A stretch of DNA of 64,000 nt, taken from NCBI RefSeq assembly GCF_009660225.1, contig NZ_CP045920.1:3236079-3300078 (forward strand). Direction: 5' to 3'. The notes under the pieces were generated by a model. That model worked only from the letters and a program-made list of their open reading frames with translations, was not told the origin of the DNA and searched no databases. The first letter of the stretch is position 1. Each line of letters starts with the position of its first letter. Source of the stretch: Pseudactinotalea sp. HY158 (lineage in GTDB: Bacteria; Actinomycetota; Actinomycetes; Actinomycetales; Beutenbergiaceae). A program made the translations under genes and the position numbers. Positions 1 through 64,000 of this stretch are shown here, piece after piece.

Positions 1-534
1 GCGCCGGCCCTGCCAGGGGATGGTCGTGGTCTGGCTGTAGCCGAGGTCGAACAGGTACTCCTGATGCTCGGGCCGCTCGCCGTGACAGTCGGCCGTCGTC
101 CAGACTCGATCGCCCCCGGAGAACAGGGCGAGTTCGAGGCCCGCGTAGCCGAGGTCGACGAGGCAGGGCACCTGCCCGGAATTGGTCACGGTGATCGGGA
201 AGTCGGAGCCCGCCCCGTGCCGGAGCGTGTCACCGGTCAGGTCGATGCTCACCTCGAGCGCCCCGGCCGCGCAGGCCACCGGATTGGCGAGCTCCTCCTC
301 GGTCGGACCGGTCGGGGTGGCCGGCGTGCTTCCCCCGGCGTCCGCGGAGCCGGCCCGGTCCCCGCCGACGATCCCCCACAGCGCGCGGCCCCCGATCACG
401 AGGCCCGCGACGAGCACGAGCGCGAGGAGGCCGACGGTCAGCCGGCGGCGTCGGAACGTCGCGGCATCGGGCCGCCCGGAGGGCGCCCCGCCCCGCGCGG
501 ACGTCGGAGGCGTACGGCGGCCGGATCCACTCAC
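1..534 (-). CDS. Membrane-anchored hypothetical protein (3' end off window)
   Basis: The reading frame starts at a GTG at 534 and runs off the left edge, giving 178 visible residues. A basic, proline/arginine-rich N-terminus of about 30 residues is followed by one hydrophobic segment (about residues 34-55, ending near GGRALWG). A Thr/Pro/Gly-rich linker follows, then an extracytoplasmic domain starting near VACAAGALEV. That domain has alternating hydrophobic and polar strands and three cysteines, and looks like a beta-sandwich, as in DUF4232-type secreted actinobacterial proteins. This resemblance is only suggestive and I do not recognise a function. The gene is divergent from mutY and shares a 34-bp upstream gap with it. 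Confidence 0.7.
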   Translation of the reverse strand, partial: MSGSGRRTPPTSARGGAPSGRPDAATFRRRRLTVGLLALVLVAGLVIGGRALWGIVGGDRAGSADAGGSTPATPTGPTEEELANPVACAAGALEVSIDLTGDTLRHGAGSDFPITVTNSGQVPCLVDLGYAGLELALFSGGDRVWTTADCHGERPEHQEYLFDLGYSQTTTIPWQGRR

Positions 535-568
535 GCACCGAACCTAGCCCACCCACCCGCGCCCGCCG

Positions 569-1606
569 ATGAGCGACACTGGGCACGTGTCCGAGCCCAC
601 CGCCCCGCTCCGTCCACCCCATCCAGCCCGGCCGCCCCGGCCGCCCCATCGAACCGATCGAACCGATCGAGCCGGAGTCGCCGCACCCGACCCCGCGACT
701 CCCGCCGCGTCGTCCGCACTCGTGCGGGCGCTGACCGACTGGTTCGACGCGCACGCCCGGCCGCTGCCGTGGCGTTCGGCGGCCGGGGTGCGGGCGGCCG
801 GCGGCCCGCGCGCCGACCACGCCTGGGGCGTGTTCCTCAGCGAGGTGATGAGCCAGCAGACCCCGATCTCCCGGGTCGAGCCGATCTGGCGGGAGTGGAT
901 CCGCGCGTGGCCCACGCCGGCCGATCTCGCCGCGGCCACCCCCGCCGAGGTGCTGCGGTCCTGGCGTCACCTGGGCTACCCGCGCCGCGCGCTGCGGCTG
1001 CTCGAGGCCGCGGCGGCGATCACGCGCGACCACGGCGGGCGGGTGCCGGCGGCGGAGGCGGATCTGCTCGACCTGCCCGGCGTCGGCGCGTACACGGCCG
1101 CGGCCGTGAGCGCGTTCGCGTTTGGACGGCGCAGCGTCGTGTTGGACACGAACGTGCGGCGGGTGCTCGGCCGGGTCACCGGCGGGCTCGCCCTCCCGCG
1201 TCCGCACCTGCGCCGCGACGAGCAGCGCGGCGCCGCCGCGCTCGTTCCGGCGGACCCGGCCGCGGCGGCGACGTGGAACGCGGCCGTCATGGAGTTCGGC
1301 GCCCTCGTGTGCACGGCCGCCGCCCCGGACTGCTCCGCGTGCCCGCTCACGTCGTGCGCATGGCGGGAGGCGGGCTATCCCGCGGATGTGTTCCGGCGGC
1401 GCCGGCAGAGCTGGGCCGGCAGCGACCGGCAGGCGCGTGGCCGGATCATGGCGCAGCTGCGGGAGTCTCCCGAGCGCACGGCCGCCGAGCTCGCGGCGGG
1501 CGTGCCGGCGGCGGCTCCCGCGGGACAGCACGAGCGCGCACTCGCCTCCCTCCTCGCCGACGGGCTCGTGGCGCAGGTCGCGGGCGGGTACCGGTTACCC
1601 TCCTAG
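569..1606 (+). CDS. mutY: A/G-specific adenine glycosylase MutY
   Basis: MutY removes adenine mispaired with 8-oxoguanine in base excision repair. The helix-hairpin-helix lies near residues 168-176 (LDLPGVGAY). The catalytic pair is Glu92 (in LSEVMSQQT) and Asp193 (in VLDTN). The Fe-S cysteines are 248, 255, 258 and 263. Their spacing is C-x6-C-x2-C-x4-C, one residue shorter than the usual final x5. The catalytic core begins only near residue 51. The first 50 residues are Pro/Arg/Thr-rich, so the true start could be further downstream. The C-terminal 8-oxoG-recognition domain of long MutY proteins is absent, as is common in actinobacteria. The next gene begins two bases after the stop. Confidence 0.92.
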   Translation: MSDTGHVSEPTAPLRPPHPARPPRPPHRTDRTDRAGVAAPDPATPAASSALVRALTDWFDAHARPLPWRSAAGVRAAGGPRADHAWGVFLSEVMSQQTPISRVEPIWREWIRAWPTPADLAAATPAEVLRSWRHLGYPRRALRLLEAAAAITRDHGGRVPAAEADLLDLPGVGAYTAAAVSAFAFGRRSVVLDTNVRRVLGRVTGGLALPRPHLRRDEQRGAAALVPADPAAAATWNAAVMEFGALVCTAAAPDCSACPLTSCAWREAGYPADVFRRRRQSWAGSDRQARGRIMAQLRESPERTAAELAAGVPAAAPAGQHERALASLLADGLVAQVAGGYRLPS

Positions 1607-1607
1607 G

Positions 1608-2183
1608 GTGATCCCCACCCCCGACCGCCCCGCCGGGCCCGAGCGCCCCGAGGTTCCCGGGCTCGACGAGATCCCCGCCGACGTCGTGCTCGCCCGCGGC
1701 GCCCGCGCGCTCCTACAGGCCCTACTCCTGTCGATCGGCATGGTCGTGCTGCTCGCGCTGGTGACCCTCGCGGCGATCGCGCTGGCCGGGCCGCAGCGCA
1801 CCGGCCCGATGATCACCGCCGGTCAGATCGTCACGGCCTGGGCCGCGGCGCTCGCCCTCGTCGGCGCGATCGTGTGCGGCCGGGGGCACCTGGAGGTGCT
1901 GCGCGATTCGCCCGATCCCCGCGGCGTCGCCGCCGTGCTCGCCGCGACGCAGCGACGACTCGCCTGGCTGCCGCGGCTCGTCGTGGCCGGCTGCATCGTG
2001 GCCGTCACGATCTGGGTGCTCATCGATTCCGCCGGGTTCGTGGGAGCGCTCGTCGCGAGCGCGGTCGCCGTCCAGGTTCCGGTCGTGCTCGGCTTCGTGC
2101 GGCGTGACCTGCTTGCGCCGGCGCGGCTCGCGGGGCCGCCTCAACTGCCGCTGCGCGAGCGGATCCGGCGCGCCGGCCGCTAG
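1608..2183 (+). CDS. Small polytopic membrane protein
   Basis: This 191-residue protein starts at a GTG two bases after the mutY stop, so it is likely co-transcribed and translationally coupled. About four transmembrane segments are visible, around residues 34-62, 68-88, 120-140 and 145-165. The C-terminal tail is basic (RERIRRAGR). The length and layout fit DUF2975-like actinobacterial membrane proteins, but I cannot confirm the family. The stop codon sits in a CTAG palindrome that also gives the stop of the convergent gene. Confidence 0.75.
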   Translation: MIPTPDRPAGPERPEVPGLDEIPADVVLARGARALLQALLLSIGMVVLLALVTLAAIALAGPQRTGPMITAGQIVTAWAAALALVGAIVCGRGHLEVLRDSPDPRGVAAVLAATQRRLAWLPRLVVAGCIVAVTIWVLIDSAGFVGALVASAVAVQVPVVLGFVRRDLLAPARLAGPPQLPLRERIRRAGR

Positions 2184-2425
2184 TTGCCGCCCTTCTTCAG
2201 CCGCGACTCCTGAGCGCGCTCGTGGCGCAACTGGTCGAGTTCGAACTGACGGCCCAGCCCCTCGGTCACCTCGCCGCTCGCATCGGGATGCTCGTCGAGT
2301 TCGGCGCGCTCGGCGCGCTCGTGCTTGAGCTGATCGAGTTCGAACTGGCGGCCCAGCCCCTCGGTCACGTCACCGCTGTCCGACTCGGCCGGTTCCTCGC
2401 TGTATCGCGATCCTGCGTGCCTCAT
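2180..2425 (-). CDS. Small charged protein with a tandem duplication
   Basis: This is an 81-residue acidic/basic protein with no membrane segment. It contains two near-identical modules of about 21 residues, built on EVTEGLGRQFELDQLRHERA and DVTEGLGRQFELDQLKHERA. A short acidic spacer (ERAELDEHPDASG) separates them. The DNA repeats as well, around 2235-2275 and 2325-2370, so this is a recent internal duplication. The modules look alpha-helical. Function is unknown. It overlaps the convergent membrane gene by four bases (2180-2183), where CTAG reads as a stop on both strands. Confidence 0.65.
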   Translation of the reverse strand: MRHAGSRYSEEPAESDSGDVTEGLGRQFELDQLKHERAERAELDEHPDASGEVTEGLGRQFELDQLRHERAQESRLKKGGN

Positions 2426-2501
2426 GACGACTCCTCGCTCCTCATCTCATGATTGACCCGCGCGGACGCGGGCGTCAATGGGCGCCGGGCGCGCGGGCCA
2501 C

Positions 2502-3059
2502 TCAGAGCGAGCGAATCATCCGGGTGTTGCCGAGGGTGTTGGGCTTGACCCGGGCGAGGTCGAGGAACTCGGCCACCCCGTCGTCGCGGGAGAGCAGCAG
2601 TTCGGCATAGGTGCGCGGATCCACCACCTCCCCCGCGGCGACCTCGAAACCGTGCCGACCGAAGAAGTCGACCTCGAACGTGAGGCAGAACAGCCGGTCC
2701 AGGTCGAGCTCGCGCGCCCTGTCCATGAGCCGCACGAGCAGCCTGTGGCCCACGCCCGTCCCCCGCATCCGTTCGTGCACGGCGAGGGTGCGCACCTCGG
2801 CGAGGTCGCGCCACATGACGTGCAGGGCGCCGCAGCCGACGATCTCGCCGGCGAGTTCGGCCACGTGGAACTCCTGCACCGCCTCGTAGTAGTCCACGAG
2901 GTCCTTGCCGAGCAGGATCCGGCGCGCGGCGTACGGGGTCACGAGGCCGGCGATCGCCGGCACGTCCGCCGGCATGGCGGGACGGATCGCGACGTCGGCG
3001 GCTCGGCGGGTCTGCTCCACCGAACCATCATGCCCCCGCGGCGGAGTGGGCGCAGTCAT
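2502..3059 (-). CDS. argA: Amino-acid N-acetyltransferase (stand-alone N-acetylglutamate synthase)
   Basis: This 185-residue GNAT protein resembles the short mycobacterial-type ArgA, which makes N-acetylglutamate for arginine biosynthesis without an amino-acid kinase domain. Family features are YEAVQEFHVAE, GCGALHVMW, an acetyl-CoA loop RGTGVGHRL, and the C-terminal block VAEFLDLARVKPNTLGNTRM. The hallmark start is IRPAMPADVPAI near residue 25. The first 24 residues may be partly non-native if an internal start is used. No other arg genes lie nearby. Confidence 0.88.
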   Translation of the reverse strand: MTAPTPPRGHDGSVEQTRRAADVAIRPAMPADVPAIAGLVTPYAARRILLGKDLVDYYEAVQEFHVAELAGEIVGCGALHVMWRDLAEVRTLAVHERMRGTGVGHRLLVRLMDRARELDLDRLFCLTFEVDFFGRHGFEVAAGEVVDPRTYAELLLSRDDGVAEFLDLARVKPNTLGNTRMIRSL

Positions 3060-3076
3060 TCGTGGGGGCGATCACC

Positions 3077-4051
3077 TCACCGCCCGCCGGGGCGTCCGGG
3101 CTCTGCCAGGTAGTCGAGGAGGGCCTGAGCGGTGGTCTGGTCGATGACGAGGTCGGTGGCCACCCGGGCGTTGAGCGCGCCGACGAGGGCGCGCACCTTG
3201 GTCTCTCCGACGACGACGCAGACCCGCCGCCGGATCCGGCGCAGCTCCTGGGGCGTGGGGCCGGAGGCACGGGCGTTGAGCGCGATGTCCCGATAGCTGC
3301 CGTCCTCCCGCAGGAGCACCGTGCACACGTCGCCGACCACCCGCTCACGCTCGAGCTGGTCGAGATCCGTCCGGTCCAGGTATCCGGCGGTATAGACGTG
3401 GGAGGGTACCGCCGCCTCCGGGGAGCCGACTCCGAAGAGGGCGAGGTCGACCCGCTCGTGCACCTGCAGGATCTTTCGCACGCTGCGCTCGCGCCACATG
3501 AGCTGCTTGGTCTGCTCGAAGTCGAAGAACGCCGGCACCGGGAAGTAGTACGTCGTGGCGTCGAACGCGCTCGCGAGGGCGCCGATGAGATCCGTGGCGT
3601 AGGTGACCCCGGAGGTCGAGGTGTTCGCGGCGCCGTTGAGCTGCACCACCGCGGTGTCGCGGGTCGAGCGCGGGGTCAGGTGCCGGGCGACCGCGCTGAT
3701 GGTCGTGCCCCAGGCGACCCCCATGAGCATCCCGTCCGTGAACCACTGCTGCAGCAGGTGGGCGGCGACGACGGCGACCTGGTCGAGCCGCTGCAGCTCG
3801 CCCGCGCGACGCCGGACGGGCACGACGTGGACCCGCACCCCGTAGGTGGCGGCGATGCGGTGCCCGAGGCTCTGGACCTCCTGGGCGGGCGCGGTGACGC
3901 TCACCTCGACGATGCCCGCCGCGCGCGCCGCGGTGAGCAGCCGCGACACCGTGGAACGCGAGATCCCGAGCGTGGCCCCGATGACCTCCATCTTCTGGTT
4001 CTGCAGGTAGTACATCGTGGCGGCGCGATAGGCCTGATCCAGGTCACGCAT
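3077..4051 (-). CDS. SorC/DeoR-type sugar-phosphate-responsive regulator, probable glycerol regulator
   Basis: The protein has 324 residues. I chose the ATG at 4051 because GAGGAGAG lies just upstream, and the longer frame would run through the operator. The N-terminal helix-turn-helix (residues 1-55, EVIGATLGISRSTVSRLLTA) precedes a SorC sugar-binding domain with the typical GVAWGTTISAVA and GVGSPEAAVPS segments. It is transcribed divergently from glpD-glpF-glpK across a 107-bp gap holding a perfect palindrome. The simplest reading is that it controls that operon in response to a glycerol-pathway phosphate. This is inference from position; SorC proteins are known to bind sugar phosphates. 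Confidence 0.85.
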   Translation of the reverse strand: MRDLDQAYRAATMYYLQNQKMEVIGATLGISRSTVSRLLTAARAAGIVEVSVTAPAQEVQSLGHRIAATYGVRVHVVPVRRRAGELQRLDQVAVVAAHLLQQWFTDGMLMGVAWGTTISAVARHLTPRSTRDTAVVQLNGAANTSTSGVTYATDLIGALASAFDATTYYFPVPAFFDFEQTKQLMWRERSVRKILQVHERVDLALFGVGSPEAAVPSHVYTAGYLDRTDLDQLERERVVGDVCTVLLREDGSYRDIALNARASGPTPQELRRIRRRVCVVVGETKVRALVGALNARVATDLVIDQTTAQALLDYLAEPGRPGGR

Positions 4052-4068
4052 GCGCTCTCCTCGTCGAT

Positions 4069-4092
4069 CATCATGCACGTCTGTGCATGATG
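4069..4092. promoter_or_regulatory. Palindromic operator between the SorC-type regulator and glpD
   Basis: A perfect inverted repeat has 10-bp arms CATCATGCAC (4069-4078) and GTGCATGATG (4083-4092) around a 4-nt centre. It is the only strong palindrome in the divergent gap. It sits 18 bp from the regulator ATG and 67 bp from the glpD GTG, which suits control of both genes. A plausible glpD -10 (TATCGT) is at 4129-4134. The likely binder is the adjacent SorC-type regulator. Confidence 0.7.
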
Positions 4093-4158
4093 CTTGCGCA
4101 TCTTCTCCCCGGCGACAAGAATCGTTCATATCGTGACCTTCGACACAGGAGAGGCATC

Positions 4159-5892
4159 GTGGCCAGCACCCCACTCACAGCACGAACCCGCACGGACGCC
4201 CTGGCGTCCATGAGCGACGAACACGGCCTGGACGTCCTGGTCATCGGCGGTGGCGTCACCGGCGCGGGAATCGCCCTCGACGCCGCGAGCAGGGGGCTTC
4301 GCACCGGCATCGTCGAAGCCCAGGACTGGGCCTCCGGCACGTCGTCCCGCTCGTCCAAGCTCGTCCACGGCGGCCTGCGATATCTGGAGATGCTCGACTT
4401 CTCGCTCGTGCACGAGGCGCTGACCGAACGGGACCTGCTGCTGACGACGGTCGCACCCCACCTCGTTCACCGGGTGCCGTTCCTCTACCCCATCCGGCGG
4501 CGCGTCTGGGAACGCGCCTACATCGGCACCGGGGTCGTTCTCTACGACATCCTCGCCTCCCTCTCGAAGAGGCGACGCGCCCTCCCCTATCACCGGCACG
4601 TCTCGAAGACGCGGATGCTCGAGGAGTTCCCCGCTCTCCGCGAGGACGCCGCGGTCGGCGCGGTTCAGTACTGGGACGCCCAGGTCGACGACGCCCGCCT
4701 CGTCTTCACGCTCGTGCGCACCGCCGCCGAGCACGGCGCACTCGCCGCCTCCCGCACTCAGGTGACGGCGCTGCTCAAGTCCGCGGGCGACGTCGTCACG
4801 GGGGCGCGGGTGCGTGACCTCGAGACCGGCGCGACCCACGACATCCAGGCGCGCACGGTCATCAATGCCACCGGCGTGTGGACCGAGGAGACCGAGGGGC
4901 TGAGCGGAGCCGAGGGCGGCCTGCAGGTCCTCGCGTCCAAGGGCATTCACCTCGTCATCCCCAAGGAGCGCATCCAGGGCACGAAGGGGCTGATCCTGCA
5001 CACCGAGAAGTCCGTGCTGTTCGTCATCCCGTGGCCGGACTACTGGATCATCGGCACGACCGACACCCCGTATACGCAGGACCCGCGCAACCCGGTGGCC
5101 ACGAAGGTCGATATCGACTACCTGCTCGATCACGTGAACGCCGTGCTGGATCGCCCCCTCACCCATGAGGACATCGCCGGCGTCTACGCCGGGCTCCGGC
5201 CGCTGCTCCAGCCGGTGGCCAAGGCCGACGGCTCCTCCACGAAGGTCTCCCGCGAACACACGGTCGCCTCACCCGCGCCCGGGCTCGTGGCGATCGCCGG
5301 CGGCAAGCTCACGACCTACCGCGTCATGGCCAAGGACGCCGTGGACTTCGCCCTCGGCGCCGCGGCGGCGACGAACCCGTCGATCACCGATCGGGTTCCG
5401 CTCAGTGGCGCGGACCGCCTGCCCTCCATCCGGCGCACGGCCCGCGGATACGCCCGCACCTATGGCTGGACCAAGCACATGGTCGACCACCTGCTCCGCC
5501 GATACGGCTCCAATCTCACCGAGATCGTCGAGCTCGTCGAGGCCCGGCCCGACCTCGCCACCCCGCTCACGCACGCGCCGAGCTACCTGCGCGCGGAGAT
5601 CGCCTATGCGGCCCGGGCCGAGATGGTGCTGCACCTGGAGGACGTGCTGCTGCACCGGACCAGGCTCGACTACGAGGTCGCCGACGGCGGCGTGGGCGCC
5701 ATCGACGAGATCCTCGACCTCATCTCGCCCATCCTCGGATGGGACGAACAGCGCCGGGCACGGGAGCGAGACGCCTTCCTCGCCCGGCGGGAGTCCGAGG
5801 CGGCGGCGGCCGCGACGTCCTCGGACGCCGAGGGCTCCGCAGCACGGGGGACGGCCGGTGACCCGAGTCCGATGGTGCCCCTGGACGGCTGA
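4159..5892 (+). CDS. glpD: Glycerol-3-phosphate dehydrogenase (FAD)
   Basis: GlpD oxidises glycerol-3-phosphate to dihydroxyacetone phosphate and passes electrons to quinone at the membrane. The protein has 577 residues. The start is the GTG at 4159 preceded by AGGAGAG, not the upstream ATGs, which fall in the operator. The FAD-binding dinucleotide fold is at the N-terminus (VLVIGGGVTGAGIALDAA). Other family blocks are SSRSSKLVHGGLRYLE, GTTDTPY and the late GGKLTTYR, followed by a C-terminal helical DAO_C domain. The last 30 or so residues are Ala/Ser-rich. It is the first gene of glpD-glpF-glpK. Confidence 0.95.
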   Translation: MASTPLTARTRTDALASMSDEHGLDVLVIGGGVTGAGIALDAASRGLRTGIVEAQDWASGTSSRSSKLVHGGLRYLEMLDFSLVHEALTERDLLLTTVAPHLVHRVPFLYPIRRRVWERAYIGTGVVLYDILASLSKRRRALPYHRHVSKTRMLEEFPALREDAAVGAVQYWDAQVDDARLVFTLVRTAAEHGALAASRTQVTALLKSAGDVVTGARVRDLETGATHDIQARTVINATGVWTEETEGLSGAEGGLQVLASKGIHLVIPKERIQGTKGLILHTEKSVLFVIPWPDYWIIGTTDTPYTQDPRNPVATKVDIDYLLDHVNAVLDRPLTHEDIAGVYAGLRPLLQPVAKADGSSTKVSREHTVASPAPGLVAIAGGKLTTYRVMAKDAVDFALGAAAATNPSITDRVPLSGADRLPSIRRTARGYARTYGWTKHMVDHLLRRYGSNLTEIVELVEARPDLATPLTHAPSYLRAEIAYAARAEMVLHLEDVLLHRTRLDYEVADGGVGAIDEILDLISPILGWDEQRRARERDAFLARRESEAAAAATSSDAEGSAARGTAGDPSPMVPLDG

Positions 5893-5979
5893 CGCCTCGA
5901 TGGGGCCGGCGACGACGCCCGCCCCGATGCCTTGCAATGAAGCAGTTCATCAACCTTCCCGAGAACGAAAGAGTTCAGA

Positions 5980-6729
5980 ATGTTCACAGATATCTTCGTC
6001 CCCGAGTTGATCGGCACGATGATCCTCATTCTCCTGGGGTGCGGCGTGGTCGCGAACTACGTCCTGGTGGGATCGAAGGGAACGGCCCTCGGCGGCGGCT
6101 TCCTCGCGATCAACCTCGGATGGGGATTCGGCGTGACCTTCGGCATCTACGCCGCGACCAACTCCGGCGCGCACCTCAACCCGGCAGTGACGCTCGGGTT
6201 CCTGGTCGCCGACGACAGCCTCGGCATGGCCGAGGGGATGACCTTCGCGAAGGTGCTCGTCTACTTCGCTGGCCAGTTCGCCGGGGCGATGATCGGCGCC
6301 TTCATCGTGTGGCTCACGTACAAGATGCACTTCGACGAGGAGGAGAACAAGCTCCTCAAGCTCGCCCCGTTCTCGACCATCGCCGAGCGTGAGCACCTCG
6401 GCTGGAACCTCATCCCCGAGATCGTCGGCACGTTCGTGCTCGTGTTCAGCATCATCTCCCTCAAGACCCAGCCGGCGGGTGCGCTGGCACCGCTCATCGT
6501 CGGCTTCATCGTGCTGGCCATCGGCCTGAGCCTCGGGGGTCCCACCGGATACGCCATCAACCCGGCCCGTGACCTCGGCCCGCGGGTCATCCACGCGCTC
6601 GTGCCCATCAAGAACAAGGGCACCTCCAACTTCCGGTACGGCCTCACCGTGCCGATCATCGGCCCGGTCATCGGGGGGATCCTCGGCGGGGTTCTCGCCG
6701 CGCCACTCATCCCGATGCTCCCGCTGTAG
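5980..6729 (+). CDS. glpF: Glycerol uptake facilitator (MIP family)
   Basis: This 249-residue, six-segment aquaglyceroporin has both pore motifs: NPA at 67-69 (GAHLNPAVT) and NPA near 194 in NPARDLGPR. The Asp after the second NPAR is typical of glycerol-conducting members. It lies 87 bp after glpD and 48 bp before glpK, so it should supply glycerol to the kinase in the same operon. Confidence 0.94.
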   Translation: MFTDIFVPELIGTMILILLGCGVVANYVLVGSKGTALGGGFLAINLGWGFGVTFGIYAATNSGAHLNPAVTLGFLVADDSLGMAEGMTFAKVLVYFAGQFAGAMIGAFIVWLTYKMHFDEEENKLLKLAPFSTIAEREHLGWNLIPEIVGTFVLVFSIISLKTQPAGALAPLIVGFIVLAIGLSLGGPTGYAINPARDLGPRVIHALVPIKNKGTSNFRYGLTVPIIGPVIGGILGGVLAAPLIPMLPL

Positions 6730-6777
6730 ATACACCGGGGCCCCTCGGCCCCATCCGACGAAGTGAAAGGTTTTCCC

Positions 6778-8292
6778 GTGGCGGACTACGTCCTAGCAAT
6801 CGACCAGGGCACGACCTCCTCTCGTGCCATCATCTTCAATCACTCCGGCCAGATCGTCGAGACCGGCCAGATCGAACACGAACAGATCCTTCCCAAGGCC
6901 GGCTGGGTCGAACACGACCCGATGGAGATCTGGCGGAATGTCCGTGAGGTCACCGGCCTGGCACTGACCCGCGCCAACCTCACCGCCCGCGACCTCGCGG
7001 CGGTCGGGATCACGAACCAGCGGGAGACGGCGGTGGTCTGGGACAGGACCACCGGCGAGCCCGTGTACAACGCCATCGTCTGGCAGGACACCCGCACCCA
7101 GAAGATCGTCGAGGAGCTCGGCGGCGACGCGGGTGCCGAGAAGTACAAAGCCACGGTCGGGCTGCCGCTGGCCACGTACTTCTCCGGCCCGAAGGTCAAG
7201 TGGATCCTCGACAACGTCGAGGGCGCCCGCGCCAAGGCGGAGGCCGGCGACCTCCTGTTCGGCAACACCGACACGTGGACCCTGTGGAACATGACGGGCG
7301 GGGTCGACGGCGGCGTCCACGTGACCGACGTGACGAACGCCTCCCGGACCATGCTCATGGATCTGGACACCCTGGCATGGGACTCCTCGATCGCGGCGGA
7401 CATGGGCATCCCGATGTCCATGCTTCCCGAGATCCGCTCCTCCTCGGAGGTCTACGGCGAGGGCCGCCAGGGCGGCATGGTCCCGGGGGTCCCCATCGCC
7501 GGCATTCTCGGCGACCAGCAGGCCGCGACCTTCGGGCAGGCGTGCTTCGAGATCGGGATGGCGAAGAACACCTACGGCACCGGCAACTTCATGCTCATCA
7601 ACACCGGTACCGAGAAGATCCCGAGCGAGAACGGCCTGCTCACCACGGTCTGCTACAAGATCGGCGATCAGAAGCCCGTCTACGCGCTCGAGGGATCGAT
7701 CGCCGTGACCGGCTCGCTCGTGCAGTGGCTGCGTGACAACCTGGGCCTCATCACGGACGCACCGCAGGTGGAGGATCTGGCCACGACGGTCGAGGACAAC
7801 GGCGGGGCCTACTTCGTGCCCGCATTCTCCGGCTTGTTCGCGCCGTACTGGCGCGCGGACGCCCGCGGCGCGCTCGTGGGCCTGACGAGGTACGTGAACA
7901 AGGGCCACATCGCCCGGGCCGTGCTCGAGGCGACCGCCTTCCAGACCCGAGAGGTGCTCGATGCGATGAACGCCGATTCCGGCGTCGAGCTGAGCAGCCT
8001 CAAGGTGGACGGCGGGATGATCGCCAACGAGACCCTCATGCAGTTCCAGGCCGACATCCTCGGCGTTCCCGTGGTGCGGCCCGAGGTGGCCGAGACGACG
8101 GCGCTCGGCGCAGCGTACGCGGCCGGGATCGCCGTCGGCTTCTGGAACGGCGAGCAGGACGTCATCGACAACTGGGCCGAGGGTAAGCGCTGGGAGCCGC
8201 GGATGGAGGAGGCCGAGCGCGAGCGCCTCTACCGCAACTGGAAGAAGGCCGTGACGAAGACCTTCGACTGGGTCGACGACGACGTGAGCTGA
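6778..8292 (+). CDS. glpK: Glycerol kinase
   Basis: GlpK phosphorylates glycerol with ATP to give glycerol-3-phosphate, the GlpD substrate. The length of 504 residues from the GTG at 6778 is typical. A GAAAGG ribosome site precedes it by seven bases. Signatures are [11 protein letters not shown] at the N-terminus, [23 protein letters not shown], the [13 protein letters not shown] block and [20 protein letters not shown] near the C-terminus. It is the last gene of the operon, and a strong hairpin follows 33 bp after the stop. Confidence 0.96.
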
Positions 8293-8325
8293 CCCTCCCG
8301 CCCCGACGAGCCCACCCGAACGACC

Positions 8326-8366
8326 GGAGGCCCGGATGCGCCGACCAGAAGCGCATCCGGGCCTCC
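8326..8366. terminator. Bidirectional terminator between glpK and the second MIP gene
   Basis: A perfect 16-bp stem (8326-8341 with 8351-8366) encloses a 9-nt loop between convergent genes. The arms begin GGAGGCCCGG and end CCGGGCCTCC. There is no long T-run, as is usual in high-GC actinobacteria. Position and symmetry suit termination from both sides. Confidence 0.8.
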
Positions 8367-8386
8367 AACGTCGTGACGAGCGCTCC

Positions 8387-9346
8387 TCACTCGTCGTCGT
8401 CGACGACCGGGCGTTCGGCGACCCGGCCGACGGGCGGGCGCTCCTTCGCCCGGCCCATGGCGTGCAGCACGTCGCCGATGAACAGGTCGTAGACGAGGAT
8501 GCCGACGATGCCGCCGATGAGCGGCCCCACGATCGGGATCCAGAAGTAGGTGTCGAACCAGGGTCCGTTCCCGGGGAACGCCAACTCGCCCCAGCCGCCG
8601 AGCCACGCGATGATCCGGGGTCCGAGGTCGCGGGCCGGGTTGATCGCGTACCCGGCGTTCGAGCCGATCGAGATGCCGATCGCGGCCACCGAGAACCCGA
8701 TGATGAGCGGCCCGAGATTGGCCTTGACGGCCTTGTTGCGGATGTCGATCACCGCGGCGATCGCAAGCATGAGCATCGCGGTACCGACGATCTGGTCGAC
8801 GAGCGGGCCCCAGATGCCACCGTGGAAATACGGCGCCGGGAACGTGGAGAAGATCGAGAGCGTCGGGATCGTATGCCCCGTCGCGTTGAAGGTCTCCGAC
8901 TGCTGGTCGAACGTGTTCATCGCGTTGGTGTAGAGGCCGAGCACGATCGCCGCACCGCCGATCGCGCCGAGGGTCTGCGCGATCCAATACGGGATCACGT
9001 GCTTCCAGGGGAACCTGCGGCGGATCGCGAACGCGAGGGTGACCGCAGGGTTGATGTGGGCGCCGCTGACGCCCTGACAGACATAGACGCCGAATGCCAC
9101 CGCGAACGCCCAGCCCCAGACGATGATCAACCAGTCGCCGGAGCCCTGGAAGAAGATCGTCGGCCCGGCCGTGCGGCCCGTACCGGGCAGGCCGACGACG
9201 GCCACCGCCACGGAACCACAACCCAGCAGTACCAGGACTGCTGTTCCTAGGAACTCCGCGAGGCACTTGCCCCAGATCCCTTGATAGAGCCGCGTCCGGC
9301 GGTCCGTCACAAGGAGCGGAGATATCGTTTCTTCAGCCACTGCCAT
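8387..9346 (-). CDS. Second MIP-family channel (aquaporin/aquaglyceroporin)
   Basis: The protein has 319 residues from the ATG at 9346, which follows GAGGAGGT. Both pore loops are present (GAHINPAVT and AINPARDLGPR), the second with the glycerol-type Asp. It is longer than GlpF of the same window. It has an extended loop after the first helix (GLPGTGRTAGPTIFFQGSG), a long third periplasmic loop, and a charged C-terminal tail ending in VVDDDE. The extra loops resemble those of large actinobacterial MIP channels. It is convergent with glpK and has its own upstream region, so it is probably regulated separately. Confidence 0.9.
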   Translation of the reverse strand: MAVAEETISPLLVTDRRTRLYQGIWGKCLAEFLGTAVLVLLGCGSVAVAVVGLPGTGRTAGPTIFFQGSGDWLIIVWGWAFAVAFGVYVCQGVSGAHINPAVTLAFAIRRRFPWKHVIPYWIAQTLGAIGGAAIVLGLYTNAMNTFDQQSETFNATGHTIPTLSIFSTFPAPYFHGGIWGPLVDQIVGTAMLMLAIAAVIDIRNKAVKANLGPLIIGFSVAAIGISIGSNAGYAINPARDLGPRIIAWLGGWGELAFPGNGPWFDTYFWIPIVGPLIGGIVGILVYDLFIGDVLHAMGRAKERPPVGRVAERPVVDDDE

Positions 9347-9442
9347 GCACCTCCTCGATGAGAGTGGTGCTTCAGGTTTACCCCCGCGGCGCGGCGATTG
9401 CACTAGGGAGAGACGAACGGATATTCCGGGTGACCGGACCGC

Positions 9443-9724
9443 TCACCGCGACCTGCGTCGTCCGTGCGCGATGAGCACGACGGCGCCGATGAGACAGGCG
9501 ACCGCGCCGCCGCCGAAGAGCAGGTACTCCCCCGCGGTCATCGTGATCGGGTACGCGGTTCCCGCCGAGGCACGGGCGAACGACCAGAGCCGGTAGCCGA
9601 CGAGTCCGAGCACGATTCCCACCACGAGCAACGTGACGGCCGCGGCATCGCCGCGCCGCGACCTGCGAGGGCGCCCGGGCGACGGGTGCCGCTGGGGGTG
9701 CTGGGGCCGCTGGGGACTGGACAC
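9443..9724 (-). CDS. Small two-segment membrane protein
   Basis: This 93-residue protein starts at GTG 9724, five bases after the kinase stop, so it is likely the last gene of a helicase-kinase-membrane series. The first 30 residues are Pro/Arg/Ser-rich. Two hydrophobic segments follow (AAAVTLLVVGIVLGLVGYRL and YLLFGGGAVACLIGAVVLIA), ending in HGRRRSR. The family is not recognised. Confidence 0.65.
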   Translation of the reverse strand: MSSPQRPQHPQRHPSPGRPRRSRRGDAAAVTLLVVGIVLGLVGYRLWSFARASAGTAYPITMTAGEYLLFGGGAVACLIGAVVLIAHGRRRSR

Positions 9725-9729
9725 GGGAG

Positions 9730-10407
9730 CTATCCTGCCATCCCGCCGCGGGGCCCGCCGCGGGGAGGGCGGGCGCCGAGATCGGCGATCACGCGTTCGG
9801 CGGCGCGCGGCGACACGGCCCGACATCCGAGCCCCACCCAGCGGGCGATGAGCGCGGGTTCGGCACGCCACAGCGCCAGGCCGCGGCGCACGAGGGTGAG
9901 CGGCGGCTTGCGCGACTCCGCGACATCGCGCAGCAACCGGAACCAGAACGTGGCCACGCGCGGGCGGGCGAGGCAGATCGCGTCCGCGAGCAGTTGCTCC
10001 TCCGCGAGGCGGGAGACCAGTTCCGCGGCGAAGATCCCCTCCGCCACGATGATGCGTTCCCCGTCGAGCACGAGCCGGCGCGCCCCGGTGCGCCGGGAGG
10101 TGGGGATGTCGTAGACGGGCAGTTCGACCTCGCCCGTGCGGCAGAGGGTCGCGAGCGCCTCGGCGGCACCGCCGGCGTCCCACGAGGCCGGGTCGTCCCA
10201 GTCGACGATCCCGAATCGGTGCGGCAGGCCCGGGTGGTCCACGTCGAGGTAGAAGTCGTCGAGCGCCACGGTCGGCAGGCCGAGGCGCCGCACGAGCGAG
10301 CTCTTGCCGGAGCCGGACGGGCCGGTGAGCAGCACGATCCGCCTCAGCGGGTGACGACTCCCCTCGGGGAGGGGGAAGAGTGCGGGCCCGCTCGGCATGG
10401 GCGCCAT
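9730..10407 (-). CDS. P-loop kinase related to uridine kinase
   Basis: The protein has 225 residues. A Walker A motif GPSGSGKSS lies near residues 29-37, followed by ALDDFYLDVDHPGLP, the usual substrate-side segment of uridine/pantothenate kinase-like NTPases. FGIVDWDDPASWD and VAEGIFAAELV are also family-like. The substrate is unknown; a nucleoside or other small alcohol is likely. It lies downstream of the helicase gene in the same direction, separated by a 146-bp gap with a hairpin. Confidence 0.8.
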   Translation of the reverse strand: MAPMPSGPALFPLPEGSRHPLRRIVLLTGPSGSGKSSLVRRLGLPTVALDDFYLDVDHPGLPHRFGIVDWDDPASWDAGGAAEALATLCRTGEVELPVYDIPTSRRTGARRLVLDGERIIVAEGIFAAELVSRLAEEQLLADAICLARPRVATFWFRLLRDVAESRKPPLTLVRRGLALWRAEPALIARWVGLGCRAVSPRAAERVIADLGARPPRGGPRGGMAG

Positions 10408-10450
10408 TATGTCCCACCGACGGCGGCAGCCGGCGCGCGGGCCGGAGCAG

Positions 10451-10493
10451 AAAGTTATGGCCCGCGACCAGGACGGGCGCGGACCATAACTTT
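10451..10493. repeat. Inverted repeat with a third half-copy, upstream of the kinase
   Basis: Arms of 16 bp (10451-10466, starting AAAGTTATGG, and 10478-10493, ending CCATAACTTT) match with one mismatch. A third copy of the core, TTATGGTCGCG, is at 10507-10517. It may terminate helicase transcription on the minus strand or be a small dispersed element. The AT-rich tips are unusual for this genome. Confidence 0.6.
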
Positions 10494-10553
10494 AGCCGGA
10501 GTTAATTATGGTCGCGCCCTCCTGGAGGGGCGAGTCACAACCTTCTGGTCGGC

Positions 10554-11897
10554 TCAGCGACTGCGGCTCGGCTGTCCCGACCGGCGGCGCGACTGGTGTC
10601 CGCCGCGGGCCGGACGACTGCCGGACTGCCCCTCGCGCTGCTGGCGCGGGGCGCCCTGCTGCCGCGGCTGCGAGCGGCGGGTCTGCTGGGGCCGCTGCTG
10701 CTGCTGGGCGACCGGCGCGGGCTTGACCTTGGGGGCGACCGGGCCGACGATCGCGCCGACCTGCTCGTCCGTCGGGCGGATCACCTGCGCCTTGATCTTC
10801 GCGGCCCGGGTGAGCGCCGCGACGTCCCGGCGCTGATCGGGCGTGAGGATCGTGACGACGACGCCCCCGGCACCCGCGCGCGCCGTGCGTCCGGACCGGT
10901 GCAGGTATGCCTTGTGCTCGGCCGGCGGGTCGACGTGCACGACGAGGGAGACGTCGTCGACGTGGATGCCCCGGGCGGCGATGTCGGTCGCGACGAGCAC
11001 CCGCGCCTCCCCCGCGCTGAACGCGGCCAGGTTCCGCTGGCGGGCGTTCTGGGAGAGGTTGCCGTGGAGGTCGACGGCGGGGATGCCGTCGGCGGTGAGC
11101 TGGCGGGCCAGCTTCTTGGCCTGGTGCTTCGTGCGGGTGAACAGCAGCGACCGGCCCAGGCCGGAGGCGAGGGTGCGGACGAGGTCGCGCTTCGCGCCGA
11201 CGTCGGGCACCTCGAACAGGTGGTGGGTCATCGCCGACACGGGCGACTCGGCGCTGTCGACCGCGTGGGTGATCGGGTCGTCGAGATAGCGCTTGACGAG
11301 CACGTCGACGCCCCGGTCGAGGGTGGCGGAGAACAGCATGCGCTGGCCGCCGCGGGGGATGCGATCCATGAGCCGGCGCACGACGGGCAGGAACCCGAGG
11401 TCGGCCATGTGGTCGGCCTCGTCGAGGATGGCGATCTCCACCGCCCCGAGGTCGATCTCGCGCTGGCCGAGGAGATCCTCGAGCCGCCCGGGGCAGGCCA
11501 CGACGATGTCGATTCCGCCGCGCAGCGCCTTGACCTGCGACACCTGGCTCACGCCCCCGAAGATCACGGTGTGGCTCAGACCGGCGGCCTTCGCCAGCGG
11601 CTCGATGGTCGCGGCGATCTGGGTCGCCAGCTCCCGGGTGGGGGCGAGCACGAGGCCGCGGGGTCGGGCCGCGCGGGCACGGCCGCCTTCGGTGAGCCGG
11701 GCCACGAGCGGCAGCGAGAACGCGAGGGTCTTGCCCGAGCCGGTGCGGCCGCGGCCGAGCACGTCCCGCCCGTCGAGCGTGTCGGGCAGGGTGGCGGTCT
11801 GGATCGGGAACGGGGAGGTGATACCCGAAGCGGTGAGGGACTTGACGAGCCCTGCGGGCACGCCGAGCTGGGAAAAGTCAGGGGTGTGCGTGGTCAT
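10554..11897 (-). CDS. DEAD-box ATP-dependent RNA helicase
   Basis: This 447-residue protein is built like RhlE-type helicases that remodel structured RNA. In order it has the Q motif (PFPIQ), GRTGSGKT, PTRELA, DEAD, SAT and HRSGRTARAG. The last 70 or so residues are a Gln/Arg/Pro/Ser-rich basic tail, probably an RNA-binding extension. The 292-bp upstream region is shared with the clpC terminator. Confidence 0.93.
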   Translation of the reverse strand: MTTHTPDFSQLGVPAGLVKSLTASGITSPFPIQTATLPDTLDGRDVLGRGRTGSGKTLAFSLPLVARLTEGGRARAARPRGLVLAPTRELATQIAATIEPLAKAAGLSHTVIFGGVSQVSQVKALRGGIDIVVACPGRLEDLLGQREIDLGAVEIAILDEADHMADLGFLPVVRRLMDRIPRGGQRMLFSATLDRGVDVLVKRYLDDPITHAVDSAESPVSAMTHHLFEVPDVGAKRDLVRTLASGLGRSLLFTRTKHQAKKLARQLTADGIPAVDLHGNLSQNARQRNLAAFSAGEARVLVATDIAARGIHVDDVSLVVHVDPPAEHKAYLHRSGRTARAGAGGVVVTILTPDQRRDVAALTRAAKIKAQVIRPTDEQVGAIVGPVAPKVKPAPVAQQQQRPQQTRRSQPRQQGAPRQQREGQSGSRPARGGHQSRRRSGQPSRSR

Positions 11898-12125
11898 GCA
11901 CCGGCCTCTCGAGGACGAAGGTCAGCGCTATGACGTTCACTCAGCTTGGCTGCACTGTGTCGCAGCAGCGAAAAGAGCCGCGATGCCGGGCATCAGCGGT
12001 GCGCTGTCCTCCCAGTGTGCCCCATGGCCGGGGGATCGTGCGCAAAAGGAGGGGAGGATCACCGTACGTCCACCGCATCCGCCACGTCCCCACCCGCGCC
12101 GACCGGGCGCCGTCTACACGCAGAC

Positions 12126-12171
12126 GACGGCCCCCGCACCGCCCCGAGATGGGGCCGATGCGGGGGCCGTC
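12126..12171 (-). terminator. clpC terminator hairpin
   Basis: A perfect 13-bp stem (12126-12138 with 12159-12171) with an inner GCCCC/GGGGC stem lies 19 bp past the clpC stop. The rest of 11898-12189 holds no gene I can support; it should contain the promoter of the helicase gene. Confidence 0.75.
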
Positions 12172-12189
12172 GACTCGGCCGGGTGGGCC

Positions 12190-14712
<2,523 letters not shown>

Positions 14713-14765
14713 GGCAGCGCTCCTTGGCCGGTCTCGGCGTTCCGATAAGGCTAACCATGAAGCGC

Positions 14766-14795
14766 GGGCGAACCTGCCTCTGTTCGCCGCGGGCG
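14766..14795. promoter_or_regulatory. Possible ClgR-type operator upstream of clpC
   Basis: GTTCGC followed by five bases and GCG occurs at 14782-14795, matching the published actinobacterial ClgR pattern as I recall it. A reverse GCGAAC at 14768-14773 makes an imperfect palindrome. It lies 54-83 bp upstream of the clpC ATG. ClgR activates clp genes in related bacteria. It also overlaps the region just before the nei-type stop, so chance is possible. Confidence 0.4.
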
Positions 14796-14806
14796 CAGAG
14801 GTTCGC

Positions 14807-15724
14807 TCACCCGCGCCGCTGGCAGCGGCCGCACCAGAACAGGTTCCGCCCCGCCAGCACGCGGATCTGGATCCGCGCGCCGTCCCGTTCGCAGGGCTCG
14901 CCCGCATGCTTGTAGACGGCGCTCGCCCGGCTCTCCAGGTGTACCTCGCCACCCGCGGCGAGGGCCGCCTCCACCTCGGCGACCTGCTCGGGGATCGTGA
15001 CGATCCGGGAGGTGGCCACCCCGAGCGGGAGGAGGCGCACGAGGTCGTCCCAGATGAGGTTCCAGGAGCGGCGCTGGAGCTTGTCGCCCGGGGTGAACGG
15101 GCTGAGCCGGTGGCGGTAGAGCACCTCGGCGCGGTACACGTTGCCGACGCCGGCGAGGACGTGCTGATCCATGAGCAGTTCGGCGATCGGCTTGCCGCTG
15201 CGCCGGATCCGGGCCCAGGCGAGCTCGGGGTCGGCGTCGGGGCGCAGCGGGTCGGGTCCGAGCCTCGCGACGGTCCGCTCGATCTCCTCGGGCGTGACGA
15301 GCCGGCAGATCATCGGGCCGCGCAGGTCGGCGACGTGCCGCACCCCCGGCTCCCCTCCGGACAGGATCCGCAGGCGCACCTGGCCGGTCACCGGCGGATC
15401 CTCCGGCTCGCGGGCCTCGCCGCCGATCCCGCCGGTCGCAGCGATCGAGCCGGTCGTAGCGATCGAGCCGGTCGCGGCGATCGAGGCGATCCCGTCGACG
15501 CTGAACGCCCCGATGAGGCCGAGGTGCACGTGCAGCCACCGGTCGGCCGCGAACTCCACCCCGAGGTGCTTGCCCCAGGCCTGCGCCTCGACCAGCTCCC
15601 GCCCGTCGAGTTCGGCCGCACCGGCGGCGAACCGGCCCTGCGGGCTGCTCACGCGCACCGGCGCACGGGCGAAGGCGCCGTTGAGCCGGTGGGCGATGCG
15701 GTGGATCGTGTGGCCTTCGGGCAT
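14807..15724 (-). CDS. Fpg/Nei family DNA glycosylase-AP lyase (endonuclease VIII-like)
   Basis: The protein has 305 residues, starting MPEGHTIHR, so Pro2/Glu3 are in place as the Schiff-base nucleophile and acid. It removes oxidised bases and cleaves the abasic site. The H2TH segment includes [18 protein letters not shown]. The C-terminal zinc finger appears altered: the second pair is normal (WCGRC), but the first reads CERD, with Asp in place of the expected second Cys. The stretch around residues 85-100 is a repeat-like Ile/Ala/Thr/Gly segment. The short segment between 15724 and dtd is intergenic. Confidence 0.88.
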
Positions 15725-15781
15725 GGCTCCATGGTGGCGCACGGTGCGAGGGCGGAGCGGGGACCTTCCAGCCGTCGACGG

Positions 15782-16204
15782 CTACGTGTCGACCAGGACG
15801 GTGAACGGCCCCTCGTTGGTGAGCGACACGCTCATGTCGGCACCGAAGATCCCCGTGGCCACGGTGATGCCGCGGGTCCGCAGTTCGGTCACGACCCGGT
15901 CGACGAGCGGCTCGGCGAGTTCTCCCGGGGCGGCGCCGGACCAGGACGGCCGCCTGCCCTTCCTCGTGTCGCCGTACAGGGTGAACTGGGACACGACGAG
16001 CACCTCGGCGCCCGCATCGGCGACCGACGTCTCGCCGGGCAGGATCCGCAGCTCGGCGATCTTGCGGGCGACCGTGGCGGCGTCGGCGCCGGTGTCTGTG
16101 GGCGCGGCGGCCACGAGGGCCACGAGGCCCGCGCCGATCCGGCCGGCGACCTCCCCCTCGACCGTGACCGAGGCGGAGCTGACCCGCTGGAGCACGGCCC
16201 GCAT
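15782..16204 (-). CDS. dtd: D-aminoacyl-tRNA deacylase
   Basis: DTD hydrolyses D-amino acids and glycine mischarged on tRNA. It has 140 residues, with the start (MRAVLQRV) preceded by GGGAGG. Both active-site signatures are visible: [16 protein letters not shown] and, near the end, TNEGPFT in place of the usual NxGPxT. The reading frame is open upstream into the DUF2516 gene, but the strong ribosome site and canonical start argue for a separate protein. Confidence 0.93.
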
Positions 16205-16247
16205 CAGCCCTCCCGGACGGCGGCCCATGTCGGCGCCGCCGTGCCGC

Positions 16248-16612
16248 TCACCAGCCGCGCCAACTCGGCGGGCCCTCGTCGAAGCCGCGCGGGGGCGGGG
16301 GCGGCGCGGCCCCTTGCGGCCACCGGCCCGGTGGACGGCGGGGCGCACGTCGGCGAGGTAGATCCCCCCGCCGATGAGGCCGGCGAGGGAGAAGAGCAGG
16401 TTGCCGCCGATCCCCAGGGGCGGCGGGATGCCGAGGAAGGCGAGCACGGCGGCGAGGCCGGTGATCAGCAGCCAGAAGGTCTTCGTGCGCTTGCCCGCCG
16501 CCGGGAACGAACCCGAGTGCATGAGCAGGGCGTGCACGAAGGCCCACCCGGCGACGACGACGCCGACGAGTGCGAGCGCGAGCAGCAGCCAGAGCTGAGC
16601 GGATTGAACCAT
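16248..16612 (-). CDS. DUF2516-type membrane protein with an apparent frameshift near its end
   Basis: Residues 1-92 in the main frame (MVQSAQLW to YLADVRPAV) give three membrane segments typical of DUF2516. After about 16310 the main frame turns into an Arg/Pro string that runs without a stop into dtd. A different frame at the same place ends [17 protein letters not shown] and stops at 16248, which looks like a natural tail. A one-base shift in the C-rich run at 16280-16310 would join them. Either a sequence error or a real mutation could explain this. Confidence 0.7.
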
Positions 16613-16768
16613 TCCCACGTCGCCCAGCGTACGTGGTCACGCCGAATGCGACGACCGGCGCCGGGTGCCGGCGGCCGACCGCGGCATTCCCTGCGGGTTC
16701 CGGCCCGGGACCTCGCCAGAATCCCGCGTTCGGCGGCAGAGATGTGACGCCGCGCGCGAATCGCCCGG

Positions 16769-17905
16769 CTACTTGCCGCGCAGGTCGTGCGGGGCGCCGC
16801 CGAGGTCGCGGCGGCGCAGCCCGGACCGGTCGACCTGCTCGGGGCGATCGGTGCCGATGCCGCCGGTGTTGACGATGACCTCCTGCGCCGCGGCGATTCC
16901 GCTCACCACGAGGTCGACCTCGGGATCGAGGTTGCGCTTGAGGAGCGCGAGGCCGACCGGGCCGAGCTCGTGATGGCGCACGACGGAGCCGAGCGTGCCG
17001 ACCACCCGGTCCCGCGGCCCGATGATCTCGGCACCGGGATCGGGGATGACGTGCTCCGAGCCGTCGAGATGGAGGAAGGTGAGCCGCCGCGGGGGCTTGC
17101 CGAGGTTGAACACCCGGGCGATCGACTCCTGGCCGCGGTAGCACCCCTTGTGCAGGTGCACGCTCGTGCGCAGCCAGTCGAGTTCATGCGGGAGGGCGCG
17201 CTCGTCCACATCGAGGTTGTGACGCGGACGCCAGGTGGCCACCCGCATCGCCTCCCAGGCCCACACGCCCGCGAGCCTGCCGCCCACGGCGAGGGCCGCG
17301 TCGACGACCGCCGTCACGTCGCCCGACGGGACCACCCACAGGGCCGCCGACCACTCGGAACCGGGGTGGACGTCGTCCGCAGGCCCATACCGCGTGGACC
17401 CCTCGGCCGTGCGCGGCCACGGGTCGCGCCAGACCACCAGATCCTCGCCGCGGGCACCGGCGAGCGCCGGCCCCGCGGCGCTCGTGCCGAGCACGGCGAC
17501 CTCCGGCAACTCGACGGTCACCTCGTAGCGGAAACGCATCTTCTCGAGATACGCGGCGAGCGCCTCGGCGCGGCCGGAGTCCACGAGCAGCCAGGTGGTC
17601 GCGCCGTCGTCGACGACGCCGGCGGCGTGCTCGATATGCCCCTGGACGTCGAGCAGCATCAGCTCGGTCGCCTCGCCCGGGGCGAGCCCCTCGAGGCGCT
17701 GACTCGAGAGCGTGTGCAGCCAGGAGAGGCGGTCGGCGCCGGTGACGCTCACGACCCCGTGATGGCTCAGGTCGACGACGGCGATGCCCCGCTCGAGCGC
17801 GCGCTGCTCCCGCACGGGCTCGCCGTAGTGGGCGGCGACGCCCTCGTCCGGGGCGAGTGCGCGCACGGCACCGGGCCGGCCGGTCAGGGGCGATGGCTGG
17901 GACAT
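16769..17905 (-). CDS. ygfZ: Folate-binding YgfZ/GcvT-like protein
   Basis: The protein has 378 residues and carries the diagnostic KGCYRGQE segment around residue 245, with the conserved Cys. YgfZ/IbaG-type proteins bind folate and support Fe-S cluster assembly or repair. The N-terminus has the aminomethyltransferase-like block VVDLSHHGVVSVTGADRLSWLHTL. It starts two bases after the nitrobindin stop; this pairing is common in actinobacteria and suggests coupled expression. Confidence 0.9.
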   Translation of the reverse strand: MSQPSPLTGRPGAVRALAPDEGVAAHYGEPVREQRALERGIAVVDLSHHGVVSVTGADRLSWLHTLSSQRLEGLAPGEATELMLLDVQGHIEHAAGVVDDGATTWLLVDSGRAEALAAYLEKMRFRYEVTVELPEVAVLGTSAAGPALAGARGEDLVVWRDPWPRTAEGSTRYGPADDVHPGSEWSAALWVVPSGDVTAVVDAALAVGGRLAGVWAWEAMRVATWRPRHNLDVDERALPHELDWLRTSVHLHKGCYRGQESIARVFNLGKPPRRLTFLHLDGSEHVIPDPGAEIIGPRDRVVGTLGSVVRHHELGPVGLALLKRNLDPEVDLVVSGIAAAQEVIVNTGGIGTDRPEQVDRSGLRRRDLGGAPHDLRGK

Positions 17906-17907
17906 CG

Positions 17908-18498
17908 TCAGCTCATCCGCTGCAGGCGGCCGGAGGAGTACGACGCCATCTCGTGCCCGAAGGCCGCGAGGTCGGTGGCCCACATGAGTTCGCCGCCGAC
18001 CAGGCCGTACATGCGCTTGGCGGCCGTGATGTCGGCGCCGGTCCGGGTGCGGGCCACGAGGTCGGTGGCGAGGTCCACGCGGGGGCCGGCGACGGCGCCG
18101 AGGTAGACGCTCACGTGCCCGGTCGGTTCGGCCAGGAGCACCTCGAGCTGGGTGACGGGCGTGCGGGCGGGATCCCCCTCGCCCGTGAGTTCGCGGGCGT
18201 CCTCGGGGGCGGCGGGGGCGACGCGCCAGTAGCCGGACTCGACGCTCCACACGTCGCCGGCGACGAGGTCGGCCTGGTCCACCGTGGTCTCGAGGCCGTC
18301 GATCTCGCCGGCGAGCAGCCAGGTCGTGGCCGTGTAGTTCAGGTACGGACCGCCGTCGTGCCCGAAGGTGGCCTCGACCACGATCGGGCGCTCGGGGATG
18401 TCCTCGTAGCCGAGGAAACCGGGGCCGCGCCAGCTTCCGACCAGCCACGCCAGCGGATACACCTCGGGCGCGAGTCCCTCGGGGAATTGGAATGCCAT
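17908..18498 (-). CDS. Nitrobindin-like heme-binding protein
   Basis: The protein has 196 residues and forms a ten-stranded beta-barrel. The GSWRGPGFLGY motif (GxWxGxGxG type) is at residues 22-32. Nitrobindins bind ferric heme and react with nitric oxide or peroxynitrite; the proximal His expected near the C-terminus is present in AFGHEM. The start is the ATG at 18498. It lies between a 32-residue membrane peptide and ygfZ. Confidence 0.88.
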   Translation of the reverse strand: MAFQFPEGLAPEVYPLAWLVGSWRGPGFLGYEDIPERPIVVEATFGHDGGPYLNYTATTWLLAGEIDGLETTVDQADLVAGDVWSVESGYWRVAPAAPEDARELTGEGDPARTPVTQLEVLLAEPTGHVSVYLGAVAGPRVDLATDLVARTRTGADITAAKRMYGLVGGELMWATDLAAFGHEMASYSSGRLQRMS

Positions 18499-18505
18499 GG
18501 CGACC

Positions 18506-18604
18506 TCAGCGGCGGCGGTAGAGGCGCTGAACCACGAGCCCGGCGAAGGCTGCGGTGCCGAGTCCGACCAGCACCACGAGGACCACGAAGAGGTTTTCGA
18601 CCAT
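18506..18604 (-). CDS. Predicted 32-residue single-span membrane peptide
   Basis: A small frame begins MVENLFVVLVVLVGLG and ends VVQRLYRRR: an acidic N-terminus, one 22-residue hydrophobic span and a basic cytoplasmic end. A -10-like TACACT at 18611-18616 sits six bases before the ATG, fitting a leaderless transcript starting at the ATG. It is seven bases upstream of nitrobindin and could also lead that operon. No ribosome site is seen. Function is unknown. Confidence 0.5.
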   Translation of the reverse strand: MVENLFVVLVVLVGLGTAAFAGLVVQRLYRRR

Positions 18605-18663
18605 GGCGCGAGTGTACCCATGGCGGGCTCCGGGCGGCCACGGTCGATGCCGGGGAGCGGACC

Positions 18664-19398
18664 TCAGCCGATCGGCAGCAGCACCCGGCCGAGGATGTAG
18701 ACCGGCACGCCGCTGACGGAGACGACGCTCAACGCCGCGGCCAGGCCGGGCAGGAGCCGACCCGAGACGGGGTAGTGCGCGAAGAGTCGGTGCACGGTGG
18801 CCACGAGCAGCCCGGCGGCGAGGCCCACGAGCGCGCCGACCAGGGTCGACAGGGTGGTGGCCGCGAAGCCGATGCCGCTCCCGGCGGCGCAGGCGAGCAC
18901 CACGGAGGCCACGGTGGACCACGTGGCGGGCAGCCGGACGAGGGCCACGACCGAGGCCACCGCGATCGCCACGGCGGCCGTGATCACGAGCGCCTCGGAC
19001 CGGGGACTCGGCCCGATCGCGAGCCAGCCGGCGGCGGAGGCGACGATCACCGCCCCCGTGATCGTGCCCGCGACCTCCTCGAGCAGCCGGGGCCGGCCGT
19101 CGCGCCGGAACAGCTGGGCCAGGAACGCCGCGAGCACCGCCCCGGCGGCCACGACCGCGAGCCAGGCCAGATCCTGCAGCAGCTCGACCACGAGCACCGA
19201 GCTCGCCGCCGTGGCGAGCAGCACGACGGTGGCGGCGGCCCGCGCGGGAAGGCCGACGAGGGCCGGCCAGCCGAGGGCGCAGATGACCGCGATCGCGGCG
19301 ACCGTGATCGTCAGGAGGGGCCGCGGGGTCAGGGTGGTGACGCCGACGCCCGTCGCGGCCGTGGCGGCCACGACGGCGCGAAAGCTGCCGCTCATCAT
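18664..19398 (-). CDS. Polytopic integral membrane protein
   Basis: The protein has 244 residues, almost wholly hydrophobic with about seven or eight membrane segments. Charged loops are short (FRRDGRPRLLEE, GPSPRSE). Threonine/serine exporter (ThrE)-like proteins have a similar GSGIGFAATTLSTLVGALVGLAAGLL region, but the resemblance is too weak for a family call. Start is ambiguous between two adjacent ATGs. It stands alone between two other transcription units. Confidence 0.6.
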   Translation of the reverse strand: MMSGSFRAVVAATAATGVGVTTLTPRPLLTITVAAIAVICALGWPALVGLPARAAATVVLLATAASSVLVVELLQDLAWLAVVAAGAVLAAFLAQLFRRDGRPRLLEEVAGTITGAVIVASAAGWLAIGPSPRSEALVITAAVAIAVASVVALVRLPATWSTVASVVLACAAGSGIGFAATTLSTLVGALVGLAAGLLVATVHRLFAHYPVSGRLLPGLAAALSVVSVSGVPVYILGRVLLPIG

Positions 19399-19832
19399 GG
19401 GCGGGTCCTCATCGGCAGGTCCTCATCGGCAAGTCCTCTCGGGCGGAAGTCGACTGGGCTCAGGCTACCGAGCCACCGGCCCGCCGGTGCACGCGACAGT
19501 TGGCCCGACAGTTGGCCCGGCGCGGCTCTGCGGCGTAGACTGATCGCGACGTCGGGCCGAAACCGGCCCCGGGCTCCAAAATTCGCCGCTTCGAGCGGCC
19601 TTCACGCCGTCAGGCGCTGGCCGGCCCGGCGTCATCTATCCGGGGCGATGTGGCCACCGGCGGGCCGACGACGTGCCGCAACTCACGACGTGCGGGGGCA
19701 TGGCCGGGCGCGTCGGGTTCTTCTCGGGGCGCCCGCACCACGGCACCCCGCCCCGGGCGCGGTTGGTATGTGCGGCCCGCGTTTGTGCTCTAGCCTTGGG
19801 CCGTTCGCCATTCCCTCGCGACGGAGACTCCG
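19399..19832. other. 434-bp gap with a promoter-like site and long leader before DUF47-pit
   Basis: No convincing gene. The gap has a tandem repeat of about 12 bp (CGACAGTTGGCC, twice, 19493-19517). The second copy supplies a -35-like TTGGCC (19512-19517), 18 bases before TAGACT (19536-19541). Initiation there would leave a leader of about 290 nt before the DUF47 gene, or make a small RNA. A CDS is unlikely because stops occur in all frames. Confidence 0.4.
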
Positions 19833-20471
19833 GTGCGTTTCAAAATCACGCCTCGTGACGCCACGTTCTTTGATCTCTTTGCCGACCTCGCGGCCCATCT
19901 GGTGACCGGGGCCAACCTGCTCGCGCAGCTGGTGGGCAGCGAGCCCGCCGACCGCGGGCCGCTCGCCGAGCAGCTCAAGGACTGTGAGCACCTCGGCGAC
20001 GACGCCACCCACTCGATCCTGCGGCGGGTCAACCAGACGTTCGTCACCCCGTTCGACCGGGACGACATCTACGACCTCGCCAGTGCCCTCGACGACTGCA
20101 TGGACTTCATGGAGGCGGCCGGGGAGATCGTCGTGCTCTACGGGGTCGACGAGCTTCCCGATGCGGTGACCGACCAGGTGACCACGCTGCAGCGCGCGGC
20201 CGAGCTCACCGCCGACGCCATGCCGAAGCTGCGCACGATGACCGGCCTCGAGGAGTACTGGATCGAGGTGAACCGCCTCGAGAACGAGGCCGACAAGCTC
20301 TACCGCGCCCTGCTCGCCGACCTGTTCCGCAATCCGCGGTACCAGGAGAGCCCGGCCGGTGTGGTCGAGCTCATGCGGCTGCGCTCGGTCATCGACACCC
20401 TCGAGCAGGCGGCCGACAGCTTCGAGAACGTCGCCAACACGGTCGAGACGATCATCCTCAAGGAAAGCTGA
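19833..20471 (+). CDS. DUF47 (PhoU-like) Pit accessory protein
   Basis: This 212-residue, all-helical protein starts at GTG 19833. The DUF47 pattern is clear: FFDLFADLAAHLVTGANLLAQL, LKDCEHLGDDATHSILRRVNQTFVTPFDRDDIYDLASALDDCMDFM, and a repeat of the acidic/His metal-binding heptads. Such proteins are linked to PiT phosphate transporters. The pit gene begins nine bases downstream, so they form one operon. Confidence 0.92.
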   Translation: MRFKITPRDATFFDLFADLAAHLVTGANLLAQLVGSEPADRGPLAEQLKDCEHLGDDATHSILRRVNQTFVTPFDRDDIYDLASALDDCMDFMEAAGEIVVLYGVDELPDAVTDQVTTLQRAAELTADAMPKLRTMTGLEEYWIEVNRLENEADKLYRALLADLFRNPRYQESPAGVVELMRLRSVIDTLEQAADSFENVANTVETIILKES

Positions 20472-20480
20472 CCGGCGGCC

Positions 20481-21473
20481 GTGGAACTCGCGCTTGTCAT
20501 CCTGGTCGTCGTCATCGCCCTCACGTTCGACTACACGAACGGCTTCCACGACGCCGCCAACGCCATCGCCACGTCGGTCTCGACCCGGGCGCTGACCCCG
20601 CGGGCGGCCCTGGCGATGGCCGCGGTGATGAACCTCGTCGGCGCGCTCCTCGGCGTCGGCGTGGCCGAGACGATCGGTTCGGGGATCATCAACGCCCCGG
20701 AGGGCCATCAGGGCCTGGTCGTGGTGCTCTCGGGGCTGGTCGGCGCGATCGTCTGGAACCTCATCACGTGGTGGAAGGGCCTGCCCTCCTCCTCCTCGCA
20801 CGCACTCATCGGCGGCCTCATGGGCGCCGGGATCGCCTCGTTCTCGCAGGTGCACTGGACGGTCATCCTCGACAAGGTGGTCATCCCGATGATCGCCTCC
20901 CCGCTCGTCGGGTTCGGGCTCGCCTTCCTCGTCATGGTGGGGGTGCTGTGGCTGTTCCGGAACGCGGCCCCGGGGAAGACCCAGCGCCGCTTCCGGATCG
21001 CCCAGACGATCTCCGCCGCCGCGATGGCCCTCGGGCACGGCCTCCAGGACGCGCAGAAGACCATGGGTGTCATCGTGCTCGCCCTCGTCGCCGGCGGCTT
21101 CCACGACGACACCTCCATCCCGCTGTGGGTCAAGCTCGCCGCGGCCGGCGCGATCTCCGCCGGCACCTACTCCGGCGGCTGGCGCATCATGCGCACCCTC
21201 GGCCGCAAGGTGATCGAGCTCGACCCGGCCCGCGGGTTCGTGGCCGAATCGGTGGCGGCCTCGGTGCTCTACACGACCGCGTTCGTGTTCCACGCCCCGA
21301 TCTCCACCACCCACACGATCACCTCGGCGATCATGGGCGTCGGTGCCACGAAGCGGCTCTCGGCCGTGCGCTGGGGCGTGGCCCGCAACATCGGCGTCGC
21401 GTGGGTGCTCACCATCCCCGCCGCCGCCCTCGTGGCCGCGATCATGTACCGGATCATCCACCTCTTCCTCTGA
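20481..21473 (+). CDS. pit: Low-affinity inorganic phosphate transporter (PiT family)
   Basis: This 330-residue permease starts at GTG 20481. PiT signatures are duplicated as expected: FDYTNGFHDAANAIATSVSTRALTP at the N-terminus and a second GHGLQDAQKTMGVI block near residue 185. The central SSSSHALIGG and C-terminal APISTTHTITSAIMGVG are also diagnostic. It takes up metal-phosphate with a cation. Its placement close to pst and ppk makes a phosphate island. Confidence 0.94.
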   Translation: MELALVILVVVIALTFDYTNGFHDAANAIATSVSTRALTPRAALAMAAVMNLVGALLGVGVAETIGSGIINAPEGHQGLVVVLSGLVGAIVWNLITWWKGLPSSSSHALIGGLMGAGIASFSQVHWTVILDKVVIPMIASPLVGFGLAFLVMVGVLWLFRNAAPGKTQRRFRIAQTISAAAMALGHGLQDAQKTMGVIVLALVAGGFHDDTSIPLWVKLAAAGAISAGTYSGGWRIMRTLGRKVIELDPARGFVAESVAASVLYTTAFVFHAPISTTHTITSAIMGVGATKRLSAVRWGVARNIGVAWVLTIPAAALVAAIMYRIIHLFL

Positions 21474-21666
21474 CCCGGGCCGGCACCCCGCGCTCCTGCG
21501 CACCGATCGTTCGAGTATGGACGACGTCGCTCGCCGCGGGCGGGCGGGCGGGGCGGCCCGGGCGCGACTCGTCATGGGTACCCCTGCCCTGTGGACGGAG
21601 TAGGTGTCGGGGGCCGATCTGGCTAGGGTCGAAACGTTCTATTCCTCCAGTCGATCGGATTCTCCG

Positions 21667-22104
21667 TTGTCCCTCCCCCGTCGCCTCGGCGCCGCCACCG
21701 TCGGTGCCCTGCTCGTCTCGGCCGGCAGCCTCGGGCTCGCCGCCTGCTCCACCGTCGCCACCGCCTCGGTGGGCACGTGCACGAACCTCAGTGACCTGCA
21801 GGACGAGATCACCGACATCCCCGCCGTGGGCTGTGACACCTCCCACGACGCGGAGGTCTTCCACCTCGCCGCCCTCGACGACGGCGACTACCCCGGCGAC
21901 GACGCCGTCGGGGAGGCGGCCGACCAGGCGTGCTACGACGCCTTCGAGGCCTACGTGGGCACGCCCTCCGAGGAGTCCGCGGTCGCCTATCTGGTGATCC
22001 CGCCGAACGAGGAGACCTGGACGAAGGCGAACGACCGCGAGGTCGTGTGCATCGCGGCGACCGAGGATCCCGTGGAGCAGAGCTTCCGCGACTCCGGCCT
22101 GTAG
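21667..22104 (+). CDS. Septum-formation-family lipoprotein
   Basis: A secreted protein whose lipobox is LAAC. It has the Septum_form pattern: a VGTC block, an AVGCDTSHDAEVFH block, then two further cysteines. The start is uncertain. TTG at 21667 gives a normal 26-residue lipoprotein signal (SLPRRLGAATVGALLVSAG), while GTG at 21604 would add 21 residues and has a weak ribosome site. The role is unknown despite the family name. A strong hairpin follows 14 bp after the stop. Confidence 0.72.
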   Translation: MSLPRRLGAATVGALLVSAGSLGLAACSTVATASVGTCTNLSDLQDEITDIPAVGCDTSHDAEVFHLAALDDGDYPGDDAVGEAADQACYDAFEAYVGTPSEESAVAYLVIPPNEETWTKANDREVVCIAATEDPVEQSFRDSGL

Positions 22105-22118
22105 GCCCGAGTGATGGC

Positions 22119-22157
22119 GAGGGGGCCCGGGACCAGGTTCGATCCCCGGGCCCCCTC
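22119..22157. terminator. Bidirectional terminator between the lipoprotein gene and pstB
   Basis: A perfect 13-bp stem (22119-22131 with 22145-22157; arms GAGGGGGCCCGGG and its complement) and a 13-nt loop separate two convergent transcription units. Confidence 0.8.
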
Positions 22158-22161
22158 CGAC

Positions 22162-22941
22162 TCAGCCGAAGCGGCCGGCGATGTAGTCCTCGGTCGCCTG
22201 TTCCTTCGGTGAGGCGAACATCGTGGCGGTGTCGTCGAGCTCGATCAGACGCCCGGGCGCTCCGGTGCCGGCGATGTTGAAGAATCCGGTGCGGTCGCTC
22301 ACCCGCGCCGCCTGCTGCATGTTGTGGGTGACGATGACGATCGTGTAGTCCTCCTTGAGCTCGCTCATGAGCTCCTCGATCGCCAGCGTGGAGATCGGGT
22401 CGAGGGCCGAGCAGGGCTCGTCCATGAGCAGCACCTGGGGGCGCACCGCGATGGCGCGGGCGATGCACAGCCGCTGCTGCTGGCCCCCGGACAGCGCGGA
22501 CGCGGGGGCGTCGAGGCGGTCCTTCACCTCGTTGAACAGGTTGGCGCCCGTGAGCGCCGACTCGACCAGCGCCTCGCCGTCGGACTTGCCGATCCGGCGG
22601 CTGTTGAGCCGGATCCCGGCGAGCACGTTCTCGGCGATCGACATCGTGGGGAACGGGTTCGGGCGCTGGAACACCATCCCGATGCGTCGGCGCACGTCCA
22701 CGGGGTCGACGTCCCTGCGGTAGAGGTCCACGCCGTCCATCACGATGGACCCCTCGACGCGGGCGCCCGGGATCACCTCGTGCATCCGGTTGATCGTGCG
22801 CAGGAACGTGGACTTGCCACACCCGGAGGGCCCGATCAGGGCGGTGATCGAACTCGGTTCGATGGTCATGGTCACGTCCGCGACGGCGTGCTTGGGGCCG
22901 TAGTAGACGTCGAGGTCGCTGATCTCGATGCGACGGGTCAC
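22162..22941 (-). CDS. pstB: Phosphate ABC transporter ATPase
   Basis: The protein has 259 residues from GTG 22941, preceded by GAAGGA. Walker A is GPSGCGKST, the signature is ALSGGQQQR, and Walker B is VLLMDEP followed by CSALDPIST, the PstB hallmark. It powers PstCA import of phosphate delivered by PstS. It is the last gene of pstS-pstC-pstA-pstB. Confidence 0.97.
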
Positions 22942-22952
22942 GATGGGTTCCT

Positions 22953-23921
22953 TCAGGTTCGGGGGGAGAAGTAGCGGCTGACGAGCCGGGCGAGGAGGTT
23001 GAGCAGCATGACGATGGCGATGAGGGTGAGCGCTCCGGCCCAGGCGCGGTCGATCGAGGCCCCGCCCTGGGCGTACTGGCGGTACACGTAGACCGGCAGC
23101 GTGGCCACCCGGCCCTCGAAGGCGTTCCAGTTGACGCCCGCGGCGAGGCCGACGGTCACGAGCAGCGGCGCCGTCTCCCCGATCACCCGCGCGATCGCGA
23201 TCATGATGCCGGTGGTGATGCCGGCGATGGCGGTGCGCAGCACGACCTTGACGATCGTGAGCCAGCGCGGCACGCCGAGGGCGTAGGCGGCCTCCCGCAG
23301 CTCGTTCGGCACGAGCCGCAGCATCTCCTCCACGGAGCGCACCACGACCGGGGTCATGAGCACCGCGAGCGCGACGCCGCCGATGACGGCGGCCTTGTAG
23401 GCCGGGCCGAACAGGATCGTGAACAGCGCGAAGGCGAAGAGGCCGGCGACGATCGAGGGGATCCCGGTCATGACGTCGACGAGCAGGGTGATCCCGCGCT
23501 TGAGGGGGCCGCGCCCGTACTCCACGAGGTAGATGGCCGTGAAGATCCCCAGCGGGATGGAGATGACGGCCGCGATCCCGGTCACCTGCAGGGTGCCGAT
23601 GATCGCGTGGTAGACGCCGCCGGAGACCATCGACCCGTACACGCCGACCATGTCGGTGTTGAGGAACGTCCAGCCGAAGCGGGAGATCCCGTTGCTCACC
23701 ACGATCCACACGAGCGAGACGAGGGGGATGAGGGCGAGCACGAAGGCCCCGCACACCGCGATGGTGGCGAGGCGGTCCTTGCGGCGGCGATGGGCCATCG
23801 GCACCGGCGTGGGTTCGGGGATCGGACGGCGGACGCGGCCGGACCCGGCCGGGTCTGGGCGGGTCCGGCCCGCGTCGGCGGCGGAGGCGCGGGATTCGGC
23901 GGCGGTTGCGGGCGCGGTCAT
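22953..23921 (-). CDS. pstA: Phosphate ABC transporter permease
   Basis: This 322-residue membrane protein has a Pro/Arg-rich cytoplasmic N-terminus of about 45 residues. The BPD-permease loop is [22 protein letters not shown]. Six membrane segments are visible. The ATG at 23921 overlaps the pstC stop by one base (TGATG), indicating coupled translation. Confidence 0.95.
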
Positions 23922-24901
23922 CAGTTCGCTCCGTCGAATTGGGCGCGGCGGGCGACGATCCAGCGCGCGAGCAGGTTCACCGCGAAGGTGAGGATGAACA
24001 GGATGAGCCCGGTGGCGATGAGCACGTCGACCGCGATCCCCGAGGACTCCGGGAACTGGGCGGCGATATTCGCCGCGATCGAGCTGTGCTGGCCGGGCTT
24101 GAGGAGGAAGAAGTTGATCGCGAAGCCGGGCGAGAGCACCATGAGCACCGCCATGGTCTCCCCGAGGGCGCGCCCGAGGCCGAGCATCGAGGCGGAGATG
24201 ATGCCCGACTTGCCGAAGGGCAGCACGGCCTGGCGGATCATCTCCCAGCGGGTGGCGCCGAGCGCGAGGGAGGCCTCCTCGTGCAGCCGCGGCACCTGCA
24301 GGAACACCTCGCGGATCGTCGCGGTGATGATCGGCATGATCATGACCGCGAGCACGATGCCGGCGGTGAGCACGTTCCGGGCGGGGGCCTGGTAGCCGGC
24401 GAAGATCGGGATGAACCCGAGGGTCGAGCTGAGCCATTCCAGCACCGGGCTGATGAGCGGCTGCAGGAACGCCATCCCCCAGAGCCCGAACACGACCGAG
24501 GGGATCGCGGCGAGCAGGTCGATGAGGTACCCGAGGCCGGACGCCAGCCGGCGCGGGGCGTAGTGCGAGATGAACAGCGCGATGCCGATGCTCAGCGGCA
24601 CGGCGATGACGAGCGCGATCGCGGAGGAGAGCACGGTGCCGAACGCCAGCGGGGCGACGTAGCCCCAGAAGCCGGCGCCCTGGGTGGCGTCGGCGACCTC
24701 GCCGGGCGAGGCGGTGAACGCGGGCCAGGCCCGCACGAGCAGGAAGGCGGCCACGGCGGCGAGCGCGATGAGGATGGTCACGCCGGCCCCGGTGGAGATC
24801 GCCGCGAAGAGGCGGTTTCCGAAGCGGCCGGAACGGCTCTCCCCGCCGAGCCCGGAACTGGCCGGGCTCGGCGGGGAAAGGCGGGGAGTTGCTGAGGTCA
24901 C
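23921..24901 (-). CDS. pstC: Phosphate ABC transporter permease
   Basis: The protein has 326 residues from GTG 24901. The EAA loop reads [23 protein letters not shown]. The permease proper begins near residue 28; the first residues are Ser/Pro/Gly-rich and encoded by a perfect inverted repeat. Its start is only 19 bases after pstS, leaving no intergenic space for a separate control element. Confidence 0.95.
24841..24876 (-). other. Perfect hairpin inside the first codons of pstC
   Basis: A 15-bp perfect inverted repeat (24841-24855 with 24862-24876) has a 6-nt loop and starts 25 bases inside pstC. Arms are CCCCGCCGAGCCCGG and its complement. It would form a very stable mRNA stem between pstS and the rest of the operon. 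Confidence 0.7.
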
Positions 24902-24920
24902 GAGAACTCCAGTACGCGAA

Positions 24921-26069
24921 TCAGTTCGCGCTGATTGCTGAGATGGCGGTCTCGACCTTCTGGCGGAGGTCGGCGGAGATCGGCGCGGAGCCGGCGACGT
25001 CGGGCTCCGCGGCGCGGGCCTGACCCGCCTCGCTCGCGACGTAGGTGAGGTAGGCGGCCACGTTGGCGGCCTGGGCCGGGTCCTCGTACGTGGAGCAGGC
25101 GATGAGGTAGGAGACGAGCACGATCGGGTAGGAGCCCGACTCGGTCGTGTCCCGGGCGAGCTCGATGGTCAGCCGCAGGTCGGTGGCGTCCTCGGTCGGG
25201 GGCGAGACGTCGACGACCTTGGCCGCGGCCTCCGCGGACAGCGGCACGAACTGGCCGCCGACGCCGACCGCCACGGTGCCCAGGTCACCGACCCGGGAGG
25301 CGTCGGCGTAGCCGATCGTTCCCTCGGCGGCGGAGACGACGTCGATCATCCCGGAGGTCTGCTGACCGGACTGGGTGCCGGCGATCGGCCACTCCTCGAC
25401 CGGGCCGTGGGTCCACACGTCGGGGGCGACGGCGGCCAGGTAGTCGGTGAAGTTCTCGGTCGTGCCGGACTTGTCCGAACGGTTGACCGGCACGATCTCC
25501 AGGTCCGGCAGCTCGATCTCCGGGTTGGCGGCCACGATGGCCGGGTCGCTCCAGTTGGTCACCTCGCCCGCGAAGATGCCGGCGATGGTCTCGGGCTCGA
25601 GGTTGACGTGCTCCGCCCCGAGGGAGGGCAGGTTGAACACGATCGCGATCGGGGAAATGTACAGCGGCAGCTCGAGGGCCTCGCCGCCGAGGCACCGGGC
25701 ACCGGCCTCCTCGAGCTCCTCGGGGCTGAGCGCCGCATCGGAACCGGCGAACTGCACGGTGCCGTTGAGGAACTGCTCGCGCCCGGTGCCGGACCCGGTC
25801 GGGTCGTAGTTGACGGTCACGTCCGGGTTCGCCTCGGTGAACCCGGCGATCCAGCCGAGGGCGGCGTTCTCCTGCGAGGAGGCGCCCGAGCCGGCGATCA
25901 TGCCGGAGAGCTCGGAGGCGGCGCCGCCGCCGGGGGCCGCGCCGTCGGCCGAGGTGTTCCCGCCGTTGTTCGCGGGCCCGCAGGCGGTCAGGACCAGCGC
26001 GGCCGCGATGACGGAGCCGGCGACGGCACCCGCCCGGCGGGCCGAGCGTCGAATCGGAGCAATGCTCAC
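24921..26069 (-). CDS. pstS: Phosphate-binding lipoprotein
   Basis: The protein has 382 residues from GTG 26069. The signal peptide ends at a lipobox LVLTAC, so Cys is about residue 30. A Gly/Asn/Ala-rich linker then leads to the binding domain. Phosphate-binding segments are GSGASSQENA, NYDPTGSGTGREQF, FAGSDAALS and NRSDKSGTTENFTDYL. It captures phosphate outside the membrane for PstCA. A run of PHO-box units lies 67-132 bp upstream. Confidence 0.96.
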   Translation of the reverse strand: MSIAPIRRSARRAGAVAGSVIAAALVLTACGPANNGGNTSADGAAPGGGAASELSGMIAGSGASSQENAALGWIAGFTEANPDVTVNYDPTGSGTGREQFLNGTVQFAGSDAALSPEELEEAGARCLGGEALELPLYISPIAIVFNLPSLGAEHVNLEPETIAGIFAGEVTNWSDPAIVAANPEIELPDLEIVPVNRSDKSGTTENFTDYLAAVAPDVWTHGPVEEWPIAGTQSGQQTSGMIDVVSAAEGTIGYADASRVGDLGTVAVGVGGQFVPLSAEAAAKVVDVSPPTEDATDLRLTIELARDTTESGSYPIVLVSYLIACSTYEDPAQAANVAAYLTYVASEAGQARAAEPDVAGSAPISADLRQKVETAISAISAN

Positions 26070-26135
26070 GGTGGTTGTCCCAATCTGTTCAGGTCGTGGG
26101 CCGCGAACTCCGCGGCCACGGCCCACGTTAGGAAC

Positions 26136-26201
26136 CCCACGTGACGCCGGATCCTCGCGCCGGTGACGCCGGGCTGACGCCCGGGTGAACAGTGGGTGAA
26201 C
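26136..26201 (-). promoter_or_regulatory. PHO box (PhoP-binding direct repeats) of the pst operon
   Basis: Reading the minus strand there are six units in exact 11-nt phase. Units 1 and 2 are GTTCACCCACT and GTTCACCCGGG. Units 3 and 4 are CGTCAGCCCGG and CGTCACCGGCG. Unit 5 is degenerate and unit 6 is CGTCACGTGGG. The first two match the actinobacterial PHO-box consensus GTTCACC. A -10-like TAACGT lies just downstream near 26125. Phosphate starvation through PhoR-PhoP should induce pstSCAB. Confidence 0.88.
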
Positions 26202-26206
26202 GAACC

Positions 26207-27187
26207 TCAGCTGCGCCCGCGGTACAGCTCGGCGGCCACGACGGCCGGCTTCTTGCGGCCCGGTTTGGCCGGGTTCCGGCGGATGGGCCGGCCGATGTGG
26301 GCGATGAGCACCTCGCCGGTGCGCAGATACGGATCCGCGGCGGGCAGCCGGGCCGCCACCGGGTCCGGGGCCCGCGCGGCGAGCGCGGCGAGGGCCACCG
26401 GGAGCACCGGTCGATGCGTACAGACGACGGTCGCCGGCTGTCGTAGCGAGAGCACCGACTCGAGCACGGCCCGCGCGCGGTCCGGTGCGTGGCGGGCGCC
26501 GTCCTCGGTCAGTTCCTCGAGCACGGCCACCGGCACGCCGGCGGCCTCGGAGTAGGGGGTGACGGTCAGGGCGCACCGCGCCCACGGCGAGGTGAGGATG
26601 CGGGCGGTGCCGTAGGCGGACAGGATCGGCACGAGCGATCGCGCCTGATTCTGCCCGGTCGCCGTGAGCGGACGGGTGTCCTCCCCGCCCTGCCAGGCGG
26701 ATCGGCGCCGGGCGCGTCCGTGCCGCACGAGCAGCACCGGCCAGGTCGCCAGCGTGCCGTCCGCGTGCAGCTCGAGCAGGGCCATGAGCGGGGCCCGGTC
26801 GGCGCGGCGGGTGAGCATCTCCAGGGCCTGCACCGCCTCGACCCACCGGGCCTCGTCGACCTCCTCCGGGGTGGTCGGCACGGCGGTGGAGTGGTCGATC
26901 CCCGCGGCCGGGGTGGCGGCCCAGTACCAGCACACCTTCGGGGTGCCGCCGCCGAGCACGTAGCGCACGGTCGGCAGGGGCCGCCCGAGCACGGCCTCGA
27001 CCCCGGTCTCCTCCCGGACCTCGCGCACGGCCGCGGCGGGCAGCGTCTCGTGCTTGTGGAGCTTCCCCTTGGGCCAGGACCAGTCGTCGTAGCCGGGCCG
27101 GTGCACGAGCAGCACCTCGAGGTGGCCGCCGGCGAGCCGCCAGAGGAGGGCGCCCGCGGCGTGCACGGGCTTCTTGGCGCCGGACAC
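26207..27187 (-). CDS. NUDIX hydrolase fused to a histidine phosphatase (MutT1-like)
   Basis: The protein has 326 residues. The NUDIX box is at residues 41-63 (GKLHKHETLP then REVREETGV). The second half is a phosphoglycerate-mutase-type phosphatase with the LLVRHGRA motif. Mycobacterial MutT1 has this layout and hydrolyses 8-oxo-(d)GTP and diadenosine polyphosphates. The GTG start lies two bases after the ppk stop, so the pair is co-expressed. The link to polyphosphate is by position only. Confidence 0.9.
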   Translation of the reverse strand: MSGAKKPVHAAGALLWRLAGGHLEVLLVHRPGYDDWSWPKGKLHKHETLPAAAVREVREETGVEAVLGRPLPTVRYVLGGGTPKVCWYWAATPAAGIDHSTAVPTTPEEVDEARWVEAVQALEMLTRRADRAPLMALLELHADGTLATWPVLLVRHGRARRRSAWQGGEDTRPLTATGQNQARSLVPILSAYGTARILTSPWARCALTVTPYSEAAGVPVAVLEELTEDGARHAPDRARAVLESVLSLRQPATVVCTHRPVLPVALAALAARAPDPVAARLPAADPYLRTGEVLIAHIGRPIRRNPAKPGRKKPAVVAAELYRGRS

Positions 27188-27189
27188 CC

Positions 27190-29409
27190 CTAGCGGCCCG
27201 TCGACCGGTGCGGCGCCGCGGAGCGGTACGTCGCGCGCATCATGGGCCGGTGGGAGGACATGAGCAGTTCCTGCAGGTCGGCGAGCCGGTTGCCGTCGGC
27301 GTCGCGGTCCGCGCGGCGCCAGAAGATCCGACCGTTCCGGCCCGGGCGATCGGGCGGACCCTCCGGGTCGTACAACTGGTGCCAGCTGGCGGTCGAGGGG
27401 GACATGGCCACGTCGATGAGGCTGACGAGTTCGGCGACGTGTTCGTGATCGACCACCCGGATGAGCACCTCGATGCGGCGGTCGAGGTTGCGGTGCATGA
27501 GGTCGGCGCTGCCGAGGAGCACCTCGGGGTCGCCGCCGCGGGCGAAGGCGAACACGCGGGAGTGCTCGAGGAACCGGCCGAGGATCGAGCGCACCCGGAT
27601 GCTCTCGCTCAGGCCCGGGACGCCCGCCTCGAGGGCGGTCGTGCCGCGCACGAGGAGGTCGACGGGAACCCCGGCCCGGGAGGCCCGGTAGAGCGCGTCG
27701 ATCGTCTCCTCGTCCACGATCGAGTTCACCTTGAACTTGATCCACGCCTCCTGACCGTCGCGGTGGTGCGCGACCTCCCGCTCGATCCGCTCGATGAGCC
27801 CGGAGCGCACGGAGCGCGGGGCCACGAGCAGCCGGTGGAACTTCGCCTTGGGCGCGTAACCGGAGAGCTGGTTGAACAGCCGGGTCAGGTCCTGGCCGAC
27901 GTCCGGATCGCACGTGAGCAGGCCGTAGTCCTCGTACAGTCGGGCCGTCTTCGGGTTGTAGTTGCCGGTGCCGATGTGGCAGTAGCGGCGCAGCCCGTCG
28001 GCCTCCTGGCGCACCACGAGGGTGAGCTTGCAGTGGGTCTTGAGGCCGACGATCCCGTAGACGACGTGCACCCCGGCCTGTTCAAGCTTGCGGGCCCAGG
28101 AGATGTTCGCCTGTTCGTCGAATCGGGCCTTGATCTCCACGACCGCGAGCACCTGCTTGCCGGCCTCGGCGGCGTCGATCAGGGCGTCGACGATCGGCGA
28201 GTCGCCCGAGGTGCGGTACAGGGTCTGCTTGATGGCCAGCACCTGCGGATCGGCCGCGGCCTGGGAGAGAAACTGCTGCACGCTCGTGGCGAAGGAGTCG
28301 TACGGGTGGTGGAGCAGGATCTCCCCGTCCCGGATGGCCTCGAACACGTCGGTGGGGTTCGCGCTCTCGACCTGGGAGAGGCCGCGGGCGGTGCCGGCCA
28401 CGAACGGCCGGAACGACAGCTCGGCCCGGTCGAGGTCGGCGATGAGATTGAGGCCGGTCAGGTCGAGCGGGGCGGGCAGCTCGTACACGTCCGATTCCAC
28501 GATGCCGAGCTCGGAGACGAGCATGTCGCGCACCTTCGGGGTGAACCCGCGGGCCAGCTCGAGGCGGACCGGCGGGCCGAAGCGGCGCCGCAGCAGCTCC
28601 CGTTCGAGGGCCTTGAGCAGATTCTCGGCGTCGTCCTCCTCCACCTCGAGGTCCTCGTTGCGGGTGACCCGGAAGACGTGGTGTTCCACGACGTCCATGC
28701 CGGGGAACAGGTAGTCGAGGAAGTGGGCGATCACGTCCTCGATCGGCACGAAGGAGCTCTCCTCCCCCTCGATGTCGGCCGGGTCGTGGGGGCGGCCGCG
28801 GGCGTCGACCGCGATGAACCGGGGCAGCAGCGGCGGCACCTTGACGCGGGCGAAGTGCTCCCGCCCCGTGCCGGGATTGCGCACGACGACGGCGAGGTTG
28901 AGCGACAGCCCGGAGATGTACGGGAACGGATGGGCCGGGTCGACCGCGAGCGGGGTGAGCACGGGGAAGATCATCTTGCGGAAGTACTTGTGGAGCCGGT
29001 CCTGCTCGGACCCCGCGAGGTCGTCGAAGCGCACGAGGGTGATCCCCTCGGCGGCGAGCGCCGGCGCCACGTCCGCCGCGAACACCCGGGCGTGCCGGTC
29101 GGTGAGCTGGTGGGCGGTCTCGCCGATCGCCTCGAGCACCTGCCGGGGCTGCAGGCCCGAGGCCGCGGTCACGGCCATGCCGGTGGCGATCCGGCGCTTG
29201 AGGCCGGCCACGCGCACCATGAAGAACTCGTCGAGGTTCGAGGCGAAGATCGACAGGTAGCGCACCCGCTCGAGCAGCGGGAGGCCTGAGTCCTCGGCCA
29301 GTTCGAGCACTCGTTCGTTGAAGGCCAGCCAGCTCAGTTCCCGGTCGCCGAAGCGGCCCTCGGGCAGGTCCGTCTCGGCGCGCACGTCATCGGTCGCGAT
29401 CTCGGTCAT
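27190..29409 (-). CDS. ppk: Polyphosphate kinase
   Basis: The 739-residue PPK1 reversibly makes polyphosphate from ATP. Domains in order: N domain ([17 protein letters not shown]), head domain, and two phospholipase-D-like C domains. The autophosphorylated His is in [20 protein letters not shown], about residue 478. The second conserved segment [27 protein letters not shown] is present. It starts at ATG 29409. The upstream 79 bp contain a short TTCACATTC that could be a weak PHO half-site. Confidence 0.96.
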
Positions 29410-29488
29410 GGCCCAATGCTCGCACCACATCCTGGGGACGTGCACGGGATCGGCCGAATGTGAATGCCGGGTCGGCGCGAGGGCCGGG

Positions 29489-30472
29489 TCAGCGCGAGTA
29501 CTGCACGTGGCGCTGGGCGGTGACGAAGCCGTGGCGGGCGTAGGTCGCGACCGCCGGGTGGTTCTCGCGCTCGACGTACAGGTCCATGCGCGCATACCCG
29601 CGCCGGCGGGCCTCGGCCATGGCGACGCGCGTGAGCAGGGTGCCCAGGCGCCGTCCCTGCGCCTCGGGGTGCACCCCGAGCACGTAGATCTCGGCCGTTC
29701 CCCCGACGTTCTGCCCACTCCGTTCATCGGGCTCGGCGGGCCCGCTCGGCACAGCGGGCTTGACCCACATCGCCCCGAGGAGGGCGGAGGTATCGTGCGC
29801 GCGCGCGAGCCAGAACAGGCTCGGGTCGAACCACGGCTGGGCCATGCGGGCGTGCAGGTCGGCGGCCGTGAGGCGCCCCTGCTCGGGATGGTCGGCGAAG
29901 GCGGCCGCGTTGAGGGCGAGCCAGTCCGCCTCGTCGCGGGTGCCCGGCGCGAACGTCGCCAGCTCGATCCCCGCCGGGACCTCGGGCGCTGTGGGCGCTG
30001 TCAACACTGTGGGCACCGTGGGCGCCTCGGACACTGTGGGCACCGTGGGCGTGAGCTCGGCGGTGAGGTAGAGCAGCTCCCGGGTGACGCGCAGGCCGCG
30101 CCGGGCGGCGAGCGCGGCGGCGCCCGGGAAGTTCCCGTGGGCCCAGATCGCGAGCTCGGGCGGACCGGCCTCGAGCACGGCCGCGAGCAGGTGGGCACCG
30201 CAGCCGGCGCGGCGGTAGTCCGGATGGATCGCGAGTTCGGCCGAGCCCCGGTCGATCTGGGCATAACCCACCGGTCCGGTGGATCCGGTGGGGCCGGCCA
30301 GCTGGAGGTGGGTCACCGCGCCCGAGTCGAGGTTGAGGAGGGTCTGCTCGTCGTAGGGGTCGATGCCGTCGGCCTGCCTCGCGGCGGCGGCGAGGGCGCG
30401 GACGGCGCCCGCGTCGGGCACGCCGGTGTGCAGCGTCGGCGGTGTCGGCGGTGTCGGCGGCCTCGGGTCCAT
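29489..30472 (-). CDS. mshD: Mycothiol synthase
   Basis: The protein has 327 residues with two GNAT domains. It acetylates Cys-GlcN-Ins in the last step of mycothiol synthesis, a pathway restricted to actinobacteria. The C-terminal active domain carries [23 protein letters not shown], and the N-terminal one has [16 protein letters not shown]. The inter-domain linker is a repetitive Thr/Val/Pro/Ala stretch. The ATG overlaps the stop of the upstream gene (TGATG). Confidence 0.93.
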
Positions 30473-31101
30473 CAATCGAGCTTCTCCGCCCGCCACAGGC
30501 CGGCGGCCACCGTGAGTTCCTCCGCGACGGCCTGCAGCGTGGCGCCCTGGCGCGTGAGGCGGGAGGCCTCGGCGTCGTCGGTCAGGGTGTCGGCGTCGAG
30601 CGCGCAGCCGGCCGCGAGCACCCGGCAGAAGGCGCCCGCCCGTTCGAGCGCGACCGCGAAGTCGCCCCGGTACACGCCCGTGAGGACGGCGTCCGCCAGG
30701 TCGCGTACCTCGCTCGGCCCGGGCAGCGGTGCGACTCCCGCCACCACCTCGTCGACCTGGGCGGCGCGGGAGCCGAGGCGGAAGTGCTCGGCGACCCGGT
30801 GGGCGTCGTTCCTCGTCCACTCCCGCAGCTGATAGAGCCGCCACAGGGCACCGGGCAGGGTCGTGGCCGGGGCGTTCGACCAGAGCATCGCCAGGTCGTC
30901 GATTCCCTCGTTGTCCACGAGCTCCACGAGCCGGGCCACGAGGTCGTCGTCGTGGGCCGCGGCGCGCCCGCGCACCACGAGGGCGACGGCGGTGGCGTGG
31001 GCCGCCTCCGATCGGCTGGCGGGGTCGACGTCGCCGACGATCTCCTCGGCGCGCTGGGCGGAGAGCATCGCGGGGCGTCGGAACCGTGCGGTCACGGGCA
31101 T
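30472..31101 (-). CDS. Conserved hypothetical helical protein
   Basis: This 209-residue soluble protein is mostly predicted helix, rich in Ala, Leu, Arg and Asp, with no membrane segments. Recognisable stretches include NEGIDDLAMLWSNAPATTLPGALWRLY and YRGDFAVALERAGAFCRVLAAG. It is translationally coupled to mshD. The family is known to me only as an actinobacterial hypothetical; no function can be assigned. Confidence 0.7.
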   Translation of the reverse strand: MPVTARFRRPAMLSAQRAEEIVGDVDPASRSEAAHATAVALVVRGRAAAHDDDLVARLVELVDNEGIDDLAMLWSNAPATTLPGALWRLYQLREWTRNDAHRVAEHFRLGSRAAQVDEVVAGVAPLPGPSEVRDLADAVLTGVYRGDFAVALERAGAFCRVLAAGCALDADTLTDDAEASRLTRQGATLQAVAEELTVAAGLWRAEKLD

Positions 31102-31133
31102 CCTTTCGAGCTCGGGTGGGAAAGACCCCGCCC

Positions 31134-31163
31134 ACGATAGTTCTCCGGTCGGGGATGCGCCAA
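31134..31163 (-). promoter_or_regulatory. Promoter for the hypothetical-mshD operon
   Basis: On the minus strand TTGGCG (31158-31163) lies 18 bases before TATCGT (31134-31139), about 33 bp upstream of the GTG/ATG region. This is a good sigma-70-like promoter. The remaining part of 31102-31392 shows no gene. Confidence 0.6.
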
Positions 31164-31392
31164 CGATCCGTCAGCGCGGGAGACGCGGCCGAATCCGCGC
31201 CGCGAACCGCGGCGCACCGGCATTGGCGACCCTCTGAGCCGGCTCACGGGGAGTCGGCGGAGGGTCCTTCTTCCCGCCCCATCCGCGGCCCTATCCGCCG
31301 GCGACCAGGGCCGAATCGTTGGTCCGCCGACACATTTCAACCCGACGACCCTGCTCGACGCGGGAATCAAGGCCACCGCCCTGCTCGATCCG

Positions 31393-32586
31393 TCATCCGA
31401 AGTCGAGGCCCTCGCCGCGATAGGTGGCCACGGTGGCGAGCAGGTCGGCGCCGTCCACCAGATGCACCCGGTCGAAGCGCTCCATGGCCTCCCCCGCCTT
31501 GGCGTGCCGGAACCACACCCGGTCCCCGATCGCGGGCTCACGGCCGACCCCGAATCGCAGCGGGGTCTGCACCTCACCGGCACCCTCGGAACCGGTGAGC
31601 CGGCCCGCGAGCGGGGCCGGCCAGCGGTCGCTGCCCACGGCACCGGAGGCGATGTAGCCACCGGCGAACGCCGTCGCATATCCGGGCGCCGGACGGCGCA
31701 CCACGTCGAGGCCGAAGAACGCGGCCGGGCGCGGGGTGAACGCCGCATAGTGATCGAAAAGGGTGGGCACGAACAGCCCGGAGCCCGCGGTCACCTCGGT
31801 GATCACCGGATCGGCGGTCGTCTGCGCCACCGACCCCGAGCCGCCGCCGTTGACGAGCAGACCCGGCCCGGTCACCTCCTCGACCGCGCGGACCACGCTC
31901 GCGCGCCGGGTGGCCAGCTCGGCGAGGGAGAGCCGCTTGAGCCCGCGCACGATCGGCCCCCGCCAGCCCGCCTCGCCCACCCCGGCGACCTGCGCCTCGT
32001 AGAACATGAGGCCGCGCACCGCGATCCCGGGCCGCCCGTGGGCGTCCGCGGCGAGCCGGCGCGCCTGCTCGGGCGTGCGCAGCGGGGAGCGCCGGGCGCC
32101 GATGTGCACGCGTCCGATCCGCAGCGAGGCGTCGATGTCGAGGCACACCCGCACCGGCTGCGCGGCCAGGTCCTGCCCGGCCGCGCCCGCGGCGGCGCGA
32201 GCGATGAGGTCGAGGTGAGCTGCGTCGTCGATCATCAACGTGATCGCCCGGCGCAACCCGGGATCGGCGGCGAGCTCGGCGAGCGCGGCCGGGTCCACGG
32301 CCGGGTAGCCGAGCAGCACGTCGGTGGTCAGGCCGGCGCGCACGAGCCAGATCGCCTCCCGCAGCGAGTAGGCCATGACGCCGATGGTCCCGGGGCGCTC
32401 GAGCATGCGGCGCAGCAGTTCGGGCACGCGCACGGACTTCGAGGCCACGCGGATGGGCACGCCGCCGGCACGGCGCGATAGATCCTCGGCGTTGCGGTCG
32501 AACGTGGGCAGGTCCACCACGGCGAGCGGCGCCGGCAGGTCGCGGGTGACCCGAGCCCACGGCGCGGGGGTGGGAGCGGGCGGCAT
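31393..32586 (-). CDS. PLP-dependent amino acid deaminase/aldolase (alanine racemase N-terminal fold)
   Basis: The 397-residue protein belongs to the fold-type III PLP family, like D-threonine aldolase and D-serine dehydratase. The PLP lysine is in IRVASKSVRVPELLRRML near residue 45. The C-terminal D-ser-dehydrat domain ends with a metal-binding region (RVWFRHAKAGEAMERFDRVHLV). A His in FRHAK fits the zinc site. The substrate is not determinable. It is divergent from a lactone oxidase gene 84 bp away, a pair often found together. Confidence 0.88.
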   Translation of the reverse strand: MPPAPTPAPWARVTRDLPAPLAVVDLPTFDRNAEDLSRRAGGVPIRVASKSVRVPELLRRMLERPGTIGVMAYSLREAIWLVRAGLTTDVLLGYPAVDPAALAELAADPGLRRAITLMIDDAAHLDLIARAAAGAAGQDLAAQPVRVCLDIDASLRIGRVHIGARRSPLRTPEQARRLAADAHGRPGIAVRGLMFYEAQVAGVGEAGWRGPIVRGLKRLSLAELATRRASVVRAVEEVTGPGLLVNGGGSGSVAQTTADPVITEVTAGSGLFVPTLFDHYAAFTPRPAAFFGLDVVRRPAPGYATAFAGGYIASGAVGSDRWPAPLAGRLTGSEGAGEVQTPLRFGVGREPAIGDRVWFRHAKAGEAMERFDRVHLVDGADLLATVATYRGEGLDFG

Positions 32587-32670
32587 GGGCTCATTGTCGC
32601 CCACGCCGCGCATCGTCGCGCTGGAATTCCTCCCCTGCCGATGCGGGATTCCGGCAGACTGGACGCCACC

Positions 32671-34002
32671 ATGACCACGACGGACACGCGCTGGCGCAAT
32701 TGGGCCTCGACGGCCGCGGCACATCCGCGGGCGGTGGCCCGCCCCCGCACCGACGAGGACCTCGCCCGCCTCGTGGGCGAGGCCGCGGCCGGGGGCCGGC
32801 GGATGCGCGCCGTCGGCTCCGGCCACTCGTTCACCGACTGTGCGGTGACCACGGGCACGTCGGTCGACCTGAGCGCCCTCGACCGGATCGAATGGGTGGG
32901 ACCGCCGTCCCCCGACGGGTCGAGGCCCGTGCGGATCGGCGCTGGGATCACGCTGCGGCGGCTCTGTGTCGAGCTCGCCGAGCGGGGCCTCGCGCTGGCG
33001 AACATGGGCGATATCGACGCCCAGACCCTCGCGGGGGCGGTGAGCACGGGCACCCACGGCACGGGCGAGCGCTTCACCGGGTTCGCGGGGATGGTCGAGC
33101 ACGTGCGGATCGTCACCGCCGACGGGGCGATCCGCGACACGACGCCCGACTCCGAGCCCGACCTGTTCGAGGCCGCGCGCCTCGGGGTGGGCTCGCTCGG
33201 CGTGATCACGGCGCTCACGCTGCGGGCCGTGCCCGCCTTCGTGCTCCACGCGCACGAGGCCCCGCGGCCCCTGGCGGCCGTGCTCGAGGGTCTCGCGGAT
33301 CCCGACGGGCCCGTGCGCTCGAACGATCACTTCGAGTTCTACTGGTTCCCGCACACCGACCTCGCCCTGACCAAGGCGAACAACCTGGCCGCGGCCGACG
33401 ATCTGCCGCTGCCCACGACGCGCCGACTCCTCGACGACGAGCTCCTCTCGAACGGCCTGTTCGCGGCGACGAACGAGCTGTGCACCCTCGCCCCCGGGCT
33501 CACACCGTGGGTCAACCGGATCGCCGCGCGGGCCCTGGGCGAGCGCACCTACACCGCCCCGAGCCACGCGGTGTTCGTGACCCCGCGGCGGGTGCGCTTC
33601 CGGGAGATGGAGTACGCGATCGGGGCCGCCGATCTCGCGCCGGCGCTCGCCCGGGTGCGCGCGTGGCTGGATCGACGGCGCGCGGCCGTGCCGTTCCCGA
33701 TCGAGGTGCGCTTCGCCGCCGCCGACGACGTGTGGCTGTCCACGGCTTTTGGACGGCGCACGGCGTACGTCGCCGTCCACCAGAACCTCGGCCTGGAGTT
33801 CCGCGAGTATTTCCGGGCGGTCGAGGCGATCATGGCCGACTTCGGCGGGCGCCCGCACTGGGGCAAGATCCATTGGCTCCGCCGCGCCGACCTCGCGGAG
33901 CTGTACCCGCGGTTCGGGGACTTCCTCGCCGTGCGCGACCGGGTGGATCCGCACGGCGTCTTCGCCAACCGGTACACCGGCCGGGTGTTCGACACGGCGT
34001 GA
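32671..34002 (+). CDS. FAD-linked D-arabinono-1,4-lactone oxidase family protein
   Basis: The protein has 443 residues. The FAD-binding segment near the N-terminus reads RAVGSGHSFTDCA, and STGTHGTGERFTGFA contains the typical THGTG. The ALO C-terminal domain ends VDPHGVFANRYTGRVF. Such enzymes oxidise sugar lactones or polyols (xylitol/alditol oxidase type). Start is the ATG at 32671; the extra 10 upstream residues have no ribosome site. Confidence 0.9.
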   Translation: MTTTDTRWRNWASTAAAHPRAVARPRTDEDLARLVGEAAAGGRRMRAVGSGHSFTDCAVTTGTSVDLSALDRIEWVGPPSPDGSRPVRIGAGITLRRLCVELAERGLALANMGDIDAQTLAGAVSTGTHGTGERFTGFAGMVEHVRIVTADGAIRDTTPDSEPDLFEAARLGVGSLGVITALTLRAVPAFVLHAHEAPRPLAAVLEGLADPDGPVRSNDHFEFYWFPHTDLALTKANNLAAADDLPLPTTRRLLDDELLSNGLFAATNELCTLAPGLTPWVNRIAARALGERTYTAPSHAVFVTPRRVRFREMEYAIGAADLAPALARVRAWLDRRRAAVPFPIEVRFAAADDVWLSTAFGRRTAYVAVHQNLGLEFREYFRAVEAIMADFGGRPHWGKIHWLRRADLAELYPRFGDFLAVRDRVDPHGVFANRYTGRVFDTA

Positions 34003-34031
34003 GGACGACGCTCGCGGCCCGGGTGCGCGCG

Positions 34032-34060
34032 TTCGCCCGCGAGCCGCGAGCGACTACACT
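34032..34060 (+). promoter_or_regulatory. tRNA-Lys promoter
   Basis: TTCGCC (34032-34037), a 17-bp spacer and TACACT (34055-34060) lie 39 bp upstream of the tRNA. Confidence 0.6.
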
Positions 34061-34099
34061 TCTCGGGTGGCCGCACCGGCGGATTCCGGGGTGGGCCGC

Positions 34100-34172
34100 G
34101 GGCCTCTAGCTCAATGGGTAGAGCAACGGACTTTTAATCCGTGGGTTGCGGGTTCGAGCCCCGCGGGGCCTA
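34100..34172 (+). tRNA. tRNA-Lys (anticodon TTT)
   Basis: This 73-nt cloverleaf has the anticodon loop CTTTTAA. The D-arm is GCTC/GAGC and the T-arm GCGGG-TTCGAGC-CCCGC. The acceptor pairs GGGCCTC with GGGGCCT, leaving a G1-U72 wobble; the discriminator is A. CCA is not fully encoded. Confidence 0.95.
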
Positions 34173-34243
34173 CCGCATTCGGCCGGGGCTATTCGGCCTC
34201 GGCGGGCCTTCGCCGTTCGAGCGGGGCCGGGCGATCGGCGGCC

Positions 34244-34723
34244 TCAGCACGGTGTGCTGAACTGCTCCACGCCCAGCTGGTCGAGGGACTCGGCGATCAC
34301 CGGGACCGTGCCGTCGTGGCCGTCGAAGAGCCACGAGTCCTTGATCCCCCAGTGGATGACCTCGTCCTCGGGGAAGGATTCGCAGTGCAGCGCGATCACG
34401 ACCTCGTCGAGGTAGTCCTGCATGGCCCCCGCCTCGAGGAAGTTCCCCGCGCCGAGGAAGAACTCCTCGTCCATCGAGCAGAAGAAGGCGTCCGACAGCA
34501 GCTCCGCGTCGAAGGACTGGTCCTCGCACTCCCACCCGAGGTCCGCCAGCCCGGCCCGGAGCGGGCCCTCGCCCGACTCGGGCGGCTCGGTCTGCCCGGC
34601 CGCATCCCCTGCCGCTGCCGTGTCCACCGTGTCAGCGGTCGGTTCCTCGGGCGCGTCGGCCCCCGAGCATCCTCCCAGCACGACCATCGCGCATACGAAC
34701 CCCGCGACGCGCCCTCGCCCCAT
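34244..34723 (-). CDS. Secreted lipoprotein of unknown function
   Basis: The protein has 159 residues from ATG 34723, preceded by GGGAGGT. The lipobox is VLGGC, followed by an acidic/Thr-rich linker and a small acidic domain with four cysteines (WECEDQ, FFCSMDEEF, ALHCES, FSTPC) that may form disulphides. No family recognised. It is divergent from the LysR gene across a 297-bp region with no clear operator. Confidence 0.75.
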   Translation of the reverse strand: MGRGRVAGFVCAMVVLGGCSGADAPEEPTADTVDTAAAGDAAGQTEPPESGEGPLRAGLADLGWECEDQSFDAELLSDAFFCSMDEEFFLGAGNFLEAGAMQDYLDEVVIALHCESFPEDEVIHWGIKDSWLFDGHDGTVPVIAESLDQLGVEQFSTPC

Positions 34724-35020
34724 CGTGACCTCCCGTGTCATCGGCATTCGCCCCCGCACCCCGCTCGCGCGGTTGCGGGCAGCCCGATCCGGTGATCGGG
34801 GCGGCGCTGTAGGTGCGCCGACGGTGCCGTGGCATCGAACGGTACCGGCCGGCGCTCACAATCGGCTCACAGGGCGCATGCCCCGGCGCCGGGAACGGTC
34901 CGATGTTCGCTGGACGGGTCCGCTCGCCGCGTGACGGGCAGCTCGTGCTCAGGGTCGAGAGCGAACTCGCCCGGGCCCGGGCTCATTGCCACGGCACCGG
35001 GCCGCGACGAAGATGTTCGG

Positions 35021-35980
35021 ATGAGCACTCGCGGCGGGGATCGTGGGATCGAACTGCGCCAGCTGCGCTATTTCGTGACGCTGGCCGAGGAACTCCACTT
35101 CGCCCGCGCCGCCGCGCGCGAGCACATCGTGCAGTCCGCCCTGAGCCAGCAGATCCAGCGGCTGGAGCGCCTGCTCGGGGTCGTGCTGGTCGAGCGCACG
35201 ACCCATCACGTGCGGCTCACGCCGTCCGGCGCGGTGTTCCTGAGCCAGGCGCGGAGCGTTCTTCGCGCGGTCGACCGCGCCGTCGCCGCGACGAGGTCCG
35301 CGAGCGCGGACGCCGAGGTCGTGCGGGTGGCGATCGGGGATGCGAGCCTCGATTCGATGCCGCAGATCCTGCGTCACGCGCAGTACAACCGGCCCGGTCT
35401 CGTGGTCCACCGGACCGAGGCGACGGTGCCGGCGCAGTACCGGATGCTCGCGGAGGGATCCATCGACGTGGGGGTCGGCAACGCCGCCGACGCGCCCCGC
35501 GGAATCGCCTCCGAGGTGTTCCGGCTCGACCCGATGGGCGTGCTGGTGGCGCAGACCCATCCACTCGCCCGGGCCGCGGCCGTGAGCGTCGCCGACCTGG
35601 ACGGCCTCGAGCTCGTGCTCGCCGAGGACGCCGAGGCGCCCGAGTTCAACGAGTTCGTCACCTCGATGTGCGCCGCCGCCGGGCTTCGGCCCGTCCGCTT
35701 TCCCGGCACCGCCCAGAGCATCCGCGCGGCGGCCTACCTCGTGGGGGAGCGCGAGTGCGGCGCGATCGTGCCCGCCTCGTGCGACCTGTTGATGCCGGGC
35801 CTGCGGTGGCGCCCCCTCGAGCCGCCGTCGCTGTTTCCGTGGTCGCTGCTCTGGCGCGCGGACGACGCCACGCCGGCGGTCCGGGCGATACGCCGCGCCG
35901 CCGCTGCCTTGTCCGCGAAGCTCGACTGGCTCGGGGACGACGCGGGCGGCCCCGGGATCGCTCATCAGTCGCATCGATGA
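35021..35980 (+). CDS. LysR-type transcriptional regulator
   Basis: The protein has 319 residues. The winged helix-turn-helix spans residues 10-70 (ELRQLRYFVTLAEELHFARAA, then SALSQQIQRLERLLGVVLVER). A ligand-binding domain follows. It begins at ATG 35021. It precedes a two-gene drug-efflux-type ABC transporter by 133 bp on the same strand, so it may regulate it, though LysR regulators are usually divergent from their targets. Confidence 0.9.
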   Translation: MSTRGGDRGIELRQLRYFVTLAEELHFARAAAREHIVQSALSQQIQRLERLLGVVLVERTTHHVRLTPSGAVFLSQARSVLRAVDRAVAATRSASADAEVVRVAIGDASLDSMPQILRHAQYNRPGLVVHRTEATVPAQYRMLAEGSIDVGVGNAADAPRGIASEVFRLDPMGVLVAQTHPLARAAAVSVADLDGLELVLAEDAEAPEFNEFVTSMCAAAGLRPVRFPGTAQSIRAAAYLVGERECGAIVPASCDLLMPGLRWRPLEPPSLFPWSLLWRADDATPAVRAIRRAAAALSAKLDWLGDDAGGPGIAHQSHR

Positions 35981-36113
35981 CGTGTGCTGATTCTCGAGGT
36001 TTCCGGCGCCGGGAGGCGGTGCTTGACTGATTCGTCGCCGTCGTCGTACACGGCACCGGCACCCGAGCCCCGGCCGCTCGGATGCCGGACACCACCGACC
36101 ACCGTGGAGAGCC

Positions 36114-37115
36114 ATGGCCATCAGGCAACTGGGTAGGCAGGAGGTACGCGATCGCACCCGCCTCCCCGCGATCGAGGCGGAGGGGCTGGTCAAGAGGTTC
36201 GGCGACTTCACCGCCGTCGACGACGTCGGCTTCGAGGTTCCCCGGGGAACCGTGCTCGGGCTGCTCGGCCCGAACGGCGCCGGCAAGACCACGATCGTGC
36301 GGATGATGACGACGCTGTCGGCCCCGACCAGCGGTCGCGCCCGGGTCGCCGGCTACGACGTGGCCTCCGAGCCGGACATGGTGCGCCGCAGCATGGGCCT
36401 GACCGGGCAGGCGGCCAGCGTCGACGAGATCCTCACCGGCCGCGAGAACATCCGCATGATCGGCGGACTCCACGGAATCGGCCGCAGGGAGCTCGCCCGG
36501 CGCGGCGACGAGCTGCTCGAGCACTTCTCGCTCGCCGATGCCGCCGACCGGCAGGTCAAGACGTATTCCGGCGGGATGCGCCGCCGGCTCGACCTGGCCG
36601 TCTCGCTGCTGGCCACCCCGCCGGTGCTGTTCCTCGACGAGCCCACCACCGGGCTCGACCCGCGCAGCCGGGCCGAGATGTGGGCGGTGATCCGCGACCT
36701 CGTGGCCCAGGGCACCACCCTCCTGCTTACGACCCAGTACCTGGAGGAGGCCGACCACCTCGCCGACGACATCGTCGTCATCGACAAGGGACGGGTCATC
36801 GCCCAGGGAACCCCGCTGCAGCTCAAGAACCAGGCCGGCGCGGCGAGCCTCGTGATCACGGTGACCGACCCCGACGACCTCGGATCCGCCGAGGCCCTGC
36901 TCGGCAAGACCGGCTCGGAGGTGTTCGTGGATCGGGCCGCCCGCAGGCTGACGATGCCCGCCGGCGGCCTCGAGGATCTCACCCGCGTCGTGGATTGGCT
37001 GCGCAACAGCCGGATCGCCGTGGACGACATCGGCCTGTCGCGTCCGAGCCTCGACGACGTGTTCCTCTCCCTCACCGGACATTTCGCCGACGACTCCCCC
37101 GAGGAATCCCGATGA
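36114..37115 (+). CDS. DrrA-like ABC exporter ATPase
   Basis: The protein has 333 residues. Walker A is GPNGAGKTT, the signature YSGGMRRRLDLAVSL, Walker B LFLDEPTTGLD and the switch His lies in TTQYLEEADHLAD. The C-terminal extension of about 90 residues is typical of DrrA. It pairs with the downstream permease; ATG and TGA overlap (ATGA) at 37112-37115. Such systems export drugs or lipids. Confidence 0.92.
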   Translation: MAIRQLGRQEVRDRTRLPAIEAEGLVKRFGDFTAVDDVGFEVPRGTVLGLLGPNGAGKTTIVRMMTTLSAPTSGRARVAGYDVASEPDMVRRSMGLTGQAASVDEILTGRENIRMIGGLHGIGRRELARRGDELLEHFSLADAADRQVKTYSGGMRRRLDLAVSLLATPPVLFLDEPTTGLDPRSRAEMWAVIRDLVAQGTTLLLTTQYLEEADHLADDIVVIDKGRVIAQGTPLQLKNQAGAASLVITVTDPDDLGSAEALLGKTGSEVFVDRAARRLTMPAGGLEDLTRVVDWLRNSRIAVDDIGLSRPSLDDVFLSLTGHFADDSPEESR

Positions 37116-37957
37116 CCGCCTCCACCGCCACCCGATCACACGTCGCACCGGCTCGGCAGCGGCGCACGAACCTGTGGCAGCAGTCCTGGATCATGGTCCG
37201 CCGCAACCTCATCCACACCCGCCGCATGCCGGAGATGCTCTCGGACGTGACGATCCAACCGATCATGTTCGTGGTGCTCTTCGCCTACGTCTTCGGAGCG
37301 TCGATCACGAACACCGGCGGGCCCTCCTACAAGGAGTTCCTGCTCCCGGGGATCATGGGCCAGACGATCGTGTTCACCGCGTTCATCGTCGCGACCGGGA
37401 TCACCGCCGATGTGGAGAAGGGGATCGTCGACCGGTTCCGCTCCCTGCCGATCAGGCGCTCCTCCGTGCTCATCGGCCGGAGCATCGCGAGCCTGCTGCA
37501 CTCCTCCATCGGCATCGTCGTGATGGCGCTGACCGGCCTGGCGATCGGGTGGCGGATCCGGAACTCGCTCGGCGAGGCCGTGCTCGCGTTCGCGCTCGTG
37601 CTCCTATTCGGGTTCGGGATGATCTGGTTCGGCATCCTCATCGGATCGTGGCTGCGCTCGGTCGAGGCCGTGAACGGCTTCATGTTCTCGACGCTCTTCC
37701 CGATCACGTTCCTCTCCAACGCCTTCGTGCCCACCGCGCCGATGCCCGGTTGGCTGCGCGCCATGGCCGAGTGGAACCCCGTCTCCTCCCTCGTACAGTC
37801 GATGCGTGTGCTGTGGGGGAACGGTCCCGCGGCCGGCCCCGGTGCCGCGCTGCCGCTGCAGCACCCCGTGCTCACGACGATCATCTGGGCGGGCGTGCTC
37901 ACCGCCGTGTTCGCACCGTTCGCCCTGCGGGCGTATGCCCGGCGCACCTCGGACTGA
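37112..37957 (+). CDS. DrrB-like ABC-2 permease
   Basis: The protein has 281 residues with six membrane segments. The ABC-2 pattern is clear: PIMFVVLFAYVFGASI, PGIMGQTIVFTAF, EKGIVDRFRSLPIRRSSVLIGR and the C-terminal PVSSLVQSMRVLW. It forms the transmembrane half of the exporter with the preceding ATPase. Confidence 0.92.
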   Translation: MTASTATRSHVAPARQRRTNLWQQSWIMVRRNLIHTRRMPEMLSDVTIQPIMFVVLFAYVFGASITNTGGPSYKEFLLPGIMGQTIVFTAFIVATGITADVEKGIVDRFRSLPIRRSSVLIGRSIASLLHSSIGIVVMALTGLAIGWRIRNSLGEAVLAFALVLLFGFGMIWFGILIGSWLRSVEAVNGFMFSTLFPITFLSNAFVPTAPMPGWLRAMAEWNPVSSLVQSMRVLWGNGPAAGPGAALPLQHPVLTTIIWAGVLTAVFAPFALRAYARRTSD

Positions 37958-38015
37958 CCGAGCGCTCGGGCCGGGCACCATGCCGCCCCAACTCGGCCAC
38001 TCGTCGATTTGCCTC

Positions 38016-38683
38016 TCAGAAGATGTTGAGCCCCCAGAGTGTCGCGACAGCGTCCAGAGCGGCGTCATCGCGGGCGATCGTGTCCCTGGCTACTTCACGC
38101 ACGCCCGTCCCCTCGAAGATCGCCCAGCACTCGTAGTCACCCAGGCGGCTCATATAGCGAAGCCCGCCGTATGCGAGGTTGCCGTCGCCGTCGGTGGCCA
38201 TGTATGCCCACGCCGCCGCTGCACAGTGATGAGCCGGTTGGGGCCGCGAATAGTGGCGACGTCGATGACTGGTACCGACAACGCGTCCATCTCGCGGGCG
38301 AGCGCCGTCGTCAGAAACTCGTGAGCGGTGCCATCCTCCACATCGAGGAATGGAAGTGCGTCGACGGTCTGCAGCGTGATCCTGAGCCTGCGCGCACGCC
38401 ATTCCGCCGGCACACCACCGCAGATCATGAAGTGAGGGTCTTCTGCCTGTACTGCGGCCCGAGCGGCGGCGCTGGGGCGAAATCGCGCAAGCGTCTCCGC
38501 GAAACACCCGAAGAAGCTCGTGGCTCCATAGAGCACGCCCCCGCCCGGTACGTCGAACCGGTTTCCCGCGCCGGGAAGGGTGACGTCGGCCGGGTGGATA
38601 CGCGAGAACCGCAACGGGGAGTCCGAACGCGCCACCCGGTACAGGTGAGGAGGCGGCTTCACCTGACGAGGTTGCCCCGGCAT
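38016..38683 (-). pseudogene. RES-domain toxin, frameshifted
   Basis: The N-terminal frame (residues 1-163) has the RES features: an early Arg (YRVARSDSPLRFSR), GVLYGATSFFGCFAETLARFRP with the conserved Glu, and TIRGPNRLIT. It then runs into nonsense. The rest of the family continues in another frame from about 38230 (AAAAWAYMATDGDG to ATLWGLNIF). Restoring one base near 38229 would rejoin them. RES toxins such as MbcT degrade NAD+. The upstream gene is the matching antitoxin. Confidence 0.82.
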
Positions 38684-38689
38684 TCCCGG

Positions 38690-39076
38690 TCACCCGGCGT
38701 TGATGAACGCTCTTGCGGCCGCCATGACGGCGCGGGCGTCACCGTCGCGGATGGCTTCCGCCGGGGATCGGTCCTCCAACTGCGGATTCATCCCCATGAA
38801 CCATGCTCTGATGGTCGCCGGCGCGTCGACGGGCTGCAGGGCCTGGAAGACCTGGTACGTAGCCCGCACCTTCAGCTCGGTATCGAATTGTGGGGTCCTG
38901 TCACGGTCCGTCAACCACCGCCCGATCGTTCGGTGATCCACATCGAGGGCGAGCGCAAGGAGCCTCGACCCGAGGTGCTCGTTCAGGAATTCAATCACCG
39001 AATGGAGCTCGACCGCCGACTCCTGTGCGGCCGCACTCCTCGGTCCCTGGTCACTGGCGGCCATCCGGGTTGCCAT
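38690..39076 (-). CDS. MbcA/Xre-type antitoxin
   Basis: The protein has about 128 residues from the ATG at 39076 (GGAAGG lies 11 bases upstream); GTG 39133 is an alternative. A helical N-terminal DNA-binding region contains DVDHRTIGRWLTDRDRTPQ. The C-terminal toxin-binding module has AWFMGMNPQLEDRSPAEAIRDGD, the DUF2384 pattern. It neutralises RES toxins. It lies six bases upstream of the frameshifted RES gene and appears intact. Confidence 0.88.
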   Translation of the reverse strand: MATRMAASDQGPRSAAAQESAVELHSVIEFLNEHLGSRLLALALDVDHRTIGRWLTDRDRTPQFDTELKVRATYQVFQALQPVDAPATIRAWFMGMNPQLEDRSPAEAIRDGDARAVMAAARAFINAG

Positions 39077-39160
39077 CGCGCCGACCACCTTCCATGTCCG
39101 TGATTCGTCCCTACAAAGTACTGGTTCCGTCACCAGAGTATCCGTGGATTGCGCTCGTGC

Positions 39161-39367
39161 CTACCCCAGCGAGGACGGGATGCGGACGAATCCGCCGCCG
39201 TGGGTGAGCATGGCGACCTCCCAGTCGCCCGGGCCCCGGCTCGAGGAGACCGCGCAGAACCTCTCGGAGTCGTGGAGGGAGCCGACCGCCGATGGCGCTG
39301 CCACCAGGTAGTACCCGCGGGCCTTCGACTCGTCGACGAAGATCCGGTCGCGCGGCAGGAACGTCAT
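39161..39367 (-). CDS. Short hypothetical, possibly the truncated head of a larger protein
   Basis: This is a 68-residue frame starting MTFLPRDRIFVDESKARGYYLVAA. FVDESK near the start resembles DUF3800-type proteins, but the usual 150-200 following residues are missing. The ATG overlaps the stop of the helicase remnant (ATGA at 39364-39367). Probably a remnant. Confidence 0.5.
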   Translation of the reverse strand: MTFLPRDRIFVDESKARGYYLVAAPSAVGSLHDSERFCAVSSSRGPGDWEVAMLTHGGGFVRIPSSLG

Positions 39368-39742
39368 CGGCCGACGATCCGCAGCGGCGGGAGGGCGTGG
39401 ACGAGGCGCACGGTCTCCACCGACATGGTGGTCACGCACTGAATCAGGTCGAGGATGTAGCGCGGGTTGCCGACCTCGCGGGCCCAGTCGTTCGGGTCGT
39501 TCACGACGCCCGAGGGCTTGTCGGTGCGCACTCTTCTCGAGCACCTCCGGGGTGGCGAAGGAGAACTGCTCCCAGTCGATGGAGGAGTCGAGGAACTCCT
39601 CGATGCAGATGCGGGAGACCGGTGTGACCTGGCCGCGGATCGCGGCCTCGGCGTTCGGGCCCCAGTCGGCGGCCGTGGTCTTGAGCAGGCGGCGCGCAAA
39701 CGGCTCCTTGCCCGACTCCCAGCGGCTCGAACGGGTGGTCGC
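39364..39742 (-). pseudogene. Remnant of a restriction-type predicted helicase (5' and internal deletion)
   Basis: Two pieces of one large protein lie side by side in different frames. Piece one reads RLLKTTAADWGPNAEAAIRG and EEFLDSSIDWEQFSFATPEVLEKS, then breaks near 39535. Piece two reads NDPNDWAREVGNPRYILDLI and ETVRLVHALP and ends at 39364. These match what I know as the N-terminal and C-terminal edges of long predicted helicases linked to type ISP restriction. The central helicase/methylase, over a thousand residues in intact members, is gone. Confidence 0.65.
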
Positions 39743-39779
39743 GGCTCGTGACGGTGGCGCGCCGGGCATCGGGCCGGAA

Positions 39780-39823
39780 ATGGGCAGGTCTCCCCCGCCC
39801 CGGGGCGGGGGAGACCTGCCCAT
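39780..39823. repeat. Perfect 44-bp palindrome with no loop
   Basis: Two 22-bp arms (39780-39801 and 39802-39823) are exact complements. The outer parts are ATGGGCAGGTCTCCCCC and its complement, the centre GCCCCGGGGC. It lies between the helicase remnant and the WXG100 pair. It could be a terminator, a dimeric protein site or a deletion junction. Confidence 0.85.
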
Positions 39824-39937
39824 GGACACGGCCGGTCCGGCTTCCTAGGTTGGTCCGCGTCGCCACACAGCGGCGCTCGCGGCCGACGGCTGGGAGGACA
39901 CCGGCCCGAATGAGGGGCCCGAACACGGGAGGTGACT

Positions 39938-40249
39938 GTGGCAACCGAGGTTTCCGCAGCAGACGGCGCCCTACAGCGGGGCGCGCAGGTGGTCGCCGAC
40001 GCGAAGGCATCACTGAACACAGAGCTCAACCAGCTCGAGGGCAAGCTCGCCAGCATCGGCGCGCAGTGGCAGGGCCAGGGCGCCTCCGCCTTCACCATGC
40101 TCATGGAACGCTGGCGCACCGACGCCCGCAAGATCACCTCCGCGCTGGACACCTTCGAACAGAACCTGACCAGCTCGCAGACGACCTACACCTCCACCGA
40201 CGACACGCAGTCCTCGGCGATGAACAGCCTCTCCAGCCGGCTCGGCTGA
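39938..40249 (+). CDS. WXG100-family secreted protein
   Basis: The protein has 103 residues from GTG 39938, with GGGAGG just upstream. It is a helix-turn-helix hairpin with the WQG turn (QWQGQGASAF) near residue 47. WXG100 proteins are type VII (ESX) substrates that act as dimers. The second member lies 22 bp downstream. No ESX ATPase or membrane gene is in this window. Confidence 0.9.
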   Translation: MATEVSAADGALQRGAQVVADAKASLNTELNQLEGKLASIGAQWQGQGASAFTMLMERWRTDARKITSALDTFEQNLTSSQTTYTSTDDTQSSAMNSLSSRLG

Positions 40250-40271
40250 GGCCGGAAAGGAACCCAGACAC

Positions 40272-40556
40272 ATGTTCAAAGCCAACTTCGGGGCCATCGA
40301 AGCCGCCGCCGCCGACATCCAGACCGGCGCCGGCGGGATCGAGACCCGCCTGTCCGAGATGGACTCCGCCCTCCAGCCCCTACGCGCGGACTGGACCGGT
40401 GCGGCCGCCGAGTCCTACCAGCAGGCCAAGGCCCAGTGGTCCTCCGCGATCACCGACATGAAGCTCCTCCTGAGCGACATCGGCCGCGCCGTCTCCCAGG
40501 GCAACGCCGACTACCAGAACGCCGAACAGCGCAACGCCCAGCGCTTCGGCGGCTGA
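40272..40556 (+). CDS. WXG100-family secreted protein, second of pair
   Basis: The protein has 94 residues with the turn WTG (DWTGAAAESY) near residue 41 and two long helices. It probably heterodimerises with the upstream protein. A hairpin terminator follows 69 bp after the stop. Confidence 0.92.
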   Translation: MFKANFGAIEAAAADIQTGAGGIETRLSEMDSALQPLRADWTGAAAESYQQAKAQWSSAITDMKLLLSDIGRAVSQGNADYQNAEQRNAQRFGG

Positions 40557-40625
40557 GCACACCACCCGCATCGCCGGCGCGCGTCGGAGCCCACCCCGGG
40601 GTTCGACGCGCGTCGTCGTCGATAG

Positions 40626-40661
40626 CCGGAACGCGGCGACGGCCCCGCCCCCGCGTTCCGG
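40626..40661 (+). terminator. Terminator after the WXG100 pair
   Basis: An 11-bp stem (CCGGAACGCGG, 40626-40636, with 40651-40661) has a 14-nt loop. The following 40670-40735 has three degenerate copies of GCTGAxxTCG. Confidence 0.65.
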
Positions 40662-40752
40662 CCGACACATGCTGACATCGACTGATGCCCGCTGATATCG
40701 GTTGATGGCGGCTGAGGTCGGACCGGCGCCGGGCCCGGCGTACCATCGGGCC

Positions 40753-41397
40753 ATGGCGACGATCACGATCATCGGTGGACACGGCAAGATCGCACTCCGA
40801 CTCTCCCGGCTGCTGTCGGCGCGCGGGCACGAGATCCGCTCCTGGATCCGCAGCGCCGCGCAGGAGAACGAGGTGCGTGCCGCCGGCGCGACGCCCCTGA
40901 TCCTCAACGTCGAGCCCGTGGGCACGAACAGCTTCACCACCCTCCTGCAGGGCCAGGACGTGGTCATCTGGTGCGCCGGAGCCGGCGGCGGCAACCCGCA
41001 GCGCACCTACGCGGTGGACCGGGATGCGGCGATCCGCTCGATCGACGCGGCCCAGGCGGCCGGCGTGGGCCGCTACCTCATGGTGTCCTACTTCGGCTCC
41101 CGCACCGATCACGGCGTGCCCGCCGACCAGCCGTTCTTCCACTATGCCGAGTCGAAGGCCGCCGCGGACGCGCACCTGCGCGCCAGCTCGCTGGACTGGA
41201 CCATCCTCGGCCCCTCCCGGCTCACCGACCAGCCGGGCACCGGCGCGATCGAGACCGGCGACGGGATCGAGGCCGGGGCCGTGAGCCGCGACGACGTCGC
41301 CGCCGTCGCCGCCGCCGCGCTCGAGCACCCCGGCACGATCCGCACCACGATCGCGTTCAACAACGGGCCGACCCCGATCGCCGACGCACTCGCCTGA
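40753..41397 (+). CDS. NAD(P)-binding SDR-like oxidoreductase
   Basis: The protein has 214 residues of atypical extended SDR type. The nucleotide-binding motif IIGGHGKIALRL (GxxGxxG type) is at residues 6-17. DVVIWCAGAGG, YLMVSYFGSR and YAESKAAADAHLR (YxxxK) complete the pattern. The substrate is unknown; NmrA/YwnB-like proteins are close in layout. Confidence 0.85.
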   Translation: MATITIIGGHGKIALRLSRLLSARGHEIRSWIRSAAQENEVRAAGATPLILNVEPVGTNSFTTLLQGQDVVIWCAGAGGGNPQRTYAVDRDAAIRSIDAAQAAGVGRYLMVSYFGSRTDHGVPADQPFFHYAESKAAADAHLRASSLDWTILGPSRLTDQPGTGAIETGDGIEAGAVSRDDVAAVAAAALEHPGTIRTTIAFNNGPTPIADALA

Positions 41398-41412
41398 GGA
41401 TCGGTCGAGCGG

Positions 41413-41652
41413 TCACGGGGCGGGCAGCTCGAGGAAGTCGGCCAGCCAACCCCGTACTCGTGTCAGGCAGGTGGTCGAGGCGACCCCGCTCATGCCCACG
41501 ATCCGGTCCCGGCTGAGCGTGCGCATCTGCTCGGTCATCGCCCAGCTCCGGCGGCCGAGTCCGGTCGGCCCGTCGAGCAGGACGTGATTCGGCCAGCCCC
41601 GATCCACGACCGGGTCACTCCATGCCCTCCCATTCGAGCCGATCCCAGACAC
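41413..41652 (-). pseudogene. N-terminally truncated MazF/PemK-like toxin
   Basis: The frame preserves the C-terminal half of MazF: NHVLLDGPTGLGRRSWAMTEQMRTLSRDRIV. The N-terminal strands, which carry the GxIWW and RPVLV motifs and catalytic Arg, are missing. Upstream in frame is only sequence overlapping the antitoxin's end. Translation could start at a GTG near 41607, but the product should be inactive. Confidence 0.72.
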
Positions 41653-41845
41653 GACGTTCGTCGTCGTAACTGTCCCGCAGCTCCTGGGGCGTCGCGGCCA
41701 TGGCCGCTCGCAGGCGCTCGAACCGGGCGCGCCGTTCTGCGACCTCGGCCAACTCCTCCAGATACGAGCCGAGCGAACGTTTCGAAGCCGCCGCCTGCGC
41801 CTTGAGCCGGTCCCTGGTCTGCACCGAGACCTTGATCGTCGTCAT
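41615..41845 (-). CDS. Ribbon-helix-helix antitoxin for the MazF-like toxin
   Basis: The protein has about 76 residues from the ATG at 41845 (or 41851). The N-terminal strand TTIKVSVQTRDRLKAQAAA forms the DNA-binding ribbon, and an acidic tail binds the toxin. A -10-like TACTTT lies about four bases before the first ATG, which fits a leaderless transcript from the second. It survives although its toxin is truncated. Confidence 0.75.
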   Translation of the reverse strand: MTTIKVSVQTRDRLKAQAAASKRSLGSYLEELAEVAERRARFERLRAAMAATPQELRDSYDDERRVWDRLEWEGME

Positions 41846-41951
41846 GGTCATACCAAAAGTATGCGGTGACGTCGTGGGTGCCACCGGGGCGCATGCGCCC
41901 CCGCGTCCGGCCCGGTCATACCGGTCGCGGGGTCGCGTGGGAGTCGGCGCC

Positions 41952-42737
41952 TCAGATGCCCTGCCACGCCGGCTTGGCGTCGTAGGTCTGGCGGAAGTAC
42001 TCGGCCAGCGTGAGGGTGCCCGCCGACGCGTCGTCGAGGAACACGGTCACGTGCGGGTGGTGCTGGAGGATGGTCGCCGGCCACAGCGCCGAGACCGGGC
42101 CCTCCACGAGCTGACGCACCGCCTCGGCCTTGCCCGCCCCGGTGGCCACGAGGATCGCGTGCCGCGCCTCCATGATCGTGCCGAGGCCCTGGGTCAGGCA
42201 CAGCTGCGGCACCTGGTCGATGTCGTCGTCGAAGAAGCGGGCGTTGTCGATCCGGGTCTGCCGGGTCAGGGTCTTGACCCGGGTGCGTGAGCCGAGCGAG
42301 GAGCTGGGTTCGTTGAACGCGATATGCCCGTCGGTGCCGACCCCGAGGATCTGCAGGTCGACCCCGCCGGCCGCGGCGATCGCCCGGTCGTAGGCGATGG
42401 CCGCCGCGGCGAGGTCGTCTGCCAGCCCGTCCGGGCCGTGCACGTTCGCCGGGTCGAAGTCGACCTTGTCCACGAATTCGTCGCGGATCACGTTGGCGTA
42501 GCGCTGCGGGTGCTCCGGCGGCAGGCCCACGTACTCGTCGAGGGTGAAGGCACGGGCGCGGGCGAAACTCACCTCCCCGGCCGCGTGACGGCGCGCGAGT
42601 TCGGTGTAGATCGCGAGCGGCGAGGATCCGGTGGCCAGGCCGAGAACGGCGTCCGGCTTGCGGTCGAGCAGGGTGCAGATGGCGTCCGCGGCGATCGTAG
42701 CGATCCGATCCGCGTCGCTCGGGATGATGACCTCCAT
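41952..42737 (-). CDS. nagB: Glucosamine-6-phosphate deaminase
   Basis: NagB converts glucosamine-6-phosphate to fructose-6-phosphate and ammonia. It has 261 residues from ATG 42737. Signatures: LGLATGSSPLAIY, FTLDEYVGLPPEHPQRY and LGVGTDGHIAFNEP. The catalytic Asp (in LDEY) and His in DGHIAF are present. No nagA or transporter lies next to it. Confidence 0.95.
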   Translation of the reverse strand: MEVIIPSDADRIATIAADAICTLLDRKPDAVLGLATGSSPLAIYTELARRHAAGEVSFARARAFTLDEYVGLPPEHPQRYANVIRDEFVDKVDFDPANVHGPDGLADDLAAAAIAYDRAIAAAGGVDLQILGVGTDGHIAFNEPSSSLGSRTRVKTLTRQTRIDNARFFDDDIDQVPQLCLTQGLGTIMEARHAILVATGAGKAEAVRQLVEGPVSALWPATILQHHPHVTVFLDDASAGTLTLAEYFRQTYDAKPAWQGI

Positions 42738-42783
42738 GCCCCCAGTCTTCCAGCATGCGCCCCGCTCCCGCGCCACGGTTGCG

Positions 42784-43377
42784 TCAGCCGGGCGGCAGGG
42801 CGAGCCCGCTGATCACCTCGGCACCCGGCAGCTTCGCGAGGTCGGCACCGGGCAGGAGCACCTTGGAGCGGCGGAGTCCGCTGCCGATGATCGCCGGCCC
42901 GGCGAGCACGGCCTCGTCGACGAGCAGACGCCACTGGCCGGGAAGCCCGATCGGCGTGATCCCGCCGTATTCCATGCCCGTGCTCTCGGTCGCCCGCCCG
43001 GTCGGCCAGAACGAGGCCTTGCGCACGTCGAGCAGCCGGCGCACCGCCCCGTTGACGTCTGCGCGGGTCGTCGCGCGCACGAGGCAGGCCGCCACGCGCT
43101 CCTCACCGGCTCGTCTGCCCGCGACGATGACGCAGTTGACCGACGCCGCCTCCGGCAGCTCGTACGCCTTCGTCATCTCCGCGGTGTCGGCCAGCTCGGG
43201 GTCGATCGGCGCGACGTGGATTCGGTCGGCGCCGGCGAATCCCGCAAGCGCCGCCGCGACCGGCGGGGCGAGCAGGTCGGTGTGCTCGCGCGCCGGATGC
43301 CAGGTGAGGCTGCCGTATCGCAGGCCACCGTCCGCTGCGGTCGGCTCCGGAATGTCGAGCGTGTGGACGGCGTTCAT
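42784..43377 (-). CDS. YbaK/EbsC-family aminoacyl-tRNA deacylase-like protein
   Basis: The protein has 197 residues. It contains the YbaK pattern around ASVNCVIVAGRRAGEERVAACLVRATTRADVNGAVRRLLDVRKASF, with the conserved Lys, and GGITPIGLPGQWRLLVDE. Proteins of this fold deacylate mischarged tRNA. Which tRNA is unknown. Confidence 0.88.
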   Translation of the reverse strand: MNAVHTLDIPEPTAADGGLRYGSLTWHPAREHTDLLAPPVAAALAGFAGADRIHVAPIDPELADTAEMTKAYELPEAASVNCVIVAGRRAGEERVAACLVRATTRADVNGAVRRLLDVRKASFWPTGRATESTGMEYGGITPIGLPGQWRLLVDEAVLAGPAIIGSGLRRSKVLLPGADLAKLPGAEVISGLALPPG

Positions 43378-43440
43378 CGGCTCTCCCTATCGGTTGCGGG
43401 CGGGGCGGGCTGCGGTCGGGGCGTGGCGCCGGTTCTGCGG

Positions 43441-43703
43441 CCCGGCGGGGAAACTCCCCGGTGCCGGGCACCACTTTTCTACCCCACCGATCCGTGACGA
43501 CGGTACCTGCGAGCCCGGCGGGGAAACTCCCCGGTGCGAGGCACCAACGATCTACCCCGCACACCCGGTGAAGAGGCGACACCGACCAGGCGGGAAACTC
43601 CCCGGGGCCGGGCACCAACGATGTTCCCCGCGCATCCGGCGAGCGTGGCGAAGAGCCCCGGCGGGGAAACTACCCGGTGCGGGGCACCGACGATCGTCCC
43701 CAC
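43441..43703. repeat. Four tandem 72-bp degenerate repeats
   Basis: Copies start at about 43441, 43514, 43587 and 43658, spaced 73, 72 and 71 bp. The conserved core of about 45 bp contains GGGGAAACTCCCC, then GGTGCxxGGCACC, then ACGAT and CCCC. Both internal elements are inverted repeats. The remaining 27 bp are weakly conserved. It fills the gap between the EamA gene end and the upstream region of the deacylase gene. Confidence 0.85.
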
Positions 43704-43705
43704 GC

Positions 43706-44593
43706 TCAGGCGGGCTCGGGCGGCGCCGCCGCCGGCTGGGCACCCCGGCCGGTCAGGGCCACGGCGACGGTGATCGCGGCGAGCCCGAGCAGGTCCCACA
43801 GCCCCGGGCGCTGCCGGAGCGCGACGAGGCCGACCACGGTCGCGGTGGCCGGCAGCAGCGCGTTGAGCAGGGCGAAGGCCGCGGTTCCGAGGCGGCGGAT
43901 GCTCACCTGATCGAGCATGTAGGGCACGACGGTCGAGAGCAGCGCCATGCCCAGGATCGCCGGCAGCAGCGCGGGGTCCGCGGCGGGCCCGGCCCACGGG
44001 AGGGCGAGCGGCGCGTACGCGAGGGCGGCGATCGTCGTCCCCACGGCGAGGGAGGACTGCCCGTCGCGGGCGGCGGCGATCCGCCCGGCGAGCACCATAT
44101 AGGCGGCCCAGCAGGCGCTCGCGCCCGCGGTGGCGACGAGCCCGAGCACCAGGTCCCGCGCCGGCGGCCCTCCCCCGGCGGGCCCGCTCGCGCCACCCCA
44201 GTCGAGTCCGATGACGCTGATCGCCACGACCCCGGCCGCCGCGAGGGCCACGGCGGCGCGGCCCCGGGCGCTGCGATGACCGCGGGCGGCCACGACGACC
44301 GGGCCGGCGAACTCGAGGGCCACGACGACCCCGAGCGGCAGGTGCCCGATCGCGACGTAGAAGAGCATGTTCATGCCCACGAGCGCGAGGCCGAACAGGC
44401 CCGTCTCCGTCAGCGTCGCCCGGTTCCACGGCGCGCGCCAGGGGCGCACGAGCGCGAGCAGCACGACCGCGCCGGCGAGCGCGCGCAGCCAGGCCACCGT
44501 GTGCGGGGGCATCGCGGCGAAGAGGCCGACCGCGACGGCGGCGCCCGCGTACTGGGAGAGGCCGGCCGTGATGAACAGCGCCGGCGCCGGCAC
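43706..44593 (-). CDS. EamA/DMT-family exporter (RhtA-like)
   Basis: The protein has 295 residues with ten membrane segments as two EamA repeats. GTG 44593 is the best start; it lies 18-20 bases past the msrB stop. LFAAMPPHTVAWLRALAGA, VALEFAGPVVVA and IRRLGTAAFALLNALLPATATVVGL resemble threonine/homoserine exporter RhtA. The substrate is inferred only. Confidence 0.88.
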   Translation of the reverse strand: MPAPALFITAGLSQYAGAAVAVGLFAAMPPHTVAWLRALAGAVVLLALVRPWRAPWNRATLTETGLFGLALVGMNMLFYVAIGHLPLGVVVALEFAGPVVVAARGHRSARGRAAVALAAAGVVAISVIGLDWGGASGPAGGGPPARDLVLGLVATAGASACWAAYMVLAGRIAAARDGQSSLAVGTTIAALAYAPLALPWAGPAADPALLPAILGMALLSTVVPYMLDQVSIRRLGTAAFALLNALLPATATVVGLVALRQRPGLWDLLGLAAITVAVALTGRGAQPAAAPPEPA

Positions 44594-44610
44594 GCGGGCG
44601 AGCGGCGGGC

Positions 44611-45009
44611 TCAGGGCGCGGGAGCGAAGCTCAGGGAGACCGAGTTCATGCAGAAGCGGTCGCCCGTGGGGGTCTGGGGGGCGTCCTCGAAGACGTGCCC
44701 GAGGTGGGAACCGCACGCGGCGCACAGCACCTCGGTGCGGACCATCCCGAGGGAGCGGTCCTCACGCAGTTCGACGGCGTCGCGCGCGCCCGGCTCGTAG
44801 AAGCTCGGCCAGCCGCAGTGCGCCTCGAACTTGGCGTGGCTGCGGAAGAGCTCGGCGCCGCACGCCCGACAGGAGTAGATCCCCTCGCGGTCCTCGTGCA
44901 GCAGCTCACCCGTGCCGGGGCGTTCCGTGCCGGCCTGCCGCAGCACCTCGTACTCGGCGGGCGAGAGCTCGGCCCGCCACTGCTCATCGGTCTTCGTGAC
45001 GTCGTACAT
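44611..45009 (-). CDS. msrB: Peptide-methionine (R)-S-oxide reductase
   Basis: The protein has 132 residues. The zinc site is CRAC and CAACGSHLGHVF, and the catalytic Cys is in RFCMNSVSL. It repairs R-methionine sulfoxide in proteins. The start (MYDVTKTDEQW) is ATG 45009, overlapping GAGGC upstream. Confidence 0.95.
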   Translation of the reverse strand: MYDVTKTDEQWRAELSPAEYEVLRQAGTERPGTGELLHEDREGIYSCRACGAELFRSHAKFEAHCGWPSFYEPGARDAVELREDRSLGMVRTEVLCAACGSHLGHVFEDAPQTPTGDRFCMNSVSLSFAPAP

Positions 45010-45120
45010 GCCTCCCATTCTCTCCCCCGGGCGCCTCGTTCTCCAGCATTCCGCAGCGGGGACCCGCGGCCACCTCCCGGATGGGCAAACCCTTGCCACC
45101 CGTGAGTGAGAATGGTGCGC

Positions 45121-45888
45121 ATGCGCGTTCTCATCACCAACGACGACGGAATCGACTCACCCGGGCTCGTGCCGCTGGCACACGCGGCACTCGCCGCCGG
45201 CCACGAGGTGCTCGTGGCCGCCCCGAACAAGGAGTACTCGGGGGCGGCGGCCTCGCTCCAGGGGGAGCCCGAGGACGGCGGCTTCCGGATCCGCGAGGGG
45301 CGTCCGGACGGGCTCGACGATGCGGTCCGTTCCGTCGCCGTGCACGCGAGCCCGGCGATGATCGCCTACGGCGCGGCGATGGGCGCCTTCGGCTTCGTGC
45401 CCGAACTGCTCCTGTCGGGGATCAACCTCGGCCCGAACGTGGGGCCGGCCGTCGTGCACTCCGGCACGGTCGGGGCGGCCCTCACGGCCGCGGCAATGAG
45501 CATCCCGGCGCTGGCGGCCTCGATGTCGACCCTCGACCCCACGCACTGGGAGACCGCCGAGTCGGTGCTCGCCCGGGTGCTGCCCACCATGCCTGAGCTC
45601 CCGCGGGACGGCCGGGTGCTCAACGTGAACATCCCGGACGTTCCGGTGAGCGAGGTCCGGGGGCTGCGCCGCGCCGTCCTCGGGCGGTACGCGGCCGAGC
45701 CGCACCACGCGGCCGACCAGGTGCGAATGCTGCTCGGCGGGGACGCGATCGTGGCGCTCTCGAGCCAGTTCGCGGACGATTCCGACGGGTTCCTCCTGAG
45801 CGAGAACTGGGCGACAATCTCCCTCGTGCGCGGGCCAGTACATGATCTCGACGGCTACGACCTGCCGGAATTCGACGCCCACAACTGA
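45121..45888 (+). CDS. surE: 5'/3'-nucleotidase SurE
   Basis: The protein has 255 residues. The metal-binding signature LITNDDGIDSPGL is at residues 4-16. SGINLGPNVGPAVVHSGTVGAA supplies the Asn/Gly loop. It dephosphorylates nucleoside monophosphates. The upstream GAGAAT, seven bases before the ATG, could be a -10 for a leaderless transcript. Confidence 0.93.
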   Translation: MRVLITNDDGIDSPGLVPLAHAALAAGHEVLVAAPNKEYSGAAASLQGEPEDGGFRIREGRPDGLDDAVRSVAVHASPAMIAYGAAMGAFGFVPELLLSGINLGPNVGPAVVHSGTVGAALTAAAMSIPALAASMSTLDPTHWETAESVLARVLPTMPELPRDGRVLNVNIPDVPVSEVRGLRRAVLGRYAAEPHHAADQVRMLLGGDAIVALSSQFADDSDGFLLSENWATISLVRGPVHDLDGYDLPEFDAHN

Positions 45889-45904
45889 ACAGCATTGATC
45901 GAAC

Positions 45905-45934
45905 TTCTACATCTTTACTCAGGCGCGCTAGGGT
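45905..45934 (+). promoter_or_regulatory. galE promoter (leaderless)
   Basis: TTCTAC (45905-45910), an 18-bp spacer and TAGGGT (45929-45934). The ATG is six bases after the -10, so the transcript should start at or next to the start codon. Confidence 0.65.
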
Positions 45935-45940
45935 GAGGCC

Positions 45941-46921
45941 ATGAGCGAATCGCAGAGTTGGCTGGTCACCGGCGGCGCCGGCTACATCGGGTCGCACATC
46001 GTGCGCGCCCTGGCGGCGGCGGGCATCACGCCCGTCGTGGTGGACGACCTCTCCTCCGGCCATCGCGAGTTCGTGCCCGCGGACGTCGAGTTCGTGGAGG
46101 CCTCCCTGCTCGACACCGATGCGCTCACCGAGGCGATGCGCTCGGCCGACGTCGCCGGCGTCGTGCACCTGGCCGGCTTCAAGTACGCCGGCGAGAGCGT
46201 GCGGCGCCCGCTGCACACCTACACCCAGAACGTCACCGGAACGGTGAGCCTGCTCGAGGCGATGGATCGCGCCGGGGTGGCGAACCTCGTGTTCTCCTCC
46301 TCCGCGGCCACCTACGGCACGCCCGACGTCGACCTCGTGACCGAGCAGACCCCGACCCGCCCGGAGTCGCCCTACGGGGAGTCCAAGCTCATCGGGGAGT
46401 GGCTCATCGCCGACCGGGCCGCCGCGGACCCGGACCGCCCGCTGCGGCACACGAGCCTGCGCTATTTCAACGTGGTCGGCTCCGGCACCCCGGACCTGCG
46501 CGACACCTCCCCGCACAACCTCTTCCCGCTCGTGCTCGACGCCCTCGTGGCCGGCAAGGTCCCCCACATCAACGGCGACGACTACCCCACGCCCGACGGC
46601 ACCTGCGTGCGCGACTACGTGCACGTGGCCGACCTCGCCCACTCCCACGTGGTGGCCGCCCAGGCGCTCGCCGCCGGCCGCGAGCTCGCGCCGGTCTACA
46701 ACCTCGGCTCGGGGGACGGGGTCTCCGTGCGGGAGATCATGACCGCGATGGCCGCCGCGACCGGGATCGACTTCACGCCCCGGATCGAGGCCCGCCGCCC
46801 GGGCGACCCGGCCCGCATCGTGGCCTCCGGCGCGGCCGCCGCCCGCGATCTCGACTGGCGGATGCGGCACACGATCACCGAGATGGTCGCCTCCGCCTGG
46901 GAGGCGCGCCAGGCCGGCTGA
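45941..46921 (+). CDS. galE: UDP-glucose 4-epimerase
   Basis: The protein has 326 residues. The Rossmann motif GGAGYIGSH is at residues 8-16. The catalytic pieces are SSSAATYGTP and YGESK. It interconverts UDP-glucose and UDP-galactose for cell-surface polysaccharide or galactose use. It precedes an LCP ligase, which fits an envelope role. No other gal genes are adjacent. Confidence 0.94.
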   Translation: MSESQSWLVTGGAGYIGSHIVRALAAAGITPVVVDDLSSGHREFVPADVEFVEASLLDTDALTEAMRSADVAGVVHLAGFKYAGESVRRPLHTYTQNVTGTVSLLEAMDRAGVANLVFSSSAATYGTPDVDLVTEQTPTRPESPYGESKLIGEWLIADRAAADPDRPLRHTSLRYFNVVGSGTPDLRDTSPHNLFPLVLDALVAGKVPHINGDDYPTPDGTCVRDYVHVADLAHSHVVAAQALAAGRELAPVYNLGSGDGVSVREIMTAMAAATGIDFTPRIEARRPGDPARIVASGAAAARDLDWRMRHTITEMVASAWEARQAG

Positions 46922-47123
46922 GCACGGACGCCGCACCGCCGCCCCGTAGCGCGCCCCGACCGCTACGGAGGTGGCGCGATCCACCCGGGGCGGCCGGGCG
47001 CCGTCCCTACGCAATTCGATACGGATCCGGACCGTCACGATCTCTCCATCAATGCTGTGGGCCTCCTCCACTCCGGCTGAGTATCGTGAGTTCCAGGTAC
47101 CGACGACTCGGGGGTGAGGCGGC

Positions 47124-48230
47124 ATGACCGCTCGGCACGGACTGCGCACCGGCAGGCGGACGCGACGCACCGCGCTGCTGTGCGCCCTCGCGGTGGCACT
47201 CGCGGTCACGACGGCCTCGGCCACGGTCTACAACGACATCTCCGGGCGCATCAACACCCTCGACACGAGTGCCCTCGTGCCCACCCGCACCCCCGATCCG
47301 GCGGCCCCGAGCCCGACGGCGAGCCCGGTGCCGACCGGGTCCCTCACGCTCCTGCTCATCGGCTCCGACGGGCGCGGCGGTGCGAACGGGGAGGCGATCG
47401 GCGACCACAGCGTGGACTCGGTCCTCGCCGACACGAACATCGTCGTGCACCTGTCGCAGGACCGCGACCGGGTGGACATGGTCTCCATCCCGCGCGACAC
47501 GATGCTGCAGATCCCGGACTGCACGACCTCGAGCGGGCAGGTCGTGCCCGGGCGCTTCGGCCAGTTCAACAGCGCATTCGCCTTCGCCTACCAGGCCGGC
47601 GGCGACATGACGAGCGCCGTGGCCTGCGACATCACGACCGTGCAATCGATCACCGGGCTCGAGCTCGACGGGTTCGTGCTCGTGGAGATGGCCGGCTTCG
47701 TCGACGTGGTCGACGCCCTCGGCGGGGTGGACATCACGATCCCGAACGACATGTCCTCGCGCGAGGCGAACCTCGATCTCGAGGCGGGGCCCCAGCATCT
47801 CGACGGCACCCAGGCGCTCGCGTTCGCCCGGGCGCGCAAGGGCATCGGCCTCGGCGACGGCTCCGACCTCGGGCGCATCGAACGGCAGCAGTACCTGCTC
47901 ACGACCGTGTTCGAGGATCTACGTTCGCGGAACCTGCTCACCGACGGGCGCCGGCTCTACCAGGTCGCCGCCGAGACGCTCGAGGCCCTCACCCTGAGCC
48001 CGAACCTCGGGTCGATTCCGGCGCTCGTGGGACTGGCGCGGAGCATGGAGCACGTGAGCTCCGCCGACATCACGTCGATCACCGCCCCGGTGGTCGACTA
48101 CGCCCCCGACCCGAACCGGGTCCAACTCACCGCCGCGGCCGCCGAGGTGTGGGACGCGATCGCCGCCGATCGGCCGCTGCCCGCGGACATCGAACCGAAC
48201 GACTACGGCCAGGACCCGGCCCAGCCCTGA
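47124..48230 (+). CDS. LytR-CpsA-Psr (LCP) family glycopolymer ligase
   Basis: The protein has 368 residues. A basic N-terminus leads to one membrane span (residues 17-37), then a Thr/Pro-rich linker. The LCP domain has IGSDGRGG, SVDSVLADTNIVVHL, VSIPRDTMLQI and ALAFARARKGIGLGDGSDLGRIERQQ. LCP proteins transfer glycopolymers such as arabinogalactan-type or teichoic chains to peptidoglycan. It is preceded by GGGGTGAGGCGGC. Confidence 0.93.
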   Translation: MTARHGLRTGRRTRRTALLCALAVALAVTTASATVYNDISGRINTLDTSALVPTRTPDPAAPSPTASPVPTGSLTLLLIGSDGRGGANGEAIGDHSVDSVLADTNIVVHLSQDRDRVDMVSIPRDTMLQIPDCTTSSGQVVPGRFGQFNSAFAFAYQAGGDMTSAVACDITTVQSITGLELDGFVLVEMAGFVDVVDALGGVDITIPNDMSSREANLDLEAGPQHLDGTQALAFARARKGIGLGDGSDLGRIERQQYLLTTVFEDLRSRNLLTDGRRLYQVAAETLEALTLSPNLGSIPALVGLARSMEHVSSADITSITAPVVDYAPDPNRVQLTAAAAEVWDAIAADRPLPADIEPNDYGQDPAQP

Positions 48231-48240
48231 TCCGGGGCGC

Positions 48241-48741
48241 TCAGCCCCAGCCGAGTTCCTCGAGCCGGTCGTCGTCGATGCCGAAGTGATGGGCGATCTC
48301 GTGGGCGACGGTGATCGCGACCTCCTCCGCGACCTCGTCGGCGTAGTCGCAGTAGCGGATGATCGGACCGCGGAAGATCGTGATGCGGTCCGGCAGGGAT
48401 CCGGCGGCCCACCAGGAGTCCCGCTCGGTCAGCGGCGTGCCCTCGTACAGGCCGAGGAGATTCTCGTCCCCCTGCTCCTCGGTCGGCTCGTCCTCCACGA
48501 GGATCACGGCGTTGTCGATCTGGTCGGTCAGCCGCGTCGGAATGAGGTCGAGCCCCTCGGACACGAGCTCGTCGAACTCATCCGCCGTCAGGTCCGTGGC
48601 GAGGCGACGGTCCGTGTGATCCTCCCCACCCTCACCCGGCCGTTCGGCGGGCGAACCGCCCGGGTGCGGAGCGACGCCGTCGGGCACCCCCCAGCCGGCG
48701 GCGGGATCGGGCGAGTCGGACGGCGTGAGGTTCGCGGGCAT
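48241..48741 (-). CDS. Minimal zincin-like metallopeptidase
   Basis: The protein has 166 residues from ATG 48741. The first 60 residues are Pro/Gly/Asp-rich. The domain then shows ILVEDEPTEEQGDENLLGLYEGTPLTERD and an HExxH motif, AHEIAHHFGID, followed by LEELGWG. This is the PF06262 type found across actinobacteria. Substrate unknown. The end is 10 bases from the convergent LCP gene. Confidence 0.9.
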   Translation of the reverse strand: MPANLTPSDSPDPAAGWGVPDGVAPHPGGSPAERPGEGGEDHTDRRLATDLTADEFDELVSEGLDLIPTRLTDQIDNAVILVEDEPTEEQGDENLLGLYEGTPLTERDSWWAAGSLPDRITIFRGPIIRYCDYADEVAEEVAITVAHEIAHHFGIDDDRLEELGWG

Positions 48742-48836
48742 GCACCGATCCTCCCCCGCGGGGGCGTGTGCGCCAAAATCCGCGCCAGATCGCGCCTGGA
48801 CGACGCCCGGCCGGGCCGGTCGAGCGGCCGCCGGTT

Positions 48837-48865
48837 TTGCGTCCGGTCGGCCGAGCCCGTATGCT
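48837..48865 (+). promoter_or_regulatory. tRNA-Glu promoter
   Basis: TTGCGT (48837-48842), a 17-bp spacer and TATGCT (48860-48865), 20 bp before the tRNA. It may also serve tRNA-Asp and tRNA-Phe. Confidence 0.7.
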
Positions 48866-48885
48866 GCTCGTCGTCTTGCCAACAG

Positions 48886-48958
48886 GCCCCCATCGTCTAG
48901 CGGCCTAGGACGCCGCCCTTTCACGGCGGTAGCACGGGTTCGAATCCCGTTGGGGGTG
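48886..48958 (+). tRNA. tRNA-Glu (anticodon TTC)
   Basis: 73 nt with the anticodon loop CTTTCAC. Acceptor GCCCCCA pairs with TGGGGGT, giving a G1-U72 wobble; the discriminator is G. Confidence 0.95.
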
Positions 48959-49027
48959 CACGTTGGTCCGAGACACGAAGATTTGCCTATAGGATCTTCC
49001 TAGCAAGTTCGGCCGCAAGGCCAGCAA

Positions 49028-49101
49028 GGCCCCGTAGCTCAGTTGGTTAGAGCGCCGCCCTGTCACGGCGGAGGCCGCCGGTTCAAGTCCGGTCGGGGTC
49101 G
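49028..49101 (+). tRNA. tRNA-Asp (anticodon GTC)
   Basis: 74 nt. The loop is CTGTCAC and the acceptor GGCCCCG/CGGGGTC, with a G2-U71 wobble. Confidence 0.95.
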
Positions 49102-49144
49102 CGGAACCATCGCCCGGTCACTCGTGGCCGGGCTTTCGTTTCAC

Positions 49145-49217
49145 GGCTCTGTAGCTCAGTTGGTAGAGCGTTCGACTGAAAATCGAAAGGTCACCGGATC
49201 GACGCCGGTCGGAGCCA
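49145..49217 (+). tRNA. tRNA-Phe (anticodon GAA), left attachment site
   Basis: 73 nt. The loop is CTGAAAA and the acceptor GGCTCTG/CGGAGCC. The element with a tyrosine integrase begins directly downstream, the usual att arrangement at a tRNA 3' end. The attR copy would lie beyond the right edge. Confidence 0.95.
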
Positions 49218-49545
49218 CTCCGATGCCCCCGCCTTGGCCCCGAGCCGCGGGGGCTTCGATGTGTCCGGGGGTGACCGGGTGGTTGAAGTCGACCCGAACG
49301 ACGGCGCCGTCGACCAGGGCGCCCGGCGTGAGACCGAGCCGGCCCGCGATGATCGCCAGGTCGTTCAGCGTGAACGGCGTCTGACCGGCCCGCTTCATCG
49401 ACACGTTCGACCGCGAGATCCCCAGCGCCTCGGCCAGGTCGTTGCCAGTCATGCCCGCCCGCGCCATCTCGGCACGCACGTTCGCCGCAACTATGTGGTG
49501 GAACCGCGCCTGGTTGCCGTCGTCTCCGACTTGGTTTGCGTCCAT
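49156..49545 (-). CDS. Xre-family regulator reading into tRNA-Phe
   Basis: The protein has 129 residues. The helix-turn-helix is MTGNDLAEALGISRSNVSMKRAG (residues 32-54). The last 20 or so residues (GVDPVTFRFSVERSTN) are the antisense translation of the tRNA. So the gene's 3' end was likely defined by integration. It is divergent from the integrase and may control excision or lysogeny-like state. Confidence 0.75.
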   Translation of the reverse strand: MDANQVGDDGNQARFHHIVAANVRAEMARAGMTGNDLAEALGISRSNVSMKRAGQTPFTLNDLAIIAGRLGLTPGALVDGAVVRVDFNHPVTPGHIEAPAARGQGGGIGVAPTGVDPVTFRFSVERSTN

Positions 49546-49744
49546 GACCCAACACCATAGTCCGTCAGATCCTGGTAGGCAAGCATTGTGCACTGCTGTC
49601 CAGATATGTACGTTACGGTAGAGGCCATTCGCCCTGTGGACACGCGCCTGTATCCACAGGGAACAGCCCCTCAGTAGCACGCCAGCGCCGCAGATGTGAC
49701 GCTCGGATGCTCAAGGAGCACTGACAAGCAACGAAGGCGGGATC

Positions 49745-50604
49745 ATGACTCACGTCGAGTTGGTACTCGAGACGATTGAGCTGCTTGGCCACTGGGAGCT
49801 AGAGATGACTGCCCGTCGCCTGTCGCCGCGCACCATCAAGGAGCGCGTGCGATTCGTACGCTACCTCGACGCGACCCTCGGGCCCGCAGTCCACCTCACC
49901 GAGGACGAACTACGAGCGTTCCTGGCGGAGTGCTCTCGCACCAAGGCGGCGACGACTCAGTTCACTACCACGTCGTCATACGGATGTGGTTCCAGTGGCT
50001 CCAGCAGCGGCACTTCCGGACGGACGACCCGACGATTAACCTCGGAACACCTCGACTCCCCCGCATGCAACCTCGGCCGGCACTCACGGACCACCTCGAC
50101 GCAGTCCTTCGAGCCGGGAATCTCGAGGTTCAAACGAAGATGAAGGTGCTCCTCGCAGCTCTCCAAGGTATGCGCTGCATCGAGATCGCCCGTCTTCGCG
50201 GCGAGGATGTCGATCTCGCCGCCATGAGGATCCGAATCATCGGCAAGGGCGACACCGACATCACGAACGACCTACACCCGACCGTCGCGGAACATACCCG
50301 TCGCAACGCGAGCTACTTCCCCCGCCGGGGCTGGTGGTTCCCCTCCCCCATTGACCCGTCCAAGCACGTCCTCCCTGCCTCCGTCAGTAAGGTCCTTTCT
50401 GAAGCCTTTCGCCGCGTCGGAGCACCAGTCACAGCACATCAGCTACGCCACTGGACTGCTACGGAACTGATCCGTAAGGACGTGCCCACACGTGTTGTCC
50501 AGAAGATCATGCGCCACTCGTCGATCCAGACAACCGAGGGCTACTCCGCCGTTGCAGACGACACGAGCGCCGCGACACTCAGGCGACTTCCACCCTTATC
50601 GTGA
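49745..50604 (+). pseudogene. Tyrosine-type integrase, frameshifted
   Basis: The first frame (49745-49963) gives the SAM-like N-terminal domain: SPRTIKERVRFVRYLDATLG and LTEDELRAFLAECSRTKAATTQF. A second frame then continues with HYHVVIRMWFQWLQQRHF and the catalytic domain: Arg in GMRCIEIARL, HQLRH, and RHSSIQTTEGYSAV with the Tyr nucleophile. Adding one base near 49962 restores a protein of about 286 residues. All active-site residues are kept, so the break is recent or a sequencing artefact. Confidence 0.85.
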
Positions 50605-50799
50605 ACGTCAATCCGCGTCTGCTCGGGAGCCCGCCTGCAATTGCGAGCCACCGACTACTTCTGCGCCCCAACCACAGGACGGGATTGTCGGCCGACCAAG
50701 AGGCAACTACACGCTCTCGTAGTAGAGGGCCAGCAGAGCTCGTGTTGCTCGGCGGACCCTCATGCAGGGAGTATCGCAGATCTCGCGTACGCTAATGGC

Positions 50800-51432
50800 A
50801 TGGCCCCTACGGCGCACCACTCAGAGGACTGGAACGCACGCAGCTTCGCCCATGGAATGGCGCAAGCCCGTACGACAGTCGAAGACACGGCGCACTTCAT
50901 TGTCAGCGCCAAGAAGCTACCGGACTGGAAGTCCCATCGGCCCGGAGTGGAACTGATCTTTTACTTTGCACTCATTGATTACGAGACGAAGGTGCTCGTG
51001 CATCGCCTCCTGGAATCCCAGGATGACAGATACGTCTGGGAGAAATATTTGGCGCTCCATTTGCACGAAGTGCTAGAATTGGCACCGAAAGCGATTAGTA
51101 CAGCAATTCGGGAGATGACGCAGCCCGGTAGCGCATCCAAGGCGGACCCTGAACTTTACAAGTTGGCCGCCCGGCAATTCCGCGACGATCTCCGACCCAT
51201 TCGGCAAGACAGCGATTTCATGAAGGGTCTAGGGCTGATTCGAAACACAGTTGCAGCACACCACGTTGACAGTAGAAGTGCTTCGATGGAGCCGAGCATT
51301 ACGTGGATGCTCACCGCTACAACGCAGCGAAATCGTGGCGGCACGCCGATGTCGAGTCAGATCCTGGAATATTCGGTGAAGGCTGCGATCGCGGTGCAAA
51401 TCTTTGCGCAGTCGGTCATCAGCGAGAAGTAA
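50800..51432 (+). CDS. Cargo protein with a HEPN-like motif
   Basis: This 210-residue, mainly helical protein has codon use and GC unlike its neighbours, signs of transfer. Residues 148-155 read RNTVAAHH. Arg followed by Asn and a His after five residues fits the HEPN RNase pattern R(N/D/H)x4H. It stands alone next to the integrase, where defence cargo is common. TACGCT at 50788-50793 six bases before the ATG suggests a leaderless transcript. The HEPN assignment rests on the motif and helix content only. Confidence 0.6.
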   Translation: MAPTAHHSEDWNARSFAHGMAQARTTVEDTAHFIVSAKKLPDWKSHRPGVELIFYFALIDYETKVLVHRLLESQDDRYVWEKYLALHLHEVLELAPKAISTAIREMTQPGSASKADPELYKLAARQFRDDLRPIRQDSDFMKGLGLIRNTVAAHHVDSRSASMEPSITWMLTATTQRNRGGTPMSSQILEYSVKAAIAVQIFAQSVISEK

Positions 51433-51671
51433 CACGGCGCAGACGCGCTATACGAAAATCACTCAACGGCGCTCACACCTGCCGAGGAAGAGCCAGCAAT
51501 GCAACTGACGCGTCCATGGCAGCACGCCCAACAACCAACACGAGTTGCATCGCCTCGAACACGCCGCACCGAACCGTGCTCAGCATACGAATAGGGCATG
51601 CACATCTGGCACTGAAGGCCGGTTGGCGGTCGGGTTGGCGGGAGTGGCCGGCTGGGGCGGTCGTTGCGGGC

Positions 51672-52070
51672 ATGGTGGATGAGGGTTTCGAGAGCGAGGC
51701 GCGCCGGGGGCTGCGGGCCGCGGCCGCGGCGCTGGGTGATGGCCGGTTCGTTCGCGGGCCGGCGGCGCTGTACCGACGGTGGAGTATCACGCGGGATGCG
51801 CAGCAACTGGTCCAACGCCAGGACGGCCTGGTTCGCGATTGTCCGGTCTGCGGCCGGGTGTTTCAGGGCCGGCGGTCGACGGCGATGTACTGCTCGGATC
51901 GGTGCCGGAGTCGGGCACGGCGCCGCCGGCTGCGACCCGCGTTCCCCGAACTGAAATGCCCGGCATGCGGAGCCGAGTTCATGGGGCGCCGGTCGACGGC
52001 ACGGTTTTGTTCTGATCGATGCCGAAACGCGGCCCGGGATGGTCGCTCGGGTTCGGGCGGGCGGGCGTGA
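51672..52070 (+). CDS. Protein with two zinc-ribbon repeats, upstream of the relaxase
   Basis: The protein has 132 residues from ATG 51672; a further upstream start is possible. Two copies of a four-Cys unit are present: CPVCGRVFQGRRSTAMYCSD and CPACGAEFMGRRSTARFCSD, each followed by basic residues. The stop overlaps the relaxase GTG (GTGA at 52067-52070). It may assist origin recognition by the relaxase; this is inference. Confidence 0.75.
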   Translation: MVDEGFESEARRGLRAAAAALGDGRFVRGPAALYRRWSITRDAQQLVQRQDGLVRDCPVCGRVFQGRRSTAMYCSDRCRSRARRRRLRPAFPELKCPACGAEFMGRRSTARFCSDRCRNAARDGRSGSGGRA

Positions 52071-52974
52071 GTATTACGACGCCGCGGACGCCGATCCGCG
52101 CGGGCACGGGGTATGAGTATTTGACACGTTCGGTTGCTGCGGGGGATGGGGACCGGCTCGCGGCGGATGTGTTGACGCGCTATTACGACCAGGCGGGTAC
52201 GCCGCCGGGTCGTTGGCTCGGTTCGGGTCTGGCCGGCCTGGGATCGGCAAATGGTGCCGGCCCGGGTTTGCGTGTGGGTGATCGGGTGAGTGAGGAGCAG
52301 ATGGGCCGGCTTTTCGGAATGGGGCATGACCCGGTCACCGGGGAGGTGTTGTCGCGGACATTCTCGGCGCCGGATGAGTCGGGGTTGTCTCGGTCGCGGG
52401 CCGGTTTCGATCTGACGTTCCAGATTCCGAAGTCAGCCTCGGCGTTGTGGGCGATCGCCGATGCCGGCGTGCAGGCGTTGATCGTGCGGGCTCATCACGA
52501 GGCGATCACCGAGACGCTCGCATTCTTGGAGCGTGAGGTGTTGATGACCCGGGCGGGCCGGGCAGGGGTGGCCCAGTTGGAGACCCGCGGGCTGGTCGCG
52601 GCCGCGTTCGATCATTTCGATTCCCGCGCGGGGGATCCGCATCTGCATACCCATGTCGTGGTCGCGAACCGGGTCCAGGGGGTCGATGGGAAGTGGCGGA
52701 CGCTCGATTCACGGGCGTTGTATCGGGCGGTGGAGGCGCTCTCGCGGACGCATTCGGCGCTGTTCGCGGACCGGCTCGCGCAGATACTGCCGGTGGAATG
52801 GACGATACCGACGGCGCGGAAGCGTGAGCTGGGGGAGGTGGAGATCGCCGGTGTCCCGGCGCAGTTGCGCGAGGTGTTCTCCCAGCGGCGGTTGGCGATC
52901 GTGGCGGCTCGGCAGGACGCGCATGAGGAGTTCGTGCGCGCTCACGGGCGGGCGCCCTCGCAGCGGGAGTCGCG
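52067..52974 (+). pseudogene. MobF relaxase, 5' part, cut by the ISL3 insertion
   Basis: 302 residues of a TraI/TrwC-type relaxase from GTG 52067. A Tyr in YEYLTRSVA is the likely nucleophile. The His triad lies in DPHLHTHVVVANRVQG. Excision of 52975-54425 restores the frame exactly: codon CG + C becomes CGC. The joined product would be about 1280 residues. Confidence 0.9.
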
Positions 52975-54417
52975 GGCTCTACGCGGTTCGTGGTGAAAGG
53001 CCTGCTGTGATTGGTGTTCGCGCTGCTGCTCGAGCGGCGCTGGCCAGGAGTATACGGGCCTTGTAGTTGGCGGAGTTCCTGAATCCGCGGCCGGTGCGTT
53101 TGATGTTCTTGATCGTGGTGTTCGCGGCTTCGACCTTCGCGGTCGTGGCGCCGGTGACGATGAGGACTTCGATGGCCTCCCACCAGGTCACGATGGTCTC
53201 GTAGAGGCGGTCGGTCTCGGCCATGTTCGCGGTCTGGACGTAGTGACCCAGTCTCATCCGCTCTTGCCACGCCTGGGCGAGGGTATCAGCGCCGAGGAGG
53301 CGGCGGAGCTGCTCCTTGACGCCCCACGCGGCGGAGAGCTCATCCGTGGGGTCATCGTCGGTGAAGACCTTCTCCAGTCTGGCCCAGCCACGCGGGGACA
53401 GCGTATCGGCGCCCCGCAGCAGCAGCATCCGGTGTGCCCAGGACGCGTCGCTCTTGCGCCCGCGGCGGCCGTGCTGGTCTCGGGCGAGGCGCTGGCGGAC
53501 CTTGGTGAGCATGTCGCCTGCGAGTTTGACGAGGTGGAACTTGTCGACCGAGACCGCGGCGTGGGGCAGGTGCTCGCGCAGGGCCTTACGGAACGCGGCC
53601 GAGGGGTCGATCGCGACGACCTCGATACGGTCCCGCCATGACTGTGGGCGGGCGCTGAGCCACGCGCCCACGCCCGTGCTGTCGCGGCCATCGACGATGC
53701 CCAGGACCTGTCCTGTGGCCAGGTCGACCAGGGTCGTCATCCACGGCTCGAACCGGCGCCAGGCCCCGTGCTCATCACGGAAGAACCGCACGGACCGGTA
53801 CCGGTGCTCATCGATGCCCAAGCGCGTCACGACCCAGTCGTCGGCGGCGGGTAGGACGAGCGCCGCGGCAGCCAGCGCCGATTGGACCAGCCACCATGAG
53901 ACCCCGTGAGCGCGGGCAACCTCGCTGGCGGCTCGACCGGAGTCGACCACCGCGGCCACGACCTGATTCTTCAGCCGCGTAGTGGACCGGGCGAACCTGG
54001 GGACCTGGATGGTGGACTCGGCGAACGTGCCACGCCCGCACAGCTCTTCCCGGCAGAACCAGCGCCGCTTGGCCCACCACACCTCGACCGCACCCGCGAT
54101 CGGCAGATCACGCAGACGCTGCCGGCGCCGGGAATGGATCTTCACCGCGATCACACCACACGCCGGGCAGCCAGGCGGGGCGAGTGACTCGATCACGACC
54201 CGACGGCCTCCGCCGGGAAGATCGATCGCGTCGATGACACGGTAGTCAGACAGATTGAAGATCGTGCTCGCAGCATCACGCTGCGAGCCAGTAAACTCGT
54301 CCATAGCTCGTGGTCCTCTGCTCTTGTGGATGTCTCGCAACACCCATCACAGCAGGACCACGAGCCCTCACACGCCTACGACGCGCGGGCCACTTTCACC
54401 ACGAACCACGAAGAGCC
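52975..54417. mobile_element. ISL3-family insertion sequence
   Basis: 1443 bp. Inverted repeats start GGCTCTACGCGGTTCGTGG (left) and GGCTCTTCGTGGTTCGTGG (right, reversed). An 8-bp target duplication GAGTCGCG flanks it (52967-52974 and 54418-54425). One transposase gene is carried on the minus strand. Confidence 0.95.
52979..54304 (-). CDS. ISL3-family transposase
   Basis: The protein has 441 residues from ATG 54304. N-terminal zinc finger CPAC and CREELCG. Transposase core residues are in LGIDEHRYRS, AIDPSAAFRKAL and the C-terminal ANTTIKNIKRTGRGFRN. The stop lies inside the left inverted repeat. Confidence 0.95.
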   Translation of the reverse strand: MDEFTGSQRDAASTIFNLSDYRVIDAIDLPGGGRRVVIESLAPPGCPACGVIAVKIHSRRRQRLRDLPIAGAVEVWWAKRRWFCREELCGRGTFAESTIQVPRFARSTTRLKNQVVAAVVDSGRAASEVARAHGVSWWLVQSALAAAALVLPAADDWVVTRLGIDEHRYRSVRFFRDEHGAWRRFEPWMTTLVDLATGQVLGIVDGRDSTGVGAWLSARPQSWRDRIEVVAIDPSAAFRKALREHLPHAAVSVDKFHLVKLAGDMLTKVRQRLARDQHGRRGRKSDASWAHRMLLLRGADTLSPRGWARLEKVFTDDDPTDELSAAWGVKEQLRRLLGADTLAQAWQERMRLGHYVQTANMAETDRLYETIVTWWEAIEVLIVTGATTAKVEAANTTIKNIKRTGRGFRNSANYKARILLASAARAAARTPITAGLSPRTA

Positions 54418-57360
54418 GAGTCGCGCCGGCTGGACTATTTGACGTGGGCGGCCACGCGTCCGGCCAAGCACGGCTCGTCGCTGGCGGAGTTGACCCGGGC
54501 GTGGCGCGAGCGGGCGATGACGGTGCTGATCGCGGCGGGTTGGCGGCCGCGCACCGGCACGGGGGTGGACGCGGCCGAGTGGGTCCGCGCACTGCTAGCC
54601 GGCGGGCCGGAGCGGGGTGCGGTGCTGCGCGCGGGCGATATCCCGCGCGCGCAGCTGGCGGTGATGGCGGGACGGGTGGTGGAGGCGGTCTCGGGTCGGC
54701 GGGCGACGTGGTCGCGGTGGAATCTGCATTCGCAGGCGTGTGTGGAGCTGGCCGAGTTCCGGTTCGCGACCGCCGCGGATCGGGAAGAGGTCCTGGGCGA
54801 GGTGGTCGCGGCAGCGGAGCGCGCCTCGGTGGACATCACGGCCCCGCGCCTTGCGCCGGTACCGGCGGGGTTCACGCGTTCGGATGGGTCGAGCGTCTTC
54901 GAGGCCCGGCATGCCGCCCTGTACACCTCGGCCGCGGTCCTGGCCGCGGAGGACTACCTCCTGGCCCGCCTGCACGACCAGACCGGGCCCCGGGCCGCCG
55001 GCCGCATGGATGCCGGCAGCGGGGCCGGCGAGCTGCTGGTCGATGGCGCGGGTCTGGGGGCGGATCAGGTGATGGCGGTGGAGCAGGTCGCCGGTAGTGG
55101 CCGCCCGGTAGATGTGCTCATCGGGCCCGCGGGTGCGGGGAAGACGACCACGCTCGCGGGTCTGCGCCGGCTTTGGGAGGGCGAGCATGGGCCGGGCAGT
55201 GTGGTCGGGTTGGCGCCCTCGGCTGCGACCGCGGCGGTGCTGGGCGCCGAGCTGGGGATCGGCACGGACAATCTGGCCAAGTGGTTGGCCGAGCTCGAGG
55301 CCGCCCCCGCCAAGCGTGCCCGGCTGGCGAGCCTGAGGACTCGCGCCGCCGAGCACGCCGCAGCAGCGGCCGCGGCCGCCGGCGCGATCGCCGCGGTGTC
55401 GGCTGATCTGGCCCGGTGGGAGCTACGGGAGGGCCAGTTGGTCATCGTCGATGAGGCCTCGTTGGCGGGAACGTTCGCGCTCGCCCGGCTCGCCCGGGCG
55501 GGCGAGGTGGCGGGGGCGAAGGTGCTGTTGGTGGGGGATCCGTTGCAGTTGGCGGCGGTGGAGGCCGGTGGCGCGTTCTCGATGGCCGCGCACGCGCTCG
55601 GGGCGGGTGCGCCGCGGCTGCGGACGGTCCACCGGTTCGAAGCGTCCTGGGAGGCGGAGGCCTCGCTGTTGCTGCGGCTGGGCCGGCCCGATGTCGTGGA
55701 CACCTACACCGCCCACGGGCGGGTCCATTCCGGGACCGAGGCGGGCGTGATCGATGAGGCCTACCAGGCCTGGCAGGCGGACCTGGCGGCGGGCCTGTCC
55801 TCGTTGTTGATCGCCGGCGATAACGAGACGGTGACCATGCTCAACCAGCGTGCTCAACGCGAACGGATCGCCGCCGGCACCGTCACCGGTCCGATGCTCC
55901 CCCTGGCGGGCGGGTCGAGCGTGGGGGCCGGGGACGTGATCGTGACCCGCCGGAACGAGCGGGCGTTGCGGGCAGGGGCCGGGTCCTGGGTCAAGAACGG
56001 GGACCGGTGGCACGTCCTGGCGGCGCGCGTGGACGGCTCGCTCCTGGTCCAGCGGGAGGGCGGTGGCCCCCATGTCACCTTGCCGGGGCATTACGTCGCG
56101 GAGCATGTGGAGCTGGGCTATGCCTCGACCGCGCACCGGGCCCAGGGAGTGACCGTGGACACCGCGCACGCGCTCGTGGTCTCGGCGGGGATGGCCCGCG
56201 AGGCCCTCTACGTGGGCATGTCCAGGGGCCGGTGCAGCAATCACGTGTATGTGGCGACGTTGACGATCAGCGACGAGGAACATCACGCCCGCCCCGATGA
56301 CCAACTGACGGCGCGGGAGGTCCTCGAGACGGTCCTACGTTCCAGCGGCGCGGCGGCCTCGGCGCATGAGGCGATCACCACCTCCCAGGAGGCCGCCTCC
56401 TCGATCGGGCACCTGGCCGATGAATACGACCTCATCGCCGCCGCGGCCACCGGCGCCAGGTGGCAGGAGCTGATCGAGGCCGCGCCCCTGAGCCCGGCCC
56501 AGCGCGAGGCCGTCCTCGCCTCCCCGGCATGGGAGGCGCTGTCCGCCTCGCTGCGACGCGCAGCGCGTGCCGGCACCGACCTCGAGCGGGTGCTGCCGGC
56601 GCTGATCACCGGCCGGGAGCTCGACTCCGCGGACGATGTCGCCGCTGTCCTGCATCACCGCCTCGAAGCCTTCCAGGCCAGCGCCCCTGCCCGCCGCGAC
56701 CCCGCTCACCTCGTGGCCGGGTTGTTCCCCGCGGCCGCGCTCACCGGCGAAGGGGAGTTGGATGAGGCCCTGGCCGAGCGGGAACGCTTGATCGAGGCCC
56801 GGGCACGGCACATCGCAGCGAGAGCGCGGGCGGCCGGGCACGCCTGGGCCCAGCACGACGACGCGGCAGCGGTCACCGCAATGGTCACGGTGGCGGCCTA
56901 CCGGGACCGGTGGGCGATCGACCCAGGCGACCCGCGCCCACTGGGCGGCCCGCCCGGGGCCGACTACACCCAACGCGCCGATCACGCCCGCGCCGCCCGC
57001 GCGCTGCGCCGCATCCACGACCACCCCGGCACCGGCCGCGGCCTCCTCCGAAGCCCCAGCGCCCCAGCCCGGGCCCGTCGGTCCGGGTGGCCCGTCCCTG
57101 TGACCCGGCCGAGGGGCGGGGCGCTGGGCGGGGGGCGCGTTCGTGTCGGTCAGGAGCTATCTGGCGTGTGGGAGAGGAACGAAGTCATGGGATTGTCAGT
57201 GATCGAGGCGATTCTGGCTCGCCGGTTATCCACAGGGGCGCAGATCTCTGTGCTGGAGACCGTGGCGGAGGCAGCATTGATCGAGCCCGGCCCGCGCGGG
57301 ATCCGCCTCGATACGGTCCCGCGGATCGTCATCGACCTGGATGGAGAGGACTGGTCATGA
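54418..57360 (+). pseudogene. MobF relaxase/helicase, 3' part
   Basis: It continues from RRLDYLTWAATRPAKHG. A RecD/TraI-type helicase follows with Walker A GPAGAGKTTTLAGL, Walker B VIVDEASLA and motif GDPLQLAAVEAGG; the C-terminal ASTAHRAQGVTVD is the UvrD-type motif. After about 57020 the frame loses protein character, while another frame gives TPAPAAASSEAPAPQPG then a stop at 57101-57103. That suggests a second frameshift. The open frame ends at 57360. Confidence 0.88.
57187..57360 (+). CDS. Small 57-residue protein between relaxase and DUF4192
   Basis: ATG 57187 is preceded by GAGAGGAACG, a good ribosome site. The product begins MGLSVIEAILARRLS and ends DLDGEDWS. It is in the same frame as the relaxase readthrough, but the ribosome site argues for its own translation. 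The stop overlaps the next ATG (ATGA). No family recognised. Confidence 0.5.
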   Translation: MGLSVIEAILARRLSTGAQISVLETVAEAALIEPGPRGIRLDTVPRIVIDLDGEDWS

Positions 57361-58493
57361 ACGCACCGGTCAGCCTGGGCGACTTCATCGCCTCGGTCCC
57401 CCATACCAGCGGCTACCAGCCCCGCGATGCGATCACCATCACCGGCATGAGACCCGCCGATCACAGCGGCGGGAATCCCGCTGCCGTGTTGACCGGGACG
57501 GCCGCGGTGAACGACCTGTACGGCCCGGTCGAGGTGGGGACCGCGACCCGGCAGGTCTATGAGGCCTTCGCCGCCCGCGGCGCACAGTTCTTCCTCGTCG
57601 CGGCCTGGACCACCTCCCCCGACCTGCTCGACCATGCCCGCACCATCACCACCGGCCTCGAAGACCTCGCCCAAGCGGGCCGCCTGCGCGACGGACACGA
57701 TCGCCCGGCACCGGTCCTGGTCAGTGTTCAAGTCGCCGGCGGAGCGTGGCGGCCTCTCGACGGGCACGACTGGCGCGAGCTGCCTGCGCCGGTGGCGGCG
57801 ATCACCGACCATTTCGCCAGCCCGGCCCCCTCCAGAGAGGCGTTCATGGCCCAGGTCGCCCCCTACCCCGAACCGGCCTACACCCTCCTTGGCGCCGGTG
57901 GGATGCGGGCCTTGATCGGGCTGCCTCCCAGCCGGGCCGCCCGGCGTGTCATCGCCGAACTCGACCACGCCGCCGATCCTGCCGCGACCGGCCGCAGCCA
58001 GGACTGGCGGGCGGTCTGCGCGCACCTGCTCACCCGGGACAAGGGCACCCGGGACGCGTTCCTTGCCGCCGTCGCGGCCGAAACCGAACCCCGCCGCCGC
58101 AATGCCCACACCGAACTGATCATCGAGACCGCCCGCGGCTGCCCCGACCCGGCCACCCGGTCCCGGCTCTATGCGGTCTCCGGCTTCCTCGCCTGCATCA
58201 GCGAGGTACCCAGCGCGCACCTGGACGCCCTCCTGGACCAGGCCGGTCGCCAGGACACGCTCGCGGGCCTGACCCGCACGTTCCGCGATCACGGCGCCCC
58301 CGGCGACATCCTGCGCCACGCCGCAGGTTCCGCGTTCACCCCCGTCGCCCTGGCCGAGCATGACCAGCAATACCTGGCGACCTATCGGGCGCATTTCCCG
58401 CCCCAACCAGCACTCCCCGACCCCCGACCCACCCACGAGCCGGGTACCGAGCCCGCGCCCCAGGCACAGCCGCCCGGGATCACCGGGATCTGA
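57357..58493 (+). CDS. DUF4192-family protein
   Basis: The protein has 378 residues. The family start SVPHTSGYQPRDAITITGM is at residues 10-28. Other conserved parts are FFLVAAWTTSPDLL and LLTRDKGTRDAFLAAVAAE, and TARGCPDPATRSRLYAVSGFLA. Function is unknown. A paralog lies 540 bp downstream, so a role in the element is likely. Confidence 0.88.
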   Translation: MNAPVSLGDFIASVPHTSGYQPRDAITITGMRPADHSGGNPAAVLTGTAAVNDLYGPVEVGTATRQVYEAFAARGAQFFLVAAWTTSPDLLDHARTITTGLEDLAQAGRLRDGHDRPAPVLVSVQVAGGAWRPLDGHDWRELPAPVAAITDHFASPAPSREAFMAQVAPYPEPAYTLLGAGGMRALIGLPPSRAARRVIAELDHAADPAATGRSQDWRAVCAHLLTRDKGTRDAFLAAVAAETEPRRRNAHTELIIETARGCPDPATRSRLYAVSGFLACISEVPSAHLDALLDQAGRQDTLAGLTRTFRDHGAPGDILRHAAGSAFTPVALAEHDQQYLATYRAHFPPQPALPDPRPTHEPGTEPAPQAQPPGITGI

Positions 58494-58525
58494 CCACCCG
58501 AGACCACTGCGTAGGAGGCCTGAGC

Positions 58526-58936
58526 ATGGTCATCAACGACGCCCGCCGGCAGGCGCGCCTGGCCGGTGAACTGGACCAGCTCGCCCGCACGCTCGCCCGT
58601 TCTACTCCCGCCGTGGCCGATCCACCAGACTCCTACGGGATGCTCGCCGACCTGGCCTCGGCGACCGCAGCTCTCGAGCAGGCCTGCCAGCAGTTGGCCC
58701 ACTGGCACGAGCATTCCCAGCGGGCCCATGCCGGGACCGATGACGGCACCGACCCCGCCACCCGCACCAGCCAAGTGAGCACTGCACTGGCCCGGGCGGC
58801 CGCCGCCCTGGGCCAGGCGAGCGAGGCCCTCCACCAGGCCCAGTCCGCGAACTCCCACCTGCGCTGGATCCCCACCCCCGCGATCGAACCGCCGGCCGGG
58901 CCACCACCGCGCATCACCGGCGGACTCGGGCTGTGA
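58526..58936 (+). CDS. Hypothetical helical protein of the element
   Basis: The protein has 136 residues, Ala/Gln/His-rich, predicted long helices (ATAALEQACQQLAHWHEH and ARAAAALGQASEALHQAQS), with coiled-coil character. GGAGG precedes the ATG. It lies between two DUF4192 genes. Function unknown. Confidence 0.65.
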   Translation: MVINDARRQARLAGELDQLARTLARSTPAVADPPDSYGMLADLASATAALEQACQQLAHWHEHSQRAHAGTDDGTDPATRTSQVSTALARAAAALGQASEALHQAQSANSHLRWIPTPAIEPPAGPPPRITGGLGL

Positions 58937-59030
58937 ACACGGCACGCCCCGGGCCCGCGCGGGTACCCACCGGCGCGTAGACGGGCCGGCCGCAGGCGGC
59001 GAGCCCAACTTGGCAGGAAGGATCGATCTC

Positions 59031-59867
59031 ATGGCCACGGTCATCCCGACGATCCAGGAGCTGCTCGCGCTCACGCCCTACCTGATCGGATACCGCCCCG
59101 AGGGCGCCGTCACCATCACCGGCCTGAGAGCCCGCGCCCCCGGCGGCCTGCAGCTCGCCGGCACCGTCACGTTCCACCCCGCCCACCACCAGGGCCCGGG
59201 CAGCCGCGAGGATGCCGCGGCCCGGGCACGCGATGCCCTGCGCGGGCGTGGCGCCGAACGCTACCTCGTCACCGCCTGGGGCACCGCGGCAGACCTGTGC
59301 GCTGCCGCGGCCGCCATCCGCGCCGCCCTCGCCCGCGCCGCCGGCCGGGCCAACACCCTGGCCGTTCAGGTGGCCGGGCAGTGCTACCGGCACCTCGACG
59401 AGCCGGCCGGGCCGGAGGATGGCCGGTGGCTGGCCCTCGGGGTCGCGCCGGCACGCCTGCGGGACTGCTTCGCCTCGCCCGCGCCCGACCGGGCTACCGC
59501 GCTGGCCCGGCTGCGCCCGGCGCCCGTACCGGCGTTTGTGATGCCCGGGCCCCGGATGCGGGCCGTGCTCGATGCCCTCACCCCGGCCGAGGCGGCCGCC
59601 GGCGCCGTTGACGGGCTCGATGAGTACGCCTCCACCGGTGTCCTCGGGACCGCTGGTACCGCGCCCGGGGAGGTCGCTCACCTCCTCACCCGAGACTCCG
59701 GCACCCGCGACCTTGCCCTGGTCCGGCTATGCCGGCCCAGCCCCATGGTCACCGATACGGTCCGGGTGCACATGCTCACCGAACTCGCCCGCGGCTGCCC
59801 CGACCCCGCGGCCCGGGCGGGCTTGTACGCGGTCGCGGCCGCCGCCCTACGTGTCAGGCTGAGTTGA
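59031..59867 (+). pseudogene. Second DUF4192 protein, N-terminal part, cut by an IS3-type element
   Basis: The frame from ATG 59031 (GGAAGGA upstream) carries TPYLIGYRPEGAVTITGL, LLTRDSGTRD and ELARGCPDPAARAGLYAVAA, matching the first paralog. It stops early at RVRLS, inside the IS left end (59852 onward). The missing C-terminal part is found beyond the IS. Confidence 0.85.
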
Positions 59868-59920
59868 GACCAGGTCCTCATAGCAAGTATGACTCGTAGG
59901 GTGAGACTAGGAACGATCCG

Positions 59921-60361
59921 ATGATGATGCCGAACGCGTTGAAGATGATGAACGAGAACAGTCAGGAGGACCCCGCCGGGGCTGGTCCCCGGGCCGGTGG
60001 CCCGAAGCGGCGACGGTTCACCCCGGCGCAGAAGCTCGCCCATGTCCAGGCCTACGAGCAGGCCCTGGCCGACGGGGACGCGGGAGCGTACCTGCGCCGC
60101 GAGGGGCTGCACTCGGCCTCCATCAGCGAGTGGCGGCGGCTGCGTGATGCGGGCGTCCTCGAGGGCAAGGAGCCCGGTCAGGCGGTCGGTCGCCCGAACC
60201 GGGAGCAGGCCGAGATCGGACGGCTGCGCAGGCAGTTGGAGGTGACCCAGAACGAGTTGGACCAGACCCGTACTGCCCTGGAGATCATGGGAAAAACACA
60301 CGCGCTCTTGGAGCAGATCTCCAAGAGCGCGCAGGACGGGCACGGGCCCACGAAGCGCTGA
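59921..60361 (+). CDS. IS3-type OrfA (HTH protein)
   Basis: The protein has 146 residues. A helix-turn-helix is in FTPAQKLAHVQAYEQALADGDAGAYL. A C-terminal leucine-rich coil (EIGRLRRQLEVTQNELDQTR) is typical of OrfA. Its TGA overlaps the OrfB ATG (TGATG), so OrfB is translated by coupling rather than from a clear slippery site. Confidence 0.85.
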   Translation: MMMPNALKMMNENSQEDPAGAGPRAGGPKRRRFTPAQKLAHVQAYEQALADGDAGAYLRREGLHSASISEWRRLRDAGVLEGKEPGQAVGRPNREQAEIGRLRRQLEVTQNELDQTRTALEIMGKTHALLEQISKSAQDGHGPTKR

Positions 60362-61395
60362 TGGCCACCCACGAGGAGCTCACCGGTGCCGGCATCACCA
60401 CCCGTGAGGCGGCACGCCTGACGGGCATCTCCCGGGCCACGGCCGCTCGCCACGGCAAGGCCCGCCCGGCGCCGACCCCACTTGATCGGGCCGATCCGGT
60501 CAATAGGCTCTCGTGTGCCGAGCGCGAGGTCGTGTTGGAGGTCCTGGATAGCCCGGAATTCGTTGACTCCACGCCGATGCAGGTCTACGCCACATTGCTC
60601 GAACGAGGGGTCTACCTGTGCTCGGTGTCCACGATGTACCGGATCCTGCGTGAGGACGACCAGGTAGTCGATCGTCGCCGGCAGGCCCGTCACCCCGCCC
60701 GGACGGTCCCCGAGCTCGTGGCCACCGGCCCCGGCCAGGTCTATACGTGGGACATCACGAAACTGCCCGGACCGGCCAAGGGCGTCTACTACGACGCCTA
60801 CGTCATGCTCGACATCTACTCGCGCTATATCGTCGGGGCCATCGTCCACGCCCGTGAAAGTGGCCCGCTGGCCGAGGAGATGATGCGCGAGGTCTTCGGC
60901 ATCCACGGCATCCCCCACGTCGTCCACGCCGACCGCGGCACCTCGATGACCTCGAAATCGGTCGCTGTACTGCTGGAGGACCTGCAGGTAGTCCGTTCAC
61001 ACTCACGCCCGCGGGTCTCGAACGACAACCCGTACTCGGAATCACTGTTCAAGACCGCCAAGTACAGCCCCACGTTCCCCGACCGGTTCGGATCCCTGGA
61101 CGATGCCCGCGCCTGGATGGCCGAGTTCACCGAGTGGTACAACCACGAACACCACCATTCCGGGATCGGGCTCCACACCCCCGCAGACGTCCACTACGGC
61201 CACGCCGATCAGATCGCGACCGACCGTCAGGCCACCCTCGCCGCCGCGCGCGCTGCCCACCCCCAACGCTTCTCGACCAACCACGCCCCGAAGATCCTCG
61301 ACCTACCCACAGCGGCCTGGATCAACCAGCCCGACGATGAACACGACCAATCGACCAAGGAGGACTCGAACCCGGCCTACGAACAGGCCGCATAA
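60361..61395 (+). CDS. IS3-type OrfB transposase (DDE integrase fold)
   Basis: The protein has 344 residues. The N-terminal HTH is GITTREAARLTGISRATAARHG. Catalytic residues: Asp in YTWDITKLPG, Asp in VHADRGTSMTS and Glu in NDNPYSESLFKT. The C-terminal part reads WYNHEHHHSGIGLHTPADVH. Confidence 0.93.
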   Translation: MATHEELTGAGITTREAARLTGISRATAARHGKARPAPTPLDRADPVNRLSCAEREVVLEVLDSPEFVDSTPMQVYATLLERGVYLCSVSTMYRILREDDQVVDRRRQARHPARTVPELVATGPGQVYTWDITKLPGPAKGVYYDAYVMLDIYSRYIVGAIVHARESGPLAEEMMREVFGIHGIPHVVHADRGTSMTSKSVAVLLEDLQVVRSHSRPRVSNDNPYSESLFKTAKYSPTFPDRFGSLDDARAWMAEFTEWYNHEHHHSGIGLHTPADVHYGHADQIATDRQATLAAARAAHPQRFSTNHAPKILDLPTAAWINQPDDEHDQSTKEDSNPAYEQAA

Positions 61396-61423
61396 CAGGG
61401 CACTGGCCTCGTACACCTTGACA

Positions 61424-61702
61424 ACTTCCGCCGCGGCGTGGCTGACCAGCTCCCCGACCATCCATACCGACGCGCTCCTCGCCGGCGCCGACCGGCCGAA
61501 TGCTCTCGCGCATCTGGTCGGCCTGGCCCTAGAGACCGGGCAAGCCGCGCCCGCCACCCGCCGGCACATCGCCCGCCTCGACCTGTCGCGCCTCGAGGCC
61601 GCGGCAGACCGCGCCTGGCACACCCAGCCGACGCTGCCAGGGCCACGCGATCGCGACATACCGCACCCGGGTGTCGATCCCGATAGCGGGATCACCCCGT
61701 AG
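61424..61702 (+). pseudogene. C-terminal fragment of the interrupted DUF4192 gene
   Basis: In frame from the right IS end: TSAAAWLTSSPTIHTDALLA and RPNALAHLVGLALETGQAAP, aligning with the tail of the first DUF4192 protein (SAHLDALLDQAGRQDTLAGL). It ends at 61700-61702. It has no start of its own. Confidence 0.75.
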
Positions 61703-61764
61703 CCTCGGGACGCCCAACGGCCGAACGAGGACCTCCCGCCGGAGACGACAGCTATCGTCGGGTC

Positions 61765-61929
61765 ATGGACGAGGAGACCACGCCCGCCGGCTTGGCGCGC
61801 GAACTCGGCGTGCCGGCCAAACGCATCCGGGCTGTGCTCCGCACGGCCTACGGGAAACTCCCTCCGGGGGTGACGCGCTGGAAGCTCACGCCCGAGCAAG
61901 TCAGCCACATCCGCTCCCGCTTCACCTAG
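61765..61929 (+). CDS. Small 54-residue HTH-like protein
   Basis: The frame begins MDEETTPAGLARELGVPAKR and ends VSHIRSRFT. A helix-turn-helix-like block (PAGLARELGVPAKRIRAVLR) suggests a small DNA-binding or excisionase-like protein. TATCGT at 61753-61758 sits six bases before the ATG, fitting a leaderless transcript. Confidence 0.6.
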   Translation: MDEETTPAGLARELGVPAKRIRAVLRTAYGKLPPGVTRWKLTPEQVSHIRSRFT

Positions 61930-61983
61930 AACAGCCGCCGCGCCACGTGCGCGAGCCCCACACGCGGGCCGCCGGTGGTGGCC

Positions 61984-62481
61984 TCACGCCGGTGGTGTTT
62001 CGTCACCGGCCGGTGGTGGTGCCGCTGCGAGGGCGGCTGTGATCTGTGCTTGTTCGCGGGCGCGAGCATCGGCACCGGCGACCTCGGCCAACACCTCCGC
62101 TGCGGCTGGCTCGGTGGGCCAGGTCTCGGTGCGCGGGCTCAGGTGTTCACGGGCGGTGCAGCCGGCGTCGGAGACGGCGGCGCGTAGGCGGGCCAGTGCC
62201 CATTCGAGTTCGCGGAGCCAGGTCAACGGGCCGGTCGCGGGGCTGGCGTCGTCGTACCAGAGCTGGTGGGCACTCCACAGGGCGGTGAGTTCTTCGACGA
62301 GGCGGGTATGCCGGGGCCAGCAGGGCGGGATCGTCGTGGCCGCAATGTTGAACCGGACCACGAGCCAACTCGTCCACTCGGCCAACTCGTGCCAGGTCCG
62401 CCACGCCTCATCACCCGAGAGCCCCCGCCAGTCGACCGGTACCGCCGGTAACGCCCCGCCATAGGTGCCGGGTTCGCTCAT
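61984..62481 (-). CDS. Hypothetical protein, DUF4913-like
   Basis: The protein has 165 residues and is rich in Trp and Ala. The segment WTSWLVVRFNIAATTIPPCW and then LVEELTALWSAHQLW resembles DUF4913 proteins of actinobacterial mobile elements. The assignment is tentative. Its ATG overlaps the stop of the upstream gene (ATGA). Confidence 0.65.
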   Translation of the reverse strand: MSEPGTYGGALPAVPVDWRGLSGDEAWRTWHELAEWTSWLVVRFNIAATTIPPCWPRHTRLVEELTALWSAHQLWYDDASPATGPLTWLRELEWALARLRAAVSDAGCTAREHLSPRTETWPTEPAAAEVLAEVAGADARAREQAQITAALAAAPPPAGDETPPA

Positions 62482-62681
62482 GGCCGGGGCCCGTCGTCGA
62501 TGTGGACGTCGATCACGATCACAGTGCCGCCGGGTAGGCGGATGCGGATCTCGCCTTGGCCCACGTGGTGCACGCTCGCCGCGGCCAGGGCCACGTCCCG
62601 GCCGCGCCGGGAGATCTCCCGCTGCAGGACCCCGGCGATCCAGCCCGTGGCCACCGTGACCTCACGAAACGCCTCACTCAC
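62478..62681 (-). CDS. Small hypothetical protein (67 residues)
   Basis: GTG start at 62681, overlapping the HNH gene by eight bases. The product begins MSEAFREVTVATGWIAGVLQ and ends with beta-strand-rich EIRIRLPGGTVIVIDVHIDD. Family unknown; it is part of the ssb-HNH series. Confidence 0.6.
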   Translation of the reverse strand: MSEAFREVTVATGWIAGVLQREISRRGRDVALAAASVHHVGQGEIRIRLPGGTVIVIDVHIDDGPRP

Positions 62682-63126
62682 GACTCCCCCAGCTCTCCCC
62701 CTGGGCGGATGACGGGAGCCGAGACGACGGCGATGACGCCGGCTCGACGTCTCGCAGCGCAGCGTGCTGGTGCAGGAGGGCCAGGGCGGCGCGGTGGGCC
62801 TGCACCCGGCCCGCGCGTCGCCAGCCGGGCCGTTCGAGAAGCTCATGGAGCAGGTCGTGACAGCCCCGGCACAGCGGCCACAGGTCAGTGAAGGACTCGG
62901 CCCCGAGGCGGGCGTAGGTCGCATGATGCAGATCCCCAGTCTTGAGACGCCACAGCTGTCCGCAGCCGCGGCAGGTGATCGGGCCACCTCGGCGGGCCCA
63001 GGTGGCCCAGCGGCGACGAAAGCCCCACCAGGCCGGTGAGGCCATGTATGCGTCGTAGAACGCCCGGCGAGTGGCGCCCCGCTTCGAGCGGGACGCTCCC
63101 CGGCGGCGGCCTCGCTGCCGTGTCAT
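62674..63126 (-). CDS. HNH endonuclease-like protein
   Basis: The protein has 150 residues. The zinc-binding CRGCGQLW and the HNH core GDLHHATYARLGAESFTDLWPLC, then CHDLLHELL, are visible. An Arg-rich N-terminus may bind DNA. Mobile elements often carry such nickases. It lies between ssb and small genes. Confidence 0.85.
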   Translation of the reverse strand: MTRQRGRRRGASRSKRGATRRAFYDAYMASPAWWGFRRRWATWARRGGPITCRGCGQLWRLKTGDLHHATYARLGAESFTDLWPLCRGCHDLLHELLERPGWRRAGRVQAHRAALALLHQHAALRDVEPASSPSSRLPSSAQGESWGSRE

Positions 63127-63149
63127 GCCCGCCTCCGCCGCGAGGCCGC

Positions 63150-63626
63150 TCACATCGACATGCCCGGCGCCGCGGCAGCAGACGGGTCGGCCGGCGGGCT
63201 GGCGGGCCCGTTGGCGACCTGCGGCACCGTCCCCGTGTTCGCGTGGGCCGAGGGTGCACCGGTGGGGCGGTCGGGGGTGAGGTTGGTGATGTTGAGGTCG
63301 AAGCCGACGCGGGAGGCCCGGAATTCCTTCAGGGCGCGGGGCCCGTTGGTCTCGTCGGTGACCTCGAAGGAGTGCAGGCGCCCGGCGACGATGAGGTTGT
63401 CGCCCTTGCGGACCCGCGCCGCGGTCCGTTCGGCGCTCGCTCCGTACATCGCCACCGTGACGTAGGTGGGCGTGCCATCGGCCCACTCCCCCTCGATGTT
63501 CTGGACCCGCTGGGCCACCCCGAGACGGAACGTGACCCGCGTGCTCCCACTCGCGGTTCGCGTCGCCTTCGGGTCGGTGCCCACATGCCCGTGCAGGGCC
63601 TCACTCATCTGGATGTCCTCACTCAT
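63150..63626 (-). CDS. ssb: Single-stranded DNA-binding protein of the element
   Basis: The protein has 158 residues from ATG 63626 with GGGAGACGGG upstream. The OB-fold is at residues 10-115 (VGTDPKATRTASGSTRVTFRLGV, then YVTVAMYGASAERTAARVRKGDNLIVAGRL). The C-terminus is Pro/Ala/Gly-rich and lacks the usual acidic DDDIPF tip; it ends in PGMSM. It probably protects the transferred strand. Confidence 0.88.
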   Translation of the reverse strand: MSEDIQMSEALHGHVGTDPKATRTASGSTRVTFRLGVAQRVQNIEGEWADGTPTYVTVAMYGASAERTAARVRKGDNLIVAGRLHSFEVTDETNGPRALKEFRASRVGFDLNITNLTPDRPTGAPSAHANTGTVPQVANGPASPPADPSAAAAPGMSM

Positions 63627-63669
63627 GATCCCGTCTCCCTTTCCAGTCGATCCTCGATATGTGTTCGGC

Positions 63670-64000
63670 TCAGTCCATGGTCACGGCCGAGGCGGGTGCA
63701 TCCGGCGCGGCCGGGCGGGTACCGCCCTGGTTCGCTGCCGCGGCCACGCGCGCAGCCTCCGGGCTCACTGCGCCGCGCCTGGGTTGGGCAGCCCGCGGGT
63801 GGGCATGCCGCCCGGCCCGACCGGGGCGAGGCCCGGCGTCGGCGAGGGCCATAAACGCTGCGCCCACTGCCCCCAGGGCCGTGGCCGCGCAGGCGAATGC
63901 GCCCAATAGGGCGGCGCGCAGCACCCGCCGCAGCGAGAGCGCGGCGGGTGGCTCGTATGCCACGAGCTCCCGCCCGGCCCGCTCGCCGAGTTCGAGGTGG
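63670..64000 (-). CDS. Membrane protein, partial (N-terminus beyond window)
   Basis: The frame enters from the right edge as HLELGERAGRELVAYEPPAA and is continuous, so GTG 63963 is probably not the true start. One membrane span (LRAALLGAFACAATALGAVGAAF) and an Ala/Pro/Arg-rich tail follow. It is upstream of ssb in the same operon. Family unknown. Confidence 0.6.
   Translation of the reverse strand, partial: HLELGERAGRELVAYEPPAALSLRRVLRAALLGAFACAATALGAVGAAFMALADAGPRPGRAGRHAHPRAAQPRRGAVSPEAARVAAAANQGGTRPAAPDAPASAVTMD

Follow-up and report, generated by a model that had tools for sequence, protein, structure and literature searches.

What does a gene of foreign-looking composition, lying directly beside a tyrosine integrase in the actinobacterium Pseudactinotalea sp. 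HY158 and encoding a helical protein with a HEPN-like motif, contribute to its carrier? The gene is found in a window (by which we mean the whole stretch of DNA analyzed) of 64,000 nucleotides from contig NZ_CP045920.1, and a preliminary description had proposed it as an AT-rich cargo gene of a mobile element, encoding a HEPN-type RNase and forming a candidate single-gene defense or abortive-infection system. The ORF is intact, with an ATG start and 210 codons followed by a stop, and it begins about 200 bp past the end of the integrase ORF; a search of its surroundings gave no sigma-70 promoter or terminator pattern. Its product carries GLIRNTVAAHHVD, in which R148, N149 and H154 are the residues, and at the positions, that had been described. 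The composition of the gene is indeed alien, at 55.5% GC (0.58/0.43/0.65 at the three codon positions) vs 71-73% in two other genes of the window, galE and LCP, whose third-position GC is 0.94-0.97; it is thus a low-GC gene for its host, but the term AT-rich does not hold in absolute terms.

Table 1. Features of the candidate gene and of the surrounding mobile element (positions in the window).
Feature	Position	Strand	Remarks
tRNA-Phe gene, possible attachment site only	49145..49218	+	1.6 kb upstream of candidate gene
Cro/C1-type HTH (XRE) regulator ORF	49156..49680	-	3' end overlaps tRNA-Phe gene
ORF with N-terminal SAM-like part of tyrosine integrase	49745..50143	+	weak Pfam match, E=0.0024, below cut-off
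Catalytic part of tyrosine integrase	49930..50604	+	E=4e-22
HEPN-type RNase candidate gene	50800..51432	+	210 aa, 55.5% GC
Codons of R148-N149-T-V-A-A-H154, HEPN R-N-x4-H signature	51241..51261	+	R, N and H invariant in 9/9 aligned rows
N-terminal part of TrwC-type conjugative relaxase	52019..52996	+	profile match
ISL3-family transposase ORF, between the two relaxase parts	52979..54343	-	profile match
ORF with helicase (AAA_30/UvrD_C_2) part of relaxase	54310..57360	+	profile match

The integrase and the relaxase in the window, together with repeats of tRNA ends around two relatives of the gene (see below), support its description as cargo of a mobile element. The integrase looks frameshifted, since its SAM-like and catalytic parts occupy different frames; in alignments with its own relatives, the best of which belong to Rarobacter, a Micrococcales MAG and Cellulomonas, only the catalytic frame is covered. 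This two-frame integrase and the splitting of the TrwC relaxase by an ISL3 transposase ORF (52019-57360) suggest that the element is decaying. No second copy of the 3' end of the tRNA-Phe gene was found in the window or in the genome, and this tRNA gene is therefore only a possible attachment site. A Pfam scan of eight window ORFs, the candidate included, recognized no defense gene beside it and no nucleotidyltransferase.

We compared the candidate protein with Pfam, PADLOC, PHROGs and NCBIfam, none of which gave a useful match; in PADLOC-DB 2.0.0 it had no match at E<=10. The eight full-length members of the family (the window protein and the seven relatives described below) gave only weak and mutually inconsistent matches to PHROGs and NCBIfam, and a CARF model of PADLOC matched two of the eight weakly (best value 0.0043). 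One profile hit falls on the motif itself: the relative in genome G706 matches PF18734 (HEPN_AbiU2) over this region with E=0.001 and 19.0 bits, vs a gathering threshold of 26.8. This match was seen in one of the eight members, being not reported for the other seven, and a search of the window's genome with PF18734 gave nothing at E<=10.

Relatives were found in eight other actinobacterial genomes, seven of them full-length and 21-32% identical to the window protein. An order-level search of 396 genomes returned three besides the genome of origin (E 1e-12 to 1e-15), and a profile search in 319 genomes of one family returned five further relatives besides that of G706 (six in all). Around three of the carriers, searches of 60, 60 and 47 genomes recovered the known carrier only, and among the 24 genomes of the window's own family only the window was found; the family is thus spread in patches. 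The copy in G1457 is divided between two contig ends (L058 12204-12635 and L059 1-393), which implies an insertion or an assembly break inside it. One pair of members from two different families is 89% identical, suggesting transfer.

Broader searches added no member. A phylum search with alignment A1 (396 genomes) returned the genome of the window only, a final order-level search with profile A3 (297 genomes) the window and G577 only, and the same profile run over the ORFs of at least 50 codons of 66 loci, of which 17 belong to integrase relatives, brought no new member (best other E=0.2). When the window protein was used for pattern-based scans, neither genome contigs nor viral contigs yielded a relative; the viral contigs also gave none with alignment A1 or with the single relatives L049, L051 and L052. 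By tblastn, six of the eight full-length members (window, L039, L040, L049, L051, L053) had no match in plasmids and three of the eight (window, L038, L052) none in phages. A class-level search (394 genomes, E<=0.1) produced 28 weak matches besides the genome of origin, 19 of which (L002-L020) were judged unrelated by eye from their ORFs. Among these, L015 and L020 are elongation-factor-like, with an unrelated R-N...H string; L008, L009 and L005 reached E 1e-4 to 7e-4 in a locus-restricted tblastn and none better than 0.4 with profile A3. L002 is also the fifth order-level match (G262, E=0.004), which was discarded along with these class matches.

How much weight can be placed on the motif? 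R-[NDH]-x(3-5)-H appears in 20% of shuffles of the candidate protein and R-N-x4-H in 1.1%; on one sequence the motif is weak evidence, because shuffles often give a similar one, whereas its conservation in nine of nine rows is not weak. The alignment consists of the eight full-length members and the C-terminal piece of the G1457 copy, and no column in it is invariant other than R148, N149 and H154, despite pairwise identities of 16-35% among the full-length members, the 89% pair excepted. Conservation in homologs, a check that the preliminary description had itself proposed, thus came out in favor of these three residues; the adjacent H155 is not conserved. According to PMC3710099, HEPN enzymes have an Rx4-6H catalytic signature in which the residue after the arginine is mostly N, D or H. 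Both features are present here: five residues lie between R148 and H154, and the polar position directly after the arginine is N149 in every row. Many, not all, HEPN families also have an Ex3[KR] motif with an upstream acidic residue; in the present alignment an acidic residue stands at position 62 in 8/8 rows and E, D or Q at position 81, while no clear Ex3[KR] is shared by the rows.

A HEPN fold is expected to be made of helices only and to have its motif where helix-3 ends and the loop to helix-4 begins. The AF2 model built from the eight sequences (pLDDT 78.6, pTM 0.74) consists entirely of helices and places R148-H154 at the end of a helix (138-155), which is followed by a loop and a final helix (187-207). 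The highest ranks in Foldseek and VIA-align went to generic helical bundles (GPCR-like and designed proteins), with no match at E<=0.001 and no displayed row named as a HEPN protein. Comparison with known folds, suggested in the preliminary description, therefore had a divided outcome: the helix layout agrees with HEPN, but the HEPN fold is not proven by structure, since the fold searches returned generic bundles only. Taken together, the invariant R, N and H, the weak HEPN_AbiU2 match of one relative and the helix layout argue for an RNase of HEPN type.

The neighborhoods of the relatives are the only evidence that bears on defense. Genes of defense or toxin-antitoxin type adjoin 7/8 relatives, an uncontrolled count in which only chosen neighbors were scanned with profiles. 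In G577 these are CBASS genes (SMODS cyclase, E1-E2 and JAB-TIR-SAVED); directly upstream of the relative lies a gene whose 376-aa product carries RHGVLHG as a motif, and this gene also precedes the copy in G1255 (L045 8080-9210 and L055 10900-12030). G1255 and G1280 have ABC-3C genes, with CTD10 and DUF2326 in both and MC6 in G1255. The copy in G706 shares 4 bases with the end of a PP2C gene and is next to genes for a VWA protein, an S1-PIN-kinase fusion, an HTH_17 protein and an ApeA-type HEPN protein. A SocA/Panacea antitoxin-type gene is found two genes upstream in G1457, after a tRNA-Arg; a protein kinase resembling MkoA/PD-T4-6 in G1388, where the contig is only 3.2 kb; and a resolvase with a PDC-M58A-like candidate gene in G1371. 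The copy in G719 begins 98 bp after a tRNA-Lys, and no defense gene was noticed among its neighbors, as judged from the ORFs alone.

The 376-aa protein has no Pfam or PADLOC match, and its RHG[IV]xHG (Rx4H) is kept in the four sequences compared (G577 and three plasmid matches); judged by this motif it looks like a member of a second HEPN-type family. Partial matches to it occur in 12 plasmid records from Actinomycetota, Pseudomonadota and Bacillota. Three of the eight relatives (G577, G1255 and G706) thus adjoin another HEPN or HEPN-motif gene, and the label of a single-gene system, as originally given to the locus, is not established. The abortive-infection role proposed along with it remains a suggestion, made by these neighborhoods.

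Counting the window, five of the nine loci are no farther than about 1.6 kb from the 3' side of a tRNA gene. The tRNA 3' end recurs at the far boundary of the element in G706 and G1457; in G719 and G1280 such a repeat was sought and did not turn up. In G1457 the 3' 50 bp of the tRNA-Arg recur just past an integrase-like ORF on the other contig, which may adjoin the first. In G706 a 6.9-kb stretch (L047 about 7785-14690) is flanked on both sides by a perfect 48-bp repeat of the 3' region of tRNA-Ala; the ORFs called in this island encode the HTH_17 protein, the S1-PIN-kinase fusion, the VWA protein, PP2C, the HEPN relative and the ApeA-like HEPN protein, with no integrase among them.

Our preferred reading, to which we give a fairly good probability, is that the candidate protein is a HEPN-superfamily endoribonuclease of a family outside the profile libraries searched, distantly AbiU2-like and carried as cargo of an integrated conjugative element, its most likely role being that of an abortive-infection or growth-arrest effector. 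The window gene is probably a solo member of this uncatalogued ribonuclease family and an effector of the abortive-infection type. By analogy with the characterized HEPN enzymes treated in PMC3710099, the protein would lie latent until activated by infection or some other stress. It would then cleave RNA of the cell or of the phage in a metal-independent way, with H154 as the catalytic residue and R148 and N149 in support, and the cleavage would bring translation and phage production to a halt. At some loci, control may be exerted by the kinase/phosphatase set or by a second HEPN protein. The RNase activity, dimerization, RNA target, trigger and defense role of the protein are all points that we infer.

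A wider proposal, which we hold tentatively and consider rather unlikely, is that the family provides the RNase of a modular actinobacterial defense in which a single HEPN effector is combined with varied controllers on tRNA-targeted islands, the window gene being the solo form. The controller would be a second HEPN protein at some loci, with a possible hetero-HEPN active site, or ABC-3C ATPases at others; another would be a phospho-switch of kinase, PP2C and VWA proteins together with the ApeA-type HEPN protein, on the self-contained tRNA-Ala island of 6.9 kb.

The protein might also be the HEPN toxin of a toxin-antitoxin or element-stabilizing module, which would maintain the element and not stop phages, its antitoxin (a protein, for example the XRE regulator, or an RNA) being unlinked or unrecognized. 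HEPN proteins are described as toxins of toxin-antitoxin modules in PMC3710099, the window element has an XRE regulator and the G1457 copy has its Panacea gene nearby; nevertheless, the eight window ORFs scanned include no nucleotidyltransferase, simple ORF calling around the relatives showed no constant small partner gene, and Rfam at gathering cut-offs gave only tRNAs in seven loci. We regard this module reading as unlikely. The presence of several relatives in or beside multi-gene systems suggests yet another origin, in which the family is part of larger defense complexes (kinase/phosphatase/VWA/ApeA, ABC-3C or paired HEPN proteins) and the copy in the window is what remains of one, orphaned and possibly inactive, on an element in decay, as the two-frame integrase and the interrupted relaxase would allow. 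Against this, the ORF in the window is unbroken and retains the catalytic triad, and a self-sufficient gene suits the data better than a remnant because the partners vary by locus, none having been recognized for the window copy or noticed in G719; we think a remnant quite improbable.

There is very little to recommend a non-catalytic helical protein that binds RNA or a nucleotide and keeps R-N-x4-H for structure, not for catalysis. The fold searches were non-specific, and inactive HEPN versions do act as nucleic-acid binders (PMC3710099); those versions, however, are described there as being without the conserved charged and polar residues, whereas in the present alignment nothing but the catalytic triad is invariant.

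What is new to the HEPN ribonucleases is a family left unnamed by the four profile libraries used. HEPN ribonucleases underlie many abortive-infection systems, to which the present family would be an uncatalogued addition; its mode of action would already be known in kind, that of the HEPN Abi RNases. The relatives in turn point to candidate systems, notably the tRNA-Ala island of G706, and the predicted catalytic residues R148, N149 and H154 are defined by the alignment well enough for a direct mutational test. No title or abstract opening that we found in the literature describes the family or the G706 gene set, which does not prove that such a description is absent.

Among known systems, the HEPN-MNT toxin-antitoxin modules resemble the window locus in having a small HEPN-type protein on a mobile element, and differ from it in their nucleotidyltransferase, of which the scanned window ORFs have none. 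AbiF/AbiD, AbiJ, AbiA-CTD, PrrC, RloC and RNase LS share with the present family the Rx4-6H signature and the mobile and defense settings; the window protein, however, matches none of their Pfam, NCBIfam or PADLOC models and, at 210 aa, has no fused sensor domain. The ApeA-like HEPN family (PF18739) is met next to the G706 relative, where the neighboring protein matches the profile above the cut-off; both proteins have an R-N-type HEPN motif, but the neighbor is 430 aa long, with sequence N-terminal to its HEPN part, and no member of the present family matches PF18739 at E<=0.5. The closest likeness by profile is to AbiU2 (PF18734), a HEPN family in Table 1 of PMC3710099: Rx4-6H is conserved and the G706 relative matches the profile over the motif. 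The best score among the eight members stays under the gathering value, however, and the window protein has no match; since the cut-off is not reached, we did not file the family as AbiU2. Bxe_C0808, another HEPN family, is placed in an operon with AbiU2 in the same source, and this arrangement is paralleled here by the relatives that adjoin a second HEPN or HEPN-motif gene.
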